Shown in pieces: positions 1 through 37,477 of a DNA stretch of 37,477 bases (position 1 is the first letter of the stretch; every line of letters starts with the position of its first letter). The stretch comes from Ignavibacteria bacterium (GTDB lineage Bacteria > Bacteroidota > Ignavibacteria > Ignavibacteriales > Melioribacteraceae), in contig VGVY01000011.1 in the NCBI GenBank assembly GCA_016873835.1, positions 1 through 37,477 of the forward strand. The letters are read 5' to 3'. Position numbers and translations under genes: made by a program. The notes below the pieces were generated by a model. It did no database searches and was not told the origin of the DNA. It saw only the letters and a program-made list of their open reading frames with translations.

Positions 1-429
1 CCAACACTTTTGGTTTTATCAATGTTTTATTTTGGTTACACTGGTTTTAGAGAATTGAGAGATATTCCAAAGGATGCATATAAAATTAATGCAAAGGCTA
101 GAATGTGGTCATGGGAATTTAATTATGATAATGGGAAGATTGCAGATACTCTTTATGTTCCAGTCAACCGGTCAATTAAATTAGAAATGGAATCTGCCGA
201 TGTAATACATTCTTTGTATATACCGGCATTTAGAATTAAAGAGGATGTAATTTTCGGCAAAAAAAATTATTTAGGTTTTACTCCTAAAAAAACCGGTTCA
301 TATGATATTGCATGTGCGGAATACTGTGGATTGCAGCATTCGATGATGTATACAAAAGTAGTTGTACTTACTGAAGAACAGTTTAATATTTGGTTAAACT
401 CCAAACCCAATGAGAACTTGCAAAAATAA
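1..429 (+). CDS. coxB: Cytochrome c oxidase subunit II, C-terminal part (partial at window start)
   Basis: The reading frame is open from the first base, so the N-terminal membrane hairpin lies outside the window. What remains is the periplasmic cupredoxin domain carrying the binuclear CuA centre, which takes electrons from cytochrome c and passes them to subunit I. The CuA ligands are visible: a His in ADVIHSLY (bases 208-210), then CAEYCGLQHSMM with Cys at 313 and 325, His at 337 and Met at 346, the standard CxxxCxxxHxxM pattern. The Glu between the two Cys, also a CuA ligand through its backbone, is present. The heme O synthase gene starts 7 bases downstream and a cytochrome c protein follows, as expected for an oxidase operon. 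The identification is firm; only the true start is unseen. Confidence 0.95.
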   Translation, partial: PTLLVLSMFYFGYTGFRELRDIPKDAYKINAKARMWSWEFNYDNGKIADTLYVPVNRSIKLEMESADVIHSLYIPAFRIKEDVIFGKKNYLGFTPKKTGSYDIACAEYCGLQHSMMYTKVVVLTEEQFNIWLNSKPNENLQK

Positions 430-436
430 TTAATAA

Positions 437-1318
437 TTGAAAAAGTTTACCAACCATATCAGAATAATTTTAGAACTAGCTAAAGTTAGAATTACTTCAT
501 TTGTTGCTTTGTCTACCACTGTTGGCTTTATATTGTATAATGGAGCTTTATCGTTTCAAATGATTTTTCCAACTCTTGGAGTATTTTTACTTGCTTGTGG
601 TTCATCTGCTATTAATCACGTTCAAGAAAGTGAATTTGATGCATTAATGGAGCGGACTAAGTATCGTCCAATTCCATCCGGCAGAATTAATAAAAAAGCT
701 GCATTGTTGATCTCAGTAATTATTGTAGCGGCTGGATCACTTGTACTATATATAAGTTCGAACTTCACAGCTTTGCTTCTAGGATGGATAGCATTAGCTT
801 GGTACAATTTTGTTTACACACCCCTTAAGAAAAAAAATGCTTTGGCTGTTATTCCTGGTTCATTAATAGGAGCAATTCCACCAATAATTGGATGGACAGC
901 AGCTGGTGGAAGTCCATTTGATTTACAGATATTAACAATCGGACTCTTTTTTTTCATTTGGCAAATCCCGCATTTTTGGTTATTACTTTTAATTCATAGT
1001 AATGATTACGAAAAAGCTGGTTACCCAACATTAAATCAGAAATTTAACAAGCAGCAGATAAGTTTATATACTTTTATTTGGATAGCAGTACTTAATATAA
1101 GTTGTTTGTTAATTCCGTTGTTCAAAATATCTTCGAATATATTTTCCTCTTTATTGATCGTTCTGTTTGGTGTGTTTTTATTATTAACAACAAAAGACAT
1201 TCTTACAAAATATATTGAGAAGGTCGTTATAAGAAGGGCTTTTATAATGATTAACCTATATGTTTTGGCAGTATCATTTGTAATTTCAATTGATAAATTA
1301 TTACTAAGAGAATTTTAA
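437..1318 (+). CDS. ctaB: Protoheme IX farnesyltransferase (heme O synthase)
   Basis: This UbiA-family integral membrane prenyltransferase attaches farnesyl to heme b to make heme O, the precursor of heme a in cytochrome oxidases. At 293 residues it has the family's usual length and many hydrophobic segments. The first active-site motif is N60-HVQ-E64-SEF-D68-ALMERT, followed by K75-Y-R77-P78. A Glu sits where many family members have the first Asp, a conservative change. A second motif, NDYEKAGYPTL (residues 189-199), matches the usual DYxxAGxPML region. The start is TTG at 437; no in-frame ATG fits the family N-terminus as well. It lies between coxB and a cytochrome c gene, which supports the CtaB/CyoE role over menaquinone or ubiquinone prenyltransferases. 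Confidence 0.93.
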   Translation: MKKFTNHIRIILELAKVRITSFVALSTTVGFILYNGALSFQMIFPTLGVFLLACGSSAINHVQESEFDALMERTKYRPIPSGRINKKAALLISVIIVAAGSLVLYISSNFTALLLGWIALAWYNFVYTPLKKKNALAVIPGSLIGAIPPIIGWTAAGGSPFDLQILTIGLFFFIWQIPHFWLLLLIHSNDYEKAGYPTLNQKFNKQQISLYTFIWIAVLNISCLLIPLFKISSNIFSSLLIVLFGVFLLLTTKDILTKYIEKVVIRRAFIMINLYVLAVSFVISIDKLLLREF

Positions 1319-1329
1319 CGGTTATTTTT

Positions 1330-2592
1330 ATGGAATTTTTAGATAAAATGGTTTTACAGCAATCTGCTCATCATATGGTGTTGTTAAAGTATTTACTTGT
1401 ATTAACATTAATCATATTTTACTGTTATGCTGGTTTATTACTCGGGTCAACATTTTTATCTTTATTCTACAAATTGAAATCCAAAAAATTAGAAGATTCA
1501 AATAATAGTATTTTTTCTAAAATGCTAATTGATTTAGTAACTTTTAATAAATCAGTCGGCTTTGCACTTGGCATTATTCCAATTATTAGCGCTTCATTTT
1601 GTTATGCTCAATTATTACATAAAACTGGATTGGATTTACCGGAATTTATTCTTATCGCTGCTTTAATATTTTATTTTGGTCTTGGATTTGTTTATCTGTA
1701 TAAGTTTCGAATGAAAAAAAACAAATCAAGTTGGTATTTTGGAATTATCAGCACAGTTCTATTAGCTGTTTCAACATTAGTCCTTATTGGCTCAACACAA
1801 TTAGCTATTGATTCTGAAAATTGGAAGAATCAAAATGATATAATAAGTATAGTCCTTTCTGCTAGGACTATTTTTAGCTATCTGCATTTTGTAGTCTTTT
1901 CTCTTTTATCGGCATCGCTATTTTTTCTTTATAAATATTTTCGCAATAATTCAGAAGAAGAATTTCCTTCAGAATTACTCAGAGTATACTCAAGAAATCA
2001 ATCATTAAAAATTGGATTGGTGTCAGTTATTATTTTACCAGCACTTGTTTTAATATACATTTTCCTTAAACCAATATCTTCTTTATCATTCAACTTTTTC
2101 GGTTACGCTGTTTTAGCATTAATTTCGTTATTAGTTATAAGTGTTTTTCTTTATGTAATGATAAAAGAAAATAAAACTGCATACGGCTCTAAAGCATTAT
2201 TTTTTCTTGTTCTTTTTATTTCAATTATGGTAATTAAAGATCAATTCGCATTCGATACTGCCACCAAAAAACATTTTGTTGTTCTTGCATCTGAATATGA
2301 AGAGTATCAAAAGAAAGTACAAGAGGAATTTGGTTTGTTGGTTGAAACAATAAACGGCGCAGATATCTTCAATGGTAAATGTGTTGCATGTCATCAATTT
2401 GATAAAAAATTAGTTGGTCCTCCATATAATGAAACTCTCCCTAAATATGAAGGGAAGAAAGAGGCACTTGTTCAATTTATTTTAAATCCAGTAAAGATTA
2501 ACCCAGATTACCCACCTATGGCTAGCCAAGGGCTTAAACCAAGCGAAGCAGAAGCTGTTGCTGATTATATTTTGAGTACTTACAAGAAATAA
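1330..2592 (+). CDS. Polytopic membrane protein with C-terminal cytochrome c domain
   Basis: About the first 310 of 420 residues form several hydrophobic membrane segments with short basic loops. The C-terminal roughly 90 residues are a class I cytochrome c domain: heme attachment at C351-V-A-C354-H355, a following VGPPYNE stretch, and a probable distal ligand M397 in PPMAS. The heme domain should sit on the periplasmic side, because heme is attached there. The gene starts 11 bases after ctaB, so it probably acts with the oxidase, for example as an electron donor or accessory subunit; this is inferred from position. I do not recognise the membrane part as a named family. The ATG at 1330 is a reasonable start. 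Ordinary oxidase subunits I, III and IV do not match this layout. Confidence 0.8.
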   Translation: MEFLDKMVLQQSAHHMVLLKYLLVLTLIIFYCYAGLLLGSTFLSLFYKLKSKKLEDSNNSIFSKMLIDLVTFNKSVGFALGIIPIISASFCYAQLLHKTGLDLPEFILIAALIFYFGLGFVYLYKFRMKKNKSSWYFGIISTVLLAVSTLVLIGSTQLAIDSENWKNQNDIISIVLSARTIFSYLHFVVFSLLSASLFFLYKYFRNNSEEEFPSELLRVYSRNQSLKIGLVSVIILPALVLIYIFLKPISSLSFNFFGYAVLALISLLVISVFLYVMIKENKTAYGSKALFFLVLFISIMVIKDQFAFDTATKKHFVVLASEYEEYQKKVQEEFGLLVETINGADIFNGKCVACHQFDKKLVGPPYNETLPKYEGKKEALVQFILNPVKINPDYPPMASQGLKPSEAEAVADYILSTYKK

Positions 2593-2661
2593 ATTTGATT
2601 CAAATCATAATCTATTTATTCCGTGTTTATTATTTTTGCTTAAATTAATTTTTAGGTCTAA

Positions 2662-3528
2662 TTGACAGTTCTCGAAATATTAAAACTCTCAACTGAATAT
2701 CTTGAAAAAAAAGGAATTGAATCACCACGCTTAAGTGCTGAACTTTTATTAGCGGATATTCTAAAATGTAAAAGACTTAATCTGTATTTGCTCTTCGAAC
2801 GTCCGCTTTCAGAAAATGAAATAAATAATTACAGAGACTTTATTGCAAGAAGAGGGAAGTATGAGCCAGTCCAATATATTATTGGTACAACCGACTTTTT
2901 TGGACTACAATTTAAGGTTAATAGATCTGTATTAATCCCACGGCCAGAAACAGAAATTTTAGTTGAAACGATATTGAATGATTATTATAATCCAAAAAAA
3001 AATCTAGTAGCAAATTCCAAAATAAATATTCTGGATATAGGCTGCGGCAGTGGAATTATCGCCATCACACTATCCAAAAAAATATCAAATTCTAAAGTTA
3101 CTGCAGTTGATATTTCAGAAAATGCAATAAAAATCGCCAAAGAAAATGCAGAAGCTAATGAAGCACTTAATATTGAGTTTTTGACTTGTGACTTTTCTAC
3201 ATACCAATTCAATGAAAATAGATTCGATATAATTGTATCAAATCCACCTTATGTAAGTATCGACGAGTTTCCGACACTTCAAAAAGAAATTATTGACTAT
3301 GAACCGGCGCATGGAGTAACAGATTTTTATGACGGCCTTTCTTTTTATCGACTGATTGCTGAACATTCTAATCATCTTTTAAATAGAAATGGAATGATTT
3401 ATTTGGAAATGGGAAAAGGACAATCACAAATTGTAAAAGAAATATTAGAACAAAATAATTTTAATAATATTTATATTGTAAAGGATTATCAGCAAATTGA
3501 CCGTGTGATAGTTGGAGAATACAAATGA
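2662..3528 (+). CDS. prmC: Release factor glutamine methyltransferase
   Basis: PrmC (HemK) methylates the Gln of the GGQ motif in peptide release factors RF1 and RF2, using S-adenosylmethionine. The 288-residue protein has the helical N-terminal substrate domain, with PRLSAELLLADIL near residue 22. It is followed by RPETEILVE and a Rossmann SAM-binding loop, LDIGCGSG (124-131). The diagnostic catalytic motif NPPYVS starts at N194. The start is TTG at 2662; the family N-terminus begins there and no ATG is available. A 69-base gap separates it from the oxidase cluster, and its end overlaps dtd by 4 bases (ATGA), so the two are probably co-translated. Confidence 0.95.
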   Translation: MTVLEILKLSTEYLEKKGIESPRLSAELLLADILKCKRLNLYLLFERPLSENEINNYRDFIARRGKYEPVQYIIGTTDFFGLQFKVNRSVLIPRPETEILVETILNDYYNPKKNLVANSKINILDIGCGSGIIAITLSKKISNSKVTAVDISENAIKIAKENAEANEALNIEFLTCDFSTYQFNENRFDIIVSNPPYVSIDEFPTLQKEIIDYEPAHGVTDFYDGLSFYRLIAEHSNHLLNRNGMIYLEMGKGQSQIVKEILEQNNFNNIYIVKDYQQIDRVIVGEYK

Positions 3529-3974
3529 GAGCTGTAGTTCAACGTGTTACAGAAGGTTCTGTTGAAATTCCAAGTGAAAATTATTTTGCTTCCATTAGTA
3601 AAGGGATGGTGATTTTGCTTGGAGTGAAAGAAAATGATACTGAAGCCGACTTAAATTTTGTTGCGGATAAATGTGCTAATCTCAGAATATTTGAAGATGA
3701 TAATGATAAAATGAATTTGTCCTTAAAGGATGTGAACGGAGAAGTTCTTGTTATTTCTCAGTTTACTGTTTATGGAGATGCAAGAAAAGGTAATCGACCA
3801 AGTTTTACTGATGCTGCTAAACCTGAAATTGCCGAAAAATTCTACAACTTATTTATTGACAGAATGAAAGAAAATCTTGGTGAAGAAAAGGTAAAAGGAG
3901 GTTTATTCAGAGCCATGATGTTAGTAAAAATTTATAATGATGGACCGGTAACAATAATTGTTGAATCAAAATAA
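3525..3974 (+). CDS. dtd: D-aminoacyl-tRNA deacylase
   Basis: Dtd hydrolyses D-amino acids (and glycine from mischarged tRNA-Ala) off tRNAs as a translation quality-control step. At 149 residues it is the standard length, beginning MRAVVQRVTEGSVEI. Both active-site signatures are present: SQFTVYGDARKGNRPSF from residue 78 and GPVT at residues 140-143. The GPVT cis-proline motif is what excludes L-aminoacyl-tRNAs. The ATG overlaps the prmC stop by 4 bases. Nothing in the protein looks unusual. Confidence 0.97.
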   Translation: MRAVVQRVTEGSVEIPSENYFASISKGMVILLGVKENDTEADLNFVADKCANLRIFEDDNDKMNLSLKDVNGEVLVISQFTVYGDARKGNRPSFTDAAKPEIAEKFYNLFIDRMKENLGEEKVKGGLFRAMMLVKIYNDGPVTIIVESK

Positions 3975-3998
3975 CTCATCAAAATTTAGGACGGAAAA

Positions 3999-4901
3999 TT
4001 GCACTCAACAATTTTAATTTTTATGGATGGCGTAGGAATTGGTAAAAAAGATAATGAGTATAATCCTTTTTTTAAGTACGGTTTTAAAACATTCTTTTCA
4101 GTTTTTGGTGAAATTCCAAATCTAGAAAATCAAAAATTAAGTTCTAATGGCTCTTACATTTTTCCAGTTGATGCATGTATGGGTATTCCAGATTTACCAT
4201 TGAGCGGCACTGGCCAGACTTCAATTTTTTGCGGTGTAAACGCTTCAAAGATTATTGGAAAGCATTTTGGTCCATATCCATATTCGACCTTGATTCCCAT
4301 AATTGAAAAGCAAAATATCTTTAAAGAATTTAAGCGGAAGAAATTAAAAGTAAACTTTGTAAATGCTTATCCGAAAGTATTTTTTGATTACATAAATTCT
4401 GGCAGAAGAAGATTAAGTGTCACTACTTTAAGCTGTTTATTGAGTAATGTTCGATTAAATAAAATATCCGACATTCATAGTAAGAGGGCATTAAGCGCTG
4501 AAATAAACAACAATCGTCTTGTTGAGAGACTTAAATACAAACTCCCTATAATTTCCTCTGAAACAGCCGGTAAAAGACTTATAAGAATTGCTTCTAATCA
4601 TCATCTAACTGTTTTCGAAATATTTCATACTGATCATCTTGGTCATGGAAGAGTGGCTGATTTGTTAGAGCCTTTCACTAAAACATTGGATGAATTTTTA
4701 TATTTTTTAATTAGTAATTTAACACAAAATATGACTCTATTGATTTGTTCCGATCACGGAAATTTTGAGGATCTTTCTACGAAAATGCACACACTAAATC
4801 CAGCACTGGGTTTAGTTGCTGGAAAGTATTCGGATATTATTTCAAAAAAGATTAAGAGTCTGGACAATATTAAACCAGCTATTATGGAGATGTATGATTG
4901 A
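3999..4901 (+). CDS. Alkaline phosphatase-superfamily metalloenzyme
   Basis: This 300-residue protein shows the metal-binding pattern shared by cofactor-independent phosphoglycerate mutase, phosphopentomutase and alkaline phosphatases. It has an N-terminal FMDGVGIG (Asp10), then LSGTGQTSIFCG near residue 68 as the probable nucleophile Ser/Thr region. Later come FHTDHLGHG near residue 210 and CSDHGNFED near residue 250, which would supply Asp/His ligands for two metals. It is shorter than iPGM (about 510) or phosphopentomutase (about 390), so neither name is justified. The substrate is unknown, probably a phosphate ester. The start is TTG at 3999, preceded by a purine-rich stretch, and the end overlaps comEC by 4 bases. 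Confidence 0.75.
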   Translation: MHSTILIFMDGVGIGKKDNEYNPFFKYGFKTFFSVFGEIPNLENQKLSSNGSYIFPVDACMGIPDLPLSGTGQTSIFCGVNASKIIGKHFGPYPYSTLIPIIEKQNIFKEFKRKKLKVNFVNAYPKVFFDYINSGRRRLSVTTLSCLLSNVRLNKISDIHSKRALSAEINNNRLVERLKYKLPIISSETAGKRLIRIASNHHLTVFEIFHTDHLGHGRVADLLEPFTKTLDEFLYFLISNLTQNMTLLICSDHGNFEDLSTKMHTLNPALGLVAGKYSDIISKKIKSLDNIKPAIMEMYD

Positions 4902-7309
4902 ATAACTATCCACTAATAAAGTATGTTTTATTCTTCATTTGTGGAATTCTATTTGAATCGATATTTCAGATCCCTTTAATCACCAAAATATTTTTTACTT
5001 CGATTTTCATTAGCTGTACAATCTTTTCTTTGATTAAAAAACAACAATTACAAAAATTCCAAATTGTATTTTCATTATTAACCGTATTTTTTATCGGAGC
5101 AATTCATTATTCATTCTTTAAGAATGAACAAGTAAAATACCCTTTCGAATTGCCAGTTAATAAAAGTGCGGTTGCATATGGAAAAATTACTGATCTAAAT
5201 CTAATACGAGCAGATCGATTGATTTTTTATTTGCTAACTGACTCTGTAAAAATTCAAGATTATACCGCTAAATACAAAGTACAGATGATATGTACTGTCA
5301 AAGATTCAAAAAGAAGATTACAAGAACTTTATAATTCTATTAAGATCGGAAATGATATAAGAGTTGTTGGAACTATTGCAAGAGCAAGAGATAAACGGAA
5401 CCCCGGGGAGTTCGATTATGAAAAATATATTACTGAAAAAGGAATTCATGGCTTGATGATTGTATATAAAACCAAAGACATAATGTTTGCTTCACATAAT
5501 ACTAAGCATATTCATCAATTTGTATTCGAAATTAGGAAATCGATTGATGATCTAATAAATTATTTTCATAATGAGTCTTCAGCTTCACTTTTGCGCGGAT
5601 TAATTTTAGCTGACCGCAGCTTAATAGATTACGACATAAAAAATGAATTTATAAATGCTGGTGTCATTCATGTGCTTGCTGTTTCTGGTCTTCATGTTGG
5701 TTTTATTGCTATCATATTTGTGTTTTTATTTAAAAGGTTCAATCCTTACTTTCGTTACGGTTTTACAATTGCTGGATTAATTTTATTTCTTATCATTACA
5801 AACTCGCCAACTTCAGTAGTTAGGGCAACGATAATGGCTTTGGTTATGATATTATCCCCATTAACTGGGAGAAATTATAACAGTATAAATGCATTATCAT
5901 TAGCAGCATTGATAATTTTGATTTTTTCTCCAAGTCAAATTTTTGACCCTGGATTTCAATTATCCTTTTCTGCTGTTTTAGCAATTGTAATTCTATATCC
6001 GCCGATTAACAAAGTTATCTATGCGATGAATATTAAATTTTCTGTTATTAACTATATTTTATTGTTTTGTGCAGTGTCACTTGCTGCTCAACTTGGAACA
6101 CTTCCATTTACTTTGATTTACTTTCATCGACTTTCTATTGTCTCATTATTAGCGAATATTGTAGTTATCCCAACTATAGGTCTTGTTATTAGTATTGGAA
6201 TTTTAACAATTGTTCTTGGGCCAATATTGTCCTGGTTTGGTTTAGTATTTGGTTCGGCAAATGAATTATTGACCTATTTATTATTTTCATTTGTTAGATT
6301 AATAGGTAAACCAGAATCTTCATTTATCTCAATTCAGCAATTTTCAGTTTATGATTCAATTCTATTTTATTTTTTTGTTTTACTCGTTTTTATGTTGTGG
6401 AAAAAATTATCAACAATAATCACTAAATTTATCTTCGCTGTTTTACTTTGCATTACTCTATTCCTTGGATTTAAGCTCGATGACTTTGAATTATTACCCG
6501 ATAATCATTTATCAGTTTTAACTATTGATATAGGGCAAGGTGATGCAATATTGATAAAATTTTCAAATGGTAAAACTGCTTTGATTGATGCCGGGGATGC
6601 AACAGAATATTTCGATAATGGTGAAAGAGTGATTCTACCGTTATTAAATTTTTTAGGAATTGAAAAGATTGACTATGGATTTATTTCACATGTTGATGCA
6701 GATCATTACAAAGGATTCTATTCTCTAATTAAACATAATCGTATTTCAAGTATTTATAAACCAAAGTTAGATTCATTAGAAAATAAAGATGTCGAATTAG
6801 AAAAATTTATTTCTTCTTATAAAATTCCTATAAAATATTATGCAAAAAGCCAGATCGACTTTGAGAGTTCAAAACTTTACATTTTGAATGATACCCTTAG
6901 TGGATATTTCCAATCAATGAGCTCAAATGACCGAAGCGGAATGCTAAAAGTACAATTTGGAGAATCGACTTTTCTTTTTACGGGTGATGCTGGGATTCGT
7001 GCTGAAAAATATTATTTAGAAAATTATGTGCATTTTCTTGAAAGCACGGTTTTGAAAGCCGGACATCACGGAAGTAAAACAAGTTCAAGTCAAGAATTTG
7101 TAGATATAGTTAAACCTAAAATTGCGATTATTTCTGCCGGCATTTTAAACAAATTTAAGCACCCACATTTTGAAATCCTTGATAGATTTGGTAAATCAAA
7201 TACTAAAATATTACGAACTGATAAAAGCGGTGCTGTATTGTTAAGGTCTGATGGCATAAAAGTAGAAATTATTAATTGGAAAAAGCTTGAAAGTGATTAT
7301 ATATTTTGA
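4898..7309 (+). CDS. comEC: ComEC/Rec2 DNA-uptake channel with metallo-beta-lactamase domain
   Basis: ComEC forms the inner-membrane channel that imports single-stranded DNA during natural transformation. The 803 residues fall into three parts. First are N-terminal membrane segments with a soluble OB-like region (about 1-200), including RNPGEFDYEKY. Next is the polytopic competence domain (about 210-500) with the characteristic VIHVLAVSGLHVGF. Last is a metallo-beta-lactamase domain (about 520-795) with H598-V-D-A-D-H603 and AGHHGSKTSSS (His723, His724). This domain is thought to degrade the non-imported strand. The start is TTG at 4898, overlapping the previous gene by 4 bases. No comEA or other competence gene is in the window, so competence itself cannot be concluded. 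Confidence 0.93.
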   Translation: MNNYPLIKYVLFFICGILFESIFQIPLITKIFFTSIFISCTIFSLIKKQQLQKFQIVFSLLTVFFIGAIHYSFFKNEQVKYPFELPVNKSAVAYGKITDLNLIRADRLIFYLLTDSVKIQDYTAKYKVQMICTVKDSKRRLQELYNSIKIGNDIRVVGTIARARDKRNPGEFDYEKYITEKGIHGLMIVYKTKDIMFASHNTKHIHQFVFEIRKSIDDLINYFHNESSASLLRGLILADRSLIDYDIKNEFINAGVIHVLAVSGLHVGFIAIIFVFLFKRFNPYFRYGFTIAGLILFLIITNSPTSVVRATIMALVMILSPLTGRNYNSINALSLAALIILIFSPSQIFDPGFQLSFSAVLAIVILYPPINKVIYAMNIKFSVINYILLFCAVSLAAQLGTLPFTLIYFHRLSIVSLLANIVVIPTIGLVISIGILTIVLGPILSWFGLVFGSANELLTYLLFSFVRLIGKPESSFISIQQFSVYDSILFYFFVLLVFMLWKKLSTIITKFIFAVLLCITLFLGFKLDDFELLPDNHLSVLTIDIGQGDAILIKFSNGKTALIDAGDATEYFDNGERVILPLLNFLGIEKIDYGFISHVDADHYKGFYSLIKHNRISSIYKPKLDSLENKDVELEKFISSYKIPIKYYAKSQIDFESSKLYILNDTLSGYFQSMSSNDRSGMLKVQFGESTFLFTGDAGIRAEKYYLENYVHFLESTVLKAGHHGSKTSSSQEFVDIVKPKIAIISAGILNKFKHPHFEILDRFGKSNTKILRTDKSGAVLLRSDGIKVEIINWKKLESDYIF

Positions 7310-7328
7310 AAGATAATCCTATAGACTA

Positions 7329-8348
7329 ATGAAATTAATAGAGAACCAATCATTAAAAAATCTAAACACATTTGGTGTTGATGTAAAAGCAAAATACTTT
7401 GCAGAAGTTGAATCTGAGATTGAACTTTTCGAGCTATTAAATTCATCATATTTCAAAGAAAATAAATATTTAATTTTAGGGGCGGGTAGCAATGTTTTAT
7501 TCTTGAATGACTATGATGGTTTAATTATAAAAATTACCGATACGATTTTAAATGTAATAGATGAAACACCAACGGAAGTGATTATTGAGTGCAAAGCCGG
7601 CGCAATTTGGGATGATGTAGTGAAATTCTCCGTAGATAATAATTTTTATGGAATAGAAAATTTATCCCTAATACCAGGTACAATAGGTGCTGCACCAATT
7701 CAGAATATTGGAGCTTATGGAGCAGAGCTTTCTAACGTTCTATTGGATGTACAAGGAATTTCAACGTCATCATTGAATCAACAAGAATTACAAGTTTCTG
7801 ATTGTAAGCTGAGTTACCGTAACAGCATATTTAAAAATGAACTTCGTAACTCTTTTATAATTACTTCAGTAAAACTAAGGCTAAGCAAAACGCCAAAAGT
7901 GAATATTAATTACCGTGATTTAAAAGAGAAATTTAATTTTCGATCGTTCGATAATATTTCATTACAAGAAATAAGAGATGCTGTGATAAATATTAGGAAA
8001 AATAAATTACCAGATACTCAAAATCTTGGAAATGCCGGAAGCTTCTTTAAAAATCCTACCATAAATAAAAATCATTTATTAAAATTAAATGATAAGAACA
8101 AAGACTTAGTATTTTTTAAACTTGATGAAGATACTTTTAAGATTCCAGCTGGTTGGTTAATTGAAAAATGCGGATTTAAAGGAAAACGAATTGGTAATGT
8201 TGGATCATATGAAAAACAAGCATTGATAATTGTTAATTTCGGAAATGCATCTGGTAGAGAAATTCAAAACTTTAGTGACCAAATAATTTCGCTCGTCGAC
8301 AAGCAGTTTGGAATTATTCTTGAACCAGAAGTGAACTTTATTAGCTAA
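7329..8348 (+). CDS. murB: UDP-N-acetylenolpyruvoylglucosamine reductase
   Basis: MurB is the cytoplasmic FAD enzyme that reduces UDP-GlcNAc-enolpyruvate to UDP-MurNAc in peptidoglycan synthesis. The FAD-binding region is clear: LGAGSNVLF near residue 50 and SLIPGTIGAAPIQNIGAYG near 114. The proton-donor Ser is S238 in NAGSFFKNP. SYRNSIFK and the C-terminal region around PAGWLIEKCGFKG fit a type I enzyme like that of E. coli. At 339 residues the length matches type I. The ATG at 7329 follows comEC by 19 bases. The usual mur/fts neighbours are absent, so this is a stand-alone murB. Confidence 0.96.
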   Translation: MKLIENQSLKNLNTFGVDVKAKYFAEVESEIELFELLNSSYFKENKYLILGAGSNVLFLNDYDGLIIKITDTILNVIDETPTEVIIECKAGAIWDDVVKFSVDNNFYGIENLSLIPGTIGAAPIQNIGAYGAELSNVLLDVQGISTSSLNQQELQVSDCKLSYRNSIFKNELRNSFIITSVKLRLSKTPKVNINYRDLKEKFNFRSFDNISLQEIRDAVINIRKNKLPDTQNLGNAGSFFKNPTINKNHLLKLNDKNKDLVFFKLDEDTFKIPAGWLIEKCGFKGKRIGNVGSYEKQALIIVNFGNASGREIQNFSDQIISLVDKQFGIILEPEVNFIS

Positions 8349-8388
8349 ATGAAAATCAAGTTTAATTTCTTTTAATTATGGAGGATTA

Positions 8389-9582
8389 ATGACAGCATTT
8401 GTTGGCATTTTATTATCAGTGTTAATCTTAAGCAGTACATCAGACAATTTGTATAAGAAAGCTCAGAAACTTGCCAAAGAAATTATCATAATAGATACAC
8501 ACATCGATACTCCTGGTATTCTCGAAAATGGTTGGATCGATATTTCAAAAAGGCATAATAAGGGAGAATTCGATTATGTCCGTGCCAAAGAAGGTGGATT
8601 GGATGCTCCATTTATGTCTGTTTACGTTTCTGCACGATTTGAAAATAATGGAGCTAAGAAAGAAGCTGAGAACATTATTGGAATTGTAAACAAAGTTATT
8701 AGTGATTTCCCAGATAAATTTGCGCATGCTAACAGCGTTATAGATGTACTAACAAATTATAAAACTGGAAAAATATCTTTGCCTATGGGTATGGAAAATG
8801 GCTCACCGCTTGAAGGCGACTTAAAAAACGTTAAATATTTTTATGATCGAGGAATTCGATATATAACATTAGCGCACGCACAAAGTAATCACATATCAGA
8901 TTCATCGTATGATACCAATAAACAGTGGAATGGATTAAGTCCATTTGGTAAAAAAGTTGTAGAGGAAATGAACAAAGTTGGTATAATGATCGATATTTCT
9001 CATCTTACTGATGATGCAGCCTTTCAAGTTTTAAGTTTGAGTAAAGCCCCTGTGATTGCCTCCCATTCATCTTGCAGATTTTTTACTCCTGGATGGGAAA
9101 GAAATATGAGTGATGAATTAATAATAGCCTTAGCCAAAAATGGGGGAACTATTCAAATTAATTTTGGCTCCAGTTTTTTGAGACAAGACATATTAGACCG
9201 CGAAAATAAAAATAGAACTGATATTGCAAATTATATTAATGAACATAAAATAATGCAGAATGGAAAAGAAGCCCAAGAATATTCTGAAAAATACTGGAAA
9301 GAGCATCCCGTTGGTTATGCAGATGTGAAGGATGTTGTTAAACATATTGATCACGTAGTAAAACTTGTCGGTATTGATCATGTTGGATTTGGTTCAGACT
9401 TTGACGGCGTTGGAGATTCTCTTCCAATAGGTCTTAAAGATGTATCTTATTATCCAAACTTAATTTATGAATTGCTTAAAGCTGGTTACAGTGAAAAAGA
9501 TATAAAGAAAATTTGCGGAGGTAATTTGCTGAGAGTTTGGAGTGAAGTTGAAAAAATAGCATCAAATAATTTTTTAAAATAG
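8389..9582 (+). CDS. Exported membrane dipeptidase, peptidase family M19
   Basis: This is a zinc dipeptidase of the renal-dipeptidase type, which cleaves dipeptides, some with a C-terminal D-residue. Metal ligands are in place: H38-I-D40, bridging E136 in GMENG, H205 in DISHLTD and H226 in ASHSSCR. The HVGFGSDFDGVG motif is near residue 330. The first 20 residues are hydrophobic and look like a signal peptide, so the enzyme is probably periplasmic. The ATG at 8389 is preceded by a good Shine-Dalgarno, GGAGG at 8381-8385. The length of 397 residues is normal. A lipoprotein gene starts 3 bases after the stop and is probably co-transcribed. Confidence 0.93.
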   Translation: MTAFVGILLSVLILSSTSDNLYKKAQKLAKEIIIIDTHIDTPGILENGWIDISKRHNKGEFDYVRAKEGGLDAPFMSVYVSARFENNGAKKEAENIIGIVNKVISDFPDKFAHANSVIDVLTNYKTGKISLPMGMENGSPLEGDLKNVKYFYDRGIRYITLAHAQSNHISDSSYDTNKQWNGLSPFGKKVVEEMNKVGIMIDISHLTDDAAFQVLSLSKAPVIASHSSCRFFTPGWERNMSDELIIALAKNGGTIQINFGSSFLRQDILDRENKNRTDIANYINEHKIMQNGKEAQEYSEKYWKEHPVGYADVKDVVKHIDHVVKLVGIDHVGFGSDFDGVGDSLPIGLKDVSYYPNLIYELLKAGYSEKDIKKICGGNLLRVWSEVEKIASNNFLK

Positions 9583-9585
9583 ATT

Positions 9586-10767
9586 TTGAATTTTTTTAAA
9601 ATAATAACATTATTTATTTTTATCGCTTTCTATGTTATAAGCTGTCGTGATTATCCGATTGAACCAAACAATAATGAGTCTGCTCCAACTATAGAAGAAA
9701 CTAAATTAATATCATCTTCCGATGCGATCTTAGGGATTAATTCATTTATCATAAAACAAGATAGTTTAGCACAATTAACACAGTATGATGAAGAAAAACA
9801 TAGAATCCCATCAATTTGGAAAGGAACAATATTTAATTCTGGGTTATGGATAGCCGGCGAACAGAAATCAATAATTCGATGTAATATTCTTGGTGCTACG
9901 AATTCTTTGGAAAGAAGTAACTATACAAATACATTCAAATCCGAAAAGCTTGGTGTATATTTTGTAAATAAAAGCATCATTGAAAATCCAGCAAATTCGT
10001 TTCCTTCAAATTTTCCACTAGAGGAAAATGGAAAACCGAAACTTTATGGTGATGCAATGCTCTTTTCAGTTTATCGCTCTGATACAACTAGAACAACTCC
10101 TATTCTTCAGAATCCGATTAGAGGGTTAAGATTTAATCAAATTGTTTATGCTTATAAAGCTCAAGAATTATCTAGATCAATTTTTATTCAGATAAATATT
10201 TTTTCAGTAAGTCAAGGATTGAACAATGCTTTTATTGGTTTTTGGATTGATGCTGATTTATCTCAAGAAAAAGTTGGATATGATTCAATTAATGGGATAA
10301 GTTATATATATAGAAACCTTCAGAACGGAGAGAATACTCACACTGTTTTTGGATACACTTTATTACATACTCCTAACAGTTTTAATAGGCAAGTTGGAAT
10401 TACATCGCACAGAATTATGTTAAAATCATCACTTGAATTAGAATATGGACAGTCTTTTAACAACAGCCAGAACATTTACAGTACTTTGAAAGGGTTGTCA
10501 AATTCAGGAAAAAGAATGGTAAATCCAACTACAGATAAAAATACATATTTTGCATTCACTGGCAATCCCATTACTAATTCCGGCTGGCTTGATACAGAAA
10601 GGGATGCTCGACAGCTATTATCATCTGGTCCCTTCAACTTGAATTCGGATCAACGATTGGTGGTATTAATGACATATGAAACTGGCGAATCCTTATCTGA
10701 AGCATTAGTTAAGTTAAAATTGAAAGTAGCTGATATTAGAAACAAACCGCATCTTTGGCAGTTTTAA
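9586..10767 (+). CDS. Putative lipoprotein of unknown function
   Basis: I do not recognise this 393-residue family. The N-terminus, MNFFKIITLFIFIAFYVISC, is a lipoprotein signal with Cys20 in a V-I-S-C lipobox, so the protein is probably anchored in a membrane facing the periplasm or cell surface. The mature part is polar and predicted to be beta-rich, with a FNSGLWIAGEQ stretch near residue 83 and GFWIDADLS near residue 218. No enzymatic motif or C-terminal sorting domain is visible. The TTG at 9586 is the start that keeps the complete signal; there is no convincing ribosome-binding site. It lies 3 bases after the dipeptidase and may be translated with it. Confidence 0.75.
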   Translation: MNFFKIITLFIFIAFYVISCRDYPIEPNNNESAPTIEETKLISSSDAILGINSFIIKQDSLAQLTQYDEEKHRIPSIWKGTIFNSGLWIAGEQKSIIRCNILGATNSLERSNYTNTFKSEKLGVYFVNKSIIENPANSFPSNFPLEENGKPKLYGDAMLFSVYRSDTTRTTPILQNPIRGLRFNQIVYAYKAQELSRSIFIQINIFSVSQGLNNAFIGFWIDADLSQEKVGYDSINGISYIYRNLQNGENTHTVFGYTLLHTPNSFNRQVGITSHRIMLKSSLELEYGQSFNNSQNIYSTLKGLSNSGKRMVNPTTDKNTYFAFTGNPITNSGWLDTERDARQLLSSGPFNLNSDQRLVVLMTYETGESLSEALVKLKLKVADIRNKPHLWQF

Positions 10768-10884
10768 CAAATGTTACAAATGACACGTTTGTATTTTCCA
10801 CTTCTTTAATTTCGTTCTTAAATACTTCCAATAAATTCATTAAATTTAATGGTCTCATTATTACATTTCTTACATTTGGAATAG

Positions 10885-11751
10885 TTGGATATAACAAAAT
10901 CATATATTGTTCAGTGCATTACTGCTGCAGCAAATAATCTTCGTTTAAGCTCTGAAAAAATTGAAACTGTTGCAATTCTGCGAGAAAGAATTACATCTTG
11001 TACAAATATTCTTGATGAAATCAAAAAATTTAAAAAAACTACTGAATTATCGAAGCTTGGAATTAAACTGAGTGATATCTTCAATTATGTTGAAAATGGC
11101 AAATTAGATTTTCTAAAAGTCTCAGAAAATTTTAGAGAACACAGTCATCTCTTAGTACGCGAATTGAATCATGTTTTGGATATAACTACACCGACTGTTA
11201 TGAAAAGTATTTTTCAAAGATTTTATGATGAAACAATCAACATTGATTTAACAAAACGCGGTACATTAGAACCTGAATTTCGAATCGAAAAAAAGGAAGT
11301 TGAGTTCCCAAAGCGTTCTCATGCAGATGAATTAAAGGAGGCTTTGATATTTGATGAATTAAATAAAGAAGAAGGATTTAATTTTGAATCCTATGAAGAA
11401 AAAGTTTTGAGACCAATAAAAGAAATAGATTCATTCTTGAATAAAGTATTGAAGTATAATTACACTGAAAGTGAAATTACAAATTGTATTAAAAAAATGA
11501 ATGAAAATGCACAGCTCTCTCAAAAGGTTGGTTTTGATATTATTTCTAATATGCACAAAATATTTGCCGATGGTTTGGAATCAATAAATCAAAAAAAAAT
11601 TGCACCGAGTGTAAACACTATCGATTCACTACGTGCATGTTTAATTGTTATTGTTGCTGTAATCCGTGGTAAAGAAGTTGATATAACAAATTATTTAACT
11701 CGTGCAGAGAATTTTGGTAAAATGATTAAATCAAATAAAAGGGAATTGTAA
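10885..11751 (+). CDS. Hypothetical alpha-helical protein
   Basis: The 288-residue product has no signal peptide, no membrane segment and no motif I recognise. It is rich in Lys, Glu, Leu and Ile, and looks almost wholly helical with some coiled-coil character (around residues 25-50 and 170-230). The start is TTG at 10885; a stop codon lies directly upstream in frame, so no longer start exists. A GGA at 10877-10879 could serve as a weak ribosome-binding site. The stop overlaps the manC start by one base (TAATG), indicating translational coupling with GDP-mannose synthesis. It is probably a genuine gene, because the frame is long and tightly coupled. Confidence 0.65.
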   Translation: MDITKSYIVQCITAAANNLRLSSEKIETVAILRERITSCTNILDEIKKFKKTTELSKLGIKLSDIFNYVENGKLDFLKVSENFREHSHLLVRELNHVLDITTPTVMKSIFQRFYDETINIDLTKRGTLEPEFRIEKKEVEFPKRSHADELKEALIFDELNKEEGFNFESYEEKVLRPIKEIDSFLNKVLKYNYTESEITNCIKKMNENAQLSQKVGFDIISNMHKIFADGLESINQKKIAPSVNTIDSLRACLIVIVAVIRGKEVDITNYLTRAENFGKMIKSNKREL

Positions 11752-12818
11752 TGGAATTATTTGCAGTTATTATGGCTGGAGGAGTTGGATCAAGATTTTG
11801 GCCCCGTAGCAAAGAAAAAAAACCGAAACAGTTAATAAGAATTTTTGGCAATAATACGATGATTCAAGATACTGTATTGCGACTTGAAGGATTAGTAAAG
11901 AAAGAAAATATTTTTATCATTACAAACAAAATTCAAAAAATACGTGTTAAAGAACAATTACCTAATCTTCCAGAAAAAAATATAATTGACGAACCTTTTG
12001 GCAAAAATACTGCCGCATGTATTGGCTTAGCATCTATTTTAATTCACTCAAAAAGTAAAGATGCAGTTACAATTATTCTACCTTCAGATCACTTAATTAA
12101 GGATGATGAACATTTCCAAAAGTGTTTGCAAACTGCTTCCGAGTTTGCATTCAATTCTCAAGGACTTGTTACTATTGGCATCACTCCAACTCGTCCCGAA
12201 ACCGGATATGGATACATTCAATTTGATGAAGAAAAAGTAGATGAAAGCATTTATAAAGTATTAACCTTTGCAGAAAAGCCGAATCTCTCAACTGCACGCA
12301 GATTCATAGAAAGCGGCGATTTTCTTTGGAATTCTGGCATTTTCATGTGGCGTGTTGATGTAATATTAGATGAAATTAAAAAATATTTACCTGATTTATA
12401 TCAAGGCTTGCTTAAAATTGAAGAAAACATTGATACTCCGGATTTTGAAAAGCAGCTTGTTCAAGTTTATGGTCAATTAAAAAGTATTTCTATCGATTAT
12501 GGAATAATGGAAAAATCGGATAAAGTATTTTTAACAAAAGCAGATTTTTATTGGAATGATGTTGGAAATTGGGAAGCCGTTTATGATATTTCAGAAAAAG
12601 ACGAAGAGGGTAATGCTTTGATTGGTGACGTGTACGCTGAAAATACTTTTGGTTCTTATATCTTTTCACCAAGAAAATTTACTGCAGCAATTGGAGTTCA
12701 AAACCTTATTATAATAAACACTAATGAAGCCTTGTTAATTTGTGAACGTAATAATGCTCAAGATGTTAGAAATGTTGTTGATCATCTTAAAATGAATAAA
12801 CGGACAGAATTAATTTAA
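11751..12818 (+). CDS. manC: Mannose-1-phosphate guanylyltransferase
   Basis: This enzyme makes GDP-mannose from mannose-1-phosphate and GTP, feeding polysaccharide and glycoprotein synthesis. The nucleotidyltransferase signature MAGGVGSRFWPRSKEKKPKQ starts at residue 8. FGKNTAACIGLAS near residue 83, PSDHLI near residue 105 and FAEKP near residue 170 follow. The length of 355 residues is that of the monofunctional form; the C-terminal phosphomannose isomerase domain of bifunctional ManC proteins is absent. A one-base overlap with the gene before and another with the gene after (TAATG) indicate a tightly coupled three-gene set. No glycosyltransferase or mannose-epimerase gene is nearby. Confidence 0.93.
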   Translation: MELFAVIMAGGVGSRFWPRSKEKKPKQLIRIFGNNTMIQDTVLRLEGLVKKENIFIITNKIQKIRVKEQLPNLPEKNIIDEPFGKNTAACIGLASILIHSKSKDAVTIILPSDHLIKDDEHFQKCLQTASEFAFNSQGLVTIGITPTRPETGYGYIQFDEEKVDESIYKVLTFAEKPNLSTARRFIESGDFLWNSGIFMWRVDVILDEIKKYLPDLYQGLLKIEENIDTPDFEKQLVQVYGQLKSISIDYGIMEKSDKVFLTKADFYWNDVGNWEAVYDISEKDEEGNALIGDVYAENTFGSYIFSPRKFTAAIGVQNLIIINTNEALLICERNNAQDVRNVVDHLKMNKRTELI

Positions 12819-13447
12819 TGAAACGTGCAATTACGGAATATGAAATATTAAATTTACTTAAGAATGGAATTAAAGAACTGCATCTGACTAAAGATGATGT
12901 TCTAACTCCATTAGCGATTGATAGAATTAAACGTTCTGGGATGTTAATTATTAAGGAAGGGATTAAAGAATCTCAACCAACTGATTATAAAAATAAAATT
13001 GCCATTGGCTCAGATCACACCGGTGTAATTGCAAAAAAAGTATTAGTTGAATTTCTGAAAACAAAAAAATTTGAAGTAACAGATATTGGAACTTACAGTG
13101 AAGAATCTGTAGATTATCCTGATATTGCGACTAATATTGCTGTTCGTGTTAAAGGTGGAGAAGTTGAATTTGGGATTATTATTGATGCAACTGGAATTCC
13201 CTCAGCAATAACTGCTAATAAATTCAAAGGAATAAGGGCTGCAACGTGCTATAATGAATTTTCTGCAAAGAGTGCAAGAGAACATAATAATGCAAATATT
13301 CTTGTCCTTGGTGCAAAATCACTTGGCGAAGAAACTTTGAAATCAATTACTGATGTTTTTCTTAGTTCAAAATTTTTAGGTGATAGACACCAAAGAAGAC
13401 TTGATAAAATTAAAGCAATTGAAGAAAAATTTTTTAATAAATCATAA
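12818..13447 (+). CDS. RpiB/LacAB-like sugar-phosphate isomerase homologue with altered active site
   Basis: Residues 60-205 have the RpiB fold signature: IAIGSDHTG (His67), a TANKFKGIRAATCYN region at 132-146 and SAREHNNANILVLGA near 152. In RpiB the active-site loop reads CGTGIGMS, with Cys as base in the E. coli type. Here the aligned loop is D123-A-T-G-I-P-S-A, lacking both that Cys and the Glu used by the mycobacterial type. About 45 residues at the N-terminus (ITEYEILNLL...VLTPLA) are extra compared with plain RpiB. They resemble the start of EutQ-like proteins, as far as I can recall. Ribose-5-phosphate isomerase activity should therefore not be assumed. The gene overlaps manC by one base. 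Confidence 0.75.
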   Translation: MKRAITEYEILNLLKNGIKELHLTKDDVLTPLAIDRIKRSGMLIIKEGIKESQPTDYKNKIAIGSDHTGVIAKKVLVEFLKTKKFEVTDIGTYSEESVDYPDIATNIAVRVKGGEVEFGIIIDATGIPSAITANKFKGIRAATCYNEFSAKSAREHNNANILVLGAKSLGEETLKSITDVFLSSKFLGDRHQRRLDKIKAIEEKFFNKS

Positions 13448-13493
13448 TTACGTTTTAGATTTTGTAATTCCCAATAAACTCCCGGAATAATTT

Positions 13494-14252
13494 TTGAAAC
13501 AATCGAAGTTAAAAATCGATTCGATTGAAAAACTTGAGAGTAATACTTTTCTCATTTCATTAAAATCGAATCAAAGCAATGAAGTTATAACACCTGGACA
13601 GTTTTATAACATAAAAGTATCGGATAATGACTTCCCTTTACTAAGAAGACCATTCTCAATTTGTGATTTTATAAATGACAGACTTTATTTTATGTTTGAC
13701 ATTCATGGGGAGGGAACAAAAATGCTCTCCCAAAAAAGAATTGGAGAAGAACTTGATTTACTTGGTCCACTTGGTAATGGATTTGATTTAAGCGGTGATT
13801 TTGATACTGCGATTATTATTGCTGGAGGAATTGGAGCAGCTCCTTTCCCATATCTCATTAGAAAAATGCCTGAAAACAAAAATGTTGTAAGTTTTCTTGG
13901 TGCAAAATCTAAATCAGCAGTTGTTAAGTATGGATTGAAAAAAATTTTTATTTCAACTGACGATGGCTCGGAAGGATTTCATGGAAATGTAGTACATTTA
14001 TTCAAATCTAAAATTTTAGATTTTGTTGATAAAAAAATTAAAATATATGCATGCGGACCCACTCCAATGCTAATTTCTTTACAAGAATTTGTAATTCAAA
14101 ATAAAATTGATTGCCAAATATCGACAGAATGTTCAATGGCATGTGGTTTTGGAATCTGTCAGGGATGCCCAATTGAAAAATCAAGTGGTGACGGTTATTT
14201 GCTTGTTTGCAAAGATGGACCGGTATTTAATGCAAATGCGGTGAAGTTATGA
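13494..14252 (+). CDS. pyrK: Dihydroorotate dehydrogenase electron-transfer subunit
   Basis: PyrK is the FAD and [2Fe-2S] subunit that passes electrons from PyrD to NAD in class 1B dihydroorotate dehydrogenase (pyrimidine synthesis). The flavin-binding segment contains LLRRPFSICD near residue 48, and the NAD-binding region has IIAGGIGAAPFPYLI near residue 105. The iron-sulfur ligands are C217, C222, C225 and C239 (ACGFGICQGC and VCKDGPVF). At 252 residues it is typical. The start is TTG at 13494, and the stop overlaps pyrD by 4 bases (ATGA). Confidence 0.95.
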   Translation: MKQSKLKIDSIEKLESNTFLISLKSNQSNEVITPGQFYNIKVSDNDFPLLRRPFSICDFINDRLYFMFDIHGEGTKMLSQKRIGEELDLLGPLGNGFDLSGDFDTAIIIAGGIGAAPFPYLIRKMPENKNVVSFLGAKSKSAVVKYGLKKIFISTDDGSEGFHGNVVHLFKSKILDFVDKKIKIYACGPTPMLISLQEFVIQNKIDCQISTECSMACGFGICQGCPIEKSSGDGYLLVCKDGPVFNANAVKL

Positions 14253-15166
14253 CGGGCATAGATTTATCAGTTAATGTTGGAAAGTTAAAATTAAAAAATC
14301 CAGTACTACTTGCTTCTGGTACAAATGGTTATGGAAATGAAATCTCCAATCTAACAGATTTAAGTAAACTTGGCGGTATTGTAACAAAGTCATTATCTCT
14401 AAAACCGAGAAAAGGAAATCCGCCTCAAAGAATAGTAGAAACTTCTTCTGGAATGTTAAATGCAATAGGACTTGCAAATGTAGGTGTTGAAAGTTTTGTA
14501 AAAGAGAAGATTCCATTCTTGAAAGAATTGAATACTACTCTAATTTGTAATATTGCAGCTAGTTCTATTGAAGAATATGTTGAGTGTACAAAAATTCTGA
14601 CGGCTGAAGAACTAATTAGTGCTTTTGAAATAAACGTATCTTGCCCAAACGTTAAAGAAGGTGGACTCGAATTTGGAAATGATCTTAATGCAGTTGGACG
14701 AATAACTGAAAAAGTGAAAGCTGCAACTAATAAACCAATTATCATAAAATTATCACCGAATGTATCTCGAATTTCCGATTTTGCAAAGGTTGTAAAACAA
14801 GAAGGAGGCGATGCTGTCTCTGCAATTAACACTCTCGTTGGCACTGCTTTTAACATTTGGACTAAAAAACCAAAAATCAAAAATGTAACTGGCGGGCTTT
14901 CTGGTCCGGCTATTAAACCTGTGGCTCTTGCAAAAGTTTTTGAGATAAGTCGTAATATACAGATTCCAATTATTGGTATTGGCGGTATAATGAATTGGCA
15001 AGATGCAATAGAATTTATTATTGCTGGTTCGACAGCCATTCAACTCGGAACTGTTAATTTTATTAATCCTAATGCCGGAGTAGAAATAGTTGAAGGAATT
15101 AATGCGTTCTGTGAAAAAACTTCTGTGGGCAAAATATCTGACTTAATCGCATCTTATCAAATTTAA
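14249..15166 (+). CDS. pyrD: Dihydroorotate dehydrogenase, class 1B catalytic subunit
   Basis: PyrD oxidises dihydroorotate to orotate in the cytoplasm with FMN. The 305-residue TIM barrel shows NPVLLASGTNGYG near the N-terminus and the class 1 catalytic Cys, C132 in NVSCPNVKEGG. Phosphate-binding glycines follow in GLSGPAIKPVALAKV and IIGIGGIMNW. Pairing with PyrK immediately upstream fixes it as class 1B, which uses NAD. Overlap with pyrK by 4 bases suggests equal production of both subunits. The next gene, folC, starts one base after the stop. Confidence 0.96.
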   Translation: MTGIDLSVNVGKLKLKNPVLLASGTNGYGNEISNLTDLSKLGGIVTKSLSLKPRKGNPPQRIVETSSGMLNAIGLANVGVESFVKEKIPFLKELNTTLICNIAASSIEEYVECTKILTAEELISAFEINVSCPNVKEGGLEFGNDLNAVGRITEKVKAATNKPIIIKLSPNVSRISDFAKVVKQEGGDAVSAINTLVGTAFNIWTKKPKIKNVTGGLSGPAIKPVALAKVFEISRNIQIPIIGIGGIMNWQDAIEFIIAGSTAIQLGTVNFINPNAGVEIVEGINAFCEKTSVGKISDLIASYQI

Positions 15167-15167
15167 A

Positions 15168-16430
15168 ATGGATCTTCAAACATCACTTCAAAGAATATAT
15201 TCTCTTCATCAGTTTACTATTAAACTAGGTTTGGAAAGAATAACTTCGCTTCTTGAAAAAATTGGGAATCCACACAAAGGATTAAAATATATTCATATTG
15301 CTGGTTCTAACGGGAAAGGAAGTACAGCATCTTTCATTGCAAGTATTTTAATGGAGGCTGGTTATAAAGTTGGGCTATATACATCTCCTCATTTTGTACG
15401 TTTTAACGAAAGGATAAGAATAAATGGTCAAGAAATTAGTGATGAATATATTGCAGATTTTATTTCTTTTGTTGATAATTTAATAACTGAATTAAATCCT
15501 ACATTTTTCGAAATTACAACTGCTTTGGCATTTAAATATTTTTCAGAGAAGAAACCGGATGTAATAATTCTTGAAACTGGGCTTGGTGGAAGATTGGATG
15601 CTACAAATGTAATTGAACCATTGGCTTCATTAATTACTTCTATTAGTCTGGAACACACAAATATTTTAGGGGATACAATTGAAAAAATCGCCTATGAAAA
15701 AGCCGGAATAATAAAACCAAATTCCATTTTAATTAGTGGTATTGTTAAAGATCCAGTTCGTAAAATATTTGATGAAATATGCTCTAATTTAAGAACTTCT
15801 CACTACAATTTAGAAGATGATACTATGTTCTTCACAGATTCAATCTTACTCAGCTTTGGTAATAATAAGTTAAATATCTATAAAACTGGATTGGTAGGTT
15901 TTCATCAAGTTTTGAACGGAGGATTAGCCGCTTATACCGCTTACAAAATATTTGGGATAGACGATATTAAAACAATTAATGATGGATTAATGAGAGTTGT
16001 CCAAAATGTCCATTTTGAAGGGAGGTTTGAAATCATTAGTGAGAAACCTATTATTATTTTAGATTCGGCTCATAATCCCGATGGAGTTAAAACATTTATT
16101 AAAGAGTTTTCTCAAATATCTCAACGGTATAATGATAGGATTTTAATTTTTGGAGTGATGAAAGATAAAAACTACATTGAAATGCTAGAGTGCCTTTTCC
16201 CCCATTTCAATATGATATTTGCTTCAGAGGTCAGGAATGAAAAAACCTTAAAAATTAAAGAAATAATAAAGATTGGTTTACAGCTTGGAGTATCTATCCA
16301 ACCACTTGGCAATCCAGCGGATTTTATAAGAGATTTTAAAAAAGAGAGTGGAAATTCTTGCCTGGCTATCCTTGGAAGTATGTATTTAATCGGAGAAATA
16401 AAATCTGAGCTTGCCAAACAAAATACTTGA
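15168..16430 (+). CDS. folC: Folylpolyglutamate synthase / dihydrofolate synthase
   Basis: FolC adds glutamate to dihydropteroate or to folates with ATP. The Mur-ligase-type P-loop is G46-SNGKGST-53, followed by GLYTSPHFVRFNERI, the folate-site region. ETGLGGRLDATN near residue 138 and the C-terminal LDSAHNPDG motif (about 304-312) are both characteristic. The length of 420 residues is normal. The ATG lies one base after pyrD, so it belongs to the pyrK-pyrD transcription unit. Whether it has one or both activities cannot be told from sequence alone. Confidence 0.94.
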   Translation: MDLQTSLQRIYSLHQFTIKLGLERITSLLEKIGNPHKGLKYIHIAGSNGKGSTASFIASILMEAGYKVGLYTSPHFVRFNERIRINGQEISDEYIADFISFVDNLITELNPTFFEITTALAFKYFSEKKPDVIILETGLGGRLDATNVIEPLASLITSISLEHTNILGDTIEKIAYEKAGIIKPNSILISGIVKDPVRKIFDEICSNLRTSHYNLEDDTMFFTDSILLSFGNNKLNIYKTGLVGFHQVLNGGLAAYTAYKIFGIDDIKTINDGLMRVVQNVHFEGRFEIISEKPIIILDSAHNPDGVKTFIKEFSQISQRYNDRILIFGVMKDKNYIEMLECLFPHFNMIFASEVRNEKTLKIKEIIKIGLQLGVSIQPLGNPADFIRDFKKESGNSCLAILGSMYLIGEIKSELAKQNT

Positions 16431-16588
16431 CATTAATCCATATGGGAATTAATTTAGTGGTGTGCCGCAATAGTCTTCATTTTATAACAATTAATTCACG
16501 AATTCATAATCATTAATCAATAAAATCCCCAAATTGTAAACCAACAGATAAAATCAAATTGAATTTTTCACTAGATGTAGGATAAATT

Positions 16589-17842
16589 ATGCCGATGGAT
16601 ATTTCAGAACTGCAATCAAAAAAAATTGTTGATCTATATAAGATTGCAAAGGATTTCGGGTTAGCTGGATACAGCGATCTCCGAAAACAAGAGTTAATAT
16701 TTAAAATTCTCGAAGCTCAATCGCAGAAAGATGGATTGACCTTCTCAAAAGGTGTTTTGGAAGTACTGCAAGATGGATATGGTTTCCTTCGATCTGCAGA
16801 TTACAATTACTTACCTTCACCAGATGATATATATGTTTCTCCTTCGCAGATAAAGAGATTCAGTCTTCGTACTGGTGATTTTGTAAGTGGTCAAGTAAGA
16901 CCACCAAAGGAAGGGGAACGATTCTTTGCTTTACTTCGTGTTGAAGCTGTTAATGGGAAGGATCCAGAAGAGATTCGAGAAAGAACATTGTTTGATAACC
17001 TAACTCCAATTTATCCTACTAAAAGACTTAAGCTTGAATCTGCACCTGGTGAGTATTCAATGAGGATAATGGATTTACTTTCACCAATCGGAAAAGGACA
17101 GCGCGGATTAATTGTATCGCCGCCGAAAGCTGGTAAAACAATTCTTCTTCAAAAAATTGCTAATTCAATTACAAGAAATCATCCTGAAGTAAAAATTTTG
17201 ATGTTGTTAATAGATGAACGCCCAGAAGAAGTAACCGATATGCAGCGCTCTGTTCAAGCAGAAGTTATTAGTTCGACTTTTGATGAGCCGGCAGATAGAC
17301 ACGTACAAGTAGCTAATATGGTTATCGAAAAGGCAAAAAGAATGGTTGAAGCGAGTGATGATGTTGTGATTCTACTTGATAGTATAACAAGGCTCGCACG
17401 TGCACATAATACTGTTATTCCTCACAGCGGCAGAATATTATCTGGTGGAGTTGATGCAAACGCCCTTCATAAACCAAAACGCTTTTTTGGTTCTGCTAGA
17501 AATACCGAAGATGGAGGAAGTCTTACAATTATTGCTACTGCTTTAATCGATACCGGAAGTAGAATGGATGAAGTAATCTTTGAGGAATTTAAAGGCACTG
17601 GTAACATGGAATTGGTTCTTGATAGGAACCTTGCTGATAAGAGAATTTTCCCAGCAATTGATTTAAATAAATCTGGTACAAGAAAAGAAGAGCTTTTACT
17701 TAAAGAAGACGAATTAAATAAGATTTGGATTCTTAGAAAATTACTTGCAGATTTTGACCCAACAGAAGCAATGGAATTTATACTCGATAAAATGAAGGGA
17801 ACAAAAAACAATAAAGAGTTCTTACTGAGCATGAACAGTTAA
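16589..17842 (+). CDS. rho: Transcription termination factor Rho
   Basis: Rho is the hexameric RNA helicase that ends transcription at untranslated RNA. The 417 residues contain an N-terminal helical domain, then the cold-shock-like RNA-binding domain with [19 protein letters not shown]. The ATPase follows, with Walker A PPKAGKT at 178-184, Walker [14 protein letters not shown] and the Q-loop/R-loop stretch [18 protein letters not shown]. It is at the compact end of the family, without a long N-terminal insertion. ATG 16589 is used; a second ATG two codons later (16595) is an alternative. A 158-base leader separates it from folC; rho is autoregulated in several bacteria, but I see no specific element here. 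Confidence 0.97.
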
Positions 17843-17847
17843 ATATA

Positions 17848-19131
17848 ATGTCAATTCCTCGTAAATCCTTTTTCTATGTACTATTATTGATTACTGGTTT
17901 ATGTAATAATTTTCTTTATTCTCAGCCCCAACTCAATAATCCGCAAATAAAAAATCTAATTTTCGTTGAAAGAAATATTTTGCCGAGAGGTGATTCTCTT
18001 GAATGTATTGTTTCCTACAGAATCCCTTATTCCGAACTCGTATTTGTAAAAAATGGTAGTTTCTTTGAATGTAATGTTAATTTTGAATGCGAAGTAAAAC
18101 AAAACTCTAAAATTGTAAATAGGAAAAGCAGCAGTTCAATAGTAATTACTGAAAACTATGAGAAGTCGCGAGATTCTGAAAAATATTTAGAAGGATTTGT
18201 TTCTTTCCAATTGAATCAAGATAACCATTATCTATTCCCAAATCTCCAAATATCAAATATTGAAAGAAGGATTGAGCTTGATTCAATTTCAATTTTTCCA
18301 AAAAGATTAGTAAAAGATAATTTCATACAACCGATTAGTGTTTTAAAGGGAGAATCTAATTGCAATGACCTCACATTGTACAAACTGAATAATTGGGGAA
18401 ATTCTATTCCTTTCAGTACTGATGAAACAATTCTTATAGTCCCAATTCTACGAAGAAAGAGTGGTAAAGTTAAATATTTCATTCAACAAAATAATTCTCA
18501 GGTATTCACTGGTGAAATTAGTGAGTGTGTGAAACAGCCAATTAAATTTGATTTGTGCAATAATGCATTGTTTTTAATTAATGGTAAGTTAGACACTCAA
18601 ACTGAATTTTTTATTATTAAAGATTTTTCACACCTTTTAAGTGAGGGGAATGCAAAACTGGTTATTGAAAGTGAGGATGGGAATAAATCTGAATTTAATC
18701 TGAATGTGACATGGCATAATAAACCTAAATCATTGTCTAACCCAGAATTTGCTATCGAATTGATTAAATATATTTCTGATGAGTTGACTCTTAAAATGAT
18801 ATTTTCTAAAAGTTCTGATGAATATTACAGTGAACTGTTAAAGTTTTGGGATTCCAGAATACCCAATAGAAATTATAAGTTTAATAATCTTATGGAGGAA
18901 TATTACAAAAGAGCTGATTATGCTAACGCTAATTTTAACACAATTACCAAACAAAATGGGGCGTTATCAGATAGAGGAAAGATTTACATTTTATATGGTA
19001 AACCTGACCAAACAAAAAGAGATTATTCTTTAAAAAATTTTGTTGCAGAAATATGGTTTTATAATAATATTAAGAAGGAATTTGTATTTCTTGATGAAAC
19101 TGGACTAGGAAATTTTATATTAAGTAAATAA
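17848..19131 (+). CDS. GWxTD domain-containing exported protein
   Basis: The 427-residue protein begins with a hydrophobic signal-like segment (about residues 6-25), so it is probably secreted or periplasmic. The C-terminus (about 365-427) matches the GWxTD domain: DRGKIYILYGKPDQ followed by AEIWFYNN and a FVFLDETGLGNF ending. The motif that names the domain is degenerate here, reading G-A-L-S-D. The middle looks beta-rich and unassigned. The function of the domain is not established; it is common in Bacteroidota, Chlorobiota and Acidobacteriota. The ATG is 5 bases after the rho stop, and pdxA begins directly after its own stop. Confidence 0.8.
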   Translation: MSIPRKSFFYVLLLITGLCNNFLYSQPQLNNPQIKNLIFVERNILPRGDSLECIVSYRIPYSELVFVKNGSFFECNVNFECEVKQNSKIVNRKSSSSIVITENYEKSRDSEKYLEGFVSFQLNQDNHYLFPNLQISNIERRIELDSISIFPKRLVKDNFIQPISVLKGESNCNDLTLYKLNNWGNSIPFSTDETILIVPILRRKSGKVKYFIQQNNSQVFTGEISECVKQPIKFDLCNNALFLINGKLDTQTEFFIIKDFSHLLSEGNAKLVIESEDGNKSEFNLNVTWHNKPKSLSNPEFAIELIKYISDELTLKMIFSKSSDEYYSELLKFWDSRIPNRNYKFNNLMEEYYKRADYANANFNTITKQNGALSDRGKIYILYGKPDQTKRDYSLKNFVAEIWFYNNIKKEFVFLDETGLGNFILSK

Positions 19132-20109
19132 ATGATAAAATTAGTTTTTACATGCGGCGATATTAATGGGATTGGCCCAGAAATATGCATAAAAACTTTC
19201 AATCAAATCTATAATCCTAAAAATCGTATTATTATTTATTTAGCACCCAAAGATGTATTTCTTAAATCAATTAAAATTATCAAACCGAAGTTTAAGTATC
19301 GCATTCTTGATACAAAATCGGTTTTTCAATTAAGTGATTCGAAAGTTAATATTATAAGTCTTGGAAACTGTAAACAAAAAATCGGCAGTCCTACCAAAGA
19401 ATCTGGGATTATTTCTTTCACTTCAATTATCGAATCCGTTAAATTAATAAAGACTAAAATTGCTGATGCATTAATAACTGCTCCGATTTCCAAATCTTCA
19501 TTTAAGATGGCAAAATTAAATTATCCGGGGCATACTGAATTACTTTCTGAATTATCAAACGAAAAAAAATATCTAATGACATTTCTTTCAGAAAAGATGA
19601 TCTGTGCTTTAGCAACTATACATGAACCGATTAATAAAGTATCTGCTATCATTACTAAGAAACGAATTCTTGATTCTATAAAAATTCTTCATACAATGCT
19701 ACAACGTGATTTACAAATCAGCAATCCAAGAATTGCCGTACTTGGGCTTAATCCTCATGCCGGGGAAGATGGGAATTTAGGAAAGGAAGAAACAGAAAAT
19801 ATTAAGCCTATTATTAATTCCTTAAAAGGATTGAATGTATACGGACCATTTGTACCCGATGCTTTTTTTGGAAATCACTCATACAAAAATTATAATGCAG
19901 TAGTTGGAATGTATCACGATCAAGTATTAATTCCATTTAAGATGATGAATTTCAACGTAGGGGTTAACTATACAGCTGGACTGCCGATTATTCGTACCTC
20001 GCCTGATCATGGAACTGCATATGATATTGCTGGTTCTGGTAAAGCTGATCCATCCAGCATGATTGAAGCTGTTAATTGGGCAGAAAAAATTGTTCGAAAC
20101 AGAAGATAG
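19132..20109 (+). CDS. pdxA: 4-hydroxythreonine-4-phosphate dehydrogenase
   Basis: PdxA oxidises 4-phosphohydroxy-L-threonine in the DXP-dependent route to pyridoxal phosphate. Characteristic regions are GDINGIGPEI at the N-terminus, ITAPISKSSF and PGHTELLSEL in the middle, LNPHAGEDG near residue 204 and MYHDQVLIPFKMM near 261. TSPDHGTAYDIAGSGKAD closes the set. The His residues in PGHTE, NPHAG and YHDQ are the metal ligands of the family. The length of 325 residues is usual. The ATG directly abuts the preceding stop. No other pdx gene is in the window. Confidence 0.95.
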   Translation: MIKLVFTCGDINGIGPEICIKTFNQIYNPKNRIIIYLAPKDVFLKSIKIIKPKFKYRILDTKSVFQLSDSKVNIISLGNCKQKIGSPTKESGIISFTSIIESVKLIKTKIADALITAPISKSSFKMAKLNYPGHTELLSELSNEKKYLMTFLSEKMICALATIHEPINKVSAIITKKRILDSIKILHTMLQRDLQISNPRIAVLGLNPHAGEDGNLGKEETENIKPIINSLKGLNVYGPFVPDAFFGNHSYKNYNAVVGMYHDQVLIPFKMMNFNVGVNYTAGLPIIRTSPDHGTAYDIAGSGKADPSSMIEAVNWAEKIVRNRR

Positions 20110-20113
20110 TGTA

Positions 20114-20836
20114 ATGCTGGAAAAGCCATATAAAAATGTTTCTTTTATTTATTCTCATTTAATGAGATCGATCGATTATGTAAAATGGGCAAATTACATT
20201 TTTGAATTAAGCAAAGAATTAAAACGAAAACCGAAAAATATATTAGAAATTGCTTGTGGTAATGGTAAGATAGCAGAATTATTAGCAAAGAAATTCAAAA
20301 ATTATACTTCATGCGATTACTCATTGAATATGCTAAAACAAGTTAGTTCGAAAAGAAATTCTCGTGTTTGTGCAGATATGGCAGCGTTACCTTTCAATTT
20401 TACGTTTGATTTTATTTTCAGCACTTTTGATAGCATCAATTACATCACAAATCGAACTTCTTTGCAAAATTTTTTTAATGAAGTTGCTAAATGCCTTTCA
20501 GAAGATGGAAGTTTTACTTTCGATGTTAGTTTGGAAAAAAATAGTCTGAAATATGTTCGGTATTTAAATAGATCTGGAAAATTTAATGGTATTAAGTTTA
20601 GTCAGAAGAGCAATTACAATAAAAAAAACAGAATACACTATAATTACTTTGATATAACTTTTTCTAATGGTACAAAAGTACAAGAAATTCATAAACAAAA
20701 AATTTATCACTTTAATGATTATTTTGACTTAATTGAAAATACTTCTCTATATGTATCCAAGTGTTATGATGCATTTGCATTTAAACAAGCTACAAGTGAT
20801 TCTGAAAGAGCTCAATTTGTTCTAAAGAGGAAATGA
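20114..20836 (+). CDS. Class I SAM-dependent methyltransferase, substrate unknown
   Basis: A Rossmann methyltransferase with the glycine-rich SAM loop ILEIACGNGKIAELL near residue 43 and the acidic loop SCDYSLNML near residue 64. FDFIFSTFDSINYI, near residue 99, is motif II-like. The fold type is clear but there is no hint of substrate. I chose ATG 20114 (240 residues), 4 bases after the pdxA stop. The frame could extend back to 20063 inside pdxA, but those codons add nothing that looks like the family. The ftsE gene begins 4 bases after the stop. Confidence 0.8.
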   Translation: MLEKPYKNVSFIYSHLMRSIDYVKWANYIFELSKELKRKPKNILEIACGNGKIAELLAKKFKNYTSCDYSLNMLKQVSSKRNSRVCADMAALPFNFTFDFIFSTFDSINYITNRTSLQNFFNEVAKCLSEDGSFTFDVSLEKNSLKYVRYLNRSGKFNGIKFSQKSNYNKKNRIHYNYFDITFSNGTKVQEIHKQKIYHFNDYFDLIENTSLYVSKCYDAFAFKQATSDSERAQFVLKRK

Positions 20837-20840
20837 GATA

Positions 20841-21515
20841 ATGCTAATATTTAACCATGTAGATTTCAGTTATCAAAATCAGCCAGTATTCCAAGATCTA
20901 AATTTGCAAATCGACCAAGGTGAATTTGTTTTTATGATAGGTAAAAGCGGCGTTGGTAAAACAACTTTACTCCAAATGATATACATGGATCGGCTTCCTC
21001 AATCGGGATATGTACAAGTTGGCGAGTATTCTTCAGAAAATATAAAACCTAATGAACTACCTTATTTAAGGAGAAATATAGGAATCATTTTTCAAGATTT
21101 TCAATTATTAGAAGATAGAAATGTTTTTGAAAATTTATCATTTGTGCTTAAAATTACAGGTACCCCTCAAAGGATGATAAAAAAGAAAGTTTATAATGCG
21201 TTAACAGAAGTTGGGCTCACTCATAAACATAATAATATGTCTTCCGAACTTTCGGGAGGTGAAAAGCAGAGAATTGCAATTGCACGTGCGATAATTAATG
21301 ATCCATTTCTTGTTTTAGCTGATGAGCCAACTGGTAATCTTGATCCAGAAACTGCAGATGAGATTTTGAGTATCCTTAAAAAAATTAATTCAAGAGGGAC
21401 TTCAATAATATTTGCGACTCATAATTATGATATGGTAAGAAAATTTGAAACTAAGATTGTTCGACTAGAAGGAGGAAAAGCTGTAAAGGTTTTACTAAAG
21501 AAAAAAGAATCTTAA
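20841..21515 (+). CDS. ftsE: FtsE-type ABC ATPase
   Basis: The 224-residue ATPase has Walker [10 protein letters not shown] (34-42), Q-loop Gln85 in IIFQDFQLL, signature LSGGEKQR (137-144) and Walker [13 protein letters not shown] (Asp161, Glu162). The layout, including [14 protein letters not shown] and [10 protein letters not shown], fits the FtsE/LolD/MacB group, with FtsE closest by overall sequence. FtsE works with the membrane protein FtsX to control peptidoglycan hydrolases at division. No ftsX lies next to it: the next gene is convergent and overlaps its stop. LolD-like function cannot be excluded. A Shine-Dalgarno-like AGAGG at 20826-20830 precedes the ATG. Confidence 0.8.
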
Positions 21516-22159
21516 TTCATTTTCAGCTGGAAAATAATTTGTTCGGTTACTTTTTCAATCGGTAAAGTACCATCAACTTCATGAATGTGTAATTTATCCT
21601 TATAGTAACTAATTACTTGTGCAGTAGTTTCATGGTATACTTTTAATCTTCTTCTTATTACTTCTTCCTCATCATCTTTTCTTTTAATATAACTATTCTC
21701 TGAGCCGCAGACTTTACATTTCGAGTTTTCTTTTAGTTCATGATTTACAATAATATTTCCGCATTTTTTGCAAACTAATCTGTTCGAAAGTCTTTTTACA
21801 ATCACATCATCATCAGCATCAAGTTTAATAAGGTGAGTTTTATTCTTGTTGAGGTTATTTAATATATTGTCAAGAATTCGTGCCTGAGCAACTGTTCTTG
21901 GATAACCGTCTAGTATAAAACCATTTCTACATTTTTCGTTATGAAGTGTATCTTTGACTATTTCACCCATAATATCATCCGGCACAAGCTCTCCGCGTTC
22001 TACAATTTCTTTTGCTTTATTGCCTAATTCTGATTGATCATTAATCGCTTCTCTTAAAATATCTCCGGTAGAAATATGAGGAATATTAAATTTTAGCGCT
22101 ATAATTTTTGCTTGAGTTCCTTTGCCTACTCCAGGTGAGCCGAATATGATTATTTGCAT
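21512..22159 (-). CDS. adk: Adenylate kinase, four-Cys lid type
   Basis: Adk interconverts ATP plus AMP and two ADP. The P-loop GSPGVGKGT is at residues 7-15, the AMP site includes STGDILR near 30, and FILDGYPRT is at 81-89. The lid carries C130-x2-C133 and C148-x2-C151, a zinc-binding arrangement found in many bacteria. I start at the ATG complementary to 22157-22159, giving 215 residues. The open frame continues 24 codons upstream, but those residues precede the conserved MQIIIFGSPG start. Its stop overlaps that of ftsE by 4 bases on the opposite strand. It lies downstream of tadA and may share its transcript. Confidence 0.96.
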   Translation of the reverse strand: MQIIIFGSPGVGKGTQAKIIALKFNIPHISTGDILREAINDQSELGNKAKEIVERGELVPDDIMGEIVKDTLHNEKCRNGFILDGYPRTVAQARILDNILNNLNKNKTHLIKLDADDDVIVKRLSNRLVCKKCGNIIVNHELKENSKCKVCGSENSYIKRKDDEEEVIRRRLKVYHETTAQVISYYKDKLHIHEVDGTLPIEKVTEQIIFQLKMN

Positions 22160-22244
22160 ATGGTATTTAATCGATTTTAGGTTTGAGAATATTTCCAATC
22201 GAAAGTTAAACAGAATTGTTTGGAATGACAAAATTAAATTTTAA

Positions 22245-22727
22245 TTAATGTTTATTTTTCTCTTCACCTTTTCTTTTGGATCGAAAAAATTTCTGCAGTA
22301 ATTCTTTGGATTCCTTTTCGTAAATACCCGAATATATATTAGGTGTATGGTTGTAATTGCTTTTTTCAATAAGATTGTGAACAGAGCCGCATGCTCCATA
22401 CTTGGGTTCAAATGCACCAAAGTAGATATTCCTTATTCTAGCCAATATAATTGCACCAACGCACATTATACATGGCTCAGCAGTGATGTACAAATCACAA
22501 CTATCTAATATTTTTGATTTCAAATGATTAGATGCCGCTGTAATAGCAATCATTTCTGCATGCGCTGTAGGGTCATTAAGATTTTCAGATTGGTTGTGCC
22601 CTTTCCCAATGATTTTCCCCTCATAAACAATAACAGAACCAATCGGGACTTCATTTTCTTCAAAAGCTTTTTCTGCCTCTTGAAGTGCTGCAAACATAAA
22701 TTTATATACATATTCATTAAAGATCAT
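22245..22727 (-). CDS. tadA: tRNA-specific adenosine deaminase
   Basis: TadA converts A34 to inosine in tRNA-Arg(ACG), allowing it to read CGU, CGC and CGA. Zinc and catalytic residues are H56-A-E58 and P85-C86-IM-C89. LILARIRNIYFGA-like and GACGSVHNL segments follow, typical of TadA rather than cytidine deaminases. The length of 160 residues fits. A candidate substrate tRNA-Arg with ACG anticodon is encoded in this same window at 36888-36961. The ATG is complementary to 22725-22727; the 146-base gap beyond it is shared with the divergent kinase gene and should hold both promoters. Confidence 0.94.
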   Translation of the reverse strand: MIFNEYVYKFMFAALQEAEKAFEENEVPIGSVIVYEGKIIGKGHNQSENLNDPTAHAEMIAITAASNHLKSKILDSCDLYITAEPCIMCVGAIILARIRNIYFGAFEPKYGACGSVHNLIEKSNYNHTPNIYSGIYEKESKELLQKFFRSKRKGEEKNKH

Positions 22728-22873
22728 GTTTAATTATTGTCTCAATAAATTCAATTACAATATTGCACTAATTTGATTTAATTCCCAAATAGTGATTACT
22801 CAATTAAAAATTAAAGCCCCTTTCAAAAGCTTATGTATTAGTGTTAATAACAAACAATAATTATATTTAAGTT

Positions 22874-25800
22874 ATGATCAATAATCGTTATAAAATAATT
22901 AAGAAAATTGGCGAGGGACGGAGTAAAGTTTTTCTTTGCAGTGATGAGTTAATAGGTACAAAAATTGCCATTAAGGTACTTCCTTTTGAAATCGATGCAG
23001 CTGAAAAACAAACATTTCGACAAGAATTTTTCTACTTGAAGAAATTCAATCATCCGAATATTATTAAAGTTTTAGACTATGGTAATATTATCACAATTTC
23101 TGATGAATTAAGAAACAATCATGGCATTAGTTTATTCTCACAATTTATTTCGTTAGAGTATTTTGAAGCCGAAACAATTGCAGATTCTTTTGACCAATTA
23201 AATAAGGATATTATACCACGACTAATCTATTCAGTAGCATCAGTTCTATTTCATTTACACCAAGCAAATTTTATTTACTACGATCTTAAACCAGAAAACA
23301 TTCTAATAAAATTTGTTAATAATGATGTTCAAATAAAATTCATCGATTTTGGATTTACTCGACATTTATTATTAAATAATACCAAAAACATAATGGGTAG
23401 CTTAAAATTTATTGCTCCAGAAGTTCTAAATAGGGAAGCAAGAAATCATAAAGCAGATCTCTATTCTCTGGGAGTATTAATTTATAGATTAATCTATAAT
23501 AAATACCCAATAGAATTCGATGAACCACTGATGATTTATAAAGCTCAGGTCGAGGGTAAAATAAATTTTCCCAGGACTTCAATTTTCCCAAATTTAATTG
23601 AAATAATGAAACAACTATTAGATAAAAATGTTGGTAATAGACCAACTTCCAGTTTTGAAGTTATAAGAGAATTAAAAATATCGTCTTCAGAAGAATTCAA
23701 ATCTGGCTGGAACTCGCCAAAAGTCCATGCTGGAAGGAAAACTGAGCTTGAACAATGCAAAGCATATTTAACAAATGATGATAACCAGAAACCAATTAAA
23801 ATAGTGGGTCCGTATAATTCGGGTAAATCTTTTTTACTTCAAGAATTACATAGTAATTATGATGAGAGTATTTTATTAACTCGAAAATCTTTTAATAAGA
23901 ACCTTCCCGTTTCTAATCAAATACTAAGTCAATTTTTCTTCAATTTAGATGTGTCTGCAAGTTTACGAGATGAGCTGAAACTAAGGTTAAACGAGTTAAT
24001 AGATAATAAAAGCGACCTTCCAATTGATGAGCTCCGTTCTATCTTGGTAAGTATATTGAAGAAGATTAAAATTATTTTATTAATTGATGACATCAATAGA
24101 TTTGATCCAGTTGAAAAAGAGATAATTTCAAATATTCTCCCTTTAATTATAGTCAACAATGGTAAAGTTATTTGGACTGCTGATAATGAAAACGCAGATA
24201 ATGTTATTAAACTATTTAATGTAGAAGAAATTGAATTAAAACCCTATTCCATTACAGAAGTAAATGAGTTCCTCGACTTTAATTATGCGCATTTCCTTCC
24301 CAAAGATAAAATCTTTCAGTTGGTTCAAAAATACTCCGAACTTCAACCCGGCAGTATTGAAAAATTTATTAATAATTTAGTTTTTAATAAGATAATATCC
24401 TTTGACACTGAAAAAGGAATAGATATTAGAGATGATTCTAGTGTCCATCAAATTTTGCAAAGATCACTTGAAGAAATTTATTCTACTCAATATAGAGAAT
24501 TAACTGATGCTCAAAAATTACTACTTAACTATTTTTCTTTATTTCAAAACAATTATAGTAAAAGTCACTTATGTGAATTACTTAATATAAATATCGGTGC
24601 GCTTGATGAGATTTTGGATGTATTAGAAAAAAACAATGTTGGTAAGTATAATCATTTCAACAATGGATTTGAGTTCTATTCACCGGGATTGAAATCATTT
24701 ATTATTTCTGATATGGATAATCCCGAAAGTTATCATAAAAATATAGTTGATTGGCTTGTAAATGCTTATGAACAAAAATATAACAATGACTTAGCCTACC
24801 ATTGTGAAAAGGCCGGTATATATCAGAAAGCCTTTGAGCATTATCAATTAGAAATTGAAAAGGCGAGAAAAGCTTCAGCCAATCATCATTTGATAAATCT
24901 TATCAATCATGTTATAAACTTACCATTAGAAATAGATCAGATTAACAAATTGAAAATTGACTTAACTGAAATCTATTTTTTAATTGGTGATATGAATGCA
25001 TGTTATTCTTTAATCGAAGAGCTGCTTAGTGACTCTTTAAATGAAGATCAAGTAAAATCATTAATGATATTAAAGGGCAACACACAAATAAAATTAGGGG
25101 ACATTCAAAAAGGGATTGATACACTTCATTTCTCGCTAAATATGATTACTCAGCCGCATATTAAAGAGGAAATTAATGTTTCGATAGCTAGTGCTTCCCT
25201 TTATTTAAATAGATTTGATGATACAATTAATATTTGTTATGAAATTATTAAAAAAGATTTAGCAAGCAATACAGTTATTGGAAAAGCTTACAATCTGCTT
25301 GGATTAGTTGAGCTATATAAATCTCAAAATCTCACTGAAACAATTAAAAATTTTTCAAAATCAGCTGACTACTATTTAAAAGATAAAGATAATTCAAAAC
25401 TAGCTGGAGCTAACCTAAATATTGGGAATATTTATGTTATGATGCATGATTATGAAAATGCAAAAAAATATTGGGATGAGGCATTTGATATTAATAATAA
25501 AATCGGAAGCCTAGATCAAGAAGGTTTACTATTGCTCAATTATGGAATTTTGGACTATGATCTAATTGACTTCGAATCAGCTTTAAAAAGGTATGAGAGA
25601 GCAAAACTTATTTTTGAAAATTTGGGTGAGAAAAATAGCGCTGGTTTAGCTTATCACAATTTGGCTGAGTGTCATTTAAAGCTTTGTAATTTTAATGCAG
25701 CATTAGAAAATATTGATAATGCTCAATTCATTTTTGAAGAAATAAAAAGCTATAGAGAACTTGGTGAAGCTTTATTTCTAAAAGGGAATATCTATTTTAA

Positions 25801-26437
25801 ATTGAATGATCACGAGGAACTTGATCAAATCATTAAAAGCCTGGAACAATTAGTTGGTAAAAAACGGCTTCCGGAAAAATTTGTATTACGAATCAATCAG
25901 CTTGAAGCACAATATCAAATTCTTTTGAATAAAAGTAACGATGCTATTAATTTGTTAAATGAGCTGTTAAATAAACTATCTGAATCCAATGAAAGAGAAG
26001 ATAATTATAATTTTGCGGCCTCATTATTCAACTTGATTAGTATATATATAAATCTAAATATGCTGAAAAATGCTGAAGAAGTTTTACAGAATAAAAAGTT
26101 AGACAAAATTGCAATACACAATAACTTAATCAGCATTGAAAGAGAGTTTTGGCTTGCAAAATTTAAATTTATTAGCAAATCAGATGATCCATTTTGTATC
26201 ATTGAAAATATTTTGAAGAAAATTGAAGAGATTAGTATAACTGAACTGACATGGAAGGTTTTATTTCTTGCTGGAAATTATTTTGAAGAGAGGGGAAATA
26301 AAATTAAATCTGAGAAGTATTATTCTTTGACCAAAGCAGTACTTTTAAATATAGAAAAATCGATTCCCACCAAAGATATTCTTCGAAAATTTCACCAAAT
26401 GCCAGAAATTGTTGAAGTCAGAAAACTTTGTTTTTAG
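22874..26437 (+). CDS. Ser/Thr protein kinase with AAA/STAND-type ATPase and TPR domains
   Basis: A 1187-residue multidomain signalling protein without signal peptide or membrane segment, so probably cytosolic. Residues 6-265 are a Hanks-type kinase: glycine loop G13-E-G, Lys34 in IAIKVLP, catalytic D137 in YYDLKPENIL, D158 in the DFG motif and an intact APE. The usual HRD is YYD, so it is a non-RD kinase. Residues about 285-560 form a P-loop ATPase, with Walker A G312-PYNSGKS-319 and Walker B ILLIDDINRFD (Asp405, Asp406). From about 630 to 1180 the chain is TPR-like helical repeats, for instance AGLAYHNLAECHLKL and GEALFLKGNIYFKL. The layout recalls PknK and the N-terminal half of Hstk-type dual kinases. 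No Shine-Dalgarno precedes the ATG. Confidence 0.9.
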   Translation: MINNRYKIIKKIGEGRSKVFLCSDELIGTKIAIKVLPFEIDAAEKQTFRQEFFYLKKFNHPNIIKVLDYGNIITISDELRNNHGISLFSQFISLEYFEAETIADSFDQLNKDIIPRLIYSVASVLFHLHQANFIYYDLKPENILIKFVNNDVQIKFIDFGFTRHLLLNNTKNIMGSLKFIAPEVLNREARNHKADLYSLGVLIYRLIYNKYPIEFDEPLMIYKAQVEGKINFPRTSIFPNLIEIMKQLLDKNVGNRPTSSFEVIRELKISSSEEFKSGWNSPKVHAGRKTELEQCKAYLTNDDNQKPIKIVGPYNSGKSFLLQELHSNYDESILLTRKSFNKNLPVSNQILSQFFFNLDVSASLRDELKLRLNELIDNKSDLPIDELRSILVSILKKIKIILLIDDINRFDPVEKEIISNILPLIIVNNGKVIWTADNENADNVIKLFNVEEIELKPYSITEVNEFLDFNYAHFLPKDKIFQLVQKYSELQPGSIEKFINNLVFNKIISFDTEKGIDIRDDSSVHQILQRSLEEIYSTQYRELTDAQKLLLNYFSLFQNNYSKSHLCELLNINIGALDEILDVLEKNNVGKYNHFNNGFEFYSPGLKSFIISDMDNPESYHKNIVDWLVNAYEQKYNNDLAYHCEKAGIYQKAFEHYQLEIEKARKASANHHLINLINHVINLPLEIDQINKLKIDLTEIYFLIGDMNACYSLIEELLSDSLNEDQVKSLMILKGNTQIKLGDIQKGIDTLHFSLNMITQPHIKEEINVSIASASLYLNRFDDTINICYEIIKKDLASNTVIGKAYNLLGLVELYKSQNLTETIKNFSKSADYYLKDKDNSKLAGANLNIGNIYVMMHDYENAKKYWDEAFDINNKIGSLDQEGLLLLNYGILDYDLIDFESALKRYERAKLIFENLGEKNSAGLAYHNLAECHLKLCNFNAALENIDNAQFIFEEIKSYRELGEALFLKGNIYFKLNDHEELDQIIKSLEQLVGKKRLPEKFVLRINQLEAQYQILLNKSNDAINLLNELLNKLSESNEREDNYNFAASLFNLISIYINLNMLKNAEEVLQNKKLDKIAIHNNLISIEREFWLAKFKFISKSDDPFCIIENILKKIEEISITELTWKVLFLAGNYFEERGNKIKSEKYYSLTKAVLLNIEKSIPTKDILRKFHQMPEIVEVRKLCF

Positions 26438-26884
26438 AAAATTTTCAAGCTTTTTGTCATTAAGACGATTTTCTAAGACAACTTTAATTACTTTTTCAAG
26501 TGACATTTTTCTTAACCGCAGAAAACCTTTGAAAATCGAACTATTCACAAGCTTTTTACAGACTCTTTCGAATTGACACATTATTCATCAAATTATTATT
26601 CTGAGACATTTTTTGAGATTTTGAAGTTAAACAGTTGGCTACTCTAATTTGTTAATAAGACTGCAGATGGTTTTTAAAAATATTTTTCTCCTTAAATCAT
26701 TAGACCATAAAAAAATACTCATAAAACGCAAAATTCGGAGAAAATAATTTTCTATAAATAAGGCTTATAACTCTTTTTTAGTCAAAGGACTAATTAGCCT
26801 TTTTTGAAATTCGGACATGAAAATAGTTTTGGCACGGAAAGTGGCTTATTCTACCATCAACAAAAATCCTTAAAGGAGGTTAAA
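26438..26884. other. 447-base non-coding gap with promoter and 5' leader
   Basis: This is the only long gene-free stretch in the window. It has no convincing reading frame on either strand. An inverted repeat pairs CGATTTTC (26466-26473) with GAAAATCG (26531-26538) across 57 bases, a weak structure. A TTGACA at 26573-26578 has a possible TATTAT 15 bases later, a poorly spaced sigma-70 candidate. The best signal is the TTTG/TAGTTTTG pair listed separately at 26803-26831. The end of the gap carries the strong ribosome-binding site of the first lipoprotein gene. I see no tRNA, riboswitch or clear terminator hairpin. Confidence 0.6.
26803..26831 (+). promoter_or_regulatory. Candidate Bacteroidota-type promoter
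   Basis: TTTG at 26803-26806 is separated by 17 bases from TAGTTTTG at 26824-26831, matching the TTTG / TAnnTTTG consensus of Bacteroidota primary sigma factors. Transcription would start near 26838, leaving a leader of about 47 bases that ends in AAGGAGGT (26873-26880), five bases before the lipoprotein ATG. In that leader TCCTT and AAGGA lie back to back, so part of the ribosome-binding site could pair locally. Five genes downstream on the same strand could be served by it. Confidence 0.5.
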
Positions 26885-27466
26885 ATGAAAAAATACTTTT
26901 TACTCCCGTTGTTTGTCGGATTTTTGGCTTTAAGCTGCACTGACAACAATATCGTAGAGCCAGTCTCTACAGATGCTACCAGCCAATCGGTCAGCGAATT
27001 AAAGTGGTTGGACTTACCACAATTTGCAAGTAATAGACTGATGAAGGTTGTATCAGCCAGCAAATTAATTACTGGTTCTGTTGGTGGGAAAATTGACGTT
27101 GAATGCAAAATTGAGAACAGCAAAGCTTATCCATTTCTCATGAAAGCTTCATTAGACGTTCCGCCAAATGCTTTTGATGGTAGTCAAACATTACTTTTCA
27201 CTGTAATACTAGACGACCAAACAATGACTGCAACTTTTTCTCCTTCACCAATGACCTTCAAAGTTCCACTTTCTCTTGATCTGGAATATAGTGGAATTGA
27301 TTTGAGCACGATTGATCAATCAAGATTAAACTTCGCTTATTTAGCTGGTGATGGAAGTATTCAAGTTGCATCGTATCAGAAACTTGATGTTAATACAAGT
27401 ATTCTGAGAATCCGTGTAAAAAGTGCAAAGATTGAACATTTTTCAAGATTTGGATTTGTACAATAA
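26885..27466 (+). CDS. Lipoprotein, first of a tandem paralogous pair
   Basis: The start is the ATG at 26885, set by a near-perfect Shine-Dalgarno (GGAGG at 26875-26879); the open frame extends upstream but without a signal. The 193-residue product begins with a lipoprotein signal ending L-A-L-S-C18 and continues TDNNIVEPVSTDATS. The body has a beta-rich pattern (GGKIDV, LDVPPNAF, FSPSPMTFKVPLSLDLEY) reminiscent of ZU5-like domains; that resemblance is an inference. It ends EHFSRFGFVQ, shared with the next gene. It is probably exposed to the periplasm or cell surface, with no enzyme motif. The strong ribosome-binding site, rare in this window, suggests high expression. Confidence 0.82.
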   Translation: MKKYFLLPLFVGFLALSCTDNNIVEPVSTDATSQSVSELKWLDLPQFASNRLMKVVSASKLITGSVGGKIDVECKIENSKAYPFLMKASLDVPPNAFDGSQTLLFTVILDDQTMTATFSPSPMTFKVPLSLDLEYSGIDLSTIDQSRLNFAYLAGDGSIQVASYQKLDVNTSILRIRVKSAKIEHFSRFGFVQ

Positions 27467-27493
27467 TTATATACTAATATAAGGGCATTAAAA

Positions 27494-28144
27494 ATGAAAA
27501 AGTTAATATTGGTAATCTCGTTAATCGGTTTTACTTTTTTTGGCTGTTCCGACAGCAACATCGTAGAACCAAATTCTACAGATAATACATCAATACAAGC
27601 AAATACAGTTAATTTTATTGAATTGCCGCAAATATCTGAATTGCGATTGATGAAAGAAGTTTCAACAAGCAAATTGATAACATCAAAGGATGGCGGAAAT
27701 CTTAAAATCGATTATAAAATTGATAAGGCTCCTTTTGGTGATTTTCAAATGAAAAGTGAATTGAAAGTTCCTAAAAATGCATTCAGTGAAAATGAATTAC
27801 TATTCAATATGATTCTTGATGATCAGACTACATCAGTTTCATTTTTCCCAAGTCCTAAGAAGTTTTCAGTTCCATTGGAATTAGATTTAGAATACAAGGG
27901 TTTTGACGCATCTAAAATTAATATCCAAACTTTATCATTCATTTATTTGGGTTCCGATGGATCTGTTGAAAAAATCCAGTTCGATGAAATAGAATTTGTC
28001 AAAGGCGATTTGACAGTAAAAATAAATAAGAATGGTATTATGGAAATCAAGGGAATTGACAATTATGATACAAAAATGGAAAGTAAGCTTAAAATTAAGA
28101 ATGCTAGAATTAATCATTTTTCAAGATTCGGATTTGTTCAATAG
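27494..28144 (+). CDS. Lipoprotein, second of a tandem paralogous pair
   Basis: This 216-residue product is clearly a paralogue of its upstream neighbour. It has a signal with Cys18 in F-F-G-C, then SDSNIVEPNSTDNTS, LRLMKEVSTSKLIT, MILDDQTTSVSFFPSPKKF and PLELDLEYKG. Its ending, INHFSRFGFVQ, is almost identical. It carries about 20 to 25 extra residues before the C-terminus (around 180-205), containing KINKNGIMEIKGIDNYD. Function is unknown; probable location is a membrane surface outside the cytoplasm. The gap to the upstream gene is 27 bases, so both are probably in one transcript. Confidence 0.82.
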   Translation: MKKLILVISLIGFTFFGCSDSNIVEPNSTDNTSIQANTVNFIELPQISELRLMKEVSTSKLITSKDGGNLKIDYKIDKAPFGDFQMKSELKVPKNAFSENELLFNMILDDQTTSVSFFPSPKKFSVPLELDLEYKGFDASKINIQTLSFIYLGSDGSVEKIQFDEIEFVKGDLTVKINKNGIMEIKGIDNYDTKMESKLKIKNARINHFSRFGFVQ

Positions 28145-28173
28145 TTAAATAATTTTTTTTAATGGAGTATGAA

Positions 28174-28374
28174 ATGAAAACAACAAGTAAAAATAGTGGT
28201 AAGCAGAGATTGACAGTAATCAATTCAAAGTTAGAGACCTATTCTAACAGCGAAAAGAATGCATCACCTTTTTCTTCTAATGAAAAAATAGATGCAGTTT
28301 ATTTTGTAATGATGTTAGATAAGAAAAACTCCATTAATAAATATGCTTGCGGATTAGTTCCGCAAAATAGTTAA
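28174..28374 (+). CDS. Small 66-residue protein of unknown function
   Basis: I chose the ATG at 28174 because GGAG (28164-28167) lies six bases upstream; an ATG at 28162 would add four residues but has no such site. The product is basic and Ser/Asn-rich at the N-terminus (MKTTSKNSGKQRL). A short hydrophobic stretch, VYFVMML, sits near residue 44, and the end is INKYACGLVPQNS, with the only Cys near the C-terminus. There is no signal peptide or membrane helix. It sits between the lipoprotein pair and a TPR protein in the same direction. A peptide ligand, small regulator or precursor peptide are all possible; no family is recognised. Confidence 0.55.
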   Translation: MKTTSKNSGKQRLTVINSKLETYSNSEKNASPFSSNEKIDAVYFVMMLDKKNSINKYACGLVPQNS

Positions 28375-28387
28375 GAGTATTAAAATG

Positions 28388-28402
28388 GTTTATTTAATAA
28401 AC
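28388..28402. repeat. 15-base inverted repeat upstream of the TPR gene
   Basis: GTTTATT (28388-28394), one T, then AATAAAC (28396-28402) form a perfect inverted repeat 34 bases before the TPR gene start. It is AT-only apart from the ends and lacks a T-run, so it is not a typical terminator. It could be an operator. It could also arise by chance in such AT-rich DNA. Confidence 0.3.
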
Positions 28403-28436
28403 TATACAACAACGAGTAAACAGAAAGGTACAAGTC

Positions 28437-29690
28437 ATGAAAAGTAATAAAGAAATAATTGCCGGAGACTTGAAGGGTTTGCTCTCTAAATATTTGACGC
28501 AAGAACAAATCAACGAATACATGCGAACTATGGCAATGGATTTTCTGCCGTTGCAGCCGTTGCGCCTTACTTCCACTGAAGATCAGTTGAATAAATTTTT
28601 TAATGAAAATATTCAGACTAATAAGGTTAGGATTCTATCAGATACATTAATTACATTTATAGAAAAGAATTTATCCTTTGAACATTTTATGAAATTTCTA
28701 CTCGAGTTCAGCAAAATGAATCTTGTTCAAGGTGAATTTAATCTATCATTTGAATTAGCAAATTATGTTTATAATTCAGTGGAGACAAAAACTGATTTCG
28801 AAGTATTCAAAGCTCATGCGTTAGTATTAATCGCTGAGTATTATCTACGTCAAGCATTACAGAAAGATGCTTTCAATTCTCTTAAAAGTGCCAGAGCTAT
28901 CTACGAAGCTCTTGATAACAAAAATGGACTTGGCAAATGTGAATTTCTTTTAGGAGCAATGTATATAGAAAAGGGGGACCTAAAAGCTGGAAAAATTAGA
29001 CTCGAAAATTGCCTCAGTTATATTGACCAATCCAAAGAGATTATGACTCTAGCTCAAGTTGAAACTAATTTAGGTATAATTAATTATATAGAAGGAAATC
29101 TTGAAGTAGCCCTGGAGTTTTATAATTCTGCTCAAGCAAGATTTTATCAAATGAATGATCATCGCAGAAAAGCTGAAGTTATGCTGAACAAAGCTATGAT
29201 TTTTAGAAAGCTTGGAAAGCGAGATGAAGCTCTAGAGTTATTTAACGAAGCAAGTGCAGTTGCTAGATGTTTTGGCTATGCTCCAATACTGAATTTATGC
29301 TTCTTAAATAAAGCTGAGCTCTTTTTAGAAATGAATGAGCTCGATAGGGCTGCCAACTATACACAAAAGGCAATCGAAATGAGTTATCTGCTTAATGATA
29401 AGTTATCCATTGCAGAAGTTCACAAGCTTTATGGTATAATTGCCAAGAAACAGAAAAAATATACTGTTGCTGAAAACTATTTGTTAACAAGCCTTAGACT
29501 AAATCATGAATTAAATCAAGAGTTAAATGCAGCAGAAACAGAACATGAATTAGGAATTCTGTACAAAGAACGCGGTGCAAAATCTGAAGCATTAACTTTT
29601 TTGACTAAGGCGCTAAGTTACTATAATAAAAATAATTCAAAGGCAATCGCTTCTGAAATTCAAGAAGAGGTTGTAAATTTGAATAACTAA
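28437..29690 (+). CDS. TPR-repeat protein
   Basis: A 417-residue soluble protein. The first 110 residues are helical and unassigned. From about residue 115 onward the chain is consecutive TPR-like helix pairs: GKCEFLLGAMYIEKGDL, AQVETNLGIINYIEGNLEVAL, AEVMLNKAMIFRKLGKRDEAL, AEVHKLYGIIAKKQKKYTVA and AETEHELGILYKERGAKSEAL. Such arrays bind proteins or peptides. The repeats resemble in style those at the end of the 1187-residue kinase nearby. The histidine kinase gene begins 19 bases downstream, so the two products probably work together. There is no signal peptide or membrane helix. The ATG at 28437 has only a modest GAAAGG upstream. Confidence 0.85.
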   Translation: MKSNKEIIAGDLKGLLSKYLTQEQINEYMRTMAMDFLPLQPLRLTSTEDQLNKFFNENIQTNKVRILSDTLITFIEKNLSFEHFMKFLLEFSKMNLVQGEFNLSFELANYVYNSVETKTDFEVFKAHALVLIAEYYLRQALQKDAFNSLKSARAIYEALDNKNGLGKCEFLLGAMYIEKGDLKAGKIRLENCLSYIDQSKEIMTLAQVETNLGIINYIEGNLEVALEFYNSAQARFYQMNDHRRKAEVMLNKAMIFRKLGKRDEALELFNEASAVARCFGYAPILNLCFLNKAELFLEMNELDRAANYTQKAIEMSYLLNDKLSIAEVHKLYGIIAKKQKKYTVAENYLLTSLRLNHELNQELNAAETEHELGILYKERGAKSEALTFLTKALSYYNKNNSKAIASEIQEEVVNLNN

Positions 29691-29709
29691 AAGTTAGGGG
29701 ATGACAATA

Positions 29710-31017
29710 ATGAAATTGGCCGAATTCATTAGTGATCTGAATAAAACTGAAAACAAAAGTAATACTTCTGATTCCAATATCAAGTTAATATTGGAAATAT
29801 TGAGAAAGATAAATAGTTCTCTGGTTTTAGCTGATGTATTAGATCTAGTTTTGAAAAATGCTATCAGCATTACTAAATCTGACAGAGGTTTTATTGTTTT
29901 ACAAGATGATAAAGGAAATCTAGAATTTGTTTTATGTCTTGATTCGGAAGGTCAGCCCCTTTCTGAGGAAATTTTTAATATCTCTACAACTGTTGTAAAT
30001 GAAGTTTTCCAATCCGGTCAATCGAGATTTATTGAATCTGCTCAAGACGATACAAAGAATAAAAGTCAAAGCATAATCAACCTGGAATTACAAACTATCA
30101 TTTGTGCTCCATTAATTACAAAAGGGGAAAAAATTGGGGTTGTTTATGTTGATAGTAAAACTCTTAATAAATTGGAAGGCAAAGAAGTAATTGAACTCTT
30201 TGAAATCTTTGCCAGCCAAGCTGGTATCGCAATCCATAATGCTTTAATGCATCAGAGACAAGTAAGAGCAAACTTCGAGTTAAACCGCGCGAATAATGAA
30301 TTGGAAATGGCAAAACAACAAGCAGAAAAATTCGAAATGCTTAAAAATCATTTCCTTTTACAAATGTCCCATGAAATTAGAACTCCATTCAATATTATTC
30401 TTGGCGGTATTCATTTGCTTAGATCCGGAAGTTTGCATTTAGAATCGTCAGAGGTTAAAGATATTTTTGATATGATTGATAGTGGGGGGAATAGGATCAT
30501 TAGAACTGTTGATGAAATAATGGAAATGGCAAAAATTAAATCTGGTAATTATGAAGTGAGGCATGAAGCTATACATTTAGAAAAGGATATTTTAGAAGAA
30601 GTTATTAAGACTTACAAAGGTTTGTCGCAAAAAAAAGGCATTGATTTACTTTTCGAAAAAACTACTGAAAAAAATGAAATAATTTGCGATAAGTTTACAA
30701 CGTACCAAATAATTCAAGAAATTATAGATAATGCAGTAAAATTTACAAAGAAGGGATTTGTGAAAGTTAAAAAGTATGCTACTGATGATGGGAATCTTGC
30801 TGTAGAAGTTTCTGATACTGGAGTAGGAATTTCTGCTGACTACATGGAACATATTTTTGAACCGTTTTCTCAAGAAGATACTGGTTACTCAAGGAAATTT
30901 GAAGGGAATGGATTAGCATTAGCTCTAGTGAAAAAATATGCAGAGATGAATAATATTTTTATTGATATAAGCAGTAAAAAAAATGCTGGAACAACTGTAA
31001 GATTAATTTTTAAGTAA
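29710..31017 (+). CDS. Cytosolic GAF-domain sensor histidine kinase
   Basis: I use the ATG at 29710 (435 residues); AGGGG at 29696-29700 is well placed for it and too close to the ATG at 29701. Residues about 30-175 are a GAF domain (SDRGFIVLQDD, ICAPLITKGEKIGVVYVDS), followed by a coiled-coil linker. The HisKA domain has phosphoacceptor H221 in QMSHEIRTPFN. The ATPase domain has N341 in IIDNAVKF, DTGVGIS, FEPFSQ and a GNGLALALVKKY G2 box. No membrane helix is present, so it senses an internal ligand or a protein partner. No response regulator is encoded in the window. It ends 6 bases from the convergent ABC ATPase gene. Confidence 0.92.
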   Translation: MKLAEFISDLNKTENKSNTSDSNIKLILEILRKINSSLVLADVLDLVLKNAISITKSDRGFIVLQDDKGNLEFVLCLDSEGQPLSEEIFNISTTVVNEVFQSGQSRFIESAQDDTKNKSQSIINLELQTIICAPLITKGEKIGVVYVDSKTLNKLEGKEVIELFEIFASQAGIAIHNALMHQRQVRANFELNRANNELEMAKQQAEKFEMLKNHFLLQMSHEIRTPFNIILGGIHLLRSGSLHLESSEVKDIFDMIDSGGNRIIRTVDEIMEMAKIKSGNYEVRHEAIHLEKDILEEVIKTYKGLSQKKGIDLLFEKTTEKNEIICDKFTTYQIIQEIIDNAVKFTKKGFVKVKKYATDDGNLAVEVSDTGVGISADYMEHIFEPFSQEDTGYSRKFEGNGLALALVKKYAEMNNIFIDISSKKNAGTTVRLIFK

Positions 31018-31023
31018 ACGTTT

Positions 31024-31905
31024 TTAGTAAGGATGGTTGCAATGTATTGTTGAACTGTCATTTTGAATAATTGCAACTTCTGAAATACATTTTTCACTTT
31101 TTTTATCACATCGTTCATAGTATTCACATGCTGTAGGCTGCTGAGAAATGTTTTTTTTGAAATCCTCACGCTTAATTTTATAATTCCCGCTTTCTAACAG
31201 AAATTGTGAATAAGGATGCTTCAGAGACGTGCTGAAATTATTTGTTATCGAAGTTTCAATAATTTTTCCTTTGTACATTACCATAATTCTATTAACAAAA
31301 TCATTTAATAGATCTAATTCATGAGTTATACAGATAATAGTGATATTTTGCTTCCTATTTATATTTCTAAGCAGCTCTATGAAATTAATCTTTGACTTAT
31401 AGTCCTGGGCAGAAAAAGGTTCATCTAAAATTAAAATCTCAGGTTTAACAACCAGTAAACGGGCAAGAGCAATTCGTTGTCTTTCGCCGCCGCTTAATTG
31501 ATAGCCCCAGCTATTTAAAAGTTTTTTATCTGCATTGACCTCAGATAAAACTTCAGTTAATGATTCATGGTCATTTGAAGCATCGTTTAAAATACTTCTG
31601 CATTTTCGAAATGGATTAATTAATTCTTCTGAGTTCTGAAATAATATTTGAATTGGACTGATTTTATTAGTTAATAAGTGCTTCTTAATTTCACCAGAAG
31701 TATTTAAGGTAACACCAGAAATTATTTTTGCTAAAGTAGTTTTACCGCAGCCTGATTCACCTACAATCCCTAATATTTCTCCTTGATATAGTTCAAATGA
31801 TACATTTTTAATGATATCAATAGTTGTGTTTTTTTTGAGCAGAGAAAATGAGCTCTCAGCACTATAAGAAATATTTCTGGCTTCAATTAAAGTATTCACA
31901 TTCAT
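31024..31905 (-). CDS. Oligopeptide-type ABC transporter ATPase (OppF/DppF-like)
   Basis: One of two ATPases for the peptide importer encoded divergently. Motifs are complete: Walker A GESGCGKTT (49-57), Q-loop in IQILFQNS, signature LSGGERQR, Walker B ILILDEPFSAQD and H-loop CITHELD. The C-terminus carries the Opp/Dpp-type extension with Cys in ACEYYERCDKKSEKC and a final HCNHPY; in some family members this holds an iron-sulfur cluster. At 293 residues it is slightly short for the family. It overlaps the upstream ATPase gene by 4 bases and runs toward the histidine kinase gene. Substrate is probably short peptides but cannot be read from sequence. Confidence 0.88.
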   Translation of the reverse strand: MNVNTLIEARNISYSAESSFSLLKKNTTIDIIKNVSFELYQGEILGIVGESGCGKTTLAKIISGVTLNTSGEIKKHLLTNKISPIQILFQNSEELINPFRKCRSILNDASNDHESLTEVLSEVNADKKLLNSWGYQLSGGERQRIALARLLVVKPEILILDEPFSAQDYKSKINFIELLRNINRKQNITIICITHELDLLNDFVNRIMVMYKGKIIETSITNNFSTSLKHPYSQFLLESGNYKIKREDFKKNISQQPTACEYYERCDKKSEKCISEVAIIQNDSSTIHCNHPY

Positions 31906-32672
31906 TCAGACAATAATAAAGCATTTAATAAAGTAGTTTTTATTTCAGTAGTATTATCTCGATTTGTACTAAACTCTGTTATGCCATGTTGGGTTAAAAG
32001 ACCAATTTTGTCCGTTGTATTCAAAGCAAAGTTAATATCCTGAGTAACAATGAGAACAGAAGATTGATTTGCTCTAGAAAAATCGATCAATTTTTTACTA
32101 AGTAAATTGGAAATTGGAATATCAACTGCAGAATTAGGCTCATCAAGTATAAGAAGTTTTGGTTTAGAAATAATACCTAAAATAATGGCTAATCTTTGCG
32201 CCATTCCGCCGCTTAATTGAAATGGATAATAATTAAGCACTGTTTCCTTTTTGGGTAAAATAAAATAATCCAGAAGCTCGTCAAGTTGGGCACTATTAGT
32301 GTAATCTTTAAAGTAGTAATTGATTTTTTTAAGAGGATCGAAAGAGCTTAACGCATCTTGGAAAATATATTTTACAATCTTATGACGAAGTAAAATCAAG
32401 TTAGCAGAATCACATGAAAATGGATTAATGCCATCAATTAAAATATTTCCTTTTACTCTATAAATTTTTTCGTCTAATAAATTCAATAATGCGTTTAGTA
32501 ATGTTGTCTTCCCAATTCCATTTTTACCTACCAAACAATAGATTGAATTCGAATTGACTTCAAAATTGATGTGCTCAAAAAGTAAACTGTAATTTGATTC
32601 TCTTTTTAATTCCAGAGAATTTAGCTTTACCTCTAATATATTATTGTGTTTGTTTGTCACTTTATTATGCAA
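31902..32672 (-). CDS. Oligopeptide-type ABC transporter ATPase (OppD/DppD-like) with altered H-loop
   Basis: The second ATPase, 256 residues, begins 87 bases from the divergent binding-protein gene. Walker A is GKNGIGKTT (49-57), the Q-loop is YIFQDALSSFDP, the signature is LSGGMAQR, and Walker B is LLILDEPNSAVD. The H-loop, normally THD, reads T-Q211-D: the codon is CAG, not CAT or CAC. It also lacks the Cys-rich C-terminal extension seen in the partner ATPase. The pair may therefore work asymmetrically, with one ATP site weakened; that is inference. Signature and Walker motifs are otherwise intact, so it is not a decayed gene. Confidence 0.85.
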   Translation of the reverse strand: MHNKVTNKHNNILEVKLNSLELKRESNYSLLFEHINFEVNSNSIYCLVGKNGIGKTTLLNALLNLLDEKIYRVKGNILIDGINPFSCDSANLILLRHKIVKYIFQDALSSFDPLKKINYYFKDYTNSAQLDELLDYFILPKKETVLNYYPFQLSGGMAQRLAIILGIISKPKLLILDEPNSAVDIPISNLLSKKLIDFSRANQSSVLIVTQDINFALNTTDKIGLLTQHGITEFSTNRDNTTEIKTTLLNALLLSE

Positions 32673-32690
32673 CTTAACAAATCATTTTAG

Positions 32691-32708
32691 TATCTTAAAT
32701 ATAAGATA
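32691..32708. repeat. 18-base palindrome in the divergent transporter promoter region
   Basis: TATCTTA (32691-32697), AATA, TAAGATA (32702-32708) form a perfect inverted repeat in the 87-base gap between the divergent ATPase and binding-protein genes. Its place suits an operator controlling both halves of the transporter. The AT richness means chance cannot be excluded, and part of it could also serve as a -10 element. Confidence 0.4.
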
Positions 32709-32759
32709 AAAAATGAGCATTACTTAAAAGCAAATATTGTATCATATATTTGAGGAAAC

Positions 32760-34418
32760 ATGATTACAAGAATCAAAGCTTTTTCGACTTTAATTTTATT
32801 ATCTTTTCTTTTGCTAACATGCACAAAGACTCACCAAAAATCAACCGACCGAGTTGTTGTAGGATTGCAAAACGATTTAGAAACCCTTAATCCACTGTAT
32901 TCAATGAGTGAACCTGAGCTAAACATTTCAGAACTAATTTATTTATCATTAGCCGGGCATGATTGGGATGCAGAGTTAGGAACAGTAACTTCTTATCCTT
33001 TATTAGCTGAAGAATGGAAATGGAACTCAGATTCTACAAGTGTTTCAATAAAATTGCGAGATGATGTTTACTGGAGTGATGGGAAAAAAGTGAGCTCGGA
33101 TGATGTTGTTTATTCATTCGATTTATATTCCGATGCAAATGTTCAAAGCCGTTTCTTTGGTATTTTTTCAAACTACTTTACGAAACCTGATTTGAGCATT
33201 GATTTAAAAAAATCTTTTGAAAAAATAAATGACTTAGAATTGAAGATTAAATTCAAACCTCAAAGCGTGCCTAGTGTTTTTGATTTTGACATGCCGATTT
33301 TACCAAAACATATTTTTGAAAAAAATGATCGAAGGGAATTAGCAACTTCCGAGATAAATGTAAAACCAATTGGCTGCGGTCCTTATCAGTTAGATAATTG
33401 GACGAGGAATCAAAACATACGATTAGTTAAGAATGAAAATTCATTTTTGATTAAAGAAAACAGCGTTAAAGAAATCTACTTTAAAATTGTCCCAGATTAC
33501 AATTCACTATTAAATCAAATAATGAAAGGGGAAATTGATTTAGCTCAAAACATTCGACCAGAAGATGTTGCTTCGCTAAAATCTCAAGTGCATTTACAAA
33601 TTTCATCTAGAAAAGGGAGATCATATGATTATGTTGGGTTAAATAACATTGATCCGAATGAATTTCAAAAATCTGGTAAACTATCGCCAAACCAATATTT
33701 TGGTAATGCAAAAATTAGAATGGCTGTCAGTCTTGCTATTAATCGTAAATCTATTTTAGATGAATTTTTATTAGGTAATGGTGAATTAATGGTAACTCCC
33801 ATTTCACCAATTTTTAAAAGTGAAATAGATAAATCATTGAATCCAATAGAATACAATTTGACCAAGTCGCGAGAAATTTTAAGGAATGAAGGTTGGACTG
33901 ATACAAATGGTGATGGTATTATAGAAAAGAACGGAAAGAAATTTGCATTAACGTTAAACGTACCGAGCGGAAATCCCTTAAGAACTTATTCTTCAACAAT
34001 TGTGCAGAATAATTTGAAAGCCGTTGGAATTGATCTACAAATTGCAACCTTAGAACCTTCAATCTTCTTTAACAAAATGTTTAAAAAAGAATTTGATATT
34101 TGGATTGCTGGCTGGGGAGTTCCAATTCCATTGGATTTGAAACCATATTGGCATTCAAATCCTTCTATTGGCGGTGCAAATATTGTGAGCTATACAAATA
34201 AAAATTTGGACAAAATTCTTGAACAATTATCTAGAAAAGTAAGCAACAATACTCGTACTGAATTACTAAAACAGTTTCAAAAAATCATTGCAGATGAGCA
34301 GCCCGTATCATTTCTTTATTGGATAGATACAATTGTTGCATCAAATAAAAAAATACAAAATTTGCAAATTAATCCTCTTGGTTCAGTTCAGCAGTGTTGG
34401 AATTGGGTTATAGAATAA
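32760..34418 (+). CDS. Peptide-type ABC transporter substrate-binding lipoprotein
   Basis: A 552-residue extracytoplasmic solute-binding protein of family 5 (OppA/DppA type). The N-terminus is a lipoprotein signal ending L-L-L-T-C21. Family hallmarks include QNDLETLNPLYS, a VSIKLRDDVYWSDGKKVSSDDVVYSF stretch near residue 97 and a final segment with DEQPVSFLYW. It also has the SPIFKSEIDKSL and AREILxxEGW-like region around residues 345-380. The start ATG is preceded by GAGG (32752-32755). It leads the plus-strand transporter half; the permease begins 2 bases after the stop. The ligand is probably peptides, though this family also binds nickel or sugars. Confidence 0.92.
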   Translation: MITRIKAFSTLILLSFLLLTCTKTHQKSTDRVVVGLQNDLETLNPLYSMSEPELNISELIYLSLAGHDWDAELGTVTSYPLLAEEWKWNSDSTSVSIKLRDDVYWSDGKKVSSDDVVYSFDLYSDANVQSRFFGIFSNYFTKPDLSIDLKKSFEKINDLELKIKFKPQSVPSVFDFDMPILPKHIFEKNDRRELATSEINVKPIGCGPYQLDNWTRNQNIRLVKNENSFLIKENSVKEIYFKIVPDYNSLLNQIMKGEIDLAQNIRPEDVASLKSQVHLQISSRKGRSYDYVGLNNIDPNEFQKSGKLSPNQYFGNAKIRMAVSLAINRKSILDEFLLGNGELMVTPISPIFKSEIDKSLNPIEYNLTKSREILRNEGWTDTNGDGIIEKNGKKFALTLNVPSGNPLRTYSSTIVQNNLKAVGIDLQIATLEPSIFFNKMFKKEFDIWIAGWGVPIPLDLKPYWHSNPSIGGANIVSYTNKNLDKILEQLSRKVSNNTRTELLKQFQKIIADEQPVSFLYWIDTIVASNKKIQNLQINPLGSVQQCWNWVIE

Positions 34419-34420
34419 AA

Positions 34421-35401
34421 ATGAATAATTCTTGGTTCAAGTTTAGCAAAAGGCTACTTTCATATGTTGTAACTCTTTTTCTATTAATTAGTATAATTTT
34501 TATCCTTTTAAGGATTTCACCAGGAGATCCAGTCCAAAAATTTATCTCTCCAGATTTACATCCATCAGTTGCAGAAAAAATGATGCATGAGTTTGCATTG
34601 GACCAACCTTTATTTGTTCAATATGGAAATTTTATTAAAAATTTATTGTCAGGAGAACTCGGGTTTTCGTATAACTTTCGGCAGCCGGTTAGCTCAGTAA
34701 TTGGAACTGCATTGCCGTTTACACTTTTGTTTTCACTAACAAGTCTAATATTTCAGTTAGCAATTTCAATTAGTCTAGTGACTTATGTTTCAAAGAGAAA
34801 AGGTAATTTTTTGGATAAATGTCTGGAAAAACTTTCTCTTGGAATTTACTCTGTTCCGACCATGTTAATTGGATTAATGCTTCTTTACATATTTTCAATG
34901 AAGTTGGAGTTGTTTCCATCTTCTGATTTGTATTCGCTCGACTATCCTTATTTTAGTTTTTTTGAAAAAATGATTGATATTATTTGGCACATGACTTTAC
35001 CTTTAATAACTCTTTCATTACCGGGAACTCTTATTTTTTATCATTACTTAAAAAGTAATGTAGATATTTCATATCGTAAAAATTTTATTCTCTTTTTAAT
35101 TGCTAACGGAAAAAGTGAAAAGGAAATATTTTCTAAACATGTACTGCCTAATTCACTAAGCACCCTTATTTCAGTTGTTGGTGTGGAACTTGGAATTCTA
35201 TTAGGAGGTGCTTTAATAACTGAAACAATTTTTGGGCTGCCTGGAATGGGAAGACTTACAGTTAATGCAATTTTATTGAGGGATTATCCATTAGTAATGG
35301 GAGCTGTTTTAATTTCGGGAATTTTTGTTTTGCTATCAAATTTTATTGCAGACATAATTAAGATTAATTTAAATAAAAGACTTAAAGCTGAAATTTTATA
35401 A
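34421..35401 (+). CDS. Peptide-type ABC transporter permease (OppB/DppB-like)
   Basis: The 326-residue permease has an N-terminal membrane helix, then RISPGDPVQKF and LDQPLFVQYGNFIKNLLSGELGFSY, the usual DppB front part. Five more membrane segments follow. The EAA loop, which docks the ATPase, is around NGKSEKEIFSKHVLPNSLSTL, followed by ITETIFGLPGMGRL. I start at ATG 34421, two bases after the binding-protein stop; the frame opens earlier inside the upstream gene. It should form the channel with the next gene's product. Confidence 0.92.
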   Translation: MNNSWFKFSKRLLSYVVTLFLLISIIFILLRISPGDPVQKFISPDLHPSVAEKMMHEFALDQPLFVQYGNFIKNLLSGELGFSYNFRQPVSSVIGTALPFTLLFSLTSLIFQLAISISLVTYVSKRKGNFLDKCLEKLSLGIYSVPTMLIGLMLLYIFSMKLELFPSSDLYSLDYPYFSFFEKMIDIIWHMTLPLITLSLPGTLIFYHYLKSNVDISYRKNFILFLIANGKSEKEIFSKHVLPNSLSTLISVVGVELGILLGGALITETIFGLPGMGRLTVNAILLRDYPLVMGAVLISGIFVLLSNFIADIIKINLNKRLKAEIL

Positions 35402-35403
35402 TT

Positions 35404-36660
35404 ATGATTAGAAAGTTTTACATATGGCATTATGTTGTTTTTATTACTAGTGCAATATTCATTTTACGTTTTCAAGAAGTACTCAATTCATTTACTTTAC
35501 TTTATTATTCTATAGTCTGTTTTTTTACAGTAGAAAATTTTTTCATAAACTACTATTCTTTTTCTCAATTAGATCAAATCCTCTCACCGATTATTCTTTT
35601 TGCAATTTTAGTTTTAGTTATATTAAAACGAAATCGGTGGAAATTTTTGTCCAGTAGAATCTGCTTTTCAAATGCCATGTTGATTGTATTAATATTTACT
35701 TTTTTACTTACTCCATTGATTGCTCCATATAATCCGAATCTTCAATTCAATCTTTCGGTTTCTAAATTACTCTCGCCATTTTCATCAAAGAAAATTGGAT
35801 TAATTGTTGATTACAGCGATGATAATTATACTCCGACGAAAATTGAAAAATATATTCACTTTAAAAGTATATTTGAAAGAGAAGTTGTTGATGAAAATTA
35901 CTTTCTTGCAGATAGTATTATTACTAGTAACGATATTAATATTTACCAAAGAAACACGGAAATAACCTTACCTAATGGGAGTAATTTAAAAACTCAAAAT
36001 GCTCTTTTCATTTTTGGTACTGATGAGTTTGGCAGAGATATTTTTTCGAGGCTAATTTATGCAACAAGACTTTCACTATTTATTGGGGCACTGGCCGTAG
36101 GAATAACATTCATTTTAGGATTAATCTTAGGATTTATTTCAGGTTATTTTTCAAAATTAATAGACGGGGTTCTAAATAGATTTACAGAAATGCTTGTCAG
36201 TGTGCCTACAATCTTTTTAGTAATTCTGTTTTTAGCAATGTTTGGCAATTCATTAATGGTAGTAATTATTCTACTCGGTTCAGCCGGCTGGATGAGTTTA
36301 TTCAAAATTGTAAGAGGTGAAGTAATTTCAATAAAAAATAAAAACTTCATTACTTCTTCTAAATTAATTGGGATGAGCAATTGGAAAATACTGATTAATG
36401 ATTTTCTACCACTACTACTTCCTTCAATAATTGTGAATTTAGTTTTTCAATTTGCAAATGTAATTATTGCAGAATCTGCATTAAGCTTTCTTGGATTGAC
36501 TGGCAATCATTTATACCCGACTTGGGGTGCAATGATTCATCAAGGACAATTTTATTTGGAACAAGCCTGGTGGATTGTCTTATTACCTTCAATATTTCTA
36601 ATTTCTACATTAATTGTAATTTATGATTTTGGTAGAAAGTTTGAGCTAAAGGAGATTTAG
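35404..36660 (+). CDS. Peptide-type ABC transporter permease (OppC/DppC-like), extended form
   Basis: The core matches DppC: membrane helix ending TPLIAPYNPN (about 103-112), FGTDEFGRDIFSRLIYATRLS from residue 204, and an EAA loop, SSKLIGMSNWKILINDFLPLLLP. FLGLTGNHLYPTWGAMI closes it. The protein is 418 residues, against roughly 280-300 for the family. Two additions explain this. About 80 N-terminal residues carry three extra hydrophobic segments. About 70 extra residues lie in the loop between PYNPN and FGTDE (about 112-203), which should face the periplasm. The ATG is 2 bases after the previous stop. The role of the additions is unknown. Confidence 0.88.
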   Translation: MIRKFYIWHYVVFITSAIFILRFQEVLNSFTLLYYSIVCFFTVENFFINYYSFSQLDQILSPIILFAILVLVILKRNRWKFLSSRICFSNAMLIVLIFTFLLTPLIAPYNPNLQFNLSVSKLLSPFSSKKIGLIVDYSDDNYTPTKIEKYIHFKSIFEREVVDENYFLADSIITSNDINIYQRNTEITLPNGSNLKTQNALFIFGTDEFGRDIFSRLIYATRLSLFIGALAVGITFILGLILGFISGYFSKLIDGVLNRFTEMLVSVPTIFLVILFLAMFGNSLMVVIILLGSAGWMSLFKIVRGEVISIKNKNFITSSKLIGMSNWKILINDFLPLLLPSIIVNLVFQFANVIIAESALSFLGLTGNHLYPTWGAMIHQGQFYLEQAWWIVLLPSIFLISTLIVIYDFGRKFELKEI

Positions 36661-36702
36661 TAGCAAAAAAATTATGACGATTTGATAAAAAATGAAGATG
36701 AG

Positions 36703-36776
36703 TACGCCCGGAAGGATTCGAACCCTCAACCCTGTGATCCGAAGTCACATGCTCTGTCCAGTTGAGCTACGGGCGC
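36703..36776 (-). tRNA. tRNA-Arg, anticodon TCG
   Basis: The minus strand folds into a full cloverleaf of 74 bases. It has a 7-bp acceptor stem, D arm GCTC/GAGC and anticodon stem TGTGA/TCACA with loop CTTCGGA. The T arm has loop TTCGAAT. The anticodon TCG (complement of 36740-36742) reads CGA and related Arg codons. The first acceptor pair is G1-U72. The 3' CCA is not encoded. It lies downstream of a second tRNA-Arg and has no promoter I can see of its own. Confidence 0.95.
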
Positions 36777-36887
36777 GTTAAATAAATAACTGAAAATTTC
36801 AAACTGTTACTCTAGAACGAAAAAAAATAGAATTAGAATTATATGTCGCAATTCTCAATTCTACGTTTTTAATTTGTTCTTCATTTG

Positions 36888-36961
36888 TACACCCGTAGGG
36901 ATTCGAACCCCAAACCTTCTGATCCGTAGTCAGATGCTCTATCCAATTGAGCTACGGGTGC
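36888..36961 (-). tRNA. tRNA-Arg, anticodon ACG
   Basis: A second complete cloverleaf of 74 bases, with acceptor GCACCCG/CGGGTGT, D arm GCTC/GAGC, anticodon stem TCTGA/TCAGA and loop CTACGGA. The T loop is TTCGAAT. The anticodon ACG is the complement of 36925-36927. A34 is the known target of TadA, whose gene is at 22245-22727, and inosine there allows reading of CGU, CGC and CGA. As in the neighbouring tRNA, pair 1-72 is G-U and CCA is not encoded. Confidence 0.96.
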
Positions 36962-36975
36962 AAAAATCAATTGTA

Positions 36976-37004
36976 AAGATACTGCATTCAGAACTTCATT
37001 TCAA
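36976..37004 (-). promoter_or_regulatory. Candidate promoter for the tRNA-Arg pair
   Basis: On the minus strand TTGAAA (complement of 36999-37004) is followed after 17 bases by TATCTT (complement of 36976-36981). A start about 7 bases later would give a leader of only a few bases before the ACG tRNA. The -10 region plus next bases, TATCTTTA, also nearly fits TAnnTTTG. Both tRNAs could be read from it. Confidence 0.45.
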
Positions 37005-37027
37005 TTTGGCAATTCTGGTAAAAATTA

Positions 37028-37477
37028 TTAAAGTAATTGAGTATTCGGATCAAGATTTACCGCTTCGATATCTTTAAAATATTTTACGGTTCCGACTTTT
37101 AATTCATGAGTTGAGTCTTCGTCACAAACGATCATTCCTTTCGGATGCAACTGTAAAGCACTTACAGTCCACATGTGATTGACACCTTCTTCAACAACTT
37201 GAGCAAGGGCACGAGCTTTGTTATGACCGCTAATTATTATCACAACTTCTTCAGCATCAAGAACAGTTTTTACGCCGACTGTTAAAGCTGTTTTTGGAAC
37301 TTTATTTATATCATTGTCAAAAAAGCGTGAGTTGGCAATAATAGTATCCTTTGTAAGTGTCTTAATTCTTGTTAAAGAACCTAAAGAGGATGCTGGTTCA
37401 TTGAATGCAATGTGGCCATCCGGTCCAATTCCGCCAATAAATAATCTAATTCCTCCAGATGATTTAATTTTCTTTTC
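37028..37477 (-). CDS. nagB: Glucosamine-6-phosphate deaminase, C-terminal part (partial at window end)
   Basis: The frame is open to the end of the window; 149 C-terminal residues are present. They match NagB closely. [14 protein letters not shown] is the active-site loop, then come [17 protein letters not shown] and [35 protein letters not shown] and [14 protein letters not shown] follow. NagB converts glucosamine-6-phosphate to fructose-6-phosphate and ammonia in amino-sugar breakdown. The C-terminal half resembles the hexameric enterobacterial-type enzyme. The start and promoter lie outside the window; the tRNA-Arg pair follows about 65 bases downstream. Confidence 0.95.

Follow-up and report, generated by a model that had tools for sequence, protein, structure and literature searches.

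Why should the genes of a Ser/Thr kinase (STPK), a TPR protein and a histidine kinase be kept together on one strand with two surface lipoproteins between them? The question is raised by a locus in the window (the whole 37,477-nt stretch that was analysed, contig C11 of a 2.75-Mb Ignavibacteria genome in 187 contigs), which the original prediction had read as an HstK-like dual kinase broken into separate polypeptides, with the lipoproteins and a small protein inserted as possible inputs or outputs. Pfam matches and coordinates place the STPK-AAA-TPR, lipoprotein, TPR and GAF-HisKA-HATPase genes where that reading had put them (Table 1).

Table 1. Features of the locus (window positions)
Feature	Position	Strand	Basis
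STPK - AAA_16-like P-loop - TPR protein, 1187 aa, predicted cytoplasmic	22874..26437	+	Pfam
Sigma54-like -24/-12 element TTGGCACGGAAAGTGGC, 39 nt upstream of LP1	26829..26845	+	Good -24, weak -12
Lipoprotein LP1, 193 aa, predicted ZU5-like fold, C-terminus HFSRFGFVQ	26885..27466	+	
Codons of the predicted LP1 heptapeptide SRFGFVQ, past the HF/S bond	27443..27463	+	HFS position, boundary, covariation
Lipoprotein LP2, 216 aa, C-terminus HFSRFGFVQ as in LP1	27494..28144	+	
Codons of the predicted LP2 heptapeptide SRFGFVQ	28121..28141	+	HFS position, boundary
70-aa ORF, perhaps no gene	28162-28374		Homologue search
TPR protein, 417 aa, predicted peptide receptor (Rap/NprR/AimR-like superhelix)	28437..29690	+	Pfam, alignment, model, fold
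GAF-HisKA-HATPase histidine kinase, 438 aa, predicted cytoplasmic	29701..31017	+	Pfam; relatives' orthologues near STPK
ABC transporter ATPase, oligopeptide type	31024..31905	-	Pfam; kin to ATPases of relatives' loci
Second ABC transporter ATPase	31902..32672	-	Comparison with relatives' loci
Oligopeptide-binding protein (SBP_bac_5)	32760..34418	+	Pfam
Oligopeptide permease 1	34394..35401	+	Relatives upstream of STPK in other genomes
Oligopeptide permease 2	35404..36660	+	Relatives overlap STPK start by ~4 nt in other genomes

The STPK protein matched Pkinase (1.6e-38) and TPRs in Pfam, together with an AAA_16-like P-loop whose match (2.1e-6) lies under the gathering score; the TPR protein matched TPR_12 (8.7e-22), and the histidine kinase GAF_2 (1.2e-14), HisKA (2.8e-12) and HATPase_c (6.4e-25). 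A simple hydropathy scan found no transmembrane-like stretches in these three proteins. The 70-aa ORF between the second lipoprotein and the TPR gene had no homologue among the small ORFs of related loci and may not be a gene; as a peptide precursor it was rejected for having neither homologues nor the motif described below.

The relatives scanned in GTDB comprised Ignavibacteriaceae, Melioribacteraceae and other Ignavibacteriales assemblies. Full-length homologues of the STPK protein (25-34% identity) were found in about 20 of 57 relatives, usually with an orthologue of the GAF-histidine kinase (42-51%) a few genes away, and the catalytic residues K34, D137, K139, N142 and D158 are kept across 22 homologues. 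Full-length STPK relatives with E < 1e-100 came from Ignavibacteriales assemblies only, the next match being at 1e-38. Gene order was read in 28 regions from relatives and 15 named contigs, and most relatives share the succession binding protein, permease, permease, STPK and sigma54 activator, followed by a lipoprotein and/or a repeat protein, sometimes a peptidase, then the TPR protein and the GAF-histidine kinase, with the permease and STPK genes overlapping by about 4 nt. Two class-level relatives (L315, L317) keep the same order; in one family, a PAS-HisKA-HATPase-receiver protein follows the GAF-histidine kinase, which itself lacks a HisKA match. The regulator beside the relatives' STPK matched Sigma54_activat (5.6e-62) and HTH_8, while its N-terminal region gave no receiver match in Pfam. 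The gene order that the original prediction had proposed to seek in related genomes thus turned out to be a conserved module across Ignavibacteriales, and from this comparison the separation into STPK-AAA-TPR, TPR and GAF-histidine kinase genes is ancient and no local accident. No publication on this locus was found in the open-access literature, a scope that leaves out most subscription journals.

The limits of the locus and the place of the lipoproteins in it had to be redrawn. The originally proposed extent (22874-31017) holds the right genes and is too narrow, since the oligopeptide ABC transporter (31024-36660) appears, judging by relatives, to belong to the locus: it lies downstream of the kinases, unlike in the relatives' loci, and within the loci read it is most closely related to their transporter genes. 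This is gene linkage and does not show that the transporter carries any particular peptide. The lipoproteins, for their part, are core components and not insertions into a split HstK. An adjacent TPR gene was present in about 35 of 40 regions picked for their lipoprotein (three of those without one were short contigs ending there), and such lipoprotein-TPR pairs, many of them with no STPK in view, recur more widely than any other part of the system. Chance insertion was ruled out by the recurrence of lipoproteins at the same place across an order. The locus is nevertheless patchy, as no full-length STPK was found in three same-genus genomes (G001-G003, 66-87% complete) and no lipoprotein in two of them (G001, G002). 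The window's own genome yielded no close repeat protein, peptidase or sigma54-activator orthologue.

LP1 and LP2 are 47% identical overall, yet both end in SRFGFVQ. Lipoproteins of the relatives form one family with them, with the C-terminal pattern H-F-S-R-[YFW], and the most conserved alignment positions are the lipobox Cys, one Pro and the C-terminal H185, F186, S187 and R188. Where the motif could be located, HFS is present in 112 of 116 lipoproteins (one has HFC, with a nucleophile retained, and a few carry GGA, KFA or PYS instead), its His is conserved in 24 of 25, and serine to end measures exactly seven residues in 83 of the 116, about a quarter having longer tails after the motif. In the structural model (pLDDT 85.2), a beta-sandwich, a strand is interrupted at S187; the closest solved structures are the ZU5 domains of ankyrins (best Z 11.0), ZO-1 and UNC5b, followed by GAIN domains and the NLRP1 FIIND. 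PIDD self-cleaves after its ZU5 domains at HF/S, and NLRP1 and CARD8 do so at SF/S, just ahead of the last strand (PMC3210808); in rat NLRP1 the cut falls between F968 and S969 (PMC8081665). The predicted fold with HF/S right before its last strand has two features of an autoproteolytic ZU5 domain. The aligned ranges end at NLRP1 residue 975 and model residue 193, which would pair S187 with S969 if the last strand is gapless, an equivalence taken from range ends and not residue by residue. The catalytic His942 of rat NLRP1 occupies a different position in its ZU5 domain, and no counterpart was identified in the lipoprotein from the range ends. From this likeness we infer that the lipoproteins may cleave themselves at HF/S and free the C-terminal peptide. 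The two halves of CARD8 remain bound after cleavage, and a cut last strand could likewise stay in place, so that release is not assured.

The same seven residues occur in an otherwise unrelated protein. At the place of the lipoprotein, many relatives encode a second secreted protein (about 120-330 aa) made of 3-17 near-identical tandem 16-residue repeats, e.g., SGSQLDELGSKYGWVR, with no ZU5 fold around the motif, and in many of them both proteins carry the same genome-specific heptapeptide: SRYAFAK, SRYAFAQ, SRYGWAT and SRFGFIK each form the final seven residues of both a lipoprotein and the repeat of its partner protein, and within one genus the variants AFAK, AFAQ, AFAH and IFAK agree between the two. 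Across 29 genomes the own-genome match score was 168, against 119.5 ± 4.7 when freely permuted, 123.8 ± 4.7 when permuted within family and 153.8 ± 3.2 when permuted within genus (p = 2e-5 each). All seven residues were identical in 14 of the 29 genomes vs. 1.8% of mismatched pairs; G052, G103, G112 and G060 did not match. Heptapeptides predicted beforehand for five genomes proved exact in two (G054, G127), correct at six of seven residues in two (G093, G094) and at four of seven in one (G121). The heptamers of both proteins were located with fixed search patterns, used for the permutation controls as well, and unusual variants may have been missed. Over the five residues that precede the serine, lipoprotein and repeat protein are 0-3% identical, rising to 60-97% over the seven that begin with it; the boundary of covariation and the candidate self-cleavage bond coincide, two independent routes thus leading to the same place.

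A large secreted protein with HExxH (HE(L/I)VH in nearly all copies, joined in many by an HQE...E motif) was found in all 14 relatives with a repeat protein and in 1 of 43 others (p = 2e-12). It probably cuts the heptapeptide out of the repeat protein. Most genomes with lipoproteins alone, such as the window's, do without it, which would follow from a lipoprotein that cleaves itself and a repeat protein unable to do so.

Upstream of the first lipoprotein or repeat gene, mostly within 100 nt, we found sigma54-type -24/-12 sites: 41% of these genes had a site scoring ≥ 13 vs. 3.6% of 799 other genes from the same loci, which served as control (p = 2.5e-29, to be read as indicative, since the set includes some loci twice and the site weights follow the established consensus). 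In the window, a -24/-12 element precedes LP1, its -12 part being weak, and RpoN is encoded in the same genome (G000), so both marks of a sigma54-controlled operon are present.

The TPR protein could be the receptor of such a peptide. About 330 residues of its model (pLDDT 88.6) align to Rap-peptide complexes with a Z of about 30, and to NprR and AimR with 25-27 and 24-25, respectively. The model scores as well against an APC/C subunit (31), APPBP2 (30) and MalT (29), and TPR superhelices are so common that the rank by itself does not single out Rap. No sequence match to the RRNPP families (Rap/NprR/PlcR/AimR) was obtained in Pfam or NCBIfam. The model is consistent with a peptide receptor and is no proof of one.

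Taken together, these observations lead us to favour, as reasonably probable, a reading in which the locus makes a self-released, re-imported heptapeptide signal, which TPR proteins sense and relay to kinases and a sigma54 regulator. In the window, the two ZU5-like surface lipoproteins would cut themselves between Phe and Ser of the C-terminal H-F-S and free SRFGFVQ; in relatives, the repeat protein would be a further source, its heptapeptides probably excised by the secreted HExxH protein. The oligopeptide transporter of the locus would bring the peptide back in, where the cytoplasmic Rap-like TPR protein, and possibly the TPR region of the STPK protein too, would bind it. Binding would make the Ser/Thr kinase, the GAF-histidine kinase and, in relatives, the STPK-adjacent sigma54 activator more or less active, and these would control the sigma54 promoters of the lipoprotein and repeat genes, closing a positive feedback loop. 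With no repeat protein, peptidase or close sigma54-activator orthologue in the window's genome, the feedback arm is unproven there. The conserved locus and its shared heptapeptide are much more certain than the single steps of release, import, TPR binding, kinase coupling and feedback, which we infer from gene order, predicted folds, promoter enrichment, a genome-specific heptapeptide common to two proteins and its abrupt beginning at the serine, all of them results of computation.

How far does the original kinase-centred reading still account for the locus? Single-chain STPK-TPR-GAF-HisKA-HATPase proteins do exist in Cloacimonetes (L157 by Pfam, also L159 and L173), as do STPK-AAA-TPR-GAF-sigma54 activator proteins (L154 and L163 by Pfam, also L130, L143, L164 and L180), those of L157, L154 and L163 measuring about 1,760-1,820 aa. 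A GGDEF version was also observed (L124, Pfam). Such fusions support the idea that the separate proteins work together, and since they align to both ends, the finding named at the outset as fatal to the prediction, that no fused form would do so, did not materialise. The locus thus contains a split relative of fused STPK-GAF-histidine kinase proteins. Its likely meaning comes from features that lay beyond the view of the original prediction: the repeat proteins, a sigma54 activator, the linked transporter and the shared peptide. A dual kinase in which the STPK and histidine kinase cross-regulate through the TPR protein, with the lipoproteins as accessory envelope sensors or outputs and no peptide signal, would suit the fused proteins, the three genes kept together and the intact kinase and histidine-kinase motifs of the window; it leaves unexplained the repeat proteins and their covariation with the lipoproteins, the transporter overlap and the kinase-free lipoprotein-TPR pairs, and we consider it quite improbable.

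Two other explanations do without a signal. The heptapeptide might be a C-terminal sorting, anchoring or processing tag for common envelope machinery, with the TPR protein, kinases and transporter regulating or recycling envelope proteins; like sorting tags, the motif is C-terminal or nearly so, the lipoproteins are exported, the repeat-associated peptidase has HExxH and a start resembling a secretion signal, and a single shared recogniser would suffice for the covariation. This remains unlikely in our view, as a tag explains neither 3-17 internal copies in one protein nor the exact start at the HF/S bond, neither the coupling to an oligopeptide importer nor the pairing of lipoproteins with a cytoplasmic, receptor-like TPR fold. 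Least plausible, and very improbable, is a response to nutrients or stress: the transporter and kinases would detect peptides in general, and the ZU5 lipoproteins and repeat proteins would be structural components of the surface with a beta-strand motif in common. Oligopeptide transporters do also serve nutrition, and in the model, whose fold is well predicted, the motif forms the last strand, but a structural strand has no need of within-genus heptapeptide covariation between two otherwise unrelated proteins, and in the repeat protein no ZU5 fold surrounds the motif. We therefore return to the self-released peptide, with the lipoproteins as the likely signal source of the locus. More broadly, we propose, tentatively and with somewhat less than even confidence, that in a Gram-negative lineage ZU5 surface lipoproteins self-cleaving at HF/S give rise to a heptapeptide pheromone, for which a tandem-repeat precursor with the same heptapeptide is a second source in some species, and that its sensing inside the cell by Rap-like TPR proteins is coupled to Ser/Thr and histidine kinases and to sigma54.

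If true, this would carry import-and-sense peptide communication, so far found in Firmicutes and their phages, into a Gram-negative lineage that is mostly represented by metagenomes. A self-cleaving domain familiar chiefly from cell-death and inflammasome proteins of animals would acquire a role in bacteria. Signal, source, likely receptor and promoter would all be named within one locus, and as the heptapeptide can be read from the genome, every step is testable with a synthetic peptide.

Among known systems, RRNPP signalling in Firmicutes pairs a propeptide with an adjacent TPR receptor of 250-500 aa (Rap, NprR, PlcR, AimR; PMC10075063, PMC9765709). Its peptide returns to the cell through the Opp transporter and binds in the TPR groove, a route for which the present locus offers gene linkage. 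The Ignavibacteriales locus resembles it in placing a TPR protein of receptor size (417 aa) beside an exported peptide source, in the predicted fold near Rap, NprR and AimR, in the linked oligopeptide transporter and in the predicted length of seven residues. It differs in that the likeness to these receptor families is one of fold only, in a precursor that is a lipoprotein of about 190 aa (193 and 216 aa in the window) or a tandem-repeat protein instead of an exported 10-100-aa propeptide, in the predicted self-cleavage and in an output via Ser/Thr and histidine kinases and sigma54. With PIDD, NLRP1 and CARD8 it shares the predicted ZU5-like fold and an HF/S or SF/S motif before the last strand, but here the carrier is an exported bacterial lipoprotein with nothing beyond that strand, so cleavage would give a free peptide and not a UPA-death-fold fragment. 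HstK-type dual kinases of cyanobacteria (Alr2258 and relatives, cbSTKIII; PMC2176072) have the same module order of Ser/Thr kinase, GAF and HisKA, and a central ATPase/TPR region occurs in the fused relatives that were examined; STPK, ATPase region, GAF and HisKA are all present in homologous form, the fused proteins matching both ends, whereas in the window and all Ignavibacteriales loci examined the two kinases never share a chain. The present locus is divided among at least three proteins, and HstK has no counterpart to its lipoproteins, repeat precursor, transporter or sigma54 activator. MalT/STAND regulators share the AAA_16-like and TPR architecture of the STPK protein, which differs in having a kinase domain as output. 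The regulator beside the relatives' STPK is, finally, a sigma54 activator like those of the NtrC type, from which it differs in lacking a Pfam receiver match at its N-terminus.

The secreted HExxH protein proposed to cut the heptapeptide out of the tandem-repeat protein co-occurs with the latter in locus L086 and in the loci of its orthologues. No Pfam match was found for it in L086 or L079, while in L087 a weak propeller repeat was the sole match. In L275 (genome G036), the HFS motif has disappeared from lipoprotein paralogues ending in ETPGGARYGFTR and ETSGGARYGFTR, which retain ARYGFTR, the heptapeptide of the G036 repeat protein. These paralogues could not undergo the predicted self-cleavage, and might depend on the peptidase. 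The L280 lipoprotein (G060) ends in IIPHFCRYGFVN, the predicted cleavage nucleophile being changed from Ser to Cys. In genus g48 (L084, L085, L295, and L296), repeat units have drifted to S(S/V/E)(Y/W)GYSK and lost their match to the lipoprotein; the final unit of L084 keeps SRYGWAK.

Features located in the window and in related loci
Feature	Location	Length	Remarks
Secreted HExxH protein	L086 8317-11280, and orthologues	~970-1,220 aa	HELVH, often also HQE...E
Small ORF	window 28162-28374	70 aa	
GAF histidine kinase without HisKA match, then separate PAS-HisKA-HATPase-receiver protein	L087 15034-17858		

The small ORF, for which no homologue was found, has an inner ATG at 28174 preceded by a possible ribosome-binding site, and may not be a gene.

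The kinase arrangement of L087 occurs in one family, also seen in L082, L089, and L109, as if the kinase role had shifted. Among fused forms, one Ser/Thr kinase-ATPase/TPR-GAF chassis carries varied outputs, namely a histidine kinase (L157, L159, L173), a sigma54 activator (L154, L163) or GGDEF (L124).
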